Assembly (NCBI GenBank): GCA_009841145.1 | Contig: VXMJ01000057.1 | Coordinates: 62,001-126,000, forward strand | Length of the DNA: 64,000 bases | Direction of reading: 5' to 3' | From: Caldilineaceae bacterium SB0661_bin_34 | GTDB lineage: Bacteria; Chloroflexota; Anaerolineae; Caldilineales; Caldilineaceae | Shown: positions 1-64,000 of the stretch, in pieces | How positions within the stretch are numbered: position 1 is the stretch's first letter | Layout of the letters: the number at the start of each line of letters is the position of its first letter | Notes under the pieces: model-generated | Database searches by the model: none | What the model was told of the DNA's origin: nothing | The model's input: only the letters and a program-made list of their open reading frames with translations | Translations under genes and position numbers: made by a program

Positions 1-2
1 TC

Positions 3-536
<534 letters not shown>

Positions 537-589
537 GCCATCCGGGCCATCCGGCATCGCAAGCCCGTTTCAAACCCAAGAACTGTTTG

Positions 590-1537
590 ATGCGCTCCCT
601 TTACGTCCGCAGTTTCGGCTCCAAACTGATCTGGGGGCTGGTTTCATCGTTCGTGATCGTGGTCTGCGTGGGCCTGACCGCCCAAACCGAGGAAACCCGC
701 ATGGAGATCCAGACGAAGAATTGGGAAGGCCGTGGAATCGAAAACGGCGCCGTCATCTTCGCCAACAACTGCGCCACCTGCCACGGACAGCAAGGCCAGG
801 GCCTGCAGGGCGTCGCACCGGCCCTGAACAGCCGCTACTTCTTTACCCGCCGCTTGGGGGATGTGGGCCAGGACGGGGTGATGACCTTATCCAACTACGT
901 CTACCTGACGGTGGCCGCAGGCAGGCCCAGCAAGGACAACTCCCAGTGGGCCAACCGCATGGTCCCGTGGAGTTCCCAGTTTGGCGGTCCCCTGCGCGGC
1001 GATCAGGTGGTTGACGTGGTGGCTTATGTGATGAATTTCGAGGAGACGGCGCTGCAGCAGACCGCCTCCGAGGATCCGTTCCAGCCGTTCCTGGACGTGG
1101 CCAAGCCGCCCGAGTTCCAGAACATCGGAATCAGCGCGGATGCAGAGTGGACGCCGGTCCAATTGGCAGTCACTTCGGTTTTGCCCATGGGCGACCGGGA
1201 TCCGGACTACCTGTTCGGAGCCCTGGCATGCAGCGGCTGTCACAAATTGGATGAACCGCAGGCTCCGTCGTCCATGGGCGAAAGCGGCCCCAACTTCGGG
1301 ACCATCCACGAGCTGGGAACCTACCGTCCGGAAGCGGCTGCCGATCCGGCCGCCTACCTCAAGGAAAGCATCGTGTCCCCCGATGCATTCCGCGTGGAGG
1401 GCTACGACGACGCCATGCCCGACGACTTTGCCAGCCGCATGACGGAAGAGGAAATCGATCGGCTGGTGCAGTGGCTTCTGGATCCCAATCGCGTCATCCA
1501 TACGCGGGATGCCGAAGGCAACATCATCGACGAGTAG
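590..1537 (+). CDS. Membrane-anchored dihaem cytochrome c of a bc-type complex
   Basis: The protein has 315 residues. An N-terminal hydrophobic segment (about residues 12-32) should act as a signal or anchor and place it outside the membrane. Two CxxCH haem-binding motifs are visible: C61-C64-H65 and C214-C217-H218, each within a cytochrome c fold. It probably carries electrons from the adjacent b-type cytochrome to a terminal acceptor. A TTG codon lies directly before the ATG at 590; the ATG was chosen as the stronger start. No other redox motif is seen. Confidence 0.85.
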   Translation: MRSLYVRSFGSKLIWGLVSSFVIVVCVGLTAQTEETRMEIQTKNWEGRGIENGAVIFANNCATCHGQQGQGLQGVAPALNSRYFFTRRLGDVGQDGVMTLSNYVYLTVAAGRPSKDNSQWANRMVPWSSQFGGPLRGDQVVDVVAYVMNFEETALQQTASEDPFQPFLDVAKPPEFQNIGISADAEWTPVQLAVTSVLPMGDRDPDYLFGALACSGCHKLDEPQAPSSMGESGPNFGTIHELGTYRPEAAADPAAYLKESIVSPDAFRVEGYDDAMPDDFASRMTEEEIDRLVQWLLDPNRVIHTRDAEGNIIDE

Positions 1538-1553
1538 CACCTCGTAGCGGAGT

Positions 1554-1581
1554 TTGTGCGCGTTTCGCCTTGGCGTATGAT
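1554..1581 (+). promoter_or_regulatory. Probable promoter of tRNA-Gly
   Basis: TTGTGC (1554-1559) and TATGAT (1576-1581) are separated by 16 bases and end about 30 bases before the tRNA. A perfect 8-bp inverted repeat, CCTTGGCG (1568-1575) / CGCCAAGG (1585-1592), has the -10 box inside its 9-base loop. Confidence 0.45.
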
Positions 1582-1610
1582 TCCCGCCAAGGACAGTGGT
1601 TTCCCTGCCG

Positions 1611-1682
1611 GCGGGTGTAGTTCAGTGGTAGAACGTCAGCTTCCCAAGCTGAATGTCGACGGTTCGAGTCCGTTCACCCGCT
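1611..1682 (+). tRNA. tRNA-Gly (anticodon CCC)
   Basis: A complete cloverleaf can be drawn. The 7-bp acceptor stem is GCGGGTG/CACCCGC, the D arm is GTTC...GAAC, and the anticodon stem TCAGC/GCTGA has the loop TTCCCAA with anticodon CCC. The variable loop is ATGTC and the T arm is GACGG-TTCGAGT-CCGTT. The discriminator base is T, as usual for bacterial glycine tRNAs. The 3' CCA is not encoded. Confidence 0.95.
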
Positions 1683-1761
1683 CTTCGCTCCGGCGCAGCT
1701 CCTAACACCGGTTTGCGCCGGCCTTCGCAACCGGCCAACCAGCAGTTCCACCTGCGGGCGG

Positions 1762-3651
1762 GTGCTGCCTGTGGTAATCCCGAACATCCCCTCCGAGATC
1801 TGGTTCTCCGCCATATTGGCGGTGGCGACCTATCTCTTCATCACGGCCCGGGTTTCGTGGGAACTCACGTCGATCCTAATCATGGTGGGCTTGGCTTTGA
1901 CCCGGATCCTGACTCCGGCGGAGGCGGTGGCCGGCTTCGCCAACCTGGCCACGGTCACCATTGCCGCCATGTTCGTACTGAGCGAAGGCATGGTGCGCAC
2001 CGGTGCCCTGGAGCTTGTCAGTGTATTTCTGGGGCGGGTGGTCAAAGGGAGTTCCGTGCGCCTGCTCCTGGTCCTGGCCGCCACCGTGCCACTGCTCAGC
2101 GCGTTCGTCAACAACACGCCAGTAGTGGTGATGATGGTGCCGGTAATCGTGTCCCTCTGCCTGCGGAACCGGCTGAGCGTATCCAAGATCCTGATCCCGC
2201 TCAGCTACTTCTCCATTCTGGGCGGCACCATGACACTGATTGGAACCAGCACGAACATCCTGGTCAATGAACTGCAGATCGTCAATGGCGAGCCGTCGTT
2301 CCGCATGTTCACGTTTGCTCCCATGGGTGTCGTCGCCATTGTCGGCGGCGTATTGTTCATCATTGCCCTGGGAGACAGGTTGCTTCCGGATCGCGATGCC
2401 GCTGAGGGTGATCAGGACATGCCTGCCCATGCATTTGTCAGCCAGATGCTGATTCCGCCCAGCTCGGCCCTGGTGGGACGTCGAGTCGTCGAGTCGTTCG
2501 CCAATCTCAAAGTGTCCCAGAGCATGCAGCGCCGGGTGTCCCGGGTACGACGCCTGGAGGGAGATCCGGAACCAACCGACGAGAATGCGGAGGTCCGGTT
2601 GCTCGCCCTGAGCAAAGGCGGGACCGACGAGCCGCACAGCCTCGAGCCCGGCCAGGAGTTCCAGGCTCACGACTTGGTTCACATGAAGGGATCGGCACAC
2701 GGCTTGGCGGCCATCCGCGACAGGTATGAACTCGAACCAAGCCTGGCTCGGGTAACCCGCCAACACCGGCAATCCCCATCGTCGGAGCCGGAAGAAACGC
2801 TCCAGGCCGTGATCCTTTCCCGCTCGGCACTGATTGGACGCACCTTGCTGGAAGTCGAAAGCCTGCGCAACTTCACGGTCATGATCGCAGGGATCCTGAA
2901 AAGCGGCTCCGGTCCCACGGACCGCGTTACGGCCAACACCGAACTGGTCAGTGGCGACGCCTTGTTGCTGACGGGACCGCGAACCGAACTGAACCGCGTG
3001 CGCGACCGGTATGGGCTTCTCTATACGGAGGACGATCCGAAACTGCCAACTTCGTTGGATCGCAAGTACCTGGCCATCGCCGTCATGGCACTCGTGGTCC
3101 TGGGCGGCGCGCTGACGGAGATTCCAATTGCGATCCTGGCCTTGATCGGGGCCTGCATCATGGTGATTACGGGATGCCTCACGACCGAACAGGCCTTCGC
3201 CGCGCTGGACACCAAGACCCTGATGCTGATTGCCGGAACCATACCGCTGGGCCAGGGCATGCAGACCTCCGGTCTTTCCCAGCGCATTGCCGATACCCTG
3301 ATGGCCAGCAATGCCATGCAGGACAACGTCTACCTGACCGTGTCGATCCTGTTCATGGTCGCCTCCGTCCTGTCCGCCTTCATCTCCAACGCCGCGGTGG
3401 CCGTCCTGCTGGTACCCATCGCCCTGCAGATGGCAGGCACGATGGGCATTGCTTCCCGGCCCCTGCTGATGGCGGTCTGTTTCGGTGCCAGCTCCAGTTT
3501 CAGCACACCCATCGGCTATCAAACCAACACGATCGTCCAACGACCAGGCAGATACCGCTATCTGGACTACGCCCGTCTGGGCCTGCCGCTACAGGTACTG
3601 GTCTGGGGTCTGTGCACGTTCCTGCTGCCCGTCTTCTACCCTTTACGGTAA
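1762..3651 (+). CDS. SLC13-family anion permease with central RCK_C (TrkA-C) domains
   Basis: This 629-residue protein has hydrophobic membrane blocks at about residues 10-215 and 435-629, separated by a soluble region. That region resembles two TrkA-C (RCK_C) domains (roughly 225-330 and 340-425). This is the layout of SLC13/DASS-type sodium:dicarboxylate or sulfate symporters. The conserved signatures STNILVNE (N-terminal half) and SSFSTPIGYQTN (C-terminal half) match the paired SNT motifs that bind sodium and substrate. The start is GTG at 1762. Substrate cannot be read from the sequence. It is convergent with the SRAP gene. Confidence 0.85.
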   Translation: MLPVVIPNIPSEIWFSAILAVATYLFITARVSWELTSILIMVGLALTRILTPAEAVAGFANLATVTIAAMFVLSEGMVRTGALELVSVFLGRVVKGSSVRLLLVLAATVPLLSAFVNNTPVVVMMVPVIVSLCLRNRLSVSKILIPLSYFSILGGTMTLIGTSTNILVNELQIVNGEPSFRMFTFAPMGVVAIVGGVLFIIALGDRLLPDRDAAEGDQDMPAHAFVSQMLIPPSSALVGRRVVESFANLKVSQSMQRRVSRVRRLEGDPEPTDENAEVRLLALSKGGTDEPHSLEPGQEFQAHDLVHMKGSAHGLAAIRDRYELEPSLARVTRQHRQSPSSEPEETLQAVILSRSALIGRTLLEVESLRNFTVMIAGILKSGSGPTDRVTANTELVSGDALLLTGPRTELNRVRDRYGLLYTEDDPKLPTSLDRKYLAIAVMALVVLGGALTEIPIAILALIGACIMVITGCLTTEQAFAALDTKTLMLIAGTIPLGQGMQTSGLSQRIADTLMASNAMQDNVYLTVSILFMVASVLSAFISNAAVAVLLVPIALQMAGTMGIASRPLLMAVCFGASSSFSTPIGYQTNTIVQRPGRYRYLDYARLGLPLQVLVWGLCTFLLPVFYPLR

Positions 3652-3713
3652 CGGTGCGATCCGGCTTGGGTCGGGACGGCCGTTGACTTCCCGGGCCGGC
3701 ACACCGGTGGCCG

Positions 3714-4382
3714 TTACTCCGCATCCAGCAGGTGGGGGCCTTCGTTGCCGGCGTCGTTCACCAATCTGCTGGCTGGTTGGACATCAAGCGCGTCGTCAGG
3801 GCAAGCCTGACAGAGATCCCGCAACCCCGGTACCGCCCATTCGTCGGCCATCAGCCACATGTCGTACTGCCTTGGGGGCAGGATCACGGGCATGCGGTGG
3901 TGGTAGGTTTGCATGAACTCGTTGGCTTCGGTGGTCAGGATGGTGCAGGACTCGATCTCATGGCCGTCGGGACTTTGCCAGTGTTCCCAAAGCCCGGCCA
4001 TGGCAACGTAACTGCCGTCGGCCATTGCAAAGCGGTATGGTTGCCTGCCGCCCCGCTCCCGTGTCCACTCGTAGAAAAACGTTGCCGGAATCAGGCATCG
4101 CCTCCGCTTGAACGCAGACCGGAAAGATGGTTTCTCGGCCGCGGTTTCACTGCGCGCATTGATGAGGCGCGCAGCCCAGGAGGTGTCCTTGGACCACCCC
4201 GGAATCAGACCCCAGTGTGCAAACGTCAATTCCCTGTCCTCCGAGACAGGGTTGCGGCGGACGATGGCCACAGCCTGGGTCGGAGCAATGTTGAACCGCG
4301 GCACGATGCCCTGGGGCAAATCCACCGCGAATTGCAGTTGGAAGGAGGCCTGCTTGGGGATGAGGCCAAAGCGTCCACACAT
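3714..4382 (-). CDS. SOS response-associated peptidase (SRAP/HMCES/YedK family)
   Basis: This 222-residue protein starts at the ATG that gives M-C-G-R-F-G, because the catalytic Cys must be residue 2 after Met removal. C2, N75 (NARSE motif), E105 (FFYEW) and H161 (HHRMP) form the complete SRAP active site. The family cross-links covalently to abasic sites in single-stranded DNA and protects them. The frame is open upstream, but earlier starts would bury Cys2. The length is normal. No SOS operator was recognised in front of it. Confidence 0.93.
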   Translation of the reverse strand: MCGRFGLIPKQASFQLQFAVDLPQGIVPRFNIAPTQAVAIVRRNPVSEDRELTFAHWGLIPGWSKDTSWAARLINARSETAAEKPSFRSAFKRRRCLIPATFFYEWTRERGGRQPYRFAMADGSYVAMAGLWEHWQSPDGHEIESCTILTTEANEFMQTYHHRMPVILPPRQYDMWLMADEWAVPGLRDLCQACPDDALDVQPASRLVNDAGNEGPHLLDAE

Positions 4383-4507
4383 GCGACAGCCCTCGAATTG
4401 TGCCGCGACCAAGTGCCCGCGGTTTCCTGATCGGTTGCCTGCACCATACAATAACGCCCCGAAGAAGGTACGACCTCCATGTTCGGCTCTCAGGTCCGTC
4501 CACTCCC

Positions 4508-4792
4508 ATGCCCGTCTACGAGTACACCTGCCCAGCCTGTTCCATTCGGTTCGCGCACCTTTGGAAAACGATGGCGGCGGCTTCCGCCGGGAACAGTCCG
4601 GCCTGTCCGGAGTGCCGCCATCCCGACACCAAGCGGGTCGTTTCCCAGCTCGCGGTGCTGGACAGCATCGGCGGCCTAACCCCGGGGGAAGTCAATCAGG
4701 TCAAGGCGGCCGAAGAACGGGCGGCGTCGTTCACGCCCCGTGAACACATCAACCAGCTCAGGGCGGGACGCGCCCCTTCGGAAGGGGCGTAG
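4508..4792 (+). CDS. FmdB-type zinc-ribbon protein
   Basis: The small 94-residue protein starts MPVYEYTCPAC, the hallmark of the FmdB/CxxC-CxxC regulatory family. A first Cys pair (C8, C11) and a second CPEC pair around residue 37 should bind one zinc ion. The C-terminal half is charged and probably disordered. The family function is poorly defined; members are often called putative regulatory proteins. It lies 13 bases before hisZ on the same strand and may share its transcript. Confidence 0.8.
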   Translation: MPVYEYTCPACSIRFAHLWKTMAAASAGNSPACPECRHPDTKRVVSQLAVLDSIGGLTPGEVNQVKAAEERAASFTPREHINQLRAGRAPSEGA

Positions 4793-4805
4793 CCGCACGC
4801 GGTAG

Positions 4806-6194
4806 ATGAACACCGAGAACACGCTTCCGGCCGGTGGTGCCCGGCGACCGGAAGCCACAAATCGGCGGCACCTGCCGCTGGGCGTGCGCGAATACCTTTG
4901 GCAGGATGCCCGTCTGCGGCAGCAGTTGGAAACTGCGGTCAACCGGACGTTTCGGACTTGGGGCTACAACACCGTCATTTTGCCGATGTTCGAATTCGGC
5001 GACATGCTGACGACCCGCACACACGCCGCCACCCACGATCGCCTGTACCGCTTCCTGGACATGGAAGGCCGCACGCTAATTCTGCGCCCCGACATGACCG
5101 CAGCCGTAGCCCGCCTGGTGGGCACGCGCCTGGCCGGGATGGAGGGCCCTTTCCGGTTTTGCTATGCCGGCAGCGTGTTTCGGCACGAGGAAACCTCGGG
5201 TTTGGAGTATCAGCAGGAGTTTCGGCAGGCCGGAATTGAGTTGGTCGGATCCGCCGACGCCATGGCCGACGCCGAAATCCTGGCATGCATGGCAGCCGGC
5301 CTCAACGCATGCAACCTGTCGGATTTCAGGATTGTGGTCGGCCACGCGGACTACTATGGTGGATTGTTGGACGCCCTTGGCCCGCAGCCGTCCGATGCCC
5401 GACAGTTGCGGTGGGCGATGCACCGCAAAAGCGAACACGCCCTGGCCCGGTTTGTCGAGTCCTGCCGCCCGAGTCCGAGGCAACGGGCCACACTGGAAAA
5501 CCTGCTTACGCTGCAGGGCGCGGATGTGGCCGGGTTGTTGGAACGGGCCGCGGGGTTTTGCCTCAATCGACGCATGGAGTCCGCGCTGCGCAACCTGAGG
5601 GAACTGACCGAACTGCTGGATGCATACGGCATCCTGGAACGAGTCACCCTGGATCTCGCCGAGTATCGGAACCTTGAGTACTACACCGGAACGACATTCG
5701 AATTCCTGTTGCCCGATTCGGCTGCCGTGGCCGGCAGCGGCGGGCGATATGACGGGTTGATAGGCAAATTCGGGCGCAGTCGTCCGGCGGTCGGAGGGAT
5801 CCTGCACCTTGACCGCCTGGTCCGGGCTGTGCATGCAAACCAAGCTCCACAAGCCCTGAGCCCCAAGCCTCCGCTCTGTCTGGTGGGACAGACCAAATCC
5901 GGGGTTGCACTGGAGTCGATTGGCAAGCTGCGCCAACAGGGACTCGACATCGTCGTGCACACCGATCCGCTTTCCGAATCAGGGATTCTGGACATGGGAC
6001 GCAGTCTGGAAGCCAGAGTCGTAGCGGACTGGTGCGACCAAACACAGTTTTTCCATGTGCTGGCATGCGCCCTGCCGGAGTATGTCGGGCCAATGGACTT
6101 GTCAAGGTTCGAGCAACTGCTTGAGGGCCTGCAGCGGACCGAGTTGTCCGTCCCCGAGCAATCCACCACGAGGATGGCAGGGGACGATGTCTGA
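4806..6194 (+). CDS. hisZ: ATP phosphoribosyltransferase regulatory subunit HisZ
   Basis: The protein resembles histidyl-tRNA synthetase: LPLGVREYL at the start, LRPDMTAAVAR (class II motif 2 region), FRFCYAGSVFR and YYTGTTFEFL. The hisG gene overlaps its 3' end. HisZ is the non-catalytic paralogue of HisRS that joins short-form HisG to make the active first enzyme of histidine synthesis. At 462 residues it is longer than a typical HisZ. An actual HisRS is an alternative, but coupling to a short hisG argues for HisZ. Confidence 0.88.
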   Translation: MNTENTLPAGGARRPEATNRRHLPLGVREYLWQDARLRQQLETAVNRTFRTWGYNTVILPMFEFGDMLTTRTHAATHDRLYRFLDMEGRTLILRPDMTAAVARLVGTRLAGMEGPFRFCYAGSVFRHEETSGLEYQQEFRQAGIELVGSADAMADAEILACMAAGLNACNLSDFRIVVGHADYYGGLLDALGPQPSDARQLRWAMHRKSEHALARFVESCRPSPRQRATLENLLTLQGADVAGLLERAAGFCLNRRMESALRNLRELTELLDAYGILERVTLDLAEYRNLEYYTGTTFEFLLPDSAAVAGSGGRYDGLIGKFGRSRPAVGGILHLDRLVRAVHANQAPQALSPKPPLCLVGQTKSGVALESIGKLRQQGLDIVVHTDPLSESGILDMGRSLEARVVADWCDQTQFFHVLACALPEYVGPMDLSRFEQLLEGLQRTELSVPEQSTTRMAGDDV

Positions 6195-6843
6195 CGCAAC
6201 CTGCAGGCGGCCCCTGCGCATATCCCTGCCCAAGGGACGCCTGGCCGACGACGTGGCGCGGCACCTGCGGGCCGGAGGCCTGGACGTGCCGGACTTCTCG
6301 GCCTCCCGGCAACTGACACTGCGCACCGCAGACGGTACTCAGGAATACATTCAATCCAAACCCACCGACGTTCCAACCTTCGTGGTGCACGGGGGCGCGG
6401 ACATCGGGTTCTCGGGCTTGGACACGCTGCGTGAAGAAGGGGTGGACGTACTGGAACCCTTTACGCTCCCCATCGGCATCTGCCGGATTTCCCTGGCGGG
6501 ACCGCCGGCGTGGCGCGACGTGGACCTGCATCTGAAGGACCACCTGCGGGTGGCCACCAAGTACACGCGCCTCGCGTCCGACTGGTTTGTGTCCCAGGGC
6601 ATCAATGCAGAGGTGATCAAGCTCAACGGATCCGTGGAACTGGCACCCCTGACGGGTCTTTCGGACCTGATCGTCGACTTGGTGGAGACCGGCCGCACCC
6701 TGCAGGCCAACGGACTGGTGGAATTGCAGCACGTGTTGGACAGCAGGGTGGTCATCATCGTCAACCGCTCGGCGTCGAGGCTGCGGGAGAACGAGGTCAA
6801 TCGATTCCTGGGCTGCGTCCGTCCCGGTTCGCCAGGAGCCTGA
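6187..6843 (+). CDS. hisG: ATP phosphoribosyltransferase, short form (HisG-S)
   Basis: The 218-residue length matches the short form of HisG, which lacks the C-terminal regulatory domain and needs HisZ. RISLPKGRLAD at the start, the GGADIGFSGLDTL segment and the phosphate-binding loop DLVETGRTLQANG are all present. It catalyses the first step of histidine biosynthesis, joining ATP and PRPP. The ATG at 6187 overlaps the hisZ stop by 8 bases, which implies translational coupling. No other his genes are in the window. Confidence 0.93.
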   Translation: MSDATCRRPLRISLPKGRLADDVARHLRAGGLDVPDFSASRQLTLRTADGTQEYIQSKPTDVPTFVVHGGADIGFSGLDTLREEGVDVLEPFTLPIGICRISLAGPPAWRDVDLHLKDHLRVATKYTRLASDWFVSQGINAEVIKLNGSVELAPLTGLSDLIVDLVETGRTLQANGLVELQHVLDSRVVIIVNRSASRLRENEVNRFLGCVRPGSPGA

Positions 6844-6846
6844 GCG

Positions 6847-7407
6847 ATGGATTCCCCATCCCGCGCGCCGGCAACCGGAATTGCCGACATCGCAATCAGG
6901 GTGCCGCGGTGGTTCGAGGATGCCCGGGGGCGTTTCGCCGAAACATGGCGTTCGGAGTGGTACCCGGGTTTCGACATGTCCCAACTGCAGGGGAATCGCT
7001 CGGACAGTCGTCCGGGAGTACTGCGCGGCTTGCACTATCACTTTCTCCAGTTCGACTATTGGCAGGTGGTCCAAGGTGAAATCGAAGTTGGCCTGGTCGA
7101 CTTGAGGGCCGATTCGGAAACCTTCCTCCGGGCCGAAGTCCTGCGCCTGAACGCGCAGGAGGGCTGGGGATTGTTCATTCCGCCCGGCGTGGCTCACGGC
7201 TTCCACAGTCCCCGCGGGGCGATTCTGACGTACCTGGTCAACCGGTACTACACGGGAACCGACGAGTTCAGCGTACTCTGGAACGATCCGGATCTCGCAG
7301 TCCCGTGGACCTGCACCGATCCCATCCTGTCCGAGCGTGACAGCCAGGCACCGCGCTGGCAGGACATTCCCGATTCAAAAAAACCAATGACAAAGGCAAT
7401 TCAATGA
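6847..7407 (+). CDS. dTDP-4-dehydrorhamnose 3,5-epimerase family protein
   Basis: The 186 residues match the RmlC cupin fold. The conserved segments are the FxDxRGxFxE-like start (WFEDARGRFAETW), GVLRGLHYH with the catalytic His, the QVVQGEIEVGLVDLR strand pair and FIPPGVAHGF. RmlC epimerises C3 and C5 of dTDP-4-keto-6-deoxyglucose in rhamnose synthesis. No rmlA, B or D gene is adjacent, so the substrate may be another nucleotide sugar. It begins 3 bases after hisG, and its stop overlaps the mtnP start (ATGA). Confidence 0.85.
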   Translation: MDSPSRAPATGIADIAIRVPRWFEDARGRFAETWRSEWYPGFDMSQLQGNRSDSRPGVLRGLHYHFLQFDYWQVVQGEIEVGLVDLRADSETFLRAEVLRLNAQEGWGLFIPPGVAHGFHSPRGAILTYLVNRYYTGTDEFSVLWNDPDLAVPWTCTDPILSERDSQAPRWQDIPDSKKPMTKAIQ

Positions 7408-8288
7408 ACGAACCGATTCGCATCGGTGTCCTGGGCGGCAGCGGCGTCTATGACATGGAAGCCCTTACAGACGTGCGGGCACTGACTCTCGAAACCCCCT
7501 TCGGTGCTCCTTCCGGCCCGTACCTGGTCGGAAACATCCATGGGCAAAGGGTGGCGTTTCTGGCCCGGCACGGCCGCGGACACACCATCTCGCCCTCGCG
7601 CCTGAATTTCAGGGCCAACATCTACGGCTTCAAGCAGTTGGGGGTCGAGTACCTCATCAGCGTCAACGCCTGCGGCAGTCTGCAACGGCGATACAAGGCC
7701 GAGCAGATCATGGTGCCGGACCAACTGTACGACCACACGCGGTTGCGGAACCTGTCGTTCTTCAACGACCCGGAGGTCGGGACCGAGAATATTGTGTGCC
7801 ACATCAGCCTGGCCGACCCGTTTTGCCCATCCCTCAGCAAAGTCTGCCACCAGGCCCTGGTGGACACGGGAGCCGACGCCATCGCAGGCGGCAACATGAT
7901 CACGATCGAGGGTCCACGCTTCAGCACGAAGTTCGAAAGCCGGACCTTTGCCAGTTGGGGCACGGATGTCATCGGCATGACCACATCACCCGAAGCGCAA
8001 CTCGCCCGCGAGGCCGAGATGAGCTTCGCGGTCATGGCCCACATCACGGATCAGGACATCTTCGACGAGGAGGCTACGGTTACCGTGGAGGTGGTACTCG
8101 GACACATGGAGGCCAACATTCGCGCCGTGCGACTCGCCCTTGTCAGGGCAGTGGAACTGTTGGAGGATGCCCCACAATCCCCCTTTCATAGGGAACTGGA
8201 CTCCGCCATTCAATCCGGACGCAACTACATCACCGACGAGCAGTACCGTCGATTTTCCCATCTCATCGGACGCCTGAAGGCCGTCTGA
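7404..8288 (+). CDS. mtnP: S-methyl-5'-thioadenosine phosphorylase
   Basis: The 294-residue protein belongs to the trimeric purine nucleoside phosphorylase family. Signatures are IGVLGGSGVYDM (phosphate-binding Ser region), FLARHGRGHTISPSRLNFRAN, SVNACGSL, ITIEGPRFSTKFESR and GMTTSPEAQLAREAEM. The enzyme cleaves methylthioadenosine into adenine and methylthioribose-1-phosphate in methionine salvage. GMTTSP, rather than the purine-phosphorylase-type motif, supports MTA as substrate, but some relatives accept other purine nucleosides. Its ATG overlaps the preceding stop. Confidence 0.88.
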   Translation: MNEPIRIGVLGGSGVYDMEALTDVRALTLETPFGAPSGPYLVGNIHGQRVAFLARHGRGHTISPSRLNFRANIYGFKQLGVEYLISVNACGSLQRRYKAEQIMVPDQLYDHTRLRNLSFFNDPEVGTENIVCHISLADPFCPSLSKVCHQALVDTGADAIAGGNMITIEGPRFSTKFESRTFASWGTDVIGMTTSPEAQLAREAEMSFAVMAHITDQDIFDEEATVTVEVVLGHMEANIRAVRLALVRAVELLEDAPQSPFHRELDSAIQSGRNYITDEQYRRFSHLIGRLKAV

Positions 8289-8294
8289 AGCGAG

Positions 8295-9500
8295 ATGTCC
8301 TTGCCGGTCTCGGACCGCGCAGCCTGCCGTCTGCTGCGCAATCTGGTCGAAATCCCGTCGGTCAGCGGCGACGAACTAGCCGCCAGCCAATGGCTGACCG
8401 CGCAGATGCGCGACCTCGGCTACAACCATGCCGAGGTGGACTCCGCCAACAACGCCGTAGGACGCATGGGCCGGGCCGATGCTCCGCGCACCGTGATGCT
8501 GCTGGGCCACATCGACACAGTGCCTGGACACATTCCGGTGGAACTCAAGGTTGTCGGCGGGAAACAGGTTCTGTACGGCAGGGGCACAGTGGATGCCAAG
8601 GGACCGCTGGCCACCTTCACCGTCGCGGCCGCAAACCTGAAGCAGACATTGCCCGAGGACTGCCAGGTGGTGGTGGTGGGCGCGGTGGAAGAGGAAGCCG
8701 CCACGTCCAAGGGCGCCCGCTGCATCAGGGACCGCCACAACGGCCTCATCCTCCCGATTCCGGACTACTGCCTGATCGGGGAACCGACCGGCACCACGGG
8801 CATTGCGCGTGGCTACAAGGGCCGCATCCTACTGCGCTTCCAAGCCTGGCAGCCCACGGCGCACACCGCCGGCCCGGGTACGGAAATCGCGGAGTTGGCG
8901 GTGGCATTTTGGCTTTATGTAAAGCATTTGGTGGAAGCCGGAGAACAGCCGGAGTCCCAGGTGTTTGAAGCAACGTCCCCCAGCCTGCGCGAAATCAACA
9001 CCGAACTTTGGCGGAACGGTCAAAACCATGTCAGCACCCTGATTGGGATTCGCCTGCCGGTGGGTTTCGACGCGTTGCACTTTGTGCAGAACCTGCGCCG
9101 CTGGTGCGAAGAGCAGATCGGACCGGTCCGGGAGCCCATGCCAACGCGCATCGATGCGGACATCCCGATCGAGTTTGCCTGCGCCGGACCGATCGTCGAA
9201 GCCCGCCTCGACCTGAGCGGATTTGAACCCGCCTGGCTCACCCCGCGGCGCAATCACCTGTCCACCTGCCTGCGGGGCGCCATTCGGCGGGTCACCGGCG
9301 AACCACCCCGCTTCCTGGTTAAGACCGGCACCTGCGACATGAACGTGGTCGGCCCGGCCTGGGGCTGTCCCATGTTCGCCTACGGCCCCGGCGACTCTGA
9401 ACTGGACCACACCCCGGAGGAGCACATCGAAATCGAAGGGTATCTCGATGCCGTTCGCGTTCTGACGGATGCCTTGGGCACTCTGGTCAGGATGTTCTGA
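8295..9500 (+). CDS. M20-family amidohydrolase, [LysW]-lysine/ornithine hydrolase-like
   Basis: The 401-residue protein shows M20 metallopeptidase features: LLGHIDTVPG with a metal-binding His-Asp, YGRGTVDAKGPLATF with the bridging Asp, and VVGAVEEEAATSKGAR with the catalytic and metal-binding Glu pair. YGRGTVDAKG is typical of LysK, which releases lysine or ornithine from the carrier protein LysW in the alpha-aminoadipate pathway of Thermus and Chloroflexota. No lysW is nearby, so the substrate is inferred. The final codons (GTLVRMF-stop) are duplicated about 6 kb away at 15450-15475. Confidence 0.78.
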   Translation: MSLPVSDRAACRLLRNLVEIPSVSGDELAASQWLTAQMRDLGYNHAEVDSANNAVGRMGRADAPRTVMLLGHIDTVPGHIPVELKVVGGKQVLYGRGTVDAKGPLATFTVAAANLKQTLPEDCQVVVVGAVEEEAATSKGARCIRDRHNGLILPIPDYCLIGEPTGTTGIARGYKGRILLRFQAWQPTAHTAGPGTEIAELAVAFWLYVKHLVEAGEQPESQVFEATSPSLREINTELWRNGQNHVSTLIGIRLPVGFDALHFVQNLRRWCEEQIGPVREPMPTRIDADIPIEFACAGPIVEARLDLSGFEPAWLTPRRNHLSTCLRGAIRRVTGEPPRFLVKTGTCDMNVVGPAWGCPMFAYGPGDSELDHTPEEHIEIEGYLDAVRVLTDALGTLVRMF

Positions 9501-9880
9501 CCGGCTGCCGGCGCGGGCCGGGGTTTCGTTTCCGGCTTGTTGCCAGATTGGTGAGGTAGTCGCCGAACGTACCTGGGAACTCCCGCAGGGCGCCGTTCTG
9601 CAGGACCACGACCCGGTTTGCCAGGCGGTTCAGGAAGTGTTGTGCGACACCACCAGGATGGCGCCGGCGAATCCCAACAGGACCTCCTCCAGGATTTCGG
9701 CCGACGGGATATCCAGGTTGTTGGTCGGTTCGTCCAAGACCAGGAAGTTGGGTTGCTGAAGCATCATCAGGGCCATCTGCAACCGGCTCCGTTCGTCACC
9801 CGACAACGCCCCCACGGGATCCAGGCACTGGCGGTGGCCTCGGTCATGGAGTGGTCGCGGCGCACCGTGGCAACCAGATT
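9475..9880 (-). pseudogene. Decayed 3' fragment of an ABC-F ATPase (left copy of duplicated junction)
   Basis: On the minus strand this encodes pieces closely matching the last part of the intact ABC-F gene at 15462-17150, including LSGDERSRLQ, LDEPTNNLD and EILEEVLLGF. DNA similarity starts inside the lysK end and runs to about 9880. Relative to the intact copy it has a 37-bp deletion near 9833, between two GGCGGT repeats. It also has a small deletion near 9640 that shifts the frame just after VVSH. It has no start and cannot make a functional ATPase. Confidence 0.88.
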
Positions 9881-9975
9881 GAAGGATAGTTTCACGATCG
9901 TTCTCCAGGCACCCTAGTTGCCGAATTTCTGGTCAGATAGTCGTCCGCCAACATCCTGCCGTGACGCAGAAGCAA

Positions 9976-10018
9976 CGTTTGGCCAGCTATTTCGATTCTC
10001 GTAACAGCTGGCCAAACG
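9976..10018. repeat. 13-bp perfect inverted repeat
   Basis: CGTTTGGCCAGCT (9976-9988) is followed 17 bases later by its exact reverse complement (10006-10018). It lies between two ABC-F scraps. No T-run follows on either strand, so a normal intrinsic terminator is unlikely. It could be the end of a lost mobile element or a protein-binding site. Confidence 0.7.
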
Positions 10019-10033
10019 CTGCGGAACCCGATG

Positions 10034-10093
10034 GTGTCGAACTGGAATTTCCACAGGAAGGAAACGGCAGTGGCCTCGGTCATGGTCATGGAG
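10034..10093 (-). pseudogene. Second, shorter ABC-F gene scrap
   Basis: On the minus strand this encodes MTEATAVSFLWKFQF, nearly identical to the MTEATAVSFLRKFQF segment of the intact ABC-F protein. It covers the stretch removed by the 37-bp deletion in the neighbouring scrap. Flanking bases do not match the intact gene. The rest of the gap from 9881 to 10308 shows no recognisable gene. Confidence 0.7.
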
Positions 10094-10308
10094 CGGGCAT
10101 TAGGCGGAAACTGTTCCGGTATCCCTGTCCGAGCAGCCTGAGGGTCGGGGATGCGACGGTATCGGGTTAGGGTGGGACGGGATCCGGCCACGGTGCGTCG
10201 GGGTCCAACCATAGGAGATCGAGGAGGTTTTGCCCCTGCATGCGAGGAGGATTCCCAGGCCGTAAACCGGCGGCAATCGAATGCAGGCTCCCACAAGGCA
10301 AAACCCGG

Positions 10309-11580
10309 TTACCTCGCCAAGTCCTCGACCATCATGTCGCCCGGTAGAACACCCTCGTAGGTGACGAGGTCGCCAAATCTCACCCACCTACCCCCTTCGG
10401 CTCGTACCAGGAAACCCCCTTGCACGGGATCGTGGTCGGTGGGGCTGGTGTTGACGGGCCCAAGGCAAATGGAGCACCAAAATTCGGTGATTGACTCCGC
10501 GGCTTCGATCAGACCCTCGCGGGTAAGGTCCCGACCAGCCTTTCTCAAGGTCTCCTCTACCAACTCTCCGACGTACTGGCCGTACAGGGTCAAGGTGTTG
10601 CCGTTCTCCGCCCCCATGTAGTCCTGGACCAATTTATGGTGTTTGGCGACGTTGGGGTCGTCGATTTCAAAGGCCGATTTGAGGTATCCCAGGGACACGG
10701 TGCCTTCGATGACTTCCGGGCCGGCCAGAAGCACAGTTAATTCGTTGGCACTAACCAAACTCAAAACAAAGGGTACGTCCCAATTCAGGTTCAGACGCGC
10801 GTGTTTGATCGCGGTCGCGAAATGTTGGGGCGTGGCCCAGATGGCAATCACGTCGACTCCCGCCGCGTGGAGGCGGTCCACCTGGGAAGCCAGATCCACA
10901 TCCAGGACTTCGTGAGTTTCTTCACCCACAATGTCCAGGGCATCGCCCACTCCCCGTCTGATGCCGGTCATTCCGTCCGCGCCGAAATCGTCGTTCTGGC
11001 TCATCAAGCCCAACTTTAACCCGGGGTAGGTCTCGGCGATATGCTGCCCCAAGATTATCCCCTCGCCCACATAGTTGGGGATGGAACCAAAGACCATGGG
11101 TCTGGCCTCCGGGTCCTTCACCCACTCGGTCGCTCCGGTCGCCACGAACAGGTCGGGTACTCCGTTTTCCTGAAGATAGTCCACAACCTGCAAGTGGGTA
11201 GGCGTTCCAAATCCGTTGACCAAGGCGAAGATTCGGTCTTCCTCCACCAGCTTGCGGACCAGGTCGACCGTCTTGGGAGGCGAGTAGCCGTCGTCTTCGA
11301 TCAGAAACTTGATTGTCCTGCCGTTGACTCCCCCCTTGGTCTCGTTCACGTATTCGAAGTAAGCGTTGATGGCTAAAGCGATTTGGGAATACACGGCGAC
11401 GGGCCCGGTAAGGGAGGAGTGAGTTCCCAACACCACCTCATCGTCCGTAACCCCGGGTACCGGCGCCTCCTCGACAGGCGCCGGAAATTCTCCGACACCC
11501 TCCACGCATGCGGCTCCCAGGAACATCGCCGCGAGCAATCCGGCAACAACCCATGTCCAAGCTTTTCCCGAGAGAGTCAT
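10309..11580 (-). CDS. livK: Branched-chain amino acid-type ABC transporter substrate-binding lipoprotein
   Basis: The 423-residue protein starts at the ATG at 11580, preceded by an AGGAG ribosome site. An N-terminal hydrophobic stretch ends in the lipobox FLGAAC, so it should be a lipoprotein facing outward. TDDEVVLGTHSSLTGPVAVYSQIALAI and the later INEAGG-like region (VNETKGGVNG) fit the periplasmic-binding protein type 1 (LivJ/LivK) fold. It binds the solute delivered to LivH/LivM. The ligand may be an amino acid, amide or another small acid. It is last in the operon, 150 bases after livM. Confidence 0.87.
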   Translation of the reverse strand: MTLSGKAWTWVVAGLLAAMFLGAACVEGVGEFPAPVEEAPVPGVTDDEVVLGTHSSLTGPVAVYSQIALAINAYFEYVNETKGGVNGRTIKFLIEDDGYSPPKTVDLVRKLVEEDRIFALVNGFGTPTHLQVVDYLQENGVPDLFVATGATEWVKDPEARPMVFGSIPNYVGEGIILGQHIAETYPGLKLGLMSQNDDFGADGMTGIRRGVGDALDIVGEETHEVLDVDLASQVDRLHAAGVDVIAIWATPQHFATAIKHARLNLNWDVPFVLSLVSANELTVLLAGPEVIEGTVSLGYLKSAFEIDDPNVAKHHKLVQDYMGAENGNTLTLYGQYVGELVEETLRKAGRDLTREGLIEAAESITEFWCSICLGPVNTSPTDHDPVQGGFLVRAEGGRWVRFGDLVTYEGVLPGDMMVEDLAR

Positions 11581-11729
11581 GTTGTCACTCCTATTGTGCT
11601 TTGCATTCCGTTGAACGGGTTTGGATGCGGCCTTATACCACACTTCGGGTTGTTGCTTTGGAGGGCCGTAGGCTTGCTTGGATGTCGAACGACAACAGCG
11701 CAAACCCGCACACAGGCAAACACGCGGTG

Positions 11730-12776
11730 TCATGATCGGGACGACCAGAGGCTTCCAAGATTCCATTCTCGGAGTTTGGGCCACAGAGGCCTTTGGAAAA
11801 ATCCCGCGATACCCTTGGGAAAAAGAACGATTACCGCGATCAGGGATGCCCCGTAGAAAACGTTCCGCAGGTTGTTGGTCCCCGGCACGAATCCGGCCAA
11901 AGCGCTGATGGCTTCAGACTGGAAGGTCAAAAACAACGCTGCGACTATGGAACCAAGCACACTGCCCAGGCCTCCAATCACTATCGCCACCAAGAAGAAT
12001 ATCGAGTCTATGAGACCGAGGCTGTCGGGAGAGACGAATCCCTGTACGGCAAAGAAAAGCCCTCCCCCAATGCCCGCATACAGCGAACTGACGCCGAAGG
12101 CCAACGCCTTGTACCTTGGCACGTCGACTCCCATCTGCTCCGCTCCCACCTCGCTGTCCCGCAAGGCTACGAACGCCCGACCCGTGCGGCTCCGCGTAAG
12201 GTTCACGAACAAGACCGTCATGGCCACCGCCACGGACATCGCGACGTAATACATCCACGCCCGACCGTCCAGTACGCCCCCCAGAAAGCCGGGAGGTCCC
12301 ACCACGCCTCCCCTAATGCCCAACGCCCCTTGGGTCCACTGGGTCAGCACATTCAATTTGAGGATTTGGGGAAATGCCAACATCAAACCAAACGTGGCAA
12401 TGGCCAGGTAAGGTCCTCTCAAGCGCACTGCGGGGATGCCTATCGTCACCCACCCCACGAGGGCGGTCGCCGCCCCCGACAAGCCGATGGCACCCCACAA
12501 AGGGAAGCCGTATTGTTGGGAGAGCACCGCCGTCAGGTACGCGCTGGCCAGGACCAGCGCCGCGTGTCCGAACGAGACCTGTCCGCTATATCCGGTCAGC
12601 AGGTTCATACCAAGCAGAACGAGCAGCCAAACGGCAAACATGGTGGCGTTGAAGGTTCGGAATTCACTTAGGAACATTCTGAAGAAAGGCCACTCGTGAA
12701 GGAAGGGAAACGCCACCAGGAACACGCCAAGCAGCAGTAACCCTATCGGCTTAGGTCCGGGTGGGAGGACTTGCAC
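11730..12776 (-). CDS. livM: Branched-chain amino acid-type ABC transporter permease LivM
   Basis: This 348-residue, strongly hydrophobic protein carries the LivM signature LLTGYSGQVSFGHAA near its N terminus and the permease motif around YKALAFGVSSLYAGIGGGLFF. These are the subunit contacts with the ATPases. The GTG start at 12776 lies 3 bases after the livH stop, so the two are coupled. Together with LivH it forms the membrane channel. The length is normal. Confidence 0.9.
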   Translation of the reverse strand: MQVLPPGPKPIGLLLLGVFLVAFPFLHEWPFFRMFLSEFRTFNATMFAVWLLVLLGMNLLTGYSGQVSFGHAALVLASAYLTAVLSQQYGFPLWGAIGLSGAATALVGWVTIGIPAVRLRGPYLAIATFGLMLAFPQILKLNVLTQWTQGALGIRGGVVGPPGFLGGVLDGRAWMYYVAMSVAVAMTVLFVNLTRSRTGRAFVALRDSEVGAEQMGVDVPRYKALAFGVSSLYAGIGGGLFFAVQGFVSPDSLGLIDSIFFLVAIVIGGLGSVLGSIVAALFLTFQSEAISALAGFVPGTNNLRNVFYGASLIAVIVLFPKGIAGFFQRPLWPKLREWNLGSLWSSRS

Positions 12777-12779
12777 CGG

Positions 12780-13667
12780 CTACACGCGCATCCGGACGGG
12801 TCGCCCGAAAATGCCATTGGGCCGCACCATCAGCACCAGCACAATCACTGCGAAGGCCACGGCCAAGTCGATGCTGCCTACGCTGGAAGGTGTATAGGTG
12901 CCAGCCAAATTCTTCACAACACCGATGATCAACCCTCCGACCACAGCTCCGACAGGGCTGTCCAAACCGCCCAGCACCGCCGCCGCCAAGGCGAACAGCA
13001 CAACAAAAAACATCGTCCGGATGTCCAGCCCCAGGCTTTGGGCCGCCAGTATTCCGGCTATGGCACCCACGGCGGTGCCCAAACCCCAACCTGTGCTCAA
13101 CATACGACCCACCGGGATGCCCACCAACCGGCTGGCCAGCCGGTTTAGGGCCGTTGCCCGCAACGCCAGACCAAACCTGGTGCATTGGAACAGCAGATAC
13201 AACAAGGCCGTAGTCACGATGGAAACCACCAGGATACCCAGGTTCAAACGCCCGATGCACACCCCGCCAACGCAAGACGCGCCTCCGCTAAAGAAGCTGA
13301 AGGGGCCGAAACTCTTGGGCAACGGTCCCCAAATATATAAGGCCAACCCGTCGAAAATGAGGAACAACCCCATCGCCACAATAAGGGAGTTGAGGTCGGA
13401 TGTTCCTTCTACCCGCCTCACGATCAACCACTCGACCAAGGCCCCCATCGCCAGCGCGGACAACAGGGTCAGCAAGACCGCCGGCCAGAAGCCCATGCCT
13501 GTGCTCATCGCCGACCAAGCGACGAACATCGAGAACATGGCCATTTGCCCTTGGGCAAAGTTGAGGGTGCCGGTGGATCGGTAGATCAACACTATGCCGA
13601 GAGCCAGGATAGCGAACATGCTTCCGCTGGCGATGCCGCCGATCAGCTGTTGCAGAAAGAGGTCCAT
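12780..13667 (-). CDS. livH: Branched-chain amino acid-type ABC transporter permease LivH
   Basis: The 295 residues form about eight hydrophobic segments. The conserved LivH start is visible: IGGIASGSMFAILALGIVLIYRSTGTLNFAQG (given here in part: LNFAQGQMAMFS). The ATG at 13667 follows livF by 25 bases. With LivM it builds the translocation path. A normal-length member with no visible defects. Confidence 0.9.
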   Translation of the reverse strand: MDLFLQQLIGGIASGSMFAILALGIVLIYRSTGTLNFAQGQMAMFSMFVAWSAMSTGMGFWPAVLLTLLSALAMGALVEWLIVRRVEGTSDLNSLIVAMGLFLIFDGLALYIWGPLPKSFGPFSFFSGGASCVGGVCIGRLNLGILVVSIVTTALLYLLFQCTRFGLALRATALNRLASRLVGIPVGRMLSTGWGLGTAVGAIAGILAAQSLGLDIRTMFFVVLFALAAAVLGGLDSPVGAVVGGLIIGVVKNLAGTYTPSSVGSIDLAVAFAVIVLVLMVRPNGIFGRPVRMRV

Positions 13668-13692
13668 TGCATTTCCGCGGCTCCAGCTACGC

Positions 13693-14400
13693 TCAGTGGC
13701 CCAGGTAAGCGCTGCGCACCTCTTCGTTGTCCAGTAAATTTCGGGCGGTGTCTCCCAGCACCACCTTGCCTACTTCCAACACGTAGCCATACCCGGAAAT
13801 TCCCACCGCCAAGTCGGCAGCCTGTTCGGCCAGCAACACCGATATGCCCTCCGCTTTACTCAAGCTCATGATTCCGGCAAACATTTCTTGGGCCAGAAGC
13901 GGTGCCAAGCCCAACGAAGGTTCGTCCATGAGCAACAGCCGGGGCCGCGCCATCAACGCCCGCCCGATGGCCAGCATCTGTTGCTCGCCGCCACTCAGCA
14001 GGTAAGACGACAATTCAAGCCTCTCGCTCAGGGCGGGAAAGTAGGTGAGCACCCTCTCCAGCTGTTCATCGAAACCCTTGCCCTCCCCTTGGGTGTACGC
14101 ACCCAGGCGCAGGTTCTCCAACACCGTCATCTCGCCGAACAATTGGCGTCCCTCAAGCGTCGCGCATATGCCCAACCTCACGATGGTCTCGGTGGACAAC
14201 CCGGCAATCTCCCGACCTTCAAAATCGATGGATCCGGCCTGGATCGGCAAAAGACCCGCCACCGCGTGAATGGTGGTGCTCTTTCCGGACCCGTTGGCTC
14301 CGAGAAGAGTCACGATGTGGCCTTCCGGCACTTCCAACGAGACTCCGTGCAAGGCGGGCGCTTGGCCATAAGAGACGTGAATGTCCTTAAGCGTCAACAT
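13693..14400 (-). CDS. livF: ABC transporter ATP-binding protein LivF
   Basis: This 235-residue ATPase has Walker A LLGANGSGKST, signature LLSGGEQQMLAIGRALM and Walker B LLLMDEPSLGLAP. SYGQAPALHGVSLEV at the start is typical of LivF. The ATG at 14400 was preferred over an in-frame TTG 12 bases upstream; it overlaps the end of livG by 14 bases. It energises transport with LivG. Confidence 0.92.
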   Translation of the reverse strand: MLTLKDIHVSYGQAPALHGVSLEVPEGHIVTLLGANGSGKSTTIHAVAGLLPIQAGSIDFEGREIAGLSTETIVRLGICATLEGRQLFGEMTVLENLRLGAYTQGEGKGFDEQLERVLTYFPALSERLELSSYLLSGGEQQMLAIGRALMARPRLLLMDEPSLGLAPLLAQEMFAGIMSLSKAEGISVLLAEQAADLAVGISGYGYVLEVGKVVLGDTARNLLDNEEVRSAYLGH

Positions 14401-15160
14401 GCGGCGCACCAAGATACGTCTGGATTACCGCAGGATCACGACGCACTTCGGTCGGTGTCCCGTCGGCAATCTTTCTACCGAAATCGAGTACGCACACCCT
14501 GTCGGAGATGTCCATCACCAATCCCATGCGGTGCTCCACCAGCAATACCGCAACTCCCAACTCGTCTCGGATTCCCCGGACAATGCGGGCTATGGAGTCC
14601 ACTTGTTCGTGGGTCAGGCCGCCCGCAGGCTCGTCAAGCAGGGCCAGCTTGGGCCGGGAAACCAGGGCCCTGGCTATCTCCACACGCTTTTTTAAGTCGT
14701 AAGACAGTGCGTGGACGGGTATGTCCCGGACCTGCGTCAGCTCCATCAGCTCCAAAGTGTCTTCTGCCCGCGAACGAGCCTTCCGCTCCTCGCGCATTTG
14801 CCTGGGAAGGCGGAAAAACGCATCCAGAGCACTGTACCGTATTTTCGAGTGTTGACCCACCAGCAGGTTATCCAACACGGACATCGAGGAAAACAGTTCC
14901 AAATTCTGAAAGGTGCGCGCCACGCCGTTGGCAACAACCTGGTGTGGCCGCATTTTGAGCAGATCCCGGCCCATGAACCGAATGGAACCCTTCATGGGAT
15001 CGTAAACGCGGGTGAGGCAGTTGAACACCGTCGTCTTCCCCGCGCCGTTGGGACCGATGATCGACACAATCTCCGCTTCGTCCACAGAGAAACCGACCCC
15101 GTCCAACGCCAAGATACCCCCGAACTGGATCGAAAGTTCTTCGACTGTTAGTAGAGGCAA
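14387..15160 (-). CDS. livG: ABC transporter ATP-binding protein LivG
   Basis: The 257-residue ATPase has Walker A IIGPNGAGKTT, Walker B LALLDEPAGGL and the LivG-type ARTFQNLELFSSMSVLDNLLVG segment. The signature loop reads LSYDLKKRVEIARAL instead of the common LSYGQQRRLEIARAL, an unusual but ATPase-compatible variant. The start is TTG at 15160 with a GGGAGG ribosome site 7 bases upstream. First gene of the liv operon, transcribed away from the IS5-type remnant. Confidence 0.9.
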   Translation of the reverse strand: MPLLTVEELSIQFGGILALDGVGFSVDEAEIVSIIGPNGAGKTTVFNCLTRVYDPMKGSIRFMGRDLLKMRPHQVVANGVARTFQNLELFSSMSVLDNLLVGQHSKIRYSALDAFFRLPRQMREERKARSRAEDTLELMELTQVRDIPVHALSYDLKKRVEIARALVSRPKLALLDEPAGGLTHEQVDSIARIVRGIRDELGVAVLLVEHRMGLVMDISDRVCVLDFGRKIADGTPTEVRRDPAVIQTYLGAPHVDA

Positions 15161-15179
15161 GATAAGGCCTCCCGCACCG

Positions 15180-15445
15180 TCAAACCGCTCGGGGACTGGG
15201 GGCAGACGGCATTACCCTGGTACCTGGAAACCGTCCGCCCCTCGGAACCCGGCACCGACTTCCAGCTCCTGCCCCGGCGCTGGGCCGTGGAGCGCACCTT
15301 TGCCTAGCTGGGACGGCATCGGCACCTGGGCAAGGACCACGAACAACGTCTGGGAACCACCGAAGCCTGGATCCCACACTGCCATGACTGGCCTCATGCT
15401 CCGTCGCCTAGCACAAATTGAACCTTGTAACACCCTCTGACAGCC
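15180..15445 (+). pseudogene. IS5-type transposase C-terminal remnant
   Basis: On the plus strand the sequence reads LLPRRWAVERTFA-stop-LGRHRHLGKDHE and then, after a frame change, TAMTGLMLRRLAQIE. This matches the end of IS5-group DDE transposases (LPRRWVVERTFAWLGR...LSKDYE...MIRLMLRRL). The Trp codon after TFA has become TAG and at least one frameshift is present. The element's 5' part and terminal repeats are not recognisable. It sits exactly at the right edge of the liv segment. Confidence 0.85.
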
Positions 15446-15449
15446 TCGC

Positions 15450-15897
15450 TGGGCACCCTGGTCAGGATGTTCTGACCGACTGCCGGCGCGGGCCGGGGTT
15501 TCGTTTCCGGCTTGTTGCCAGATTGGTGAGGTAGTCGCCGAACGTGCCTCGGAACTCCCTCAGGGCACCGTTCTGCAGGACCACGACCCGGTCTGCCAGG
15601 CGATCCAGGAAGTAGCGGTCATGCGACACCATCAGGATGGCACCGCCGAATCCCAGCAGGACCTCCTCCAGGATTTCAGCCGACTGGATGTCCAGGTTGT
15701 TGGTCGGTTCGTCCAGGATCAGGAAGTTGGGTTGCTGAAGCATCATCAGGGCCATCTGCAACCGACTCCGCTCGCCGCCCGACAACGCCCCCACGGGATC
15801 CAGGCACTGGCGGTAGCCGAACTGGAATTTCCGCAGGAAGGAAACGGCGGTGGCCTCGGTCATGGAGTGGTCGCGGCGTACCGTGTCAACCAAGTTT
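15450..15897. repeat. Right copy of the lysK-end/ABC-F-end direct repeat
   Basis: Position 15450 corresponds to 9475. The first bases (15450-15475) copy the end of lysK, which has no function here. The rest is the 3' coding part of the intact ABC-F gene. The copies are in direct orientation, and the left one is shorter because of a 37-bp and a smaller deletion. Confidence 0.88.
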
Positions 15898-17150
15898 AGC
15901 TGGTAGTCGAGGTTGCCGTGTTCCTGGTCGTAGAAACCCAGCTTCAGGCTGGGTCCCAGCTTAATCGTGCCGCCAGTGGGCTGCAGTTGGCCGCGGATCA
16001 AGTTGAGCAACAGAGACTTGCCCGCGCCGTTGGGGCCCACGATGGCCACCCGTTCTCCCTTCCAGACCAGAAGATCCGCGCGGTCGAACAGCCGGACACC
16101 CGTATCGGGAAAGGTGAAGGAGACATTGGTCAACTCCAAGACCTTCTCGCTTCCCCTCCGGTACTGCAGGGCCAGGTCCATGGTTTCGGAGTCGGTGACC
16201 GGTGCATCAATGCGGTCAATGCGGTCGATGCGCTTGAGAATGCTCTTGCCGCGGGTGATGAACTTGGGATTGTCGAAGACGGCGCCCCAGGTCAAAAGGC
16301 GCTTGGCCGATGCCTCCAGCCGTTTGATTTCCTTTTGTTGTGCCTGATAGTGACGGGCCTGACTGGCAACCGCAATCTCCTTCTGGATCACATACTCCGA
16401 ATAGTTGCCCGGCCAGGCGAACACCTTGCGTCGTTCCAGTTCAATGATGGAATCGACGATCAGATCCAGCAGGTAGCGATCGTGGGACACAATCGCTACG
16501 CCACCGCCAAAGGCACCGATTATCCGTTCCAACAACTGTTTGCCGCGCAGGTCAAGATGATTGTCGGGCTCATCCAGCACCAGGAAATCGGGCCGTCCGA
16601 CCAGAATGCGCGCCAGGGCCAACAGCTTCTTTTGGCCTCCGCTTAGGTCGGAGACCCGCAGACCGAAGCTATCCTCCGCCAAGCCGACCTGCCTCAGGGT
16701 CGCTTCGATAGTTCGTTGGAAACTGGGACCGCCCAGTTCGGCATACCGGGCAACCAGGGTGTCCTGGCGGGCGATGGCCGCCTCCAATCTGGCCGGATCC
16801 CCATACACCTCCTCCAGTCCCATGCTGGCCTCGACTTCTTGGAGTTCCGCCTCCACCCGGTCCAACTCCGGGAGGGCGCCCTGCATCGCCTCCAATACCG
16901 TCGCGGACCGAGGCAACTCGGCTTCCTGAGGCAGATAGCCGAACCGGACCGGGCGGTCGCGGACCACACTGCCGGCATCGGCACCGTGAATCCCCGTAAG
17001 ACACTTGAGCAACGTGCTCTTGCCCGAACCATTGCGTCCCACGACGCCGACAGTCTCCTGGCTGTATACAGCCAGGGTCACGTCCTCCAGGACGGGTTCG
17101 TCAAAGTAGGCTGCCGTAACCTGGTTGAACGACAGGACCCTTTCCTTCAT
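15462..17150 (-). CDS. ABC-F family ATPase (translation factor type)
   Basis: The 562-residue protein has two ABC domains and no membrane part. Domain 1 has VGRNGSGKST, LSGGQKKLLAL and LDEPDNHLD. Domain 2 has VGPNGAGKSL, LSGGERSRLQMAL and LDEPTNNLD. A charged linker of about 80 residues between them is the ribosome-contacting part of ABC-F proteins, which adjust the ribosomal tRNA sites (EttA/Uup-like) or protect against antibiotics. The linker contains a small tandem repeat, RIDRIDRID. Subtype cannot be decided by eye. Its 3' end is the duplicated sequence found again at 9475-9880. Confidence 0.9.
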   Translation of the reverse strand: MKERVLSFNQVTAAYFDEPVLEDVTLAVYSQETVGVVGRNGSGKSTLLKCLTGIHGADAGSVVRDRPVRFGYLPQEAELPRSATVLEAMQGALPELDRVEAELQEVEASMGLEEVYGDPARLEAAIARQDTLVARYAELGGPSFQRTIEATLRQVGLAEDSFGLRVSDLSGGQKKLLALARILVGRPDFLVLDEPDNHLDLRGKQLLERIIGAFGGGVAIVSHDRYLLDLIVDSIIELERRKVFAWPGNYSEYVIQKEIAVASQARHYQAQQKEIKRLEASAKRLLTWGAVFDNPKFITRGKSILKRIDRIDRIDAPVTDSETMDLALQYRRGSEKVLELTNVSFTFPDTGVRLFDRADLLVWKGERVAIVGPNGAGKSLLLNLIRGQLQPTGGTIKLGPSLKLGFYDQEHGNLDYQLNLVDTVRRDHSMTEATAVSFLRKFQFGYRQCLDPVGALSGGERSRLQMALMMLQQPNFLILDEPTNNLDIQSAEILEEVLLGFGGAILMVSHDRYFLDRLADRVVVLQNGALREFRGTFGDYLTNLATSRKRNPGPRRQSVRTS

Positions 17151-17260
17151 CGTAGCCGTCCATCTGGAAACCGCATCGCCATCAAATGGTCAATCCGCCT
17201 GCCCCGCGGCCAACGCGGCCGACCCGCGATGGCTCGGGGACACAGGGCATCGAATTCGAA

Positions 17261-18052
17261 TCAGGGAAGGGCTCCCATAAAGCCTCCGTCCGCGGCCAGG
17301 CCGATACCGGTGATGAAGCCTGCCTGCTTGCTGCACAGAAATGTGACCGCCGCGCCAAACTCCATGGGATCCCCCAGACGTCCCAGCGGCACCGTGGCTG
17401 CCCGTTCGGCAAACGCCTCCTCCACGGTGATTCCCTTCTGGTCGGCAGCCTGTTGGGCCAGTTCATCAAGCCGATCCGTCTTGGTCACACCCGGGCACAC
17501 GGCATTCACAGTCGTTCCGGTCACAGCCAGTTCCATGCTCAGGGTCTTGATCACGCCATGAACTCCGGTACGCGTGGCATTGCTCAACACCATGCTTTCC
17601 ATCGGGTGCTTGGCGCTAACGCTGGTGATGGCCACCAGGCGGCCCTGATCACTGGCGGTGACATGCGGCAGGGCGGACCGGAAGAGTCTGACGGCACTCA
17701 TGAGGTTCAGTTGCAGCGCCAAAGCCCACTCGGTGTCGGTCTTGTCCGCGAACTCCCCGCTAGGCGGCCCCCCGGCGTTGGCTACCACAATATCGAGGCC
17801 GCCGAACCGATCGGCGGCCGCCTGGATGAAGGCGCCTGGAGCCTCTGCGTCGGACATGTCCGCCACCAAGGCCAGTACCTCGGAACCGGTTTCCTCCCGT
17901 ATCCGCTCCGCAGCAGCCTGCAGGCGGTCTTCGTTGCGGGCGCAGATGGCGACGCGGCAGCCTTCCTGCGCTAGGGTCAAAGCTGACGCGAAGCCCAATC
18001 CGGCACTGGCGGCCGCCACAACCGCGGCCCGGCCCTTGAGGTTCAGATCCAT
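17261..18052 (-). CDS. SDR-family protein lacking the Tyr-Lys catalytic pair
   Basis: The 263 residues have a short-chain dehydrogenase fold: a dinucleotide-binding loop AAASAGLG (13-20), NAG (92-94), and TSVS around 143-146. The usual YxxxK active site is replaced by S157-N-A-T-R161. The C-terminal PGVTKT and GxxxxxDGG segments are normal. Some annotated SDR paralogues share this SNxxR variant, and their chemistry is unclear. The ATG at 18052 was preferred over a longer frame. It is downstream of a methyltransferase on the same strand. Confidence 0.82.
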   Translation of the reverse strand: MDLNLKGRAAVVAAASAGLGFASALTLAQEGCRVAICARNEDRLQAAAERIREETGSEVLALVADMSDAEAPGAFIQAAADRFGGLDIVVANAGGPPSGEFADKTDTEWALALQLNLMSAVRLFRSALPHVTASDQGRLVAITSVSAKHPMESMVLSNATRTGVHGVIKTLSMELAVTGTTVNAVCPGVTKTDRLDELAQQAADQKGITVEEAFAERAATVPLGRLGDPMEFGAAVTFLCSKQAGFITGIGLAADGGFMGALP

Positions 18053-18159
18053 GGTTTGTTCCCCGATGTGTAGCGATGAGTTCTGGGCATCCGAACTCGG
18101 CATAACCTGTCGGTTCGGCCTGCGGCCAGAATAGCACGGTCGGTCCATGCCGGGCCGAC

Positions 18160-18969
18160 CTACGGTTTCAGAGCACGCAAGAACAGGACCGGAGGGATAT
18201 CCGGCATCGACCCGTACGACAGGGGCCGGAACGATTCTTCGGTCGGCGGGAAGGACGGCTCCACCAAGCCATTGATAACCAGACCCGCGGCCGTGAGGTG
18301 GCCTACTATGGCCTGTAGGGACCGATGGAAGTAGTAGTGGGTTTCTGGTTGCGTGGGGATCCCGTGGGCCCTGTATGGCTCCACATTCAAGTAGCGGTGG
18401 ACCATGACACTATTCCGTTGCCCGGTGATGCCTTGTGCAGCTACGAGTTCCGCGTCGGGAGTGATAAAACAGGGATGCTGTTGGGAAATCACCCAGACTC
18501 CTCCAGAACGCAACATTGATGCCACTTGTCGGCACATCAGATCCACGACGGCCACGTCCATGAACAACATGTTGCAGACCACTGCGTCGAACCATGTGTG
18601 GCGCCGATGCAATTCCGCCCAGCCCTCTTCGCTGGTGACATCCAGACGTAGGACCTCACAACCGGGATTGCGTCGGGAGGCAATGTTTACAAACGATTCC
18701 GCTCCGTCCGTGGCAACAACGTCCGCTCCCGCCCGTCGCAGGTCGCGGGTGTACAGACCCGCGCCGCATCCCAACTCCAGGATCTTGCGGCCGCGAACCG
18801 GCTCCAGCAATTCCATGGCAACGGGCCGAACCAGAACGTTGTGAAAATCGTTGCCGCGGTCGCCCATGTAGGCATCCCAACATTCGGCGATCCGTTGCCA
18901 AACGGCCAAGGCGTCCCGGTTGTACTCCGGCCACTGGCCGTCGCGGAGCGAGTTTGCAGACGTGCTCAC
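18160..18969 (-). CDS. Class I SAM-dependent methyltransferase
   Basis: The 269-residue protein carries the SAM-binding motif ILELGCGAGLYTRDLRRAGADVVATDGAESF and motif IV-like FDAVVCNMLFMDV. The C-terminal half (HYYFHRSLQAIVGHLTAAG, EPSFP) is like the UbiE/COQ5-type small-molecule methyltransferases. The substrate is unknown. The GTG start at 18969 overlaps the stop of the SRPBCC gene upstream (GTGA), so they are translationally coupled and may act on the same compound. Confidence 0.85.
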   Translation of the reverse strand: MSTSANSLRDGQWPEYNRDALAVWQRIAECWDAYMGDRGNDFHNVLVRPVAMELLEPVRGRKILELGCGAGLYTRDLRRAGADVVATDGAESFVNIASRRNPGCEVLRLDVTSEEGWAELHRRHTWFDAVVCNMLFMDVAVVDLMCRQVASMLRSGGVWVISQQHPCFITPDAELVAAQGITGQRNSVMVHRYLNVEPYRAHGIPTQPETHYYFHRSLQAIVGHLTAAGLVINGLVEPSFPPTEESFRPLSYGSMPDIPPVLFLRALKP

Positions 18970-19379
18970 AGGGCCTCCGCACAGTGCCGAAACGCGGCCA
19001 TGGCCCGTGTCAGTTTTTCCGTTCTGGCTGGATGGGTGATCGGTCCGAGCCAGGCGGCAGGGCCATGCCAGGTTTCCCTAACCTTCGCCTGACACCCCCC
19101 AACCGAATCCTCGACCTCAAAGACAAGCACGGCGGTTGAAGACCATATCCGCACCTCAATTACCGCCATGCTCGGCTCCGCCGCCAGCCGCACACAGGCC
19201 AGTAGCACTCCCCATCTGCTGTCAAGCCTCAGCATGGAACCATCCGCCCACGGCTTCCCCTCCACCCACGCCGCGTGCCGGATGCCGTCGTACCACGCCG
19301 GCCAGGCAGACGTATCCGTGAAAACCGACCATGCTCGATTTCGGCTGGCTTGGATGAATGTACTCGCACTTGCCTGCAT
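18966..19379 (-). CDS. SRPBCC (START/Bet v1-like) domain protein
   Basis: The 137 residues begin with SASTFIQASRNRAWSVFTDTSAWPAWYDGIRHAAW, the pattern of polyketide cyclase/dehydrase-type SRPBCC proteins, which bind hydrophobic ligands in a deep cavity. No catalytic motif is known for this subfamily. It is the first gene of a two-gene unit with the methyltransferase, which suggests a ligand carrier or cyclase role. The ATG at 19379 faces the CCA-type gene across a 165-base divergent gap with no clear promoter. Confidence 0.7.
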   Translation of the reverse strand: MQASASTFIQASRNRAWSVFTDTSAWPAWYDGIRHAAWVEGKPWADGSMLRLDSRWGVLLACVRLAAEPSMAVIEVRIWSSTAVLVFEVEDSVGGCQAKVRETWHGPAAWLGPITHPARTEKLTRAMAAFRHCAEAL

Positions 19380-19544
19380 AATGGCTCAGACCACCGGGAA
19401 TCGCAGAACTGCACCAGCCGGTGCAGTTTGCCAGTTTCGATCGCAAACCGGAAGCCATCCTGCCCCACTTCCACCTCGACAGGCAGTTTCCGGGGAGCAT
19501 GACGGAGTGTGTCAAATGCAATCGATGTCCGGGCGAAGCCTGCC

Positions 19545-21011
19545 ATGACGCCTCTCAATGCCTGTGAAATCCATCTGACGCTCCGCCCCGAGCAGTCCCG
19601 GGTTCTGGACCGGTTCCTGGAGGCATGGGGGCCTCCGGTTTGGATTGTGGGTGGCATGGTCCGCGACCGCCTCCTCGGAATTGCGCCCGGGCACGACCTT
19701 GACTTGGCCGTACCGCGATCGAGCCCATTGGAGAACCAACGCTGGATCCCCGACGGCTGGCACATCTTTTGCCTGGATCCCCGCAGGCAGATCTGGCGAT
19801 TGGCATCACGCCCGCCATCCGAGCAGGAGCCGGTTGGAACAATCGATTTGGTCGTCTTGGGAGGCGGCTGCATTGAAACCGATCTTGGACAGCGCGACTT
19901 TCGTGTGAATGCCATGGCGGTCCAGGTCAAGTCGGTTGTCGGCACGCATGTAACCGGCACGCTGGTCGATCCCTTCGGGGGACGGGTTGATCTTGCCCAA
20001 CGCACGGTAGTCCCCGTTTCCGAACGCAACCTGTTGTCCGATCCCTTGCGCATGCTCAGAGGCGTCCGGCTATCCCACGACCTCGGGCTGAAGCTGTCGG
20101 CGGAATTGCGGTTGTTCATAGGGCAACATGGCCACCTCGCTGGACAGGCTGCGCGAGAACGGATAGGGCCGGAAGTGTGGAAGCTGGTAACCAGTTCCGC
20201 CTCGTCCATTCGTGATGTCGCACACGACCTGAACGAGCTGAACCTCTGGCCACTGGTTGCCGACAGGGAAGGCGGAACGTTCATCCTGTCCGAGAACGAT
20301 GTGCGCTGGCTTTCTCGTTTGCAGGCGTGGACAAGATCAACGAAATCGGACCGGAGCCAGGGCGAACGGAACCCGAATCCTATGGAACCGGACATCGATG
20401 CGGTGATCGACCTTCAGCAGATGGCTCGCGGGTATCTGGGTCCAGGGCGCCTGCGCGGTGACTGGTGGGTCTTGGCCGCCCTCCTTTGGCTGATCCTCCC
20501 GGACACGACTGCGGCCAGTCCAGGTGCCGGCATGAAGCGCTGGGGTAGACGATGCGCCTTTGCCACTACGGAGCAGCGGTGGCTGGGTTCTGTCGGCGCG
20601 GCCCTCGACCATGTGTGGAGACGGTGGGTACATCCGCCCAATCATCGCCATGCCCGGGAGCCGACGGTGATTGAGTGCCACCGTTTGATGGAGAAGACCG
20701 GCTGGCACCTTGGCCTGCCTGCGTTGCAGGATGCATGCGCAATCGCAGCGCCGTTGGCCAGGGCAATCGGAGCCGGGGCGCACTCCCGCCTGACGGCAAT
20801 CCAGCATGCCGTCAATCATCTGTGGGGACTTGGTCAATTTGGACCAGTGCGGCCGCTGGCAACGGGGCGGGATCTCCTGACCTGGTATGCCCTGGCGCCG
20901 GGCCCGAAAGTCGGACGATTGCTGACCCTCCTCGTCGAGGCCCAGGTGATGGGCCGCGTCACCTCGCCCACCGAAGCGCGGGAGTTCCTTGATGGTTTGC
21001 TGTACCATTGA
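19545..21011 (+). CDS. CCA tRNA nucleotidyltransferase / poly(A) polymerase family protein
   Basis: Class II nucleotidyltransferase features are present in the N-terminal half: WIVGGMVRDRLLG (G36-G37...R40-D41), the metal-binding HDLDLAV (D51, D53), QRDFRVNAMAV, and SDPLRMLRGVRL for tRNA and nucleotide recognition. The C-terminal half is helical and divergent. The family adds CCA or A residues to RNA 3' ends. The tRNA-Gly in this window lacks an encoded CCA, so an active enzyme is needed in the cell. The start could also be GTG at 19509. Confidence 0.83.
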   Translation: MTPLNACEIHLTLRPEQSRVLDRFLEAWGPPVWIVGGMVRDRLLGIAPGHDLDLAVPRSSPLENQRWIPDGWHIFCLDPRRQIWRLASRPPSEQEPVGTIDLVVLGGGCIETDLGQRDFRVNAMAVQVKSVVGTHVTGTLVDPFGGRVDLAQRTVVPVSERNLLSDPLRMLRGVRLSHDLGLKLSAELRLFIGQHGHLAGQAARERIGPEVWKLVTSSASSIRDVAHDLNELNLWPLVADREGGTFILSENDVRWLSRLQAWTRSTKSDRSQGERNPNPMEPDIDAVIDLQQMARGYLGPGRLRGDWWVLAALLWLILPDTTAASPGAGMKRWGRRCAFATTEQRWLGSVGAALDHVWRRWVHPPNHRHAREPTVIECHRLMEKTGWHLGLPALQDACAIAAPLARAIGAGAHSRLTAIQHAVNHLWGLGQFGPVRPLATGRDLLTWYALAPGPKVGRLLTLLVEAQVMGRVTSPTEAREFLDGLLYH

Positions 21012-21086
21012 AGTGCAACCGATCCTGTCCAAGGACCAGACACCTCCCGACCGCAACGTCGGACCTGCAATGGCACAAGCTAGTTC

Positions 21087-22424
21087 ATGGGACTGATCGC
21101 GATCCTGGGTTCGATTGTCGCGATTGTCCTGTTGATTGCCTTTTGCGTCGCAGCTGAAATCTCCCTGGCAGGTTCGCGGCGTTCCCGAATCCAACAGCTG
21201 CAGGATGACGGCAATGTCCTCGCCGACAAGGTGGGCGGCATCATTCACAATCCCAGTCAGCTCAGCGCCTACATTTCGAGCTGCCAAATCAGCATCACGA
21301 TTTGCACTGTCTTGCTGGGGTTTGTGGGGCAAGCCGGCGTCGCGCCCCGCATTGAGCCACTCCTGTTGCAACTCGGCCTGAATGCGGCCACCGCCACCTC
21401 GCTGGCGGTCGGATCGACACTCGTGGTCCTGTCGATAAGCGAGGTGTTCCTGGGCGAACTGGTACCCAAGAACCTGGGCATCCGCATCCCAGAGCGGCTG
21501 GCCATGGTCACCGTGACCTACCTGCGGGCCTACCATTTCCTGTTCAAGCCGTTCCTGTGGATCTTCAACCTGTTCAATCGCGCGATCCTGTTCCTAATCC
21601 GGGTCAAGGTTACGCACCAGCACGGCCTGGTGTTGACCGACCAGGAAATCCGGCGGATATCCAGGGAGAGTCAGGCACAGGGCCAGTTCGACTGGGACGA
21701 AGGTGGCGCCATCGACCGTACACTCAACATCGACAAGGAACCGGTCTTGGCCAAGATGGTGGTGCGGGAACACATTTTCGCGGCCCCCGAGTGGACAACG
21801 CCGGACCTGCAGCAGGATCTTCTGGCGAACTCCCCCTATTCCCGCATGCCGGTCTTTGATGGCTCCCTGGACAACCTGACCCGTACCGTCCACCTGCGAG
21901 ACCTCATGTGCAGTCCGGCTCCGCGACCGGACGACGATCCGGGACCCTTTCCCGCCTTCGCGGAGGATGTCAAGGTGGACGATGCTCTGGCGGACATGTT
22001 GCATAACAAGGTGCATCTGGCCGTGGTTCGGGATGATTTGGGCGCGACCGCCGGGATCATTACGTTGGAACAGCTGGTGGAAGCCGTCGTCGGGGATATA
22101 CACGACGAGTTCGACGAGGAGGAGCCGCCGCCCTTCCGGTTCGTTAACAACGACGTGCTGTTTATCGAAGCGTCGGTGGATGCAACATTGCTCGCGGCCG
22201 CGTTCGGGAGTGGGGACGGCAGCCTGGACACCGACGCACTCCCGCTTGAACCATCTCCGGATGCGCCGGCCCCCATGGAGGGCATCCCGCACCGGGGCCT
22301 TCGCCGGGCAGGCCCCGGTGCGGCCGACGGCTATTTTGTGAACGCCACCGAGGAGACGGTCAGGCTGGCACTGCAACTGCAGTCGGATCCCGCCGGCCCG
22401 GGTTTCGAACACGGAGCCCTGTGA
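21087..22424 (+). CDS. CNNM/CorC (hemolysin-related) membrane protein 1
   Basis: The 445 residues start with a DUF21/CNNM membrane domain (about 1-170; CQISITICTVLLGFVGQ and EVFLGELVPKNLGIR are its signature segments). A CBS-domain pair follows (about 195-335), ending in GIITLEQLVEAVVGDIHDEFDEE. The C-terminal CorC_HlyC domain is reduced and interrupted by a Pro/Ala-rich stretch. Members are linked to magnesium or sodium transport. The stop overlaps the next gene's ATG (TGATG), so the two similar proteins are probably made together. Confidence 0.87.
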   Translation: MGLIAILGSIVAIVLLIAFCVAAEISLAGSRRSRIQQLQDDGNVLADKVGGIIHNPSQLSAYISSCQISITICTVLLGFVGQAGVAPRIEPLLLQLGLNAATATSLAVGSTLVVLSISEVFLGELVPKNLGIRIPERLAMVTVTYLRAYHFLFKPFLWIFNLFNRAILFLIRVKVTHQHGLVLTDQEIRRISRESQAQGQFDWDEGGAIDRTLNIDKEPVLAKMVVREHIFAAPEWTTPDLQQDLLANSPYSRMPVFDGSLDNLTRTVHLRDLMCSPAPRPDDDPGPFPAFAEDVKVDDALADMLHNKVHLAVVRDDLGATAGIITLEQLVEAVVGDIHDEFDEEEPPPFRFVNNDVLFIEASVDATLLAAAFGSGDGSLDTDALPLEPSPDAPAPMEGIPHRGLRRAGPGAADGYFVNATEETVRLALQLQSDPAGPGFEHGAL

Positions 22425-23788
22425 TGGAAGCACTGGTTCCGATCGTGCTGATTGCCTTGTTCGTGGCGGCCAACGGTTTCTTCGTCGCGGCGGAATTTTC
22501 CGTGATGCTGGCCCCCTACCCACGCATCGAGAGCAGGGAGGAGGCTGGACACCGGCAGGCCGCCTACATCCTGACCATCCTGCGGGACAAGGAACGCCGC
22601 AACGACTTCATCGCCACGGCCCAGATAGGGATCACGTTGGCCAGTATGGGCCTGGGCATATATGCCGAGGAGCGCGTGGCGCACTGGTTGCATGAGGTTC
22701 TGCACCTGCCGTGGCTGTCGGAGCACGCAGCCACCACGGCCGCGCTGGTCATCGCCGTTGGCAGTCTGTCGTTCCTGCATGTCGTCGTGGGCGAAATGGT
22801 TCCGCAGACCATTGCCGTCCAGATGCCGGAATCGGTGGTGCTGGCGGTGGCCGGCACGATGCGGGTCTGCGAAATGCTTCTGAAACCCATGGCGCGCCAG
22901 CTGAATCGTGCAGCCGACTTTCTCATCACCAGATCACCCGTGCCCGTGGACCAGGACGACGGGCTAGCCTATTCCAAGGAGGAGATCCAGATCCTGATTG
23001 AGGAGAGCTACCACGCCGACCACATCGAGGAGGACGAGTTCGGCTACCTGGAACGGATTGGGAACTTCGACGACCGCACCGTCAACGAAGTGATGACTCC
23101 CCGCACGCGGGTTGTGGGCATCCAGGAGGATGCAACCTACGCGGATGTGATCGAGGTAATACGGGAAGCCGGCCAGTCCCGCTATCCCATCTACGGAAGC
23201 AACCTGGACGACATCAAGGGGATACTCCACTTCAAGCAGCTGGCGCGGCTGGACCGCAGCGCCGAGTTTCGTCTCGTCGATATCATCACCAGGGTGCCGG
23301 ACGGGGATCAGGACCAGGAGACAGGTGCCTTGGTGGTCCCAGGCTCCACACCGTTGCCCCAAATGCTGAAGCTGTTCCAGTCGCGGGGAGCCTACATGGC
23401 GGTGGTGCAGGACGAATTCCAAGGAACGGCGGGATTGGTGACCCTGGAAGACCTGATGGAGGAAATCTTCGGTGAAATCGAAGATGAATCAGACCTCGAG
23501 GCAAGCCGCGTTCGGGAGGCACCCCGGCTCGAGGTCCGGTCCCGGACCACCGTGGTGGCCCGGCTCGACGTTCCAGTGAACGAACTCCCCGAGGATTTCG
23601 CGGAAGCACTGGGAGAGACCAAAGGCGAGGCGGAAACCATAAGCGGGATGATCATGAACGCGATCGACAGAGTTCCGGAGAGGGGAGACGAAACCCGCCT
23701 GGGGAAGGTCTTCGTACGCGTGGAGGGCGAACCGCCGGACTTGCTGGCCTTGCTGAAGCTGTCACCATCCAAGCCCTCGGGCAACTGA
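22424..23788 (+). CDS. CNNM/CorC (hemolysin-related) membrane protein 2
   Basis: The 454-residue protein has a CNNM membrane domain (AANGFFVAAEFSVM at the start, ATAQIGITLASMGLG, VVGEMVPQTIAVQ). Two CBS domains (VMTPRTRVVGIQ... and GLVTLEDLMEEIFGEIEDE) and a complete C-terminal CorC_HlyC domain (LEVRSRTTVVARLDV, SGMIMNAI) follow. It is the better preserved partner of the gene before it. The pair may form a heteromeric ion-transport or sensing complex, which is inference from the overlap and shared fold. Confidence 0.9.
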   Translation: MEALVPIVLIALFVAANGFFVAAEFSVMLAPYPRIESREEAGHRQAAYILTILRDKERRNDFIATAQIGITLASMGLGIYAEERVAHWLHEVLHLPWLSEHAATTAALVIAVGSLSFLHVVVGEMVPQTIAVQMPESVVLAVAGTMRVCEMLLKPMARQLNRAADFLITRSPVPVDQDDGLAYSKEEIQILIEESYHADHIEEDEFGYLERIGNFDDRTVNEVMTPRTRVVGIQEDATYADVIEVIREAGQSRYPIYGSNLDDIKGILHFKQLARLDRSAEFRLVDIITRVPDGDQDQETGALVVPGSTPLPQMLKLFQSRGAYMAVVQDEFQGTAGLVTLEDLMEEIFGEIEDESDLEASRVREAPRLEVRSRTTVVARLDVPVNELPEDFAEALGETKGEAETISGMIMNAIDRVPERGDETRLGKVFVRVEGEPPDLLALLKLSPSKPSGN

Positions 23789-23877
23789 CGGCCGACGAGA
23801 ACCCAAGAACCCAAGTTGCGGTGTACAGGGCAGCCTGTGCACCGCCTACACCTTCCACACCCGTGCAGGATCCCCAC

Positions 23878-25275
23878 ATGGCCCCGAACCGCCGCATGTC
23901 GAGGCTCTTCAAACTGATATACGGTTCAGGAGAGTGGATTCCGGCCATCACCTCAACCAGCCGCTCCCTGATCCTGAACTACTTTCTGGTGACCGTAGTC
24001 GGCCTCAAGCCGGGAATTGTGGGCGTGATCCTGATGATTGGCCGCATTTGGGACGCGATCAACGATCCGCTGGTGGGACTCATCAGCGACCGGTTGCAGA
24101 CCCGATGGGGACGCCGCCGTCCCCTGATGCTGGCGGCCGCCGTGCCCATGATGGTGCTGTTCGCCCTGTTGTGGACAAAACCCTTCGACAATCAGTGGAG
24201 CCTGTTCGCTTGGTTTGTCGTGATTTCCGTGGTGCTCGACACCGCCATCACCGTGTTTTCGGTGCCCCACACGGCCCTGGTGGCGGAATTGTCCAGTGAC
24301 TACGAAGAACGGATTGACCTCAGCGTTTGGCGCAACGCCTTCTTTATCCTGGGCGCCCTCGTCATCGCGGCCCTGTTCAAAACTTTGGCGGAAGACTGGC
24401 TGGGCATGCTGGGCGGGGAGTCCAACGTTTTCCGCGGCTACATGTTGGCCGGGTGGCTGTTCGGTGCATCCCTGCTAGTGGCGCCAGTCCTCAACTTCAT
24501 CACGGTCAAGGAACCGGCCAATGTAGTATCCGAAGTTCCTATCAGCGTGACGGAGGGACTCAGAACCGCCTACCGCAATCGTCCCTTCACCCTGCTGTCG
24601 AGCGCCTATTTCTTCGCACTGACCGGACTTGAGGTTGTCATCGCCACGTTTGTCTGGTACTTGCAGATTGTTTTGAGGGCGACACCGCTCCTGGAGGCAC
24701 TGTTGCCGGCGGTGCTGCTGGGTTCGTCCCTGCTGGCTCTGCCCCTGGTCAACCTGCTGGTCAGGAAACTGGGCAAGCTCAAGGCATATATATTCTGCGG
24801 CTTCCTTTGGATTGCTACGCTGCCGGCATACGCCCTGTATCCACAGGGAGCCGCCGACACGTTTCTCTATTTTTGCGTCTGGCTGGGATTCACATACGCA
24901 GCCGGCATCACCATTCCGTGGGCCATGCTGCCCGATGTTCTCGAGTACGACGAACTGCAAACCGGTAACCGCAGCGAAGGGCTGTTCACAGCCTACATGG
25001 TCTTTTTCCGCAAGTTGGGAGGTGCCGTGGCAGTATTCGTCGCCAATCTCATCCTTGCACAGGCCGGCTTCATCGAGGCCACGTACGGCACCGGCATCGA
25101 GCAGCCCCAGTCGGTGGTGACTGCCCTGCGGCTCTTGTCCGGTGTGCTGCCAACATTGTTGGTGGCGATTGGCATCTTCGTCATTCGCAAATACCCGATC
25201 ACGCGTGATCGCCATCGTGCACTGCTGGCCGAGCTGGACGAGCGCCGACAGAACAACCCCGTTGTCGCTGACTGA
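23878..25275 (+). CDS. GPH-family (MFS) sugar:cation symporter
   Basis: The 465-residue protein has about 12 hydrophobic segments. The N-terminal region shows the glycoside-pentoside-hexuronide pattern: GRIWDAINDPLVGLISDRLQTRWGRRRP, then FSVPHTALVAELSSDYEER and VWRNAFF. The second half holds LPDVLEYDELQTGNRSEG, also typical of the family (LacY-unrelated MelB type). It should import a glycoside, pentose or hexuronide with H+ or Na+. A hexuronide would fit the GH2 beta-glucuronidase and XylA elsewhere in the window, but that is only inference. ATG 23878 was chosen over a longer frame. Confidence 0.87.
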   Translation: MAPNRRMSRLFKLIYGSGEWIPAITSTSRSLILNYFLVTVVGLKPGIVGVILMIGRIWDAINDPLVGLISDRLQTRWGRRRPLMLAAAVPMMVLFALLWTKPFDNQWSLFAWFVVISVVLDTAITVFSVPHTALVAELSSDYEERIDLSVWRNAFFILGALVIAALFKTLAEDWLGMLGGESNVFRGYMLAGWLFGASLLVAPVLNFITVKEPANVVSEVPISVTEGLRTAYRNRPFTLLSSAYFFALTGLEVVIATFVWYLQIVLRATPLLEALLPAVLLGSSLLALPLVNLLVRKLGKLKAYIFCGFLWIATLPAYALYPQGAADTFLYFCVWLGFTYAAGITIPWAMLPDVLEYDELQTGNRSEGLFTAYMVFFRKLGGAVAVFVANLILAQAGFIEATYGTGIEQPQSVVTALRLLSGVLPTLLVAIGIFVIRKYPITRDRHRALLAELDERRQNNPVVAD

Positions 25276-25326
25276 CGCCAAGAATTCGCTAACGGCGGCC
25301 CGCGCCTTGGTCCATCCGACTCACTC

Positions 25327-28300
25327 GTGCCGCACTCCGTCACCATGCCTCCCGTACCCAACGAACCACTGAATATCTACGGTCTGCACGACGCGGGCGG
25401 CGAGCATCTCTTCGAAGAGGCCGACGTACACGGCTGGGTGGTGTTCAACGAATTCATCGGCATGGACGACGCCGACCGTTCCGGTGTGGACTACAGTGCC
25501 TGGTCGGAACGCGGCTATGGCGTCATTGTCAAACTGCAATTGGGTTTCAATCCGGACGGCACGCTTCCGGCGGTCGACAACCACCTGAAATTCGCCCGGC
25601 GATGCGGCCGGTTCGTTAAGGTCTCCCGTGGCTGCAGTCACTGGGTGATTGGGAACGAGTTCAACAATTGGGTCGCGCGCCCTGGCGCCGACGCACGCGC
25701 CCGGATATCCCTGCTCAAGGACGTGAAGGACCCGGCACAGGTACAGGCCGTGCTGCGGGCCCTGCCCGAGCGCTTTGACGCACTCCATCCTGATGGGACC
25801 GCGACCAACCTGGCCACCGTCGGTGAAGCCATGCACCCGGATCGCTATGTCGCCTGTTTCAGGCAGTGCAGGGAGGCCATCCACCAAGCCGACCCGGATG
25901 CACTCGTCATTACGGGGGCCGTTACTCCATGGAACACCCACACCCGCTATGCGGGCAACGAGAGCGGTGACTGGATCACCTATTTCAGCGACATCCTGAA
26001 CCGGCTGGGACCCCAGGGTTGCGATGGCATTGCGCTGCATGCCTTCACGGTCACGGACGATCCCGCCGACGTTACCGCCGATGCTTGGATTCCCGAACGC
26101 TCGCCACGCCGCCGCAGCGGCTTCAGGGCCTACCGCGACTTTATGCGCGGAATTCCGTACCACATGCGCCAACTGCCCGTATACATTGTGGAGGCGGACC
26201 AATTCCAATCCTGGAGCCCACGGCAAAACGGATGGGTGCAGGCGGTCTACCGCGAAATCAACGGTTGGAACGAAGGTCCGGGGCACCAGCAAATCCGTTG
26301 TGCCGCCCTGTTCCGGTGGGCGGCCAGTCCCGGCGGCCGCTGGCAACTCTCCACATCCGCGGCTGTCTTGGCGGACACCGCCGCGGCCCTCAACCAGCAA
26401 TATGCATGGGATCCACAAAAGGCTCCCCTGCTCAACCCCGAACAGCCCGATGCCTCCGCCAGCCTGTCCCCCGGCAATGTAATTAGGACCATCGGCGACA
26501 TCAACCTGCGGGCCGTGCCCGGATTCGTGGGTTCGCCCCCGGACGCCATCGTGACGAAGCTTCCGTCGGGCCAGCAGTGCCTGATTGTCGACGGACCCGA
26601 ACAGGTGGACCGGCTGATTTGGTGGCGCGTCACGGTCACGGTGTCCGACCGCACCCAGGTTGACGGCTGGCTGGCACAAGCCGGCGTGGATGCGCAGCCG
26701 TTCATCGCCAGGGTATCCGGCGCCCCGGACTTGGCGGCCCCGTTCGATCCGGTGCCAATCCCGGACACGGACGCCATGGCACCAGGTACCTACTTCCTTG
26801 TCCAGCGACCCACCGAACTGCGGCGCACGCCAGGCACCCGGGCCAAGGAGGCGGACGACCTGTTGGGCACCGTCCCCACAGGGACTCCGGGTCTCGTGCA
26901 GGAAGGCCCCTTGTACGTAGAGGACAGTATCTGGTGGCGCGTGCGCGCGGCCTGGCCGGAAGGCAGCGACTCGACAGGGTGGCTTCGAGAGGAAACCGAC
27001 CGCAACAAGCGCAACCTGCAGGTCATCGCCGTGCCCGGAACCCCGGCCATCCCCGAACCCAGGTTTGCCGTTGGCGACACCGTTTGGGTATGGCGCAATG
27101 CCCTCCTGCGCCGTTTGCCCGGGACCTCCAACCAGGCAATCGACGACATCGTCATGCAACTGGCTCCCGGCATGTCGTTGACCGTGGAAAGCGGCCCGCG
27201 CATGGAAGACAGACTGGTGTGGTGGCAGGTGGTCACTCATCCGGCGGTTGAGCCCGTGCTGCGCGGATGGGTCTCGGACATGACGTCGACCGGCTACGAC
27301 CTCCTTCAGGACACTGCCCCGAACCTACCCGGTCGGGACAGGCAAGCGCTCCAGCCTGGCGACAGCATCTGGGTGATTGCCGCAAGCCCGATGCGACGCA
27401 CCCCGGGGCTGGACGGGGATGCGGGCTACGATGTACTTGGTGAAGTGTCCCGCAACACGTTGTGTACGGTCCTGGGCCATCCACAGGGGGTGGGCGGAAT
27501 CGCTTGGTGGCTGCTGGCAGTGGCCACGGATGAACAGGACCGGATGTGGGGATGGGTGGCCCAGAGTGCACCTGACGGCACGCCGCAGATGGGAACCAAT
27601 CCGCTGCCCGAGGTCAGTCCTCCCGTCCCGCGCCGTGCGCCCAGCGCCCGGGAACGTCGGACCTTCGCCAACGGTGACCGCGTCATGAACATCCAATCGG
27701 ACGTCCTGCGGATGCGCAGGACTCCCGGCCAGGTCGGCAAGCCGGATTCGGACATCATCGGACGTGCGCCGTCCCGCAGCACCCTGCTCGTCAATGGCGG
27801 GCCGGAAATCAGGGACAATCTCCGCTGGTGGTGGACGGACATGGTTATCCCGCCTTCGAACCAGCCGTCGGGCTGGGTTGCCGAAGGTTCGCAGAGCGGA
27901 CTGCGCCTGCTGGCTTACGACTTCCTGGCCGACCACATCGACATCGCCACTCCGTTTCCGGGCCGTTTCCCGATGTCCCAGGGCTGGGGCACCAACCCGC
28001 AGTTCTACAGTCGATTTACCTACGGCGGGGTCCCCATGCGGGGCCACAACGGCCTTGACTTCGCCTTGCCGGTAGGCACACCGTTGCTGGCGACCGATGC
28101 CGGCAAGATCACCCGAACCGATTTCGGTGTGGGCGGTTTCGGCAAGTTCGTTCTCATGGAACATGACTGGGGGGAATCGGTGTACGCGCACATGAGCGAG
28201 TTCTCGGTCAGTGTCGGGCAGACCGTCGGGCGTGGCGCCACCCTGGGACTTTCGGGCAACACGGGTGCCAGTACGGGACCCCACCTACACTTTGGCATAC

Positions 28301-28446
28301 GGATTCTGCCGTATCGCAGACCCGATGGCTGGGGCGGGTTCTGCAACCCGGCCCAATTCATGTCGCAGGACATTTTCCGCAATCGTCCGGTGGCCATGGA
28401 GCCGTCCCCGCCCGGCGTGGAGAGCGACTCCAACATCCTTCCCTGA
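25327..28446 (+). CDS. Glycosidase-like barrel + five SH3-like repeats + M23 peptidase
   Basis: The 1039-residue protein is built of three parts. Residues 15-360 look like a clan-A glycoside hydrolase barrel, with a putative acid/base in WVIGNEF (E111) and nucleophile in VYIVEAD (E289). Residues 380-880 hold five bacterial SH3-like repeats starting near 384, 487, 583, 679 and 784, each with an LR-x-xPG motif, a WW(R) core and a closing GW. Residues 890-1010 are an M23/LytM domain with zinc ligands H907, D911 (HNGLD) and H988 (HLH), so it should cut peptidoglycan cross-bridges. No signal peptide or membrane segment is seen. A PP2C gene follows 14 bases downstream. Confidence 0.85.
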   Translation: MPHSVTMPPVPNEPLNIYGLHDAGGEHLFEEADVHGWVVFNEFIGMDDADRSGVDYSAWSERGYGVIVKLQLGFNPDGTLPAVDNHLKFARRCGRFVKVSRGCSHWVIGNEFNNWVARPGADARARISLLKDVKDPAQVQAVLRALPERFDALHPDGTATNLATVGEAMHPDRYVACFRQCREAIHQADPDALVITGAVTPWNTHTRYAGNESGDWITYFSDILNRLGPQGCDGIALHAFTVTDDPADVTADAWIPERSPRRRSGFRAYRDFMRGIPYHMRQLPVYIVEADQFQSWSPRQNGWVQAVYREINGWNEGPGHQQIRCAALFRWAASPGGRWQLSTSAAVLADTAAALNQQYAWDPQKAPLLNPEQPDASASLSPGNVIRTIGDINLRAVPGFVGSPPDAIVTKLPSGQQCLIVDGPEQVDRLIWWRVTVTVSDRTQVDGWLAQAGVDAQPFIARVSGAPDLAAPFDPVPIPDTDAMAPGTYFLVQRPTELRRTPGTRAKEADDLLGTVPTGTPGLVQEGPLYVEDSIWWRVRAAWPEGSDSTGWLREETDRNKRNLQVIAVPGTPAIPEPRFAVGDTVWVWRNALLRRLPGTSNQAIDDIVMQLAPGMSLTVESGPRMEDRLVWWQVVTHPAVEPVLRGWVSDMTSTGYDLLQDTAPNLPGRDRQALQPGDSIWVIAASPMRRTPGLDGDAGYDVLGEVSRNTLCTVLGHPQGVGGIAWWLLAVATDEQDRMWGWVAQSAPDGTPQMGTNPLPEVSPPVPRRAPSARERRTFANGDRVMNIQSDVLRMRRTPGQVGKPDSDIIGRAPSRSTLLVNGGPEIRDNLRWWWTDMVIPPSNQPSGWVAEGSQSGLRLLAYDFLADHIDIATPFPGRFPMSQGWGTNPQFYSRFTYGGVPMRGHNGLDFALPVGTPLLATDAGKITRTDFGVGGFGKFVLMEHDWGESVYAHMSEFSVSVGQTVGRGATLGLSGNTGASTGPHLHFGIRILPYRRPDGWGGFCNPAQFMSQDIFRNRPVAMEPSPPGVESDSNILP

Positions 28447-28460
28447 ATCGATACTCCGCT

Positions 28461-29180
28461 GTGGCCCCAGCTCCCGTCGTCCAGCTAGCAGTCTCCAAAA
28501 TCCCGAAGTACGCCACGCGCGAAAGCGGGGACACGGTCGAGGTGGTCGAAAGGCCGCACGGCGGTTTGAGCGCGGTCTTGGCCGACGGCCAGCGCAGCGG
28601 ACGCAGTGCAAAGAACATTAGCAACCTCGTGGTGCGCAAGGCCATCTCCCTGTTGGCCGAAGGCGTGCGCGACGGAGCCACGGCGCGGGCGGCACACGAC
28701 TACCTTCGCACGTATCGACGGGGCCAGGTGAGTGCCGAATTGCAAATCGTCAGCATCGACATGGACTCCTGGACGCTTGTCGTCTCCCGCAACTGCCACT
28801 GCCCAGCTTGGTTCCGGACTACCCACAGTCAGGGTCTGCTGCAGGCACACAGTCAGGCCATTGGCATACACCGCAATACGCGGCCCGACATCACCGAGCT
28901 GCCGATCGAGGCCGGCAGCATGGTGGTGGCGGCCTCGGACGGGGTGTGGGAAGCCGGCCGCCATCCGCAGGACCGCATGAATCTGCCGGCCTTGGTCTGT
29001 GAAGCGGATCCTGACGGCAGACTGCCGGCGGACCGTCTCGCCCAACTGCTGCTCGACACCGCCCTGATCCTTGAGGAAGGCCGAGCCCGGGACGACCTGA
29101 CGGTGCTGGTCGTGAAGGTCCTGGGCCGTAGCGAACGAGACGACGCGCGGCATATGACAGTCAGTTTTCCCTTGGGATAG
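28461..29180 (+). CDS. PP2C/SpoIIE-type serine/threonine phosphatase
   Basis: The 239-residue protein keeps the metal-binding aspartates of PP2C-like phosphatases: ESGD (near residue 22), VLADGQRSG, VAASDGVWEAG and RARDDLTVLVV. It has a single domain with no sensor or membrane segment. The GTG start at 28461 lies 14 bases after the M23 gene, so they are probably one transcript. It would reverse phosphorylation set by a kinase encoded elsewhere. The family includes anti-anti-sigma phosphatases; no sigma-regulator gene is in view. Confidence 0.8.
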   Translation: MAPAPVVQLAVSKIPKYATRESGDTVEVVERPHGGLSAVLADGQRSGRSAKNISNLVVRKAISLLAEGVRDGATARAAHDYLRTYRRGQVSAELQIVSIDMDSWTLVVSRNCHCPAWFRTTHSQGLLQAHSQAIGIHRNTRPDITELPIEAGSMVVAASDGVWEAGRHPQDRMNLPALVCEADPDGRLPADRLAQLLLDTALILEEGRARDDLTVLVVKVLGRSERDDARHMTVSFPLG

Positions 29181-29218
29181 GAACCGATCCGGCTGGGGGC
29201 CGGAAGACTGGAGTTGGG

Positions 29219-29602
29219 ATGCAGCATCCGCTCATCAAGGTTGTAGGGGTCAGCGCGGCCGGGAAGTCCACCTTGGTAGCGACCCTGGAGCAGTTGGGCA
29301 TGCGTGCCCGATGCACCGGCCAGGAACACAGTTATGTCAAGGATATGTGGCGAAGACTGCATCCTCCCGACATTCTGATATACCTGCATGCGGACCTAGG
29401 AACCCAGTTGTCCAGACGCCCGTGGGGGCGGTATACGGAGGCCGGCCACCGGGAGGAGTTGGCGAGGTTGGCCCATGCCCTAGCGCATGCGGACCTTGTC
29501 ATAGAAACCTCGCCGATGACAAAACAGGAAGTGGTCCAGACAGTTCGACGGTTTTTGGATGATCGGCATACCTCCAACATCCGGTGCGCTTCCCAAGGCT
29601 GA
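29219..29602 (+). CDS. Small P-loop kinase-like protein
   Basis: The 127 residues begin with a Walker A loop, VGVSAAGKSTL, followed by QEHSYVKDMW, PDILIYLHADLGTQLSRR and HADLVIETS. This order resembles small nucleoside/shikimate-kinase-like P-loop proteins of unknown substrate. A lid arginine pair is visible (SRRPW). It follows the PP2C gene by 38 bases and may belong to the same unit. Function not known. Confidence 0.65.
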   Translation: MQHPLIKVVGVSAAGKSTLVATLEQLGMRARCTGQEHSYVKDMWRRLHPPDILIYLHADLGTQLSRRPWGRYTEAGHREELARLAHALAHADLVIETSPMTKQEVVQTVRRFLDDRHTSNIRCASQG

Positions 29603-29775
29603 TATTTGGTCGCTGTTTCGACCACGGATTTTGCCCAAGACGGCACTGATTGTTGTGTTATCATCAAACATGGCTGAGCAGCCTGGATTCAAGGATTGAA
29701 TCGGGCCGGATTGGTGCCGTGACGCGCACCCGCGCGCGTTCGTTGTCGGAGTAGTAACAAGGGGTAAACGCAGCA

Positions 29776-31833
29776 ATGGCTATGCGAAAGATTTCCAGCA
29801 ACGGCCATCTGTCGGCCAACGGGCGATCCCATGACAGCGGAAACCTGAACGGTGCGGAGCCCAAACCGCGTTTCCCCGGCATTCAGACCACCTCTGATGG
29901 TTCCGGGACGGTCACGTGGGTTGAAACCCAAATCACGCAGGGAGCCTGCGCCTATCCGATTACCCCGACCACGACCATGGGCGGCGGCTATGGCGCGTCC
30001 GTGGCCAACGGTGCCCGCAACCTGTGGGGCCAGCCCCTAAAGTTCCTGGAACCCGAATCCGAACACAGCGCGGCCACCGCCTGCGAGGGCTTTGCCGTGG
30101 CGGGAGGGCGCGTCAGCAACTTCACCTCGGGCCAGGGCCTGGTCCTAATGAAGGAGGTGCTCTACACCATCAGCGGCAAGCGCCTGCCCGTGGTGTTCCA
30201 CATCGGTTCGCGGGCCATCACACGCCAGGGCCTAAACGTGCATGCCGGGCATGATGATGTGATGTGCGTGGCGGACTGCGGCTGGGGCATCCTCTTTGCC
30301 AAAAACGCACAGGATGCCGGCGACCTGGCGGTGATGAGCCGTCGTATCGCCGAAGACGGCTTTACCCCCATCATGAACGTGCAGGACGGTTTCTTGACCA
30401 CCCACACGGTGGAAGACGTTCTGTTGCCCGAGTCCGAACTGCTGGAGGAGTTTGTGGGGCCTCCGGGGGACAAGATACCCAACCTCTTCGATCCCATGAA
30501 CCCCATCATGACCGGGGTTGTCCAGAACCAGGACAGCTACATGAAGGGCATCGTGGCCCAGCGCAACTACTACGACCGTCTGCCCGGCATCATCGACGAC
30601 GTGTTCGCGGAGTACTCCGCACTCACCGGTCGGCCGTACGACGTGATCGAACAGTACCGGATGGAAGACGCCGACTACGCCATCGTAGGCATCGGCTGCT
30701 ACATCGAGACCGCCCGCGCCAGCATCGACTACCTGCGCGAGACATTCGGCATCAAGCTGGGCATCGTGCACGTCACCTGCTACCGGCCATTCCCCGGCCG
30801 TCAACTGGTCGAGGCCCTGGCCGGCCTCAAGGCCTTCAGCATCATTGAACGCATGGACGACGCGCTGGCCCCCAACAATCCACTGGCCAACGACATCAAG
30901 GCGGCGTTCAGCGACGCCATGATGGGACACCCCGACTTCCCGCAGATTTCGCGGATCCCACAGATCTTCTGCGGAATCGCGGGTTTGGGCAGCCGCGATG
31001 TGCGACCGGCCGACTTTGCAGCCACCGTCCGCAACATGCTCGAAGGGCACCAGCGCTTCTTTGTCCTGGGTGTGGACCACGACTTGACCCTACCGCCGGA
31101 GCACGATCCGGACTTGCGGCCTCCGGGGGCCTTTTCGATGCGCGGCCACTCCGTCGGCGGCTTCGGCTCCGTGACCACCAACAAGGTGATTGCCACCATC
31201 GCCGGCGACGTCTTCAACAAGAAGGTACAGGCCTATCCGAAGTACGGGTCCGAGAAGAAGGGTCTGCCCACCACCTACTACCTGACGGTGGCGAACGACC
31301 AGATCCTGACGCACTGCGAGCTCAACCACGTCGATTTCGTTCCCATGAACGACATCAACGCCTTTGTGTCCGGCAATCCGCTGAGTGGCATCCTGGAGGG
31401 CGGGGCCATCTTTGTCCAGACCTCGAAGACGGATCCAGTTGAGATTTGGGCGGACATTCCACCTGATTCACAGGCCAAGATACGCGACTTGGGCATTCGT
31501 GTGTTCGCGGCGGACGCCGCCCTGATTGCCCGTGAAGAAGCGCCCATTCCGGACTTGTCCGTGCGCATGCAGGGAATTGTGCTGCTCGGCATTTTCTTGA
31601 AGGTGACCCCATTTTCCGAGGAGGCCGATCTGACCTACCCGCAGGTAATGGAAAGGGCTGAGAGCGCATTGCGCAAATACTTCGGCAAGCGGGGCGAAGC
31701 GGTTGTCCAGGCCAACCTCAAGGCCGTCAAGCGCGGCTACGACTCGGTTATCGAACTATCCGCGGAGACCAAGGCCCTTGAGGTCACGGCTCCCAAGTTC
31801 GATCCCACCGCCCAAATTGAATTGTTCGTCTAG
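29776..31833 (+). CDS. Pyruvate:ferredoxin (2-oxoacid) oxidoreductase, alpha-gamma part
   Basis: The 685-residue protein has the pyrimidine-binding alpha domain first (YPITPTTTM near residue 61, EHSAATACEGFAVAGGR, FTSGQGLVLMKEVLY), then the transketolase C-like part. The gamma domain is last (MRGHSVGGFGSVTTNKVIA, YPKYGSEKKGLPTTYYLT). It lacks Fe-S motifs, which are in the next gene. Together they form an enzyme that oxidises pyruvate and CoA to acetyl-CoA and CO2 while reducing ferredoxin. The long, Asn/Ser-rich first 40 residues are unusual. Upstream 173 bases show no strong promoter. Confidence 0.92.
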   Translation: MAMRKISSNGHLSANGRSHDSGNLNGAEPKPRFPGIQTTSDGSGTVTWVETQITQGACAYPITPTTTMGGGYGASVANGARNLWGQPLKFLEPESEHSAATACEGFAVAGGRVSNFTSGQGLVLMKEVLYTISGKRLPVVFHIGSRAITRQGLNVHAGHDDVMCVADCGWGILFAKNAQDAGDLAVMSRRIAEDGFTPIMNVQDGFLTTHTVEDVLLPESELLEEFVGPPGDKIPNLFDPMNPIMTGVVQNQDSYMKGIVAQRNYYDRLPGIIDDVFAEYSALTGRPYDVIEQYRMEDADYAIVGIGCYIETARASIDYLRETFGIKLGIVHVTCYRPFPGRQLVEALAGLKAFSIIERMDDALAPNNPLANDIKAAFSDAMMGHPDFPQISRIPQIFCGIAGLGSRDVRPADFAATVRNMLEGHQRFFVLGVDHDLTLPPEHDPDLRPPGAFSMRGHSVGGFGSVTTNKVIATIAGDVFNKKVQAYPKYGSEKKGLPTTYYLTVANDQILTHCELNHVDFVPMNDINAFVSGNPLSGILEGGAIFVQTSKTDPVEIWADIPPDSQAKIRDLGIRVFAADAALIAREEAPIPDLSVRMQGIVLLGIFLKVTPFSEEADLTYPQVMERAESALRKYFGKRGEAVVQANLKAVKRGYDSVIELSAETKALEVTAPKFDPTAQIELFV

Positions 31834-31890
31834 GCTGCTGTTGACAGACCGCCGCCACTGCCACCCGGCGCCCGGCGTCAGGGAGTTTTC

Positions 31891-33513
31891 ATGGTAACCA
31901 CCAACGAAATCGACGTTGCCTCCATTAGCAAAACCAAGAACGGTTCCGGCGAAGGCCTTGACGCCACGATTGTGGACGTCAACGATTTCTTCGATCGCAT
32001 CGTCCAAGGCTACAACGACGGCACCGGGGAGTTGCGTCTTCCGGCGGATGTCGGCGTGGCCCGTTCCGTAATTCCGGCCGGTACGGGCGCGGCCCGCGAC
32101 TTTAGCTACATCGCCCCCGAGATCCCCGAGTACATTGAGGGCAACTGCACCGGTTGCATGAGCTGCGTCAACCAATGCCCCGACACGGCCATCCTCGGCA
32201 AAGTTGTGAAGGTGGATGTCCTGGACAACGCCTTGGCCGAATTGACCGACGAGGCCGAACGGGGCTTCATGGCCAACCAGTTCGCCGAAACCAACAAGTT
32301 CTTCAAGGTTCCCCAGAAACGCAAAAAGGAGCCGGGCAAGTTCGGCATCTTCATCGATCCCACCAAGTGCAAGGGCTGCGCCGAATGTGTTGAAGCTTGC
32401 GCGGATCTGGGCTACAACGCCCTGAAAATGATCCAGAAGGAAGACAAGACGGTCCCGATCTACGAGAAGAGCATCAACTTCTTCCGCTCGCTGCCCGCGA
32501 CGCCGGACGAATTCATCAACGACCGCATTGCCGTCGACATGATGCTGGCGGAGCAGAGTATGCTCTACGTGGGCGGTGCGGGATCCTGTGCCGGTTGCGG
32601 CGAGGCCACTGTCATCCGGATGTGGCTGGCGGCCTTGGGATACGTGTATGGTGCCGACAACATCGGCATTGCCGCCAGCACCGGCTGCAACACGGTCTAT
32701 GGCAGCACCTATCCCTACAACCCCTATATCGTTCCGTGGAGCAATTCGCTCTTCGAAAACGGTCCCGCCTTCGCCATGGGCATTCGCATGAAGTGGGATC
32801 AGCAGGGATGGGAGGACAAACAGCTCTGGGTCATGGGCGGCGACGGGGCCATGCTAGATATCGGCTTCCAGTCGCTGAGCCGGATGTTGGCCAGCGGCAT
32901 GAACATCAAGGTCCTGATCCTGGACACGCAGGTCTACTCCAACACCGGAGGCCAGACCAGCACCGGGTCCTACACGGGACAGGACTCCAAGATGTACTCC
33001 TACGGCAAGGAGAAGCCCGGCAAGACGGAAATGCGCAAGGAGATTGGCCGCATTGCCATGATGCATCCAAATACCTATGTGTCGCAGACGGTCGCCTCCA
33101 TTCCCAACCATTTCTACAAGTGCATCCTGGACGCGGCATCCTTTGATGGTCCGGCCATCGTGAACACCTTTACGACGTGTCAGCCGGAACACGGCGTGGC
33201 CGACGACATGGCTCGCCACCAAGCCAAGCTAGCGGTTGAAAGCCGGGCATTCCCTGTGTTCGTCTACGACCCGCGCAAGGGCGACACCATCAAGGAGCGG
33301 TTGAGCCTGCAGGGCAACCCCGCGGCCAAGGAGGATTGGTACACCGTTCCGAAGACCGGCGAGACGATTGACTTCATCACCTTCGCCCGTTCGGAGGGTC
33401 GATTCGCCAAGCAGTTCGACCGCGAGGGAAACCCGTCGGAAACGTTGATGGATTCCCAGGCCGACCGTCTTGCCAACTGGCGCATGCTCCAGGAAATGGC
33501 CGGCGTGCGCTGA
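31891..33513 (+). CDS. Pyruvate:ferredoxin (2-oxoacid) oxidoreductase, delta-beta part
   Basis: The 540-residue protein starts with a ferredoxin-like delta domain with two 4Fe-4S clusters (CTGCMSCVNQCP near 89-100 and CKGCAECVEAC near 157-167). The thiamine diphosphate-binding beta domain follows (SCAGCGEATVIRM, GGDGAMLDIGFQSLSR, LDTQVYSNTGGQTSTG). SNTGGQ-S-T is the form found in pyruvate enzymes. It continues the alpha-gamma gene after 57 bases. In many bacteria all four parts are one chain of about 1200 residues; here the split is after gamma. Confidence 0.93.
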   Translation: MVTTNEIDVASISKTKNGSGEGLDATIVDVNDFFDRIVQGYNDGTGELRLPADVGVARSVIPAGTGAARDFSYIAPEIPEYIEGNCTGCMSCVNQCPDTAILGKVVKVDVLDNALAELTDEAERGFMANQFAETNKFFKVPQKRKKEPGKFGIFIDPTKCKGCAECVEACADLGYNALKMIQKEDKTVPIYEKSINFFRSLPATPDEFINDRIAVDMMLAEQSMLYVGGAGSCAGCGEATVIRMWLAALGYVYGADNIGIAASTGCNTVYGSTYPYNPYIVPWSNSLFENGPAFAMGIRMKWDQQGWEDKQLWVMGGDGAMLDIGFQSLSRMLASGMNIKVLILDTQVYSNTGGQTSTGSYTGQDSKMYSYGKEKPGKTEMRKEIGRIAMMHPNTYVSQTVASIPNHFYKCILDAASFDGPAIVNTFTTCQPEHGVADDMARHQAKLAVESRAFPVFVYDPRKGDTIKERLSLQGNPAAKEDWYTVPKTGETIDFITFARSEGRFAKQFDREGNPSETLMDSQADRLANWRMLQEMAGVR

Positions 33514-33538
33514 ACCCCGCCTCTCGTCAATCAAGTCC

Positions 33539-33565
33539 AAAGGGCTGGCAATGCCAGCCCTTTTT
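33539..33565 (+). terminator. Rho-independent terminator after the oxidoreductase genes
   Basis: AGGGCTGGC (33541-33549), loop AAT, GCCAGCCCT (33553-33561), then TTTT; flanking A and T bases extend the stem. The A-rich left side would also let it serve the convergent prenyl synthase gene. Confidence 0.9.
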
Positions 33566-33777
33566 GATGTTCGGCCAACTTGCACCCGGCGAGTTGGCTT
33601 GTTGCCGTGCGGCTAGCACTAAAATTCCTCTTCGGACGACTGCCAGATGGCTTCGGGGGGTGCCAATCCTGACATTGAACCAAGCAAACAACCGCCATAA
33701 CCGAGCGCAGGTGGAAACACGCCTGAGCCATCCGGTGGACGCGACAACCCGGGTGCTTCGCCTATACCGGTATGTCC

Positions 33778-34830
33778 TCACCTCAAGTCGGGCACGGACA
33801 ACAGTCTGCCGATGAATTCCTCTAGCAGGTCAACGGGCCTGCCTTCCAAGTGAAGCGCGTGTTCAATCTCTTCCTGAGTCTGGCGGATCGCATCCAGTTG
33901 GCGTCCGTACAAGTGCAGACATCGTTCCTTGATACCGGCCGCGGCCAGTAGCACCAGGGTTGCCTCCACGTTCTCGGCCGTCATGTCCCTGCTGTACAAC
34001 GCGACCATGCGTTCGCCAATATCCCGATCGGCGAACGCAAGCGCGATCGGAAACGATTTCTTGCGGCGTCGGATATCTTGATGGGGTGCCTTGCCGGTGT
34101 CGTCTTCATCAGCCCAGATACCATTTATGTCATCAAGCATTTGATAAGCGATTCCGGTCTGTTCACCCAGTTGCCTGAAACGCTCGCGCATCGGCCCATC
34201 GTTGGTGCTGAGATGCGCGCCGCACGCCAGGCAGGTTCCGAACAGGGCTGCGGTCTTGCCCTGAACCATGCGCGTGTAGTCATCCAGCGACAGGCGGGTA
34301 CGCTGTTCGAAGTCAATGTCCAGAAACTGGCCCTCCGTCAGGGCGATGCTGGTGTCAATCAGCATGGACATGGCAACAGCCACGGTATCCGATCCGAATC
34401 CGGTGCCATGCAACTCGGCCATGGCTCGGAATGTACAGCCAAACAGGCCATCTCCCACGTTGATGGCCTGGGGTATTCCCCAAATCTTCCAGACAGTCGG
34501 GGAGTGCCGTCTGTATTCGTCCCCATCCTCGATGTCGTCGTGCAACAGGGAATAAGCGTGCAGGAGTTCCACACTGACCGCTGCCGGCAGAGCCTTCTCC
34601 GCGTCAAGTCCCAAGGTCCTGCACGCCAACAGAAGGAGCAAGGGCCTTGAACGTTTGCCAACGGAACGAGCAATCGGCCGGAACTCCCTGTCCACCCAAC
34701 CCATGTGGTAATGCATCATGCCCATGTACGGGTCCAGGACGGGTTCCGGGCTCGCGAGGTGTTCCCGCAATGAGGTTTCCACCATGATGCGCCAGTCAGC
34801 GAGCAATGCTTCGAGAGTGGTGTTTGCCAT
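33778..34830 (-). CDS. Polyprenyl (geranylgeranyl-type) diphosphate synthase
   Basis: The 350-residue protein has the first aspartate-rich motif LLHDDIED (D98, D99, D102) and the second as YQMLDDINGIWADEDDTGK (D233, D234). The latter is the DDxxGIW form of many actinobacterial and Chloroflexota enzymes. GKRSRPLLLLLA matches the IPP-binding GKRxRP. It condenses isopentenyl diphosphate onto an allylic primer. Product length cannot be read. ATG 34830 was chosen; the frame is open further upstream but without family similarity. fni lies upstream on the same strand. Confidence 0.88.
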   Translation of the reverse strand: MANTTLEALLADWRIMVETSLREHLASPEPVLDPYMGMMHYHMGWVDREFRPIARSVGKRSRPLLLLLACRTLGLDAEKALPAAVSVELLHAYSLLHDDIEDGDEYRRHSPTVWKIWGIPQAINVGDGLFGCTFRAMAELHGTGFGSDTVAVAMSMLIDTSIALTEGQFLDIDFEQRTRLSLDDYTRMVQGKTAALFGTCLACGAHLSTNDGPMRERFRQLGEQTGIAYQMLDDINGIWADEDDTGKAPHQDIRRRKKSFPIALAFADRDIGERMVALYSRDMTAENVEATLVLLAAAGIKERCLHLYGRQLDAIRQTQEEIEHALHLEGRPVDLLEEFIGRLLSVPDLR

Positions 34831-35092
34831 TTTCGTCCCTTTGCACTCTTCGATGTCTATGGTTGGGCCGTCGATGATTGGGAGTTCTCCCCTCGATGAC
34901 CGCGCTCCAATCGGGAGCAATGTCTTGTCGCTTCCCAAGTTCCGGCAGGAAAGGACATCGGGTGTTGAACCATGACTGTCGCCTTTGTTTCCGGAACCGC
35001 GGCCACCCTGTACCGTCAATGTTGCCCCGGAACCCCGATGGCGCCGGGCTTTCCGCCAACCAGGATTGACAGACCACCAAAGGCGAAATCCG

Positions 35093-36154
35093 CTATCCAA
35101 TGAATGGCGGTTCGGCGGGAACCACAATCCGCCGGTCCACATCCGACACGGCGAAGCATCCACTGCAGAACATGGCTATGCGCAGTACCGAGCCCCATAT
35201 CTCCAGTTCCTCGACGACAGCCTCCGCGGACTCCACCGCCTTGCGCAGGAGCGGCCCGGCCACGCCCGCCAGATCCGCACCCAAGGCCAAGGACTTTAGA
35301 ATATCCAACGGCGAACGCACCCCGCCGGACGCAATCACGATCGGCCTGTCCAATCCTGCGGAACGGTCGCCGACGATGGCACCGACTTCCTGCAGACATT
35401 CGGCGGTCGGAGTGCCCCAATGCCGGAATGCACCTGCAATCCTTTGTTGTCGCCGCGTCACGGCCCGGTGCATTTCAACCTCGCTCCAGGATGTACCACC
35501 GGCTCCGGCCACATCGATGCCGGCGACGCCTGCCTCAAGCAGGCGTTGGGCGGTTCGGCCATCGATGCCCCACCCGACTTCCTTCACTATCACGGGCACC
35601 GGCAACTCCCGACATACCTGTTCGAGTTTCGCCAGAAGGCCCGTCCAGTCGGTGTCGCCTTCGGGCTGCACGCACTCCTGCAGGACGTTGAGGTGGAGGA
35701 TCAGGGCCTCGGCCTCGATCACCTCCACCACCTGAATGCATTCTGCCAGTCCGAATCCCTTGTTCAGTTGTACCAATCCCAGATTGGCCAGCAGTGGCAC
35801 ATCCGGCGCAGCGCGCCGCAATGCCCTCCAGTTGCGAGCGACTTGGTGTTCCTCCACCATGATTCGCTGGCTGCCAACTCCCATCGCAACGCGCCGGTGC
35901 TGTGCCGCCTCGGCCAGGTTCCGGTTTACCCGGCTGGCGGTATCCGTACCACCGGTCATGGAGCTGATCAACAAAGGCAGTGTCAAACGCCGTCCCAGGA
36001 AACGGGTCCCAGTGTCCACGCGTTCGAGATTGCCTTCCGGCAAGGGGCAGTGTCGAATCCGATACCGTTCGAATCCGTTGTGCACCCGTTCCGATTCCAC
36101 GTCTTCGGCGAGATTGATGCGGATGTGATCGTCTTTCCGGTTCTGGGAACTCAT
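35093..36154 (-). CDS. fni: Isopentenyl-diphosphate delta-isomerase, type 2
   Basis: The 353-residue FMN-dependent enzyme shows RKDDHIRI at the start, PLLISSMTGGTD, MGVGSQR, LLANLGLVQL, VPVIVKEVGWGI, AGVAGIDVAGAGGTSW and IASGGVRSPLDILKSLALGAD. It interconverts IPP and DMAPP. This type is common in Chloroflexota, Firmicutes and archaea. It sits 262 bases before the polyprenyl synthase gene and diverges from acpP. Confidence 0.95.
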   Translation of the reverse strand: MSSQNRKDDHIRINLAEDVESERVHNGFERYRIRHCPLPEGNLERVDTGTRFLGRRLTLPLLISSMTGGTDTASRVNRNLAEAAQHRRVAMGVGSQRIMVEEHQVARNWRALRRAAPDVPLLANLGLVQLNKGFGLAECIQVVEVIEAEALILHLNVLQECVQPEGDTDWTGLLAKLEQVCRELPVPVIVKEVGWGIDGRTAQRLLEAGVAGIDVAGAGGTSWSEVEMHRAVTRRQQRIAGAFRHWGTPTAECLQEVGAIVGDRSAGLDRPIVIASGGVRSPLDILKSLALGADLAGVAGPLLRKAVESAEAVVEELEIWGSVLRIAMFCSGCFAVSDVDRRIVVPAEPPFIG

Positions 36155-36268
36155 CGGGTTTGTCCATCGGCAATCCAGGCCGGACGAATGGTTGCAGGGC
36201 CCGGCCAGCGGTGTTGCCGCGCGCGTTGACCAACCCCGTCCGTGTGGGCACCAAGCCCTCGGTTATTG

Positions 36269-36296
36269 TTGACTCCGGCTCCGGCGCTCCTATAGG
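36269..36296 (+). promoter_or_regulatory. Probable promoter of acpP
   Basis: TTGACT (36269-36274), 16-base spacer, TATAGG (36291-36296), in the 258-base gap between fni and acpP. The -35 box is one mismatch from consensus and the -10 box two. Confidence 0.5.
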
Positions 36297-36412
36297 ATTC
36301 GGCACTGTGCAGGGACCTGAAATCAGGTATCCCGCATGCTTTGTTCTTTCCCCTTGGACTCGGACGAGCCCAAGGATGCCCTACAACGCCGCTGAAGCTG
36401 GGAGACTGACCG

Positions 36413-36646
36413 ATGAGCTCTACACTTGACCGGGTCAAGGAAATCATCGTTGATCATCTGGATGTCAATTCCGATGAGATTCAGATGGATTCCAACTTCA
36501 GGGACGACCTGAATGCCGACAGTCTGGACCTGGTCGAACTAATCATGGCTTTCGAGGAAGAGTTCGAAAGCGAGATCAGCGACGAAGAAGCACAGGCGTT
36601 ACAGTCAGTGGGCGATGTCGTGAACTATCTCGACAATCAAAGCTGA
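36413..36646 (+). CDS. acpP: Acyl carrier protein
   Basis: This acidic 77-residue protein carries the 4'-phosphopantetheine attachment motif ADSLDLVEL (S37). It carries growing acyl chains in fatty acid synthesis, where FabI (50979-51785) would reduce them. A GGGAG ribosome site precedes the ATG, and a strong terminator follows, so it is transcribed alone. Confidence 0.96.
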
Positions 36647-36663
36647 ACCCGATCCGGACATCG

Positions 36664-36692
36664 AAAAAAGGTGGGCTCCAGCCCACCTTTTT
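36664..36692 (+). terminator. Rho-independent terminator after acpP
   Basis: A-run, GGTGGGC (36670-36676), loop TCCA, GCCCACC (36681-36687), T-run to 36692. The flanking A5/T5 lengthens the stem and could end the convergent minus-strand gene as well. Confidence 0.92.
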
Positions 36693-36774
36693 GATTCCCG
36701 GATGGCCTACACAAGGGGCAGCATCTGGAACCGACCGGATCGGCAACACTCTGGACCATCTCGGTGGGTCGAGC

Positions 36775-37620
36775 TTAAAGCCCCGCCTCCGTCCAGCAGG
36801 CACCCAAGGCCGTGCTGGTCTCGGCAATTGCTTCGTCGGCCGTCGCGTCCCGCAGGCGTTGCAGGAAGGGCTCCACCGAGCAGGGACCGTCATAGTCAAT
36901 GGACTTCAGTTGCCTCAGCAATCCGGCACAGTCGGTAATTCCGTTCGCGCCCGGCAAATCCCTGACCAGGTCCAGTTGTTCATCCGGCCCAAGGCCGGCC
37001 TGTCCGTCGTTCAAGTGCACGAGAACGATGTCCCTGTTTGTAAGGCCGCCAATGTCCTCCAGTGGTGTGTGCGACGTGTAAAGGTGAAACAGGTCAACCA
37101 GCAGACCAACATTCGCACAGTCGAGGGCTGCGGCCAGTCCCAGCACCGAGTCCATGGTGTGCAGGAACGGATGGCGGAACGTATCCCTCAGGGTGCGGGG
37201 ACCAATGAATTCCAGGCCCAGTCTCAGTCCATGGAACTCCAAGGCTACGGCGACCGAACCAAGCCGCGCCACGTGAAAGTCCCAGTTGGTCTTGAAGTCC
37301 CTGTCATTGCTGCCCGGCATGACAACCGTCGTCGTGCGGGTGTAGCCTGCAGCGTAGGCCGCATCGGCCATGTCCGCGAAATCCCCGGTCAAGTCCCCTA
37401 CCAGGATCGCCTCGGGGCCTGTGTACCGGATCGGCAGCATGACGATTCCGGGCACCAGATCGTGGCTCTCGAGGATGTCCTGCACCTGGGACGCACCCAG
37501 CTCCTTCAGCTCGGAGCCTGCGATGTCCACACCTTTAAAACCATGTTTCCGAGCTGCGGCACAGGATTCCGCGAATCCAAGGCGGTGCCCAAGCATGTTG
37601 GGATTGAGCGATTGATACAT
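36775..37620 (-). CDS. Sugar phosphate isomerase/epimerase-type TIM barrel protein
   Basis: The 281-residue protein has the xylose-isomerase-like (AP_endonuc_2) barrel pattern: GFKGVDI, TTTVVMPG, LGLEFIGP, VGLLVDLFHLYTSH, IVLVHLNDG, IDYDGPCSVEPF. Metal ligands are likely the Glu of LEFIG, Asp-His of DLFHLY, His of VHLND and Glu of VEPF. Relatives isomerise ketoses or inositol intermediates; the substrate is unknown. The ATG at 37620 begins MYQSLNP. A 515-base gap with unusual structure lies upstream. Confidence 0.8.
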   Translation of the reverse strand: MYQSLNPNMLGHRLGFAESCAAARKHGFKGVDIAGSELKELGASQVQDILESHDLVPGIVMLPIRYTGPEAILVGDLTGDFADMADAAYAAGYTRTTTVVMPGSNDRDFKTNWDFHVARLGSVAVALEFHGLRLGLEFIGPRTLRDTFRHPFLHTMDSVLGLAAALDCANVGLLVDLFHLYTSHTPLEDIGGLTNRDIVLVHLNDGQAGLGPDEQLDLVRDLPGANGITDCAGLLRQLKSIDYDGPCSVEPFLQRLRDATADEAIAETSTALGACWTEAGL

Positions 37621-37865
37621 GCACTGACTGTTCCTTAAAACTTGTTGGTTTTCAGGTAATTCGCTCTCGGTTGATAAGGGCTTGCGGTCCCTTGCAACTC
37701 GAGTCCGGGTGGAGCAGTCCCCACCGCGGCCGGGTCGAAACCGGCGACAGACAACCCCATGCCTTGCGCTCCCCTTGCGGTTAACCGGCGAACCTGACGA
37801 CCCGCTACCGTGCGTCCGTCGTTCGATCGATTGCGATGCATGAGCATGGTCAAGGTCATGTGCCC

Positions 37866-38018
37866 GCGGCAGGAAACCTTCCTGCCGTGTGATAGTAGCG
37901 GAACATCCGCTACCGGCTTGGCACATCCAAGCCGCGCATGCTGTGACGGTGGGTTCACAGCGAACCCCTTGATGGCATTGGCCCTCCTCTTCATCATCAG
38001 GTTGCCACAAGGGGCAAC
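37866..38018. other. Chain of five short hairpins in a 515-base gap
   Basis: Perfect stems follow one another: CGGCAGGAA/TTCCTGCCG (37867-37887, 9 bp), GTAGCGGA/TCCGCTAC (37895-37913, 8 bp) and CGGCTTGG/CCAAGCCG (37914-37934, 8 bp). Next come two competing stems, GCTGTGA/TCACAGC (37940-37961) and GGGTTC/GAACCC (37951-37967), and finally GTTGCC/GGCAAC (38001-38018). The gap (37621-38135) has no recognisable gene. It may be a structured leader of the minus-strand isomerase gene or a free RNA. Confidence 0.6.
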
Positions 38019-38135
38019 GCAACAGGCGGCTTGTTCAAGCTCCAGTTCACCAACTTGCACGGGTAATCCTAACGGAAGACCCGCCACCGACGTAACAATC
38101 GGTCCGGTCCGCAGTTGAACATTGGGACACACCAC

Positions 38136-39962
38136 TTATGCCGAAGCCACCACCGACCGACTGTTGTGGAATGGATCGAGGGCCCGCCCCTTTTCCTCCC
38201 GGAACTGGCTTGTGTACAGATGGTGGTAGTAGCCCCCGGCCGCCAGCAACTCACTGTGCGTGCCCATCTCCTCGATCCCACCACCACGTACCACCAGAAT
38301 CCGATCCGCCTGACGGATCGTAGACAGTCGGTGTGCTATCACCAGACTGGTGCGGTCGCGCAGGACTTCATTCATGCCTTGTTGGATGAGCGCCTCGGTA
38401 AGGGTGTCGACCGAACTTGTTGCTTCATCCATGATGAAGATGTCTGGCTGTGCCAGAATGGCCCGGGCGATACTCACCAACTGCCGTTGGCCGACGCTGA
38501 GCTTGACACCTTCTTCCCCCACAACACTCTGATATGCATCTGGAAGCGTGGAAATGAAGGCATGTGAGCCGGCCAAACGCGAAGCGGCCAGGACTTCCTC
38601 GTCGCTTGCATCCAGACGGCCATAGCGGATGTTTTCCTGGATCGTTCCTGAGAATAGGTGCGGCACCTGAAGCACCATCCCGACACGGGACTGGACCGAG
38701 CGTTGTGACAGCGTGGCCACATCCCAGCCGCCAATCGAAATCCGGCCGCGCTGCGGCTCGTAGAATCGGCAAATCAGGTTGACCAGTGTTGACTTGCCGG
38801 CCCCGGTCGGTCCCACCAGGGCAACCGTTTCGCCATTCCCGATGGTCAGGCACAAGTCGTTGAACACCGGCACATCGCTGTCGTAGGCGAAATCCACATG
38901 GCTGAACTCAATGTCTCCCCGCATCGATGTCGCATTGGCGGCGTCAGGTGTGTCGACGATTTCCGGCTTGGCCCCAAGCAAGCTGAAGACCCGCTCACCG
39001 CAAGCCATGGCCTGCTGCATGTCGGCAAATACCTTTGACATCTCCTCGATCGGCATCAGCATGAACGCGATATAGGCAATGAAGGCCTGAATCCCTCCGA
39101 TGGTGATGTCGCCGAGCTGAAACTGCCATCCGCCGTACCCGATGATGGTGCCAACGGCCAGGGCTGCCACAAGCTGGACGGCAGGCAGGAACAACGCGGA
39201 CAGGAACGCGGCGCGGAAACTGGATCCGAACATCTCCAGGTTGATTTCGTTGAATCGATCCGAATTCAGTCGTTCGCGCGCCAGGGACTTGACCACCCTG
39301 ACCCCCGTCAGCATCTCGTTGTACTCGCCGGTCAGACGGCTGTTAGTGCTGCGGACATGCCGGTACGCGCGTATGATGCGCGTCTGAAACCGCAGCGCGA
39401 CGAAGAACAGAATCGGAATGACCCCGGCCATGATCAGGCCCAGCTTCCAGCTGATGGCCACCATGAAGCCCAGGGATACGAAAATGCTGGACAGGCCCCA
39501 ACAAAGATCCATGAAGCCCCAGGAGATCATTTCGCCGATGCGCTTGGTATCGGAGGTCAGGCGTGCCATGAGCCACCCTACCGGGGTTCTGTCGAAGTAG
39601 GACAGCGACAGCTGTTGCAATCTGGCGAACATGTCGCGACACAGGTCGTACCGGATAAACTCCCCGAGGTACCCGGCTCCCAGAATGAATCCCACAACCG
39701 GGATGCTGAACACCGCAAACACCACTCCGTAGTGCACGATCAACCCCACGACATGCGGCCAATCTCCTGCCACCAGCCCTTCGTCCACAATCCGTTTGGT
39801 GAGGAAGGTGAGATAGGCCTCCTGCACCGAAATCGCCAGTGTGGACACCAGGTAGACCGCCACCCAACGCTTATGGCGGAGTTTAAGCCGCAGTAGTTGG
39901 ACCAGCGTCCGGCCGTCGAACGCGGTTTCGAACTCCTCTTCCTCGAAGTACTGTTCGGTCAT
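38136..39962 (-). CDS. ABC exporter half-transporter B (permease + ATPase)
   Basis: The 608 residues comprise a six-helix type IV exporter membrane domain (about 30-330), then an ATPase domain. The latter has Walker A VGPTGAGKST, Q-loop MVLQVPHLFSG, signature LSVGQRQLVSIARAI and Walker B DIFIMDEATSSVD, plus switch His in IAHRLST. The signature has Val instead of Gly after LS, seen in some exporters. The start ATG overlaps the stop of the partner gene (ATGA), so they form a heterodimer. The load may be a drug, lipid or peptide. Confidence 0.9.
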   Translation of the reverse strand: MTEQYFEEEEFETAFDGRTLVQLLRLKLRHKRWVAVYLVSTLAISVQEAYLTFLTKRIVDEGLVAGDWPHVVGLIVHYGVVFAVFSIPVVGFILGAGYLGEFIRYDLCRDMFARLQQLSLSYFDRTPVGWLMARLTSDTKRIGEMISWGFMDLCWGLSSIFVSLGFMVAISWKLGLIMAGVIPILFFVALRFQTRIIRAYRHVRSTNSRLTGEYNEMLTGVRVVKSLARERLNSDRFNEINLEMFGSSFRAAFLSALFLPAVQLVAALAVGTIIGYGGWQFQLGDITIGGIQAFIAYIAFMLMPIEEMSKVFADMQQAMACGERVFSLLGAKPEIVDTPDAANATSMRGDIEFSHVDFAYDSDVPVFNDLCLTIGNGETVALVGPTGAGKSTLVNLICRFYEPQRGRISIGGWDVATLSQRSVQSRVGMVLQVPHLFSGTIQENIRYGRLDASDEEVLAASRLAGSHAFISTLPDAYQSVVGEEGVKLSVGQRQLVSIARAILAQPDIFIMDEATSSVDTLTEALIQQGMNEVLRDRTSLVIAHRLSTIRQADRILVVRGGGIEEMGTHSELLAAGGYYHHLYTSQFREEKGRALDPFHNSRSVVASA

Positions 39963-41932
39963 GTCGTTCGCCCATTGATACCGACCGGGCCGGGCACACC
40001 GGCTCCGTTTATCCCGGCGTGCGGAAGCGGCTCGGCCGCCACGGTCGCCTGCCGCAACTCGTCCTGCAATTCGCTTTCAATATCGGACTGGATGCGGAAC
40101 ACATCCCGGTACAGGCCGTCCCGGTCCTTGAGATCATGATGGCGCCCGTGTTGGACTATGCGTCCCTTGTCCAGCACCAGGATCTGATCCGCATGCATGA
40201 TCGACTGGATGCGATGGCCAATGATGAAGGTGGTCCGATCCTTCATCAACACCTTCAGGGCAGCCCTGATGTGCCCTTCCGTCGAAACATCCACCGACGA
40301 AAGGGCATCGTCCAAGATGAGGATGCGCGGATTCTTGAGTAGCGTGCGGGCGATCGTCACGCGCTGTTTCTGCCCGCCCGACAGAGTGACGCCCTTTTCC
40401 CCCACGATGGTTTCGTACCCGTCCGGAAACTCCTGGACCACATCGTGGATGTGCGCAACCCGCGCCGCGGCGTAAAGGGTTTCATCATCGATTTCACCCC
40501 GAACCCCCATGAGCATGTTGCGGCGAATGGTAGTGGAGAAGAGAAAGGGATCCTGTTGGACGATGCCGATGTGCCTCCGCAGCCAATCGCGCGGCAACGT
40601 TTTCAGATCATGTCCGTCGATCGTGATGCGGCCCTGTGTGAACTCATAGAACCGCGGGATCAGCGATACGAGTGTCGACTTGCCGGAACCCGTGGATCCC
40701 AGCAGTGCAACGACTTGACCGGGCCGGGCCGTGAACGATACATCTTCAAGCACCGCGGGGGACTGGGCGACGGTGTCGGGTCCCAAGTCGTCGACCTTGG
40801 CTGTTGCGTCGTAAGCAAACCCCACGCGCTCAAAGCGAATCTCGCCCTCAATGCCCGACGGTGGTGGCAGGCTGGTTTGTTCACCAGCCGCCTCGCGTTC
40901 CTGGCGCACCACGGCCATGATGCGGGTATAGGACACCCAACCGGTGGACACCCTGGTAATCACCTGCCCCAGGTTGCGCACAGGCCACATGAACTGGCCC
41001 AGCAAGGCAACGATCGCAAGATAGGAGCCAAGCGTCAACTCTCCGGCCAGCACCGCGCGTGCACCCAGGTACACCGACAGCACCATCTGGGCGGCCACTA
41101 ACAGGTCGGTCCCGGACCAGAACAACGCATGCAGGTTGGTGAGCTTCAGACCCTGGTCCTTAAGCCCATGATTGTCCCGTTCGGTCATCTGGATTTCGTA
41201 GTCCTGACGCACAAAGGCGCGCACGACCCGAATGCCACTGAGGTTTTCCTGCAGACGAGTAGAGAGACGGGCCTCCTGCTGCTGGGCCAGGTCATACCTG
41301 CTGCTGATCAAGGGGTAAAACCGGAACGACGCCGCCAGGATAAATGGGACGGTGACGGTGGACCACAGGGCCAGGCGCGTATCCAACAGAATCATTCCGG
41401 TCATGAACACGGCAATCAGAAGGCAGGTACGCCCGATGCCCAACAGGGTATTGGCAAACAGCTTGCGTACGGCCTCCACATCGGACGTGGCCCGTTGGAG
41501 CAGATCCCCGGTCGCGTTGTTGTCGTGGAACAGGAACGAAAGGGCCTGCATGTGGTCGTAGAGGTAGCTGCGAATGCGGAAACAGGCACCCTCTGCGGCC
41601 TGCGCCGCCAAGCGACCTGCGCCGAAACTGCATGCACCGGTCGCCACCCCCAACAACACGAACCCGCCTGCATAGGCAGGAAGCGGCCAGTCGCCATTGC
41701 CCATCAGGCCATGGTCCACGAAGTCTCGCAGCAGAAACTGGCTGGCGGCCCGTGCCAAGGCCGCCAAGCCCAAACTCAGGATCGCGATGCCGTATGCGAG
41801 TCGATATCCCGTGATCAAGCGCCACAAGGCTACGACGCGATGGGAGTGCACCGTCTGCTTGAGGTCAAAGTCGTTGGCACGCAGCAACCTTTCGGTTCCG
41901 GCCCCGCCAACTCCGACTGAAGTAACCGACAT
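39959..41932 (-). CDS. ABC exporter half-transporter A (permease + ATPase)
   Basis: The protein has about 657 residues. The membrane domain (about 50-340) includes HDNNATGDLLQRATSDVEAVR. The ATPase domain has LLGSTGSGKST, VQQDPFLFS, LSGGQKQRVTIARTLL and ILILDDALSSVD. Walker B ends in Asp (LDDALS) rather than Glu, so this site is probably the degenerate one of a heterodimer, with partner B (MDEATSS) supplying the active site. Two adjacent ATGs (41935, 41932) follow an AGGA; the second has better spacing. Confidence 0.88.
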   Translation of the reverse strand: MSVTSVGVGGAGTERLLRANDFDLKQTVHSHRVVALWRLITGYRLAYGIAILSLGLAALARAASQFLLRDFVDHGLMGNGDWPLPAYAGGFVLLGVATGACSFGAGRLAAQAAEGACFRIRSYLYDHMQALSFLFHDNNATGDLLQRATSDVEAVRKLFANTLLGIGRTCLLIAVFMTGMILLDTRLALWSTVTVPFILAASFRFYPLISSRYDLAQQQEARLSTRLQENLSGIRVVRAFVRQDYEIQMTERDNHGLKDQGLKLTNLHALFWSGTDLLVAAQMVLSVYLGARAVLAGELTLGSYLAIVALLGQFMWPVRNLGQVITRVSTGWVSYTRIMAVVRQEREAAGEQTSLPPPSGIEGEIRFERVGFAYDATAKVDDLGPDTVAQSPAVLEDVSFTARPGQVVALLGSTGSGKSTLVSLIPRFYEFTQGRITIDGHDLKTLPRDWLRRHIGIVQQDPFLFSTTIRRNMLMGVRGEIDDETLYAAARVAHIHDVVQEFPDGYETIVGEKGVTLSGGQKQRVTIARTLLKNPRILILDDALSSVDVSTEGHIRAALKVLMKDRTTFIIGHRIQSIMHADQILVLDKGRIVQHGRHHDLKDRDGLYRDVFRIQSDIESELQDELRQATVAAEPLPHAGINGAGVPGPVGINGRTT

Positions 41933-42040
41933 CATCAATCCTGCAAACCAGGCTCCCAAACCTGCGGGAAACGGGCGTCCCGCCGCGCAACAGAGCGGGA
42001 GGTATACCAAAGCCACCCTCCAAACGCAATATTTTCGTAC

Positions 42041-42072
42041 AAAAAACAGGCCCGCCGATTGCGGCGGGCCTG
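42041..42072 (-). terminator. Rho-independent terminator after the xylA operon
   Basis: On the minus strand CAGGCCCGCCG, a 4-base loop and CGGCGGGCCTG (42047-42072) are followed by six T. Ends transcription from the xylA side before the ABC exporter genes. Confidence 0.93.
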
Positions 42073-42178
42073 GTCCAAACCTGCGGATTTGCCACGCGGG
42101 TGCGCGGCAGCGGACACATCCATGGGGGGAGAGATCCTTAGGGATTACCCAGCATTGCCGTCCCAACCGCGGCGCGTT

Positions 42179-43351
42179 TCAGCGCACGCCGAGCAGCAGG
42201 TCAATCAACAACTGGTCCAGCCGTTCGTACGGCTTGCTTCGGGCACCCAACGCATCCCGGTCGAAGGTGTGTCGGCGGAGTTCGCGGTTGCGGCCGGAAT
42301 CGTACCCGCCCTCAAGCCACATGGACATCGAACCGTCGTCCGCGGTGCACTCCGCGATCAATGCCTGAATCTCGCTGTCCGCCGCAAACTGCCGGCTCTT
42401 GTCCTTCAGGATCAGGTAGGTATGCATGCAGCCCCGCGCAAATTCCTTGACATCATCGAGATCGCTGGAACGATAGGCATGGGCATCAAAGTGGCGCGGG
42501 TTGTCATACCCAACGGACTCGAGGAAGTGAACCACATTGAACGCCTGCTTGATGCTGTGGGAGCCGAACCTGAAGTCCTGATCGTACCGGTCCATGTTCT
42601 GATCGTTGAGATCAATGTGGAACAGCTTGTCGGCTTCCCAGGCCTGTGCAATGGCGTGCATGAAATTGAGCCCCGCCATCTGTTCGTGGGCCATTTCCGG
42701 GTTGACTCCGACCATCTCCGGATGTTCCAGGGTTGCGATGAACCCGAGCATCGACCCCACCGTGGGCAGGTAGATGTCGCCGCGCGGCTCGTTCGGCTTG
42801 GGTTCCAGTGCAAAACGCAGGTTGTATCCCTGGTCGATCACGTAGTCGCACAGGTAGTTGATGGCATAGCGGAAGTGCCGTCCCGAATCGACCGCACACT
42901 TGCCCACATCGGTTTCCGTCCCTTCGCGACCGCCCCAGAACACGTAGGTTTCCGCACCCAGTTCGACACCAAGGTCGATGGCCGCCATGGTTTTTTGCAG
43001 CGCATAGGCTCGCACTTCAGGATCGCTGCTGGTAAAGGCGCCGTCCCGAAACACCGGATGCGTGAACAGGTTGGTGGTGGCCATGGGCACTACAATCCCG
43101 GTATCGTCCATGGCCTTGCGGAAGTCCCGCACGATGCGGTCCCGTTCGGCGGCCGTGGCATCGATGGGCACCAGGTCGTTGTCGTGGAAGTTGACGCCCC
43201 AAGCACCAACCTCGGCCAGCATGTGGACGATTTCGACCGGTGTCACCACCCCGCGGACCGGATCGCCGAACGGATCGCGGCCGATGTTGCCCACAGTCCA
43301 CAAACCAAAAGTGAACTTGTCCTCCGCCCGGGGAATGTACTGGTTGCTCAT
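42179..43351 (-). CDS. xylA: Xylose isomerase, short actinobacterial type
   Basis: The 390-residue protein matches the class I xylose isomerases: [19 protein letters not shown] at the start, FHDNDLVP with the active-site His, [22 protein letters not shown] with metal ligand Glu, HIDLNDQ and a final [13 protein letters not shown]-like region. It converts D-xylose to D-xylulose (or glucose to fructose). ATG 43351 (MSNQYIP) was selected; a distant GGAGG lies 13 bases upstream. Last gene of a three-gene sugar operon. Confidence 0.93.
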
Positions 43352-43450
43352 GTTCTGCTGTACGCCTCCTTCAAAAAGCCGGCCAGACCGAAGCCTGGCC
43401 GTTCTCACAATGCAACTGATCCGCGACCGTTGCCGACCGCCGCGGGCGGC

Positions 43451-44641
43451 CTAGTAGACGCAGTCCACCTGCCGCCGGGTCTCGGCCGACTTCAGAATGG
43501 CATCGCAGATGACCGCATTCCGGTAGCCGTCCTCGAAGTCCGCTCCGATCGGAGCCACATCCCGGTCGTTCACAATGCAGTCCAGCAGATGGGTGATTTC
43601 GTGCACGAACGTGTGCTCCCACCCGATGATGTGTCCTTGCGGCCACCAGTTCTCCCACCAAGGATGGGTGGGCTCGGACACAAGAACGTTGGTGAAGCCG
43701 CTGGTATTCGGGTCTCCGTCGTTCCAGAAAATCTGCAGTTCGTTGAGGCGCTCCAGGTTGAAGACCACCGAACCCTTTTCGGCATTGATCTCAATGCGCT
43801 GGCCGTTTTTGCGGCCCCCGGCGAACCTCGTGGCTTCCACGGTACCCAAGGCACCGTTCTCGAACTCCAGAAGCGCCGCGAAGGCATCGTCCACATCCAC
43901 CTTGCCCATGGTGCCGTCGTCCCATGGTCGCTCCTCAATGAAGGTTCGGGTCATGCCGGACACGCTCTTGACATCGCCGACCAGGTAGCGGCCTAGGTCG
44001 ATTATGTGGGCGCCCAGGTCCCCAAGGGCTCCGCTGCCTGCCACGTCCTTTTGCAGACGCCAGATCATCGGCAGGTTGTAGTGGGGCATGATCCACTCCT
44101 GCAGGTACACCGCGCGGAAGTGGTAGACCTGCCCCAGCAGGCCCTGATCAATGAGGAGGCGGATTTGCCGAATGGCAGGCACGAAACGGTAGTTGTACGC
44201 CACCAAACCCTTGACACCGGCCTTGTTGACGGCATCCAGCATGGTCTTGGCTTCCTCTGCGGTGCGGGCCAGAGGCTTTTCGCAGATGATGTGCTTGCCG
44301 GCTTCTGCGGCGGCGATGGACGGGGCGGCGTGAACGTTGTTCGGCCCCCCGTTGTCCAACACCTGAACATTGTCGTTGCGGAGCATCTCCTCCCACGAAC
44401 TGTAGGTGTTTCGGTAGCCGAACCGTCGGGCGGCCTCAGCGGTCGCTGCTTGGTCGCGTCCGCAAATGGCCTCCAACACCGGAACGGCCGGTGGCGGATA
44501 CATCATGTGCGGAATCTTGAGCATGGCATTGGAATGGGCCTTGCCCATGAAGGCGTAGCCCAGCATGCCGATTCCGATCTCGGGTGCTTCGCCGGTGGCT
44601 CGTGCACCGGCCATGGCGGTAAAGCCGCTTCCGTCACTCAT
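43451..44641 (-). CDS. Gfo/Idh/MocA-family oxidoreductase
   Basis: The 396-residue protein has the N-terminal Rossmann motif IGMLGYAFMGKAHSNAM and the family hallmark HIICEKPLARTAEEAKTM with the catalytic-site Lys. A central GDLGAHIIDLGRYLVG follows, with the His of the second active-site motif. Members oxidise or reduce sugars and inositols with NAD(P). Surrounded by xylA and a TIM-barrel isomerase, it likely serves the same sugar. GFG-type loops vary in this family; no defect is seen. Confidence 0.9.
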   Translation of the reverse strand: MSDGSGFTAMAGARATGEAPEIGIGMLGYAFMGKAHSNAMLKIPHMMYPPPAVPVLEAICGRDQAATAEAARRFGYRNTYSSWEEMLRNDNVQVLDNGGPNNVHAAPSIAAAEAGKHIICEKPLARTAEEAKTMLDAVNKAGVKGLVAYNYRFVPAIRQIRLLIDQGLLGQVYHFRAVYLQEWIMPHYNLPMIWRLQKDVAGSGALGDLGAHIIDLGRYLVGDVKSVSGMTRTFIEERPWDDGTMGKVDVDDAFAALLEFENGALGTVEATRFAGGRKNGQRIEINAEKGSVVFNLERLNELQIFWNDGDPNTSGFTNVLVSEPTHPWWENWWPQGHIIGWEHTFVHEITHLLDCIVNDRDVAPIGADFEDGYRNAVICDAILKSAETRRQVDCVY

Positions 44642-44701
44642 GGCTATGGGGTTCCTTGGAATGGTTGGTAAGGATTGACACACCCCGGCTGGGGTTCTGG
44701 C

Positions 44702-45697
<996 letters not shown>

Positions 45698-45769
45698 GGA
45701 TTCCTCCCGTTGGAACATCAAGATGGGTTTGGATTTACGGGCACGGCGTACGCGGCAGTTGCACCTCCG

Positions 45770-45798
45770 ATTATACCGCCCGACCCGGCCCATGGACA
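45770..45798 (-). promoter_or_regulatory. Promoter of the isomerase-Gfo/Idh-xylA operon
   Basis: On the minus strand a perfect TATAAT lies at 45775-45770. A weak -35 box, TGTCCA (45798-45793), is 17 bases upstream. Distance to the first ATG is about 75 bases. Confidence 0.6.
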
Positions 45799-45826
45799 CT
45801 TGCGGCCGAAGGGTTTGCAAGTGTCC
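45794..45826. promoter_or_regulatory. Probable operator (10-bp inverted repeat) over the -35 box
   Basis: GGACACTTGC (45794-45803) and GCAAGTGTCC (45817-45826) are perfect inverted copies with a 13-base spacer. The site covers the -35 region of the operon promoter, where a repressor would block transcription. Confidence 0.6.
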
Positions 45827-45942
45827 TCCAAATGGCCTGATGTGGTCAGGTAAGCCGTTCCCGGGAAGGATGCCGGATCCCGCCGACCTGCCTCCAGTCA
45901 AGCATATCCAAGCCGCCGGTCCGCCAAGCGACCAGCAAGGCC

Positions 45943-47757
45943 CTACGCAGCAGCATCCTCCCGCCATCGGGATCGCAGGAAGTGGGCGGCCATCTTGGGT
46001 CGGCGTTCACGGGTGAACACCCCCTTGTGGTTGAGCGATGCCGGTCGCATCACCCCTTGTCCTGTCTTGAAGTCGGCGAAGTTCCAGACGTGCAAACCCG
46101 CAATCCACGGTCGCTCCGCCGCGACATCGAGCGTCATCCTCAGCACGTCAACCTGGTACTCCTCGGAGAACATCTCCGCCGGCTCACTGTGATGGCCTGC
46201 GATCGTGTCCGCCCCGAACTCGGCGATGATGATGGGTTTTGCCAGCCGCTCGTGCAGGGCATCCAATTCCTCTTCCATCCCGGCCCGCGCCTGCTCGATT
46301 TGACCGCCCAGTCGATACCAGCCCCAATACCGGTTGATCATCACGGCATCGCAGAGTTCCAGCCATTCGACCGGACCTCCCATCACACCGGCCAGTGAGA
46401 ACGGCCGGCTGCGGTCCAGTTCCCTGCCCGCGTCCACTAGGGCAGCGAAGAAATCGGTCCCGGCATCCACAAAGGCCGAATTGGCGTCTGCACCCCGGAA
46501 CCGGGCCATGAAGTCGGCGGTCATCGGTTCGTTGGCCACGCTCCACATGATGACACTGGGATGGTTCAGGTCGCGTCGAATCAGGTCGCGCAACTGGCCC
46601 TTGCAAACCTCAAGCCAGCCGGCGATCCGGTCACCGTTGTCCCCAAACATCAGCCCGACTGCCGGGATTTCGTCTATGACTAGCAGGCCGGCCCGGTCCG
46701 CGTACCGAAGCGCTTCCTCCGCGTACGGGTAGTGGGATGTGCGATAGGAGTTGGCACCAATCCACCTGAACAGTTCCCCGTCCTTCACGATCAGGGGCAG
46801 GTTCAGGGCCCGGCCGTGCACGGGGAAGTCCTCGTGCTTGCCAAAACCCTTCAGATGAATCGGCTCACCGTTGAGCAAAATCCGACTGTCCCGCACCTCG
46901 ACGGTCCGCACACCCGTTTCCAGACTGTAGGCGTCGCGGGCTTTGCCCTCGTCATCCCGGAGTTCCATGGCAACCGTGTACAGGTGCGGATCGGCAGGGG
47001 ACCACAGGCGGACTCCGGGCAACTCAAACCTGCATTCCGCTGTCCCGTCCTTCACGTCGCATGTTTCCTCGGCCACCGGCCGGCCGTCGGCGTCGAGCAC
47101 CTGGCAAACCAGCCGCGCGGCTGCACTGCCAGCTACTGCGGTCCGCAGATTGAGGTATCCGGTCAGGCCGTTGCTGCGATCGAAGCCCGTCTCAACGCTC
47201 GCGGAGACGATGTGCACCGCGTCCAGCATCGAAACCCACACCGGTCGGTGGATGCCCCCGTAGGGAAAGAAATCGAAGCTGGTCGGAGGGAACGACGACA
47301 TCATCGACGAGAAGGGCGAATCCGACGCATTGCCCGGGGGCACGCGGTCCGGCCTGAGATTGTTGTTGACCAGCACGGCCAGCCGGTTGCGTCCGTCCCT
47401 CGCCAAATCCGAAATGTCGAACTCGAACGGCAGATGGCCGCCATCATGGGATCCGACTTCGGTCCCGTTGAGCCACACCCGCGCGCTGTAGTTGACAGAA
47501 TCGAAACGCAGGCTCAACACCGAGCCGGGACCGGGAGCAAAGGCATCGAACTCCGTGACATGCCAGGCATCCCCAAGGTAGTCGCGGTGCTCAGGGAACA
47601 GTTCGTTCCAACTGCCAGGGACTGCAATCTGCCGGCCGGCCGGCAGGCCGTTCCACCACTCCTCCCGTTCACCATTCCCGTCGGGGTCAACTTGGAACGA
47701 CCAAAAGCCGTCCAAGGGCAAGGAACATCGAAAACGGTTGGATTGGGGGTACAACAT
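45943..47757 (-). CDS. Glycoside hydrolase family 2, beta-glucuronidase-like
   Basis: This 604-residue protein has the GH2 three-domain layout: sugar-binding jelly roll (about 1-180), immunoglobulin-like domain (180-280) and catalytic barrel (280-600). The acid/base is E410 in VANEP and the nucleophile E513 in IIAEFG. ASWNE-like and [17 protein letters not shown] regions match bacterial UidA. It should release glucuronate (or another terminal beta-sugar) from glycosides. No signal peptide, so it is cytoplasmic and needs an importer such as the GPH protein. Confidence 0.87.
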
Positions 47758-47829
47758 TCCTGATTTCCTACTGTGTCCTCGGCCCAAAGTGTGGACCGGC
47801 CTGTCCGGCGGTGCGACCCGCCGACTTGC

Positions 47830-48177
47830 TCAGGAGGGTTCCGCAGTGTCCGCGGGACTTTCCCGGTACTTGCGACCCTCGTCGATCAGCATCACTGGTA
47901 CGCCGGATCGGATCGGATATCGATAGCCGTTGCGGGGGTTCAACAGAAACCGCCCCTCGTCCACCAGTTCAAGGCTGCCCTTGTCCTCCGGGCACACCAG
48001 AATTTCCAGCAGATCGGGACTCACCTCGCCCCCCAACGGTGCTTCATCGTAGGGCTCGACATCCTGCTCCGGGATGTTGGCGGCCGACATGTCCGCCGGT
48101 TCCAGCAGCTTCCGGGCGTATTTGACCACCAAATAGGCAATCGCCAGGAAGAGTAGGATTTTGATGAGTCTGCGCAT
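47830..48177 (-). CDS. Membrane-anchored Trm112-like (UPF0434) protein
   Basis: The 115 residues begin with a hydrophobic segment (MRRLIKILLFLAIAYLVVKY), an unusual anchor for this family. The C-terminal half, DLLEILVCPEDKGSLELV...NGYRYPIRSGVPVMLIDEGRK, is the Trm112/YcaR fold. Only one Cys is left of the usual Cys pairs, so zinc binding is doubtful. Trm112 domains generally activate methyltransferases; the partner here is unknown. A 72-base gap follows to the GH2 gene. Confidence 0.7.
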   Translation of the reverse strand: MRRLIKILLFLAIAYLVVKYARKLLEPADMSAANIPEQDVEPYDEAPLGGEVSPDLLEILVCPEDKGSLELVDEGRFLLNPRNGYRYPIRSGVPVMLIDEGRKYRESPADTAEPS

Positions 48178-48352
48178 AAAATTGGTTTCCGAGAAAATCC
48201 TGCAGGTATACGAGTTGACTGGTTACAGAGTTTGGTCAGCCTGCAACCCAAATGGCGAAAGACCGCCGGAGATGGATCATATCAGAGAGGAAGCGCACCG
48301 GCCGGTGGGCTTGCCACCGGCGCTGCAGGCCGGACGGGCCTGTCGGACCGGT

Positions 48353-49264
48353 TCAATGTGGACCGGCTCGGCGGCATCCCAGTAGATTCGATCCGCGGAA
48401 AAGGTCCAGGAACTCCTCCATGTCCTGCACCACGAAGTTCGGTGGTTGGTCCTTGCCCAGGAACTCCTCCACGGATGTCACCCCAGTCCCGATGCCCAGG
48501 GTCCAGATGCCGAGTTTCTGGGCGCCCTCAATATCCGTTTCGTAGCGGTCACCCACCATCAGGCATTCGTGAGGCTGCAGCGCCAGCCTGGCCATGGCCT
48601 CCTCAAACATGCCCGGACTCGGTTTGCCGATGACGGTTGGCTCCACGCCCGAGGCCGTCTTCAAGAGCGACACGATGGCACCGGCACCGGGGATGTTGCC
48701 CTCTTCGGACGGAAACGTGGAGTCAACATTCGTGGCAATGAAGTCGGCTCCCGCCGCGATTGCCAGAGTTGCCTCAGCACACTTGCGGTAATCCAGGTTG
48801 AAGTCCATGCCGACCACCACGAAGTCGGCAGCCTGAGGCGAATTGGCCGGCTGGAATCCCCGCGTGATCATCGCGTTCCAGACACCGGGTCCCCCCACAA
48901 TCTGTACCTTGCTGCCAGGCTGAACATTGCGCGCCATCCAGCCAGCGGTGGCTTCGGCGCTGGTGATGATTTGGTCAGGCAGCGCCTCAATGCCCATGGC
49001 CGCCAACTTGTCGACGAACATGGAGGGCGTCTTGGTAGCGTTGTTGGTTACATACAGGAGGCGAATCCCCATGCCCTCCGACCAGGCAAGGAAATCCAAG
49101 ACTCCGTCAAGGATGGTCTCACCGCGATACACCACTCCATCCATGTCGAGCAGAACGGCCTTGATGGCCCCGGTGGCTTCCCGCACCTCATCCAGGCCAT
49201 GACTTGAAGTACCGTTTGCACCGGGCATATTGCCTGTCCAGCAATCCCTGACCGTGAATGCCAT
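48353..49264 (-). CDS. HAD-IIA family phosphatase (NagD/PGP-like)
   Basis: The 303-residue protein has the HAD nucleophile motif LLDMDGVVYRGE, LLYVTNNATKTP (motif 2), the C2-type cap region, IGKPSPGMFEEAM (motif 3 Lys) and MVGDRYETDIEGAQKLG (motif 4). NagD and phosphoglycolate/4-nitrophenyl phosphatases share this layout, and substrate is not decidable. A G+C-rich hairpin without a T-run (48301-48321) lies just after the stop. It diverges from tyrS. Confidence 0.87.
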   Translation of the reverse strand: MAFTVRDCWTGNMPGANGTSSHGLDEVREATGAIKAVLLDMDGVVYRGETILDGVLDFLAWSEGMGIRLLYVTNNATKTPSMFVDKLAAMGIEALPDQIITSAEATAGWMARNVQPGSKVQIVGGPGVWNAMITRGFQPANSPQAADFVVVGMDFNLDYRKCAEATLAIAAGADFIATNVDSTFPSEEGNIPGAGAIVSLLKTASGVEPTVIGKPSPGMFEEAMARLALQPHECLMVGDRYETDIEGAQKLGIWTLGIGTGVTSVEEFLGKDQPPNFVVQDMEEFLDLFRGSNLLGCRRAGPH

Positions 49265-49471
49265 TATTCCAGTGATCCTTGTTCCGTCTTTGTTGTGCGG
49301 GACGAAACCGTTCCTCGCGTCCGCGGATCGCAGAATACATCCTGCACCGCCAATAACGAAGCGAACCGAAGGCGCACGGGTGGATCGCGTTCCGTCGTTG
49401 CGGGGTTCCGATCATGCGGCGGGAACTCACAGCGGTACCTGTTTCCCGACCGTCTCCATGCAGCCAAGGAA

Positions 49472-49529
49472 GCATGTCCCTGGCCGTGGACATGCGGAAC
49501 CTGAATGTTGCCTGCGTGGACATGCGGAA
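49472..49529. repeat. Nested inverted and direct repeats upstream of tyrS
   Basis: GCATGTCC (49472-49479) and GGACATGC (49488-49495) are a perfect 8-bp inverted repeat. The right arm is part of CGTGGACATGCGGAA (49485-49499), which is repeated exactly at 49515-49529, 30 bases on. They sit upstream of the tyrS -35 region in a 353-base divergent gap. Confidence 0.7.
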
Positions 49530-49577
49530 TCGAGGAGCAAGATCCGGTAGGGGAAGGTCGGCCTGCGGCTTCCTGTC

Positions 49578-49583
49578 TATAAT
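49578..49583 (+). promoter_or_regulatory. Promoter -10 box of tyrS
   Basis: A perfect TATAAT lies 34 bases before the GTG start. The -35 region (about 49555-49560) is poorly conserved. Its position rules out the in-frame ATG at 49584 as start. Confidence 0.65.
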
Positions 49584-49617
49584 GGGCGGACGTCAACTTC
49601 CATCGAACAATTCAGAC

Positions 49618-50886
49618 GTGCAGAACGAACCCGACTTGAACAGATTCCGGCCGGTTAACGAACAGCTGGCTATTCTCATGCGCGGCGTGGACTGTGGTGA
49701 TCCCCGGACACGCGACAACATGGAGACAGAGCTCCGGGATCGCTTGGCCGCCTCCAGAGACTCGGGCAAACCCCTACGCGTCTACTGTGGATTCGATCCG
49801 TCGCGGTCGGACCTTCACCTTGGTCACACGATCCCAATGCGCAAACTGCGTCAGTTTCAGGAACTCGGCCACCAGGTCGTGTTCCTGATCGGATCGTTCA
49901 CCGGAACCATCGGAGACCCTAGCCACCAGGATTCGGCGCGCGCCCAGCAGACCCTGGCGGAAGCCCTGGACAAGGCGGAAACGTTTGCGACCCAGGCCTT
50001 TCGCATTCTGGATCGCGACACCACCATCATCGACTACAACCACCGCTGGCTTGAGAAGCTGACCTTTGGCGATGTGATTGACATCGCCAGCCTGTTCACG
50101 GTCCAGCAGTTTCTGGCCAGACACAATTTCCGGCAGCGCCAGGAACGCGGCGACGCCATCTGGCTGCACGAATTCTTCTATGCATTGATGCAGGCCCAGG
50201 ATGCCGTTGCCCTCGAAACCGATGTCCAAATCGGTGGTACCGACCAGTTGTTCAACCTCATGGCGGGACGCAAGCTGATGGAAGCACGAGGCATGAAACC
50301 CCAGACCGTGCTGACCTATCCCATCCTTCCAGGCACGGACGGGATCCTCCGTATGAGCAAGTCCTCCGGCAACACAATCAACATCGATGACGACCCGGGC
50401 CTGATGTTTACCAAGGTCCTGAACCTTCCCGACGAGGTGGTCCCCCTCTACTGCGATCTCGCCACACGATGGGATCAGGCCACCCTGGACGCGGCCCAAC
50501 ACAGGGAGAAGAACGACATCGCGGGTGTCAAGCGGGACTTGGCGAAGGAAATTGTCAGTACTTTCCACGGCGATGACCTGGCCGAGCAGGCTGCCACCGA
50601 CGCAGCCCGCATGCATGGTGGTGACGCACCCAGTTCGGCACCTGTTGTCAACGTGTCGGAACCGATGTCGGTCCTGGACCTGCTGGCGGACGCCTCCCTG
50701 GTCAAGAGCAGGGGTGAGGGCCGCCGCCTGGTGGCCCAGGGCGGCGTACGCCTCAACGGTGAAACCGTGTCGAATCCCATGCTGAAGGTACATCCCCACC
50801 CTGGTCAGGAACAGGTGCTGCAGGCAGGAAAGACAAGGTTCCTGCGTCTTGCCCATCCGACGGCGAAAGAACCGGGGACCGGCTGA
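49618..50886 (+). CDS. tyrS: Tyrosyl-tRNA synthetase
   Basis: The 422-residue class I synthetase has the HIGH motif as HLGHT and KMSKS as [33 protein letters not shown] and [10 protein letters not shown] are typical of TyrRS (TyrZ-type, with KMSKS variant). A C-terminal S4 RNA-binding domain (about 355-415; [14 protein letters not shown]) is intact. It charges tRNA-Tyr. The GTG at 49618 was chosen because the TATAAT at 49578 precludes earlier starts. fabI follows after 92 bases. Confidence 0.95.
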
Positions 50887-50978
50887 AGCAGGTCTGTCCG
50901 AATTGCGGGTTCGGAGCCTCGGACACAGTCTTGAATGCTCCCCCTCATAAGCAAAATCCCAGTCGAAGAAGGTCACAC

Positions 50979-51785
50979 ATGTCGCTAGAAGGAAAGCAAG
51001 GCCTGATATTCGGCGTTGCGAACAAGAACTCCATTGCCTGGGGGATCGCACAGGCCCTGCATGCCCAGGGAGCCGAGTTGGGCTTCACCTACGCCAACGA
51101 CAGACTCGAACGCCGCGTGCGGCCCCTGGCCGAGAGCGTCGACAGCCGATTCATCGAAGAGTGCGACGTGACCGACGAGGCGGCCCTGACCCGAACCTTC
51201 GAGCAGGCCAAGGCAACGTTCGGGACAATCGACTTCCTGGCCCACTGCATTGCCTATGCACCGCGCGAGGACCTGAGCGGACGCTTCCAGGACACGTCCA
51301 GGGAAGGGTTCCAAGTCGCGCTCGATGTCAGTTGCTACAGCCTAATCGCGATGTCGAGGCACGTGGCCGCCCTGATGCCAAACGGCGGCAGCATCATCGC
51401 CATGACCTACTTCGGTTCCGAGAAGGTCACCCCCAACTACAACGTAATGGGAGTGGCCAAGGCCGCCCTGGAAGCTTCCGTTCGCTACCTGGCTTGGGAC
51501 CTGGGGCAGGACAACATCAGGGTCAACGCCATTTCGGCAGGTCCCATCCGGACGCTCTCGGCCTCCGGCATTGCCGGGTTCCGCAAGAGCCTGGACTACA
51601 TCGGCCACGTTGCCCCTGGGGGTACGGTAACTCAGACTGACATCGGCAATGCGGCCCGGTTCCTGGTCTCCGACCTGTCCACCGGCATCACGGGCGAGGT
51701 CATGCACGTGGACGGTGGATACAACATCATGGGTGCCCCGGACGACTCCGTAATCGGTTCCCTAACGCTGAAGCCGGACGGCTGA
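50979..51785 (+). CDS. fabI: Enoyl-[acyl-carrier-protein] reductase, NADH type
   Basis: This 268-residue atypical SDR has the FabI start [19 protein letters not shown]. The active site is Y144 (TYFGSE) and Y154-x6-K161 (YNVMGVAK). [14 protein letters not shown] is the flexible substrate loop, with a normal VDGGYNIMG end. It carries out the last reduction of each fatty-acid elongation cycle on acyl carriers such as the AcpP of this window. An AAGG ribosome site supports the ATG at 50979. Confidence 0.96.
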
Positions 51786-51829
51786 TTCGCGTCTGGCGAA
51801 CCGGCAGGGACAACCACACGGAGCGCGGC

Positions 51830-52867
51830 GTGGCCGGCCCGGAAATCCGCATCGCGGTCTCGCTGTCCGGTGAGGATTGCGTCGACATCCTGGACTATGT
51901 GCCGGAAGAAGGCCGCCTGCTTCGGGTAACCCGCCTGCTCGCCCACTCCCGTCCCGGTCCCTTGGTCCAGTCCCGGGACGGCTCCACTCTGTACGGTGGC
52001 CTTAGGGGCTCCTGCCAACTGGCAACATGGAAGTTGGCGGGAGATACCTGGGCCACGTCTGATCCGGTGCAAACCGTTCAGTTGGACTCCGATCCCTGTT
52101 ATCTGGACTTGGACAGCCGAGGGAAATGGCTCCTGGCCGCCTATTACGGAGCCGGATGTGTCTCGGTCCATTCCACGCAGGCGGGCAAAGGCCTGTCCAC
52201 GATGCCGGTTTGGACTGCCGCCACCGGTCCGAAAGCCCATTGCATCAGGGAAATCGGTGCAACCGGTCGTCTCCTGGTCGCGCATACCGGCGAGGAAAAC
52301 GCAATTCACGAGTTCGAACTTGACCGGCACACCGGGGCACTAAGGGCATACGGCAAGGTCACAGCGGAGTCCGATCCGTGGATCGGGCCGGCAGGGCCGC
52401 GTCACTTCGAGGTTTATCCGGACAGCTCAAGCCTCTTCGTCTCCAACGAACACAGCTCCACAGTGGGGCACCGGCGCCTGACCGCCGACGGACGACTGGG
52501 CCCTTGCCTTGGTTCCGTTTCAACGCTGCCCCATCCATGGGGATTGGCCAACACCTGTGCCCAAATTCGGCTCACGAACGATGCCCGGTTCCTGTATGTC
52601 AGCAACCGCGGACACAACAGCCTGGCCTTGTTTGGGGTTGATCGGCAATCCGGTAACCTCCGGCAGCTGGGTTGGCAGTCAACTGAGGAAATCCCCCGCG
52701 CCTTCGGCATTTCGTCCGACGATCGGTTCCTGTTTTGCGCCGGCCTTGCCACAGGCTGTATGACTGTCTACGAAATTTGTTCTCATACGGGTCGGCTGGA
52801 TTTCCGAAATCGGTTTGCCGTCGGTATGGAACCGATGTGGATCCTGCCGTTGCGATCGGCAAATTGA
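51830..52867 (+). CDS. Lactonase-type beta-propeller (6-phosphogluconolactonase-like)
   Basis: The 345-residue protein consists of repeated beta-sheet blades of the seven-bladed lactonase family (PF10282): CYLDLDSRGKWLLAAYYGAG, PRHFEVYPDSSSLFVSNEHSSTV, ARFLYVSNRGHNSLALF, PRAFGISSDDRFLFCAG. Members hydrolyse 6-phosphogluconolactone or related sugar lactones. A Gnd gene elsewhere in the window fits a pentose phosphate role. The start is GTG at 51830, 45 bases after fabI. Other lactone substrates are possible. Confidence 0.82.
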   Translation: MAGPEIRIAVSLSGEDCVDILDYVPEEGRLLRVTRLLAHSRPGPLVQSRDGSTLYGGLRGSCQLATWKLAGDTWATSDPVQTVQLDSDPCYLDLDSRGKWLLAAYYGAGCVSVHSTQAGKGLSTMPVWTAATGPKAHCIREIGATGRLLVAHTGEENAIHEFELDRHTGALRAYGKVTAESDPWIGPAGPRHFEVYPDSSSLFVSNEHSSTVGHRRLTADGRLGPCLGSVSTLPHPWGLANTCAQIRLTNDARFLYVSNRGHNSLALFGVDRQSGNLRQLGWQSTEEIPRAFGISSDDRFLFCAGLATGCMTVYEICSHTGRLDFRNRFAVGMEPMWILPLRSAN

Positions 52868-52980
52868 AGGTCGTTCGCGGCGGCGGCAGAGCAATTGCAC
52901 CGTTGCGTGCCTGCCCCTCGGCAGGTTATCGGTCTGTCGCCGGGTTGATCGAAAGTTTGAAACTCTGTTAGGAATATGCG

Positions 52981-53007
52981 GTTGTTGTCGTATAATCAAA
53001 GTTGTTG
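52981..53007 (+). promoter_or_regulatory. lexA promoter with direct repeats around the -10 box
   Basis: TATAAT (52991-52996) is flanked by GTTGTTG at 52981-52987 and 53001-53007, exactly 20 bases apart (two helical turns). This could be the autoregulatory LexA site. The -35 is weak. Confidence 0.5.
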
Positions 53008-53040
53008 CAAACTGCACAGATTCCGATCAGGAGCATAGCA

Positions 53041-53751
53041 ATGCCACGCACAGGTAAACGCGGAAAGTACAAACTGCGTGAACTGACAGATCGCCAACGC
53101 AAGATGTTCCAGTTCATTCACGAATACATTGCGCAAAGACAATACCCCCCGTCCATCCGGGAAATTTGCGACGCAATCGGCGTGCCCAGCTCCTCCGTGG
53201 TCAACTATAACCTTGGCAAGTTGGTTGAGCACGGTCTCATTTCAAGGGAACGGCATGCCAGCCGCGCCATCAAACTCAACTACTCCAAGGCAGAGGAAAA
53301 GGGGTTTGATATCGAGGAAACGGATCGGCAGAACCACCAGATGGTACCGGTGCTGGGCAATATTGTCGCCAGCAATCCGGTGGATGTGGGAGAAACCCGG
53401 ACCTGGCTTACCGCGGACGAACATGTCCATGTATCCCAGGAGATGATTGGATACCGCGCCAATGTTTACGCCTTGCGCGTCCAGGGCGATTCCATGATCG
53501 ACTCCGGGATTCTCGACAACGACATTGTCGTCATGTCCCCGCCCCAGGAAGGATCGGTACGCAACGGAGACTTGGTGGCTGCCTGGATCGCGGACGACAA
53601 CGCCATGACCCTGAAGCAGTTTTACCGAGAAGGGGATTTTGTGCGGCTTCAGCCGTCCAGTCCCAACCACATGCACCAACCCGTCCGACGCCACGCATCA
53701 CAGGTGGAGATTCAGGGCAAGGTTCTTGCGGTGCTGCGCAGCCTCGACTGA
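53041..53751 (+). CDS. lexA: LexA-type SOS repressor with Ala-Ser cleavage bond
   Basis: The 236-residue repressor has the winged helix (LTDRQRKMFQFIHEYI...YPPSIREICDAIGVPSSSVVNYNL) and the S24 peptidase domain with catalytic S151 (QGDSMID) and K192 (TLKQFYREG). The self-cleavage loop reads GNIVASNP (A110-S111); most LexA have Ala-Gly. It represses DNA repair genes until RecA triggers its own cleavage. ATG 53041 follows AGGAG; an upstream in-frame start is unlikely. The SRAP gene at 3714-4382 could be a target, but no shared operator was found. Confidence 0.9.
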   Translation: MPRTGKRGKYKLRELTDRQRKMFQFIHEYIAQRQYPPSIREICDAIGVPSSSVVNYNLGKLVEHGLISRERHASRAIKLNYSKAEEKGFDIEETDRQNHQMVPVLGNIVASNPVDVGETRTWLTADEHVHVSQEMIGYRANVYALRVQGDSMIDSGILDNDIVVMSPPQEGSVRNGDLVAAWIADDNAMTLKQFYREGDFVRLQPSSPNHMHQPVRRHASQVEIQGKVLAVLRSLD

Positions 53752-53880
53752 CGTCGACGTCTTTTCAATTCGGTCGGTTGCGACGGTTGCGACCGATTCC
53801 ACCTTCGACCAAGCTTGTCGACACGAACGCAGGCTTGGCCTTTACAACCCCGCCCCTGACTCCGAAGCCGTTCGGACGAC

Positions 53881-56013
53881 GTGTTTACCCGCCCCAAGAC
53901 GCGGACTGGCGTTACTACGGCAATCGGAGCGGCATGTCTGTTGGTCGGCCTGATTTGGCTGGCGTGGTCGAGCTCCCGTGCGGTCACATTCGACCTGCCC
54001 GTAAATCAATTGGATACGACCGCAGGTACTCTGGTCCCCGGAATCGCGGTGTCGGCCGCTGGTCCTGCGCTGACCGGCACGATCTGCCGTTCGTCCGAAC
54101 CGGGTACTGCCCCGACAAGTCCGCCGTGTCGGCCGGACAACGTACTGGAAGTTGATTTCACCTGGGAAGGAACGGAACTGTGGCTGGCCCTGGACAGGGC
54201 GGACGTGCCGGCACAGCTGCGCCTGATCGTTGACCAAGAGCCTGCCAGCGAACTGCGCCGGTTCCTGGATTCAGAGTCTCTTCTGGGCACCATACCGTTG
54301 ATCTCGCCCTGGGAGCACCCGCGGATGCGACCCGAAACCGAATGGATATTGGCACATCGGAGTGCCCATCCCGGAGTTCACACCGCATCCCTGACCATTT
54401 GGCAGGCTCCCTGGGTGGGTGAAACGTTTCAATTGCAGGATTTCCTGTCGGGTGCGGCCTCCGATCCGGGCCCTGTTCAGGGGTGGCCGACATGGCCAGG
54501 GGGGGCCTTGGCCCTGTTGGGTTTGGCCTGCTGGACACTTGCACCCTGGAGACCCTTGGCTCCCGCGTGGCGGAAGTCCGCGGCAACACTGGCGGACCTG
54601 GGTATCAAGACAGTCTTGACAAAGGCGCTTCCTACGTCCCCGACGGTTCAGGGAGCGGTTGCCGCAGTGGCTGCCACAGCTATCGCAGCCGGCACGATAA
54701 GCGACTTCTGGTGGCTAACGTTGCCGGGGCTCGGCCTGTTGGGTCTGCTGGGAACGAGGCAGCCGGTTCTGTGGCTGGGACTGACGCTGGCCGGTCTTCC
54801 CTTCCACCTCCATCCCTTGCCGTTGGCACCGGGCCTTGCCCTGAATCTGGTCGAAATCGGCGCTTGGGGTGGTTTCGCCGTGACTCTGGCCCATGTTCTG
54901 GTCTTCGAGTCGAGGGCCCAGGAGTATCCGTTTCGGCAACACATGAGATGGGTTGCCCGGTTGCTGTTCCTGGCGATTGGTCTTGCCCTGGTTTCGGCCT
55001 TGGCCGCGGACTATCTGCCGCAGGCGATCCGGGAGTGGCGAACCGTGTTCCTTGCCGGCGGGGTGTTCCTTGCGTCGCTGCTCCTGCTCCTTCACCACAC
55101 ACCAGAGCCCGAGCGCGCAGCCCAAGTCCTCATTGCCCTGTGGATGACGGGGTCCGTCGCGATTTCGTTGTTCAGCATCGTCGCCTGGACCCAGGGCATT
55201 CAGGTGACGGAAGTTGAGGGTGTCAGGCGGGCGCGGGGGCTGTTCGGCTCGCCCAACAACCTTGCGCTGTACCTGGAACGATGCGTGCTAGTGGCCCTGG
55301 TCCTACTGGGGTTTGCGGAGTCGTGGAAACAACGATTGGCTTGGGGCTTGTTCGCGGCCCTGACCGCAGGCACGGTTCTGCTCACCTTTAGCAAGGGAGC
55401 TCTGTTCCTGGGACTGCCAGCGGGAGGTCTGGCGGTCCTGCTAGCTGCTATCGCCACGCGACAGCGCTGGCCGAAGGCCAAGTGGTTGATCTGGATCCTG
55501 GCGGGAACCGCGGTGGCGGGACTGGCTGCGTTGGCACCGTTTCTCGACACGCCGCGAATGTCAGGTGTTCTGAACTGGCGGGAAAGCTTCCCCGCTCTGG
55601 TTCGCGTCCACCTTTGGCGCAGTTCGCTGGCCATGTTTGCGGACCATTGGTGGTTGGGCGTAGGCCCCGACAACTTTCTTTACCGGTACCGAGGCGTCTA
55701 CGTGACACCTGAAGTCTGGAACGAACCCAGCCTGAATCATCCGCATAATGTTGTCTTGGACCTGTTGACGCGCCTGGGCCTGCCGGGACTCCTGATCGGT
55801 TTGGCTTTGGCGTGGGTGTCCGTGCTGGGACTTCTGCGGCAGCTGTCGTCCGCGCGGCCTCAGCCGATGGCCGTGGCCGCGCTTGGCGCCTGCACAGCCG
55901 GAATAGCGCACGGCATGGTGGATGCCAGCTACGCGTTACCCGAACTATGGATGGCGTGGGTCCTGTTACTGACTCTTGGATTGATGCACCGACAAGGGGC
56001 AAAAGCAGCTTGA
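53881..56013 (+). CDS. O-antigen ligase/polymerase-like membrane protein
   Basis: The 710-residue protein starts with one membrane segment and an exterior domain of about 190 residues, then about 11 further membrane segments. The Wzy_C-type signature is visible in the last third: GLFGSPNNLALYLER, TFSKGALFLGLPAGG, WWLGVGPDNFLYRY and HPHNVVLDLLTRLGLPGLL. Members join or polymerise lipid-linked glycans at the outer face of the membrane. GTG is the start. No glycosyltransferase neighbours, so the glycan is unknown. Confidence 0.8.
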   Translation: MFTRPKTRTGVTTAIGAACLLVGLIWLAWSSSRAVTFDLPVNQLDTTAGTLVPGIAVSAAGPALTGTICRSSEPGTAPTSPPCRPDNVLEVDFTWEGTELWLALDRADVPAQLRLIVDQEPASELRRFLDSESLLGTIPLISPWEHPRMRPETEWILAHRSAHPGVHTASLTIWQAPWVGETFQLQDFLSGAASDPGPVQGWPTWPGGALALLGLACWTLAPWRPLAPAWRKSAATLADLGIKTVLTKALPTSPTVQGAVAAVAATAIAAGTISDFWWLTLPGLGLLGLLGTRQPVLWLGLTLAGLPFHLHPLPLAPGLALNLVEIGAWGGFAVTLAHVLVFESRAQEYPFRQHMRWVARLLFLAIGLALVSALAADYLPQAIREWRTVFLAGGVFLASLLLLLHHTPEPERAAQVLIALWMTGSVAISLFSIVAWTQGIQVTEVEGVRRARGLFGSPNNLALYLERCVLVALVLLGFAESWKQRLAWGLFAALTAGTVLLTFSKGALFLGLPAGGLAVLLAAIATRQRWPKAKWLIWILAGTAVAGLAALAPFLDTPRMSGVLNWRESFPALVRVHLWRSSLAMFADHWWLGVGPDNFLYRYRGVYVTPEVWNEPSLNHPHNVVLDLLTRLGLPGLLIGLALAWVSVLGLLRQLSSARPQPMAVAALGACTAGIAHGMVDASYALPELWMAWVLLLTLGLMHRQGAKAA

Positions 56014-56019
56014 GGTACA

Positions 56020-56372
56020 GGGCAATTGCTTCCAAATTGGATTGGGCTTGAGGCCAACCGGCCAACAAAGGTAGTCCTTGTTCCAGGCTGCTGCCAACCG
56101 ATTGTTTGCGATACCCACTTGGAGAGGGACCGATCCTGCGGCAGTAGGTTATGGGCGGGCGCGTGGCCCGCGCGGGTGCGGTTGTCGTCCTCACCAAAGG
56201 CGATATCCAAGACCCTGTGGTGGTCGTATTCGATGCCCGGCGCCAGCGCACCACCTGGAATAGGTGCTTGACCTTGGGAAGTAGGTTGAGAATGAAGCAA
56301 CGGACATCGGCCGTGACCCGATCGCCACAGCAACGCTCGTATGTGACCCAGATCAGACTGGCCAGATGGCAC
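56020..56372 (-). pseudogene. ISAs1-family transposase C-terminal remnant
   Basis: Minus-strand frames give RCFILNLLPKVKHLFQVVR, then EYDHHRVLDIAFGEDDNRTRAGHAPA, then NRLAAAWNKDYL in a third frame. This is the ordered end of ISAs1/IS4-group DDE transposases (RYFISSL, HWVLDVAFGED, aWdddYL). Two frameshifts break it and the first part is absent. No terminal repeats were recognised. Confidence 0.82.
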
Positions 56373-56470
56373 TACTCGCGGTCAGAGCCGAGAAGTTTAG
56401 GGGGGATGAACCAGCAACAAAGTTGTTGGATAGTTGGGAGGGCGCGGACTTGTGTACGCCCAACGAAGTC

Positions 56471-56520
56471 TGGGGCAGAACCCCAGAGACAGGGCCCAAA
56501 GGCCTGATGCGGCCTTTGGG
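56471..56520. repeat. Two hairpins in the mobile-element remnant region
   Basis: TGGGG-CAGAA-CCCCA (56471-56485) is followed by a perfect 10-bp stem CCCAAAGGCC (56495-56504) / GGCCTTTGGG (56511-56520). No T-run follows. CCAACGAAGTC occurs just before this and again near 56568, bracketing the hairpins. Confidence 0.55.
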
Positions 56521-56701
56521 AAGCTCAATTCAACGGTTTGGGGGGCATATTTCAAGCCTTTCCGCCCCAACGAAGTCCGATCATGTCGATGGAGCCGCGA
56601 CATCACCGGGGGTTTGCAAGCCCTTCAGAGGATCCACGGCTAGCCGAGTTTTCTTTCCTGTTTGTCGCAACCAGGACGCAGTGTAACACTTTCCTTCTCA
56701 C

Positions 56702-56842
56702 CGGGATTGCAGATGGTGGGGATTATGGCGGGTGGCAGTCACGGTGGTCATGCAGAGGATTGTGCCCACAAAGGCACGACCGCCCCAGACGCGGTGCTGG
56801 CCCCTACTGGTCGCTGTCCCTGTTCAGGGAACCATGCCGATC
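56702..56842 (-). pseudogene. IS110-family transposase remnant
   Basis: The minus strand reads HRVWGGRAFVGTILCMTTVTATRHNP, close to the conserved IS110/IS1111 C-terminal block (RxxWGGRAxVRxxLYMAxLxAxRHNP). Just upstream, frames carrying IGMVP and NRDS match the preceding family block, separated by a frameshift and a stop. Only about 45 codons remain. The rest of the 56014-56962 gap shows no gene. Confidence 0.75.
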
Positions 56843-56962
56843 TGCGCGGTCATTCCGCGTCCGTTGAGACAGCCCAACTCCGGCGCCCCATTGTGGTCAC
56901 GTGCCCACCCACACGGCGTTGCTCCACCCAATTTTGATGTAATCGTCCTGGCCTAAGGGCTG

Positions 56963-57544
56963 TCAATTCAGGATACGCGAGATGCCCTCTGTCAGGACCG
57001 CGGCGCTCATTTCCCCCGTCACCTTGGCTCTGATGACACCACTGCGGTCTATGAAGTAGGTGGTTGGGATGCTGCGCACGTCGTAGTCCGCGTGTCCCCG
57101 ACCTCCCGCCGCGTCCACGGTGAGTTCGTAGTTGATGCCGAACTCGGCCGCCATGGTCCTGGCCCCTTCCGCGTCGGATGGCATCACAATCCCCACCACA
57201 CGCACTTCTTGCCCAAAGCGCTGGGTGGCTTCCACCAGTTCCGGGATCTCACGGCGGCACGGGTTGCACCAGGACGCCCAGAAGTTGAGGACCACGGGCA
57301 CCTCCACCCCGTTGACAACATTCGCAACGGTTGGATCCTCCAGTGACACCAGTTGAATTGGCGGTGCTGCATGGCCGATGAACGGACCGGCCGAATCTTC
57401 CAGTACCGCCGATGTGCGACCGGGTGCCGACACCCAGATCCATACCGAACCGAGAACCAGCGTCAGAAGCGTGGCCGCGAGCCAGAATCGTGCCGGGGAC
57501 GTTGTCGGCACGGGACTGGTGGTCGGGTGGGCCTGGGTGAACAT
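56963..57544 (-). CDS. TlpA-type membrane-anchored thioredoxin
   Basis: The 193 residues begin with a cytoplasmic stub and a membrane segment (about 19-40), then a thioredoxin fold with the redox motif WASWCNPCRREIPEL. The cis-Pro loop reads RSIPTTYFID. It faces outward and probably keeps c-type cytochrome cysteines reduced for haem attachment, which suits the cytochrome c gene at 590-1537. It lies just 4 bases after gnd, in the same direction. Confidence 0.88.
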   Translation of the reverse strand: MFTQAHPTTSPVPTTSPARFWLAATLLTLVLGSVWIWVSAPGRTSAVLEDSAGPFIGHAAPPIQLVSLEDPTVANVVNGVEVPVVLNFWASWCNPCRREIPELVEATQRFGQEVRVVGIVMPSDAEGARTMAAEFGINYELTVDAAGGRGHADYDVRSIPTTYFIDRSGVIRAKVTGEMSAAVLTEGISRILN

Positions 57545-57548
57545 GGGC

Positions 57549-58961
57549 TTACGACCATGTTGAATGAAAGGTTCCGGGCCGATCGGTGCGCTCGTAGGTA
57601 TGGGCCCCGAACAGGTCCCGCTGGGCCTGAATGAGATTGGCGGGCAACCGTGCGCTCCGGTAGGAGTCGTAGTAGGCGAGACTGGCCGACAGCCCTGGCA
57701 CGGGAATGCCGGCCTTGACCGCCTCCGCCACCATGGTGCGCCAAGCCGGCAGACGCTGTGCCAAGGCAGCCCGGAATTCCCCGTCCAGCATCAAGTTGGG
57801 CAGGTGCGGATCACGCTCGTAGGCCTCGGTAATGCGATCCAGAAAACCGGCGCGAATAATGCAGCCGCCACGCCAGATGCGGGCGACCTCCCCCAGGTTC
57901 AGTGCGTAACCGTATTCGTCGCTGGCCAGACCCAGCAGTGCCATGCCCTGTGCATAGGCGCTGATTTTGGCGGCATAGAGAGCGGCGCGCACTCCTTCCA
58001 CCAAAGCTGCCCGATCCATGTCTCTCGGAGATCCGGCAGGCCCAGGTAAAATCTTTGATGCCACTACCCGCTGGTCCTTGAAACTCGACACGATGCGGCC
58101 CACCACCGCCGCGTTGATGGTCGGGATCGGCGCCCCCAAGTCCAGGGCGTCCTGGCTGGCCCACTTGCCCGTGCCCTTCTGTGCCGCTTTGTCCAGGACC
58201 ATGTCCACCAGATCGTTGCCGGTCTCCTCGTCGCGGGTTTCGAAAATGGTGGCTGTTATGTCAATCAGAAAGCTGTCCAGCTCCGCGGAGTTCCACTGGC
58301 TGAATATGGCAGCCAGCTCCCGGTTGTCCAACCCTCCCAAGTCGCGGAGAATCTGATAGGCCTCCGCGATCAGCTGCATATCTCCGTATTCGATGGCGTT
58401 GTGGACCATCTTGACGTAGTGCCCGGCTCCCCTCGGTCCAATGTAGGCGACACAGGGTTTGCCGTCCTGCTCGGCCTTGGCGCTGATCGCGGTCAGTATT
58501 GGCTCGACTCCAGCCCACGATTCCCTCGATCCGCCGGGCATGATGGACGGTCCCCACAAGGCGCCTTCCTCGCCACCGCTGACGCCTATTCCCATGAACT
58601 CCAAGCCGGCGGCAGCCACCTCTCGGCTGCGCCGCTCGGAGTCGGTGTAATGGCTGTTGCCGCCGTCAATGATCAAGTCCCCTTGATCCAGCAATGGAAC
58701 AAGCTCTCCAATCACCGCGTCCACGGCACCGCCGGCCTGCACCATCACCATGACTTTGCGGGGCGGTTTTAGATCGGCCACGAACTCGGGGAGTGTTTCC
58801 CACCCCGCAACGGAAACACTCGCATGGGTGTTCACGAACTCCGTCATGCGCGCAGTGGTTCGGTTGTAGACCGCCACGCGGTACCCGTTGCGCGCCATGT
58901 TCAGGACCAGGTTCTGACCCATCACAGCGAGACCAATCAATCCAATGTCAGCTGTAGGCAT
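57549..58961 (-). CDS. gnd: 6-phosphogluconate dehydrogenase, decarboxylating
   Basis: The 470-residue protein has the full-length form. IGLIGLAVMGQNLVLNMARNGY is the NADP-binding start, DGGNSHYTDSERR and GIGVSGGEEGALWGPSIMPGG the substrate motifs, YIGPRGAGHYVKMVHNAIEYGDMQLIAEAY the Lys/His active site. The C-terminal tail holds ERTDRPGTFHSTW. It turns 6-phosphogluconate into ribulose-5-phosphate and CO2. The lactonase-like protein at 51830-52867 could provide its substrate. Confidence 0.96.
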   Translation of the reverse strand: MPTADIGLIGLAVMGQNLVLNMARNGYRVAVYNRTTARMTEFVNTHASVSVAGWETLPEFVADLKPPRKVMVMVQAGGAVDAVIGELVPLLDQGDLIIDGGNSHYTDSERRSREVAAAGLEFMGIGVSGGEEGALWGPSIMPGGSRESWAGVEPILTAISAKAEQDGKPCVAYIGPRGAGHYVKMVHNAIEYGDMQLIAEAYQILRDLGGLDNRELAAIFSQWNSAELDSFLIDITATIFETRDEETGNDLVDMVLDKAAQKGTGKWASQDALDLGAPIPTINAAVVGRIVSSFKDQRVVASKILPGPAGSPRDMDRAALVEGVRAALYAAKISAYAQGMALLGLASDEYGYALNLGEVARIWRGGCIIRAGFLDRITEAYERDPHLPNLMLDGEFRAALAQRLPAWRTMVAEAVKAGIPVPGLSASLAYYDSYRSARLPANLIQAQRDLFGAHTYERTDRPGTFHSTWS

Positions 58962-59253
58962 AGGTGTCCTTCAAGTCGCGGCGTGGGCGGGGCGACAGCC
59001 CCATCCGCACCCCATTTGGGAAAATCGAGTTGCAGTTGCCGGACCGGCGAAACCGACCGGCACTCCAACCTTGCGACACAGGCACCGGGTCACCGGTTGT
59101 GAACGCATGTCCGAAACCAACATCCTCAAGGAAGCACAATCGGGGAACCGGCTCCCTTCGCTAGACCCGCCAACGGTTGCGGCTGTCATCCTCTCCCCAT
59201 GCATTGGACCACAGGCGCGCTGTTCCGCGGACGAGGCCAACCACACACGGAGG

Positions 59254-60558
59254 TCAATCCCCTGTCGGTTCGCCCCTGCGACGGGGATCCTGACCGATGA
59301 TGTCACCGGACGCCACTTCTCCCTCGGATGGAAACGCATCTGCACCAGTTCGAGAGTGAACCTGGACGTTGCGTCCAATTCTGTAGCCGGACGGCACATG
59401 GGAATCAAGACCAATCAATGTCAGGCCCGTGTTGAGCACGTCGGGCAGTTGTCGGTTTGGAGCCTCGTCCTCTCCGTACCCGACCAAGGCACCCGCGCCG
59501 ATCACGGTGTCGTCGTCGATGACGCACCGGTCCACCACGGCGTCGGCGCCAATGTGCACGTTCCGCAAGACCACGGAATTGGTCACGCGGGCTCCGGCCT
59601 CGACCACCACCCCGGGTGACAGCACACTGTGCCTTACCGTTCCGCCCACCCGGCAGCCATTGGACACAAGGCTGTCGGACACGTCGGAATCCGGTTCGAT
59701 GCGTGCGGCCGCCTGAGTTTCGCTGCGGGTCCGCACGACCCATTGGCGGTTGTACAGGTTCAGCGCCGGCTCGTCGGCAATCAGTCCCATGTTGGCTTCC
59801 CAGTAGGCCTGGACCGTGCCCACATCCGCCCAGTAGCCCTTGTACTCGTAGATGTGAATCCGGGCTTTCCGTTCCAGGAACCACGGAATCACGTCACGGC
59901 CGAAGTCGTTCAGTTCCGGATGCGAAATCAGGGCGTCAGCTAGAGCGTCCACGTCAAAAACGTAGATGCCCATACTTGACATGGAACGGCGGCTGCGGCC
60001 CGGCTTTTCCTCAAAAGCCAGCAGTCGCTGCTCCTGGTCCGACACCAGCATCCCGTAGCGAAAGGCATCGTGCGGCGACGTGATGTGGCGTGTCCCCACA
60101 GTGGCTTCGCTGCCCCGTTCCATGTGCTGCCGCAGCATGGGACGGTAGTCCATCAGGTACATGTGATCTCCCGCCAGGATCAATACGTCCGTAGCGCCCT
60201 GATTGCGGATGAAGTCGAGATTGCGCCGCACCGCATCGGCGTTACCGCTCTGCCAGCCACCCCACATTCCCCCCATGTAGGGTTGCAGCAGGCGCATGCC
60301 GCCGGTGGCGCGATCCAGATCCCAGGGTTTGCCCACGCCGATGTGGTCGTTCAGGGAACGGGGCATGTACTGGGTCAGAACCCCAATGTTGTACAACTCG
60401 CTGTTGGTGAGATTGCTCAGCGGAAAGTCGATCAGCCGGAACTTGCCGCCGATGTGCAGGGCCGGCTCGGCCCTGGCCTCCGTGAGCGCGCCCAGGGTTT
60501 CGCTGGCGCCCCCCGCCATGATGAGGGACAGGATACGGTCTGAGGCAGCTGACTTCAT
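59254..60558 (-). CDS. GlgC-like protein with degenerate active site (GlgD-like)
   Basis: The 434-residue protein has the ADP-glucose pyrophosphorylase layout: N-terminal nucleotidyltransferase, C-terminal left-handed beta-helix. The nucleotide-binding loop GGxGTRL is replaced by GGASETL (16-22), and RAKP by RAEP (29-32). AGDHMYLMDY, FEEKP and GYWADVGT are kept. Loss of the loop Arg and the Lys suggests little own catalysis, as in the GlgD subunit of Firmicutes. It directly follows glgC on the same strand, so a GlgC-GlgD-type heteromer is likely. ATG at 60558; TTG at 60576 is less likely. Confidence 0.8.
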   Translation of the reverse strand: MKSAASDRILSLIMAGGASETLGALTEARAEPALHIGGKFRLIDFPLSNLTNSELYNIGVLTQYMPRSLNDHIGVGKPWDLDRATGGMRLLQPYMGGMWGGWQSGNADAVRRNLDFIRNQGATDVLILAGDHMYLMDYRPMLRQHMERGSEATVGTRHITSPHDAFRYGMLVSDQEQRLLAFEEKPGRSRRSMSSMGIYVFDVDALADALISHPELNDFGRDVIPWFLERKARIHIYEYKGYWADVGTVQAYWEANMGLIADEPALNLYNRQWVVRTRSETQAAARIEPDSDVSDSLVSNGCRVGGTVRHSVLSPGVVVEAGARVTNSVVLRNVHIGADAVVDRCVIDDDTVIGAGALVGYGEDEAPNRQLPDVLNTGLTLIGLDSHVPSGYRIGRNVQVHSRTGADAFPSEGEVASGDIIGQDPRRRGEPTGD

Positions 60559-60572
60559 AACCTTGCCGTCCT

Positions 60573-61865
60573 TCAACCGATGGTGGAGCCGTCCGCCACG
60601 ACCCCGTCCGGCGGAAAGTGCGACGCGTCGGCATCCGCTGCAATGTGAACGTTGCCGCCGATGACGCAGTGATCGGGAATGAAAGCTCCCTTGCCCACCA
60701 CGGTTAGTCCGGTGTGGAGCCGGTCCGGATGAACCTGGTTGGGATCGCAGTCACCGGACATACCGATGCGAGCACCGGCAGCGACCACAACCGACTTGTC
60801 GAGGATCGCGTTCTCAATGCGTACCCCGGGTCCAATCCACGTGTCGCTCATGAGCACACTGCGGACGACCTCGGCGCCCACGCTCACCTGAACCCCGGGG
60901 CTCAGTACCGAGTCGTGGACTTTGCCCTTGATCACCGACCCGTTGCAGACCAGCGACCGTGAAATCTGGGCCTGGGCCGACACCTTGGCCGGCGGGTGTT
61001 CGGTGGACCGGGTCAGGACGGGCCATTCCCGCGTGTACATGTCCAGTGGCGGATCCGGTTTCAGCAGGTCCAGATTCGTGGACCAGTAGGAGTCCAACGT
61101 ACCCACGTCCACCCAGTAGCCATCGAAGTTGAAGGCATATACCCGATCGTTGCATTCGATCATGGCCGGAATGACATGCTGGCCGAAATCGTCGCGGGGA
61201 TCCTCGTCCGTGCCCTCCCGCAAACGTTGCACCAACCGGTTCGTCGAAAAGATGTAAATCCCCATCGAGGCCAAGTTGCCCTTGTCCATACCGGGCGGCT
61301 TTTCGTGGAATTCCACCACCCGGTTGTCGTCATCGGTCTCCATAATGCCGAACCGAGGCGTTTCCTCCAGCGGCACCGGCATGACGGCGACCGTCAGGTC
61401 GGCCTCGGTGCGCCGATGCTGCTCCAGCATGGGCATATAGTCCATCTTGTAGATGTGATCGCCCGACAGGATGAGGACAGCATCCGGATCATGATCCTCA
61501 ATAAAAAATAGGTTGCGCAGGATGGCGTCGGCAGTACCCGTATACCAGGCCTGAGCGTCCGGTGCGGTATAGGGCTGGAGAACACGGATTCCGCCCTGCG
61601 CGCGGTCCAGATCCCACGGTTTGCCGATGCCCAAGTGGTCCTGAAGGCTGTGCGGCTGATACTGGGTCAAGACCCCGACCGTGGAAATGCCGGAATGTAC
61701 GCAGTTGCTGAGTGTGAAATCAATGATGCGAAACTTGCCCGCGAAAGGAACCGCGGGCTTGGCTCGTTGCTCCGTCAGGGACATCAACCGGGTCCCGGCA
61801 CCTCCGGCCAGGATCATCGCCAAGGTCTTGATGTCAACAACTCCCTGCAAGTCGACTTGGACCAC
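60573..61865 (-). CDS. glgC: Glucose-1-phosphate adenylyltransferase
   Basis: The 430-residue protein has an intact [11 protein letters not shown] loop, [28 protein letters not shown] (catalytic Asp), VEFHEKP and [13 protein letters not shown], and a beta-helix C-terminal domain. It makes ADP-glucose for glycogen synthesis. The start is taken as GTG at 61865; no better ribosome site is seen. First of a two-gene unit with the GlgD-like gene 14 bases after its stop. Confidence 0.93.
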
Positions 61866-62060
61866 CGGATGACATTATGAACGAAAGGCTGCCCAATCGT
61901 ACAGGGCCAGGTGGCTTGAGTTACAGGCGTTCCGGACCGGTTGTCCCGGCAGCAGGTGCCGCAACGTTCCCGTTATTGCGCGCGGTTCAGGGCCGACATC
62001 CGGGCGACGGAAACGGCGTAAAGCATTTCGGTTGGTGCTGGAATCAAGTCTATCCAATGG

Positions 62061-62066
62061 TATAAT
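62061..62066 (+). promoter_or_regulatory. -10 box before the unrecognised two-gene unit
   Basis: A perfect TATAAT sits 99 bases before the ATG at 62165, in the 299-base gap divergent from glgC. No good -35 box at the right distance. Confidence 0.45.
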
Positions 62067-62164
62067 TATCAGTTGCACCGGCCTGCCGCGGCAGGTCGAC
62101 GCTTTGTTAAGCGAGCTTGTGATTCCCCCGTGATTCCGCCCTGCCGACTCGGAGTTCCTGATTG

Positions 62165-63796
62165 ATGCTGCGCAAGACGTTGGACCCCCACTTCTGGACA
62201 TCCGAGTTTACGGCCACCGACGGGGATCTTGACTTTCTGTACGAGCAACTGGCAACCGGCCAACTAGGCACCCCTGCACCATTCGAGAAGCTTGCCATCC
62301 GCCTGATTGAACACTATCAGGCCCGCGAAAACAGCCAGATCGAAAAAATGCTGAAGTTGGGCACCATGTACCAGCCCGGCAAGAAATTCGCCAAGGACCA
62401 AACCCTTGTGTTCACGGCCATGGACTACCGCACGGGCATGGTCATGGACATTCGGAACGGCTACAACCCCGAACACGGCAAGTTCTCCGTACTTGAGGTT
62501 CTGATGTCCGACCCCGAGGAAATCTGTGAATTTGCCGCACAGCTCAGAACCAAGCATCCGCTCAACGACCTGGGCGAGGAGGACTTCAGTGCGGCGGGCA
62601 TGCTCACCTCGGAAGAAATCTTCGAACAGCACGAGGAAGAGATTGAGGATGCACTTCGGTATGCCCTGGAAGCGGGCCCGAGATCCGAAGAATTCATCGA
62701 ATGGAACGGTGGATGGCTGTTGCGCGACCAGCTTGTCGAAGTGGACGAATTCAGCCTGAACATGGCGGAAGCCAAGATTTACGACGAGGAACGACCTGTC
62801 TTGTCCTCGGAAATCCTTGGCGTCCTCGATTTGAAGGCCGACGAACTCAGCCCGGAACTCCTGCAACTGAGCCTCGACATTGGACTGTCACAGGACCCCC
62901 GGTTCGAGGAAGTCATGGCTGGTGGCGTTGCCTGTTGGCACCGATCCAGCGGCCTTCCCGCGGCGGCCCGTTCCGTACCCATGCCGCTCCAGCCGGTCAG
63001 GGTCAACTACGTCTATTCGACTTTCACCAACGACCTGCTCAGCCTGGAGGCGAACCTGGCGGACGAGTGGTCGGAGCGTCAGCCGCAACTCGACACGCTG
63101 GGACAGGTTCATTTGGTGCTCCTGTACCCCCACAGGCTGCACGGCACATTGCCCGTCACCGGCCCCATGGAGGAGCTCCTGGATCTTGATCCGGACTTCA
63201 AGACCCGGATCGAGATGCGTGATCCGGTGCACGGAGGGGTGATGGAATGCTGGTATGTTCCCGAAGGCCGCTATATTTGCGGGTTGGAGGAGTACTACCT
63301 GAGCCACAACATCCCGGCCGGTGCCAACCTGTATGTCGAGCGTCGTTCGGACGGGACGATAACCCTCAACTTCAATACGCGTCGGCCAAAACAGGAGTGG
63401 TTCTGGACCCTGAACGCGGTTGAGGATCCCCTGCTGGACGGGGCCCCCGGCGAAACGGCGCCACTCAGGCTTGAAATTGACCGGACCAAGTCCATCATGA
63501 CCATCGGCTGCGAACTGGACTTGCATCAGGCCGTTGCCTGTACGGACGAGGAGAAACTTGCCGAGTACAGAACCCATTTCCGAAATCGCGAGAGCGGCAA
63601 TTCCATATTCAACCTGGTGGAGGAGGTCGCGATGGAGCTCCTCAAGAAACCGGACAGCACCGTCCACGCCAGTACCGTGTACAGCGTCGTCAATGCTATC
63701 CAACGCTATGCGCCCGGTCTGGTGATCCACGCCCTGACCTCCAATTCGCGCCTGCGCAGCCTGTCCGACCCCCGTGAATTCGGACTGACCAACTGA
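62165..63796 (+). CDS. Large acidic protein of unknown function
   Basis: The 543-residue protein is not recognised. The first half is rich in Asp/Glu and predicted helical (EEIFEQHEEEIEDALRYALE). The second half alternates short strands and holds aromatic blocks such as YVYSTFTND, CWYVPEGRYICG and QEWFWTLNAVED. No signal peptide, membrane segment, metal-binding Cys set or nucleotide-binding loop is seen. The C terminus (SSTVHASTVYSVVNAIQRYAPG-like) resembles a winged-helix edge only loosely. ATG 62165 was chosen; a GGAG lies 12 bases upstream. The next gene starts 52 bases later. Confidence 0.75.
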   Translation: MLRKTLDPHFWTSEFTATDGDLDFLYEQLATGQLGTPAPFEKLAIRLIEHYQARENSQIEKMLKLGTMYQPGKKFAKDQTLVFTAMDYRTGMVMDIRNGYNPEHGKFSVLEVLMSDPEEICEFAAQLRTKHPLNDLGEEDFSAAGMLTSEEIFEQHEEEIEDALRYALEAGPRSEEFIEWNGGWLLRDQLVEVDEFSLNMAEAKIYDEERPVLSSEILGVLDLKADELSPELLQLSLDIGLSQDPRFEEVMAGGVACWHRSSGLPAAARSVPMPLQPVRVNYVYSTFTNDLLSLEANLADEWSERQPQLDTLGQVHLVLLYPHRLHGTLPVTGPMEELLDLDPDFKTRIEMRDPVHGGVMECWYVPEGRYICGLEEYYLSHNIPAGANLYVERRSDGTITLNFNTRRPKQEWFWTLNAVEDPLLDGAPGETAPLRLEIDRTKSIMTIGCELDLHQAVACTDEEKLAEYRTHFRNRESGNSIFNLVEEVAMELLKKPDSTVHASTVYSVVNAIQRYAPGLVIHALTSNSRLRSLSDPREFGLTN

Positions 63797-63848
63797 CCCC
63801 ACACAACGAAAGGCACCGACCGAGACCTCAGGGAGATACGTCCGCAAG

Positions 63849-64000
63849 ATGTCAGAACAGTCAACCCGCGTCCACGCATCCCACCGCTTTGGTCCGGGTG
63901 AGGACACGGAGTTCCACATCGACCACGAGTGGTGGGCCAACAGCAGCCTCGACTACCGCTTTCACCTGTACCAGCAGTTGTGCGACGAATGCCAACAGCG
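63849..64000 (+). CDS. Unknown protein, N-terminal part, cut by window end
   Basis: ATG at 63849 opens a frame running off the window (50 codons). The start MSEQSTRVHASHRF and the later FHIDHEWWANSSLDYRFHLYQQ are not recognised. A CDEC pair near residue 46 might bind metal. It follows the previous unknown gene by 52 bases, probably in the same transcript. Confidence 0.6.
   Translation, partial: MSEQSTRVHASHRFGPGEDTEFHIDHEWWANSSLDYRFHLYQQLCDECQQ

Follow-up and report, generated by a model that had tools for sequence, protein, structure and literature searches.

We propose that the large protein encoded at this locus is probably a lysin of the phage endolysin type that is encoded on the chromosome and remains in the cytosol, and that its gene lies beside an independent pair of genes, for a PP2C phosphatase and a small P-loop protein, which occurs across the phylum. 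The window (the whole 64,000-base stretch that we analyzed) spans bases 62001-126000 of contig 13 in a draft genome of 4.34 Mb that is 98% complete. As MurA in this genome is above the curated cut-off, the bacterium makes peptidoglycan. The lysin would be a cutter of cell walls with two putative enzymes and no export signal; its design resembles that of phage lysis proteins, and it is encoded on a bacterial chromosome.

The three genes of the locus are all on the + strand and are separated by gaps of 14 and 38 bases, so the reading frames and spacing were correct in the preliminary description, which had been made from the sequence alone. The lysin-like protein (25327..28446, +) has a barrel, five SH3-like repeats, and an M23 domain, and is leaderless, as judged from its reading frame, Pfam, and AlphaFold2. 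The frame of 1039 amino acids opens at a GTG (25327), and an in-frame ATG at 25345, which would give 1033 amino acids, agrees with the start in its relatives. The orthologs in three other genomes of the genus are 93-95% identical. Next come a SpoIIE-type PP2C phosphatase (28461..29180, +; 239 amino acids) and a kinase-like P-loop protein (29219..29602, +; 127 amino acids), the constant genomic partner of the PP2C. Upstream of the lysin gene are genes for a CCA-adding-type nucleotidyltransferase (identified by reading the sequence by eye), two CNNM proteins, and a sugar:cation symporter, which places the lysin gene between the symporter and the PP2C, and a pyruvate:ferredoxin oxidoreductase gene is downstream of the three genes. 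This is a housekeeping context: we recognized no phage genes among the flanking proteins covered by our scan, no holin gene adjoining the lysin gene, and no immunity-like or secretion gene in the locus. A phage lysis cassette with a holin is present only around some viral relatives of the lysin.

Domains of the large protein

The barrel (25363..26433, +) has no match above threshold in Pfam, and comparing its profile to the sequences in the PDB gave only chance matches. Because the sequence searches were empty, we took its fold from an AlphaFold2 model, for which we aligned the window barrel with 47 relatives, of which viral contigs supplied 46. The model is an eight-stranded TIM barrel (pLDDT 87.5, pTM 0.86). 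Both Foldseek and VIA-align found that its nearest structures in the PDB are from clan GH-A, with GH39 enzymes and PslG scoring among the highest (Z of 20-22.8). The putative acid/base, E111 (25657-25659), is in a GNE motif after strand 4, and the putative nucleophile, E289 (26191-26193), is in the VYIVE of strand 7. (In the numbering of the model, these are E105, just after the strand at 99-102, and E283, within the strand at 279-285.) Both glutamates are invariant in 40 chromosomal barrels and also in 48 window-plus-viral barrels. Those 48 barrels also share the Asn of GNE, the His of LHxY/F, a Trp, and the Arg that precedes the Trp of strand 8, and these invariant positions form the pattern of clan GH-A. 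As modeled, the barrel has the (beta/alpha)8 fold, with glutamates at strands 4 and 7, that is expected in clan GH-A. Because both glutamates are invariant and the pattern is that of the clan, the barrel is likely to be active, with glycosidase as the predicted activity. A glycosidase-like barrel with a pair of glutamates had been predicted in the preliminary description, and the model contains both, so the check on the glutamates that was proposed there did not refute the prediction.

GH39, PslG, and other glycosidases of clan GH-A share this fold and have catalytic glutamates at the same two positions, but GH39 and PslG are only about 10-14% identical to the window barrel, which is fused to a peptidoglycan hydrolase domain (M23). 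By sequence, the window barrel is not a member of GH39: the Glyco_hydro_39 family of Pfam gave no match to the window protein even with E as high as 1, and it had a weak match (2.6e-4) in 2 of 18 viral relatives. Another explanation is that the barrel is a catalytically dead module that binds glycans, which would fit with the lack of any enzyme family named by the Pfam and PDB sequence searches. We consider this very unlikely because the positions typical of clan GH-A (the N-E, His, Glu, and Arg/Trp) hardly vary, if at all, even between phage and bacterial copies that have diverged strongly.

The barrel is followed by five SH3-like repeats of about 55 residues each (26509..26673, residues 395-449; 26821..26985, residues 499-553; 27109..27273, residues 595-649; 27394..27558, residues 690-744; and 27709..27879, residues 795-851; all on the + strand). 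Every pair of repeats aligns 8-11 standard deviations above shuffles, and a similar repeat in a viral protein (L185) has a weak match to SH3_3. In an AlphaFold2 model of the SH3-M23 region, for which the alignment was shallow, pLDDT was about 20-50 in the SH3 part and about 60-90 in M23. The M23 metallopeptidase domain (28042..28305, +) matches Pfam PF01551 across residues 906-993 (E = 9.5e-24; 83.9 bits versus a cut-off of 28.7). H907, D911, H955, H986, and H988 are invariant in 22 relatives, and given the profile match and the HxxxD and HxH metal ligands, the sequence places this domain unambiguously in peptidase family M23. According to matches in the PDB, it shares the full domain and all metal and catalytic residues with MepM, ShyA, and lysostaphin. 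Those are exported enzymes, whereas the window protein is leaderless and carries a second putative catalytic domain.

We found no signal peptide or transmembrane segment in the window lysin (the maximum 19-residue hydropathy is 1.17). Among 57 complete chromosomal barrel proteins, 52 start at most 20 residues from the barrel and the remaining five have no hydrophobic leader, so leaderlessness is a trait of the family and not a missed start codon. The earlier reading of this protein, with five repeats, an M23 domain with all of its zinc ligands, no visible signal peptide, and hence two putative wall-cutting activities without an export signal, is supported by these results, although the glycosidase is a prediction. 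Phage endolysins are commonly leaderless, and the window lysin appears to have the features of one: it is leaderless, it is predicted to be wall-lytic, and it has a putative wall-binding domain.

The barrel in chromosomes and phages

Barrel proteins are found throughout the window's family. Among 251 genomes from across the phylum, only a handful have strong matches to the barrel profile, and all of these are from the same class (Anaerolineae). On chromosomes, the barrel is found with SH3 and M23, with GH25, with F5/8 and Ig-like domains, or with up to three Amidase_2 domains. The genes for this last form are typically between a CysQ-like gene and scpA, and the window genome encodes a second leaderless barrel protein, with one recognized Amidase_2 domain, beside scpA.

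We also found the barrel in IMG/VR, at 13 and then 50 loci. In 18 of the viral barrel proteins, Pfam identified M23 (4 proteins), N-acetylmuramidase (3), GH108 (3), SLT (1), and SH3_3 (5), and viral barrel proteins matched endolysin families in PHROGs. Terminase, portal, and holin genes are near viral barrel genes; the holin gene is directly upstream of the lysin gene in L223 and one gene further off in L188. Some of the barrel-bearing IMG/VR contigs may be host fragments, and we treat those with terminase, portal, or holin genes as the solid ones. In a tree of the barrel, viral and chromosomal copies are interleaved, suggesting repeated exchange between chromosomes and phages. Many branches of this tree are weak, and the window's genus is on a long branch of uncertain placement.

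Modular phage endolysins share with these proteins the lack of a leader and the combination of SH3 wall-binding repeats with an M23, GH108, or muramidase domain, and a holin gene adjoins the lysin gene in some phage relatives. The differences are that a clan GH-A barrel has been added, which we did not find in any of 50,697 phage records (queried by tblastn with two barrels, the window's and a viral one), and that the copy in the window is on a chromosome and lacks a holin. Within the searches that we made, the barrel as a lysin module that is common to Anaerolineae-class chromosomes and uncultured phages is new, as are its fusions with wall-cutting domains of six kinds. (M23, SH3, the modularity of endolysins, and SpoIIE-type PP2C were already known.) The results point to a putative glycosidase domain, outside the copy of Pfam that we used, as a marker of lysins in both Anaerolineae-class bacteria and uncultured phages.

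The PP2C/P-loop pair and its link to the lysin

The second protein of the locus matches SpoIIE in Pfam (PF07228, E = 8.3e-17; 62.2 bits versus a cut-off of 25), and its metal-site aspartates (D42, D160, and D211/D212) are invariant in 35 relatives. By profile and by these aspartates, it is a SpoIIE-type PP2C phosphatase, in agreement with the PP2C type given in the preliminary description. It shares the domain and the metal aspartates with SpoIIE and with a close relative of solved structure, 3pu9 (profile E = 5e-80), but it belongs to a single-domain subfamily that is tied to a small P-loop protein. We recognized no STAS or anti-sigma partner beside it. The P-loop protein contains a Walker A motif (GVSAAGKST) and a family-specific QEHS...W motif. 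It had been described as kinase-like: the Walker A motif is present, but in the window copy the matches to RapZ-like_N, AAA_16, and AAA_33, which recur in many members of the family, are below the cut-off.

Among the 251 phylum genomes, 39 have strong matches to the P-loop family and 59 to the PP2C family, and all 39 of the genomes with the P-loop protein also have the PP2C (hypergeometric P = 3e-31, ignoring kinship among the genomes). Where both genes are on one contig (35 genomes), they are always within 1.2 kb of each other, and in 24 genomes they are within 200 bases. The other neighbors of the pair vary by lineage (SecD/SecF-like genes, a channel-like gene, a CCA-adding enzyme, or CNNM), and across the phylum, the pair mostly occurs without the lysin. 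Given this tight coupling, the varying neighbors, and a wider spread than that of the trio, the pair is a real two-gene module. It is old and separate from the lysin, and it is probably a reversible phosphorylation switch or a nucleotide-dependent switch. We found no description of this phylum-wide coupling in the literature that we searched, so within our searches it is new. As neither gene was found on the viral contigs, we rejected the idea that the pair is part of a phage cassette.

The preliminary description had treated the three genes as one unit and had suggested checking whether they co-occur in other genomes. (In relatives' loci, neighboring genes in this GC-rich DNA were called by codon usage.) All 4 of the genomes of the genus (G000-G003) contain the trio with the lysin first, and seven genomes of three other genera (G004, G009, G021, G025, G028, G032, and G018) contain it in the order PP2C, P-loop, lysin, so the neighborhood is more than a chance feature of a single genome. 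(In G018, only the SH3-M23 part of the lysin is present and the P-loop gene is inverted.) In contrast, at least nine genomes, from seven other genera (G005, G024, G027, G007, G010, G013, G015, G016, and G017), have the lysin apart from the pair, and a genus with eight genomes has kept the pair with no barrel-SH3-M23 gene seen. (The locus in G034 is interrupted by contig ends.) So, the unit holds for the genus and for part of the family, but most genera do not have the link. To address the linkage we used a tree of SH3-M23 in place of the barrel tree: the linked lysins are all in one of two groups, whose split has support of 100/100, and an AU test did not reject a single origin for them (p 0.319), so one ancestral adjacency is enough. 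These patterns describe a family-level arrangement that has survived at least one change of order, which suggests a functional tie.

There may be nothing more to this linkage than shared chromosomal context: the target of the pair would then be an unrelated housekeeping one, and the lysin would be next to the pair by descent. We give this an even chance. It would explain why the CCA-adding enzyme and CNNM genes recur beside the pair in genera with no lysin at the locus, and it fits with a single origin of the linked lysins, but proximity has been kept at about 40% protein identity even as the order changed between the genus and the other genera. Alternatively, the lysin, the PP2C, and the P-loop protein could form one dedicated, phospho-regulated lysis operon. 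The shared strand and short gaps in the window, the recurrence of the trio (with the lysin after the pair outside the genus), and the grouping of the linked lysins in the tree are as expected for an operon. However, this seems unlikely given that the pair is found phylum-wide without the lysin and among quite different neighbors, that many lysins are elsewhere, and that the P-loop gene at locus L075 is on the other strand. Gene order suggests that lysis may be under phospho-control.

Possible roles of the lysin

As a cytosolic lysin of the endolysin type, the protein would be held on the wall by its SH3 repeats, the M23 domain would cut the peptides of peptidoglycan, and the barrel would cut either a second glycan, in the unusual, many-layered envelope of the Caldilineae, or a glycan of peptidoglycan. 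With both layers under attack, they would fail together. A second glycan would fit with the envelope reported for a Caldilineae isolate, in which unidentified inner and outer layers accompany the peptidoglycan (PMC13319060). Because there is no export signal, the lysin would act once the membrane is breached. It would be stored or dependent on release, and it would act in self-lysis or after release by lysed neighbors. We propose that the lysin gene settled beside the pair in part of the Caldilineaceae, where the pair may be co-expressed with the lysin or may control it. Of the functions suggested in the preliminary description, lysis agrees best with the recurrence of the barrel in phage proteins that resemble endolysins. 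On the other hand, the gene lies among housekeeping genes with no adjoining holin, its link to the PP2C is missing from most genera, and an unrecognized non-classical secretion route would mean that it is an ordinary autolysin.

Such an autolysin would be growth-related, leaving by the non-classical route and remodeling the wall of living cells. The gene is chromosomal with relatives throughout the family, and the second leaderless barrel protein, with Amidase_2 beside scpA, suggests a maintained cell function. We nevertheless find this rather unlikely, as neither the window protein nor the chromosomal relatives that we inspected have a signal peptide or a transmembrane segment, and phages use the same architecture. 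The protein could also be an antibacterial effector of a contractile injection system, since it is a wall-cutting protein without a leader, and Phage_sheath_1 genes are present in 17 of the 37 genomes searched. But Phage_sheath_1 (PF04984), the one family searched, had no match in the four draft genomes of the genus, and no immunity-like or secretion gene was recognized at the locus. We consider such an effector extremely improbable and dropped it, and the export-dependent weapon that had been suggested is not borne out.

A bolder form of the lysis proposal is that the barrel founds a new clan GH-A family, devoted to the extra layer of the Caldilineae envelope and exchanged with uncultured phages, and that in part of the Caldilineaceae the lysin, as a domesticated endolysin, has come under the control of a phosphatase/P-loop switch and serves in programmed lysis. 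We regard this combination as quite unlikely. If the barrel acts on one of the unexplained layers, inner or outer, around Caldilineae filaments, then the enzyme would help to identify that layer, and the domain would offer a lead for linking phages to their poorly cultured hosts.

Our literature search, with most subscription papers outside its scope, found no description of this combination of a barrel as a shared lysin module, its fusions, and the PP2C/P-loop coupling. The endolysin of explosive cell lysis in Pseudomonas is reportedly part of a phage-derived cluster, whereas the window locus is not prophage-like. That system is similar in that lysis is driven by an endolysin, a phage-type lysin in a bacterial genome (PMC4834629), and breaking its own cell is one of the actions that we propose for the window lysin.

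Genes around the PP2C/P-loop pair

At 19545-23788, the window carries a gene for a CCA-adding-type enzyme as well as two CNNM genes in tandem. Genes of these kinds recur beside the PP2C/P-loop pair (the SpoIIE-type phosphatase gene and the gene for the small P-loop protein) in other genera, where a 113-aa XRE-type regulator is often encoded directly 5' of PP2C. In some lineages, a membrane protein of about 350-370 aa, which might be a channel, is encoded between the PP2C and P-loop genes (extracted loci L096:7584-8630 and L103:6619-7728). Finally, in one genus, the linked lysin (the barrel-SH3-M23 gene that adjoins the pair) is followed on its 3' side by a gene for a leaderless protein of about 440 aa (L072:11055-12380; equivalents in L070, L073, L074, L110, and L120). 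By our reading, this protein is GH-A barrel-like, and Pfam gave no match for it.

Barrel fusions on viral contigs

On one viral contig, the barrel is fused in a single protein to a Dam-type DNA adenine methyltransferase (L179:4890-6416). This combination is odd for a lysin, and the protein may have another role or may reflect a gene fusion. Another viral protein (L223:5986-8301) carries three catalytic domains on a single chain: the barrel, M23, and an SLT-type transglycosylase. Separately, phosphoadenosine phosphosulfate reductase genes were found close to barrel genes on viral contigs.

A second barrel protein in the same genome

The genome that carries the window (G000) encodes a second barrel protein on contig 95 (L126:7548-11285), which is leaderless, 1245 aa long, and contains an Amidase_2 domain. 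Its gene adjoins scpA and a CysQ-like gene, a layout for barrel/Amidase_2 genes that recurs throughout the family Caldilineaceae.
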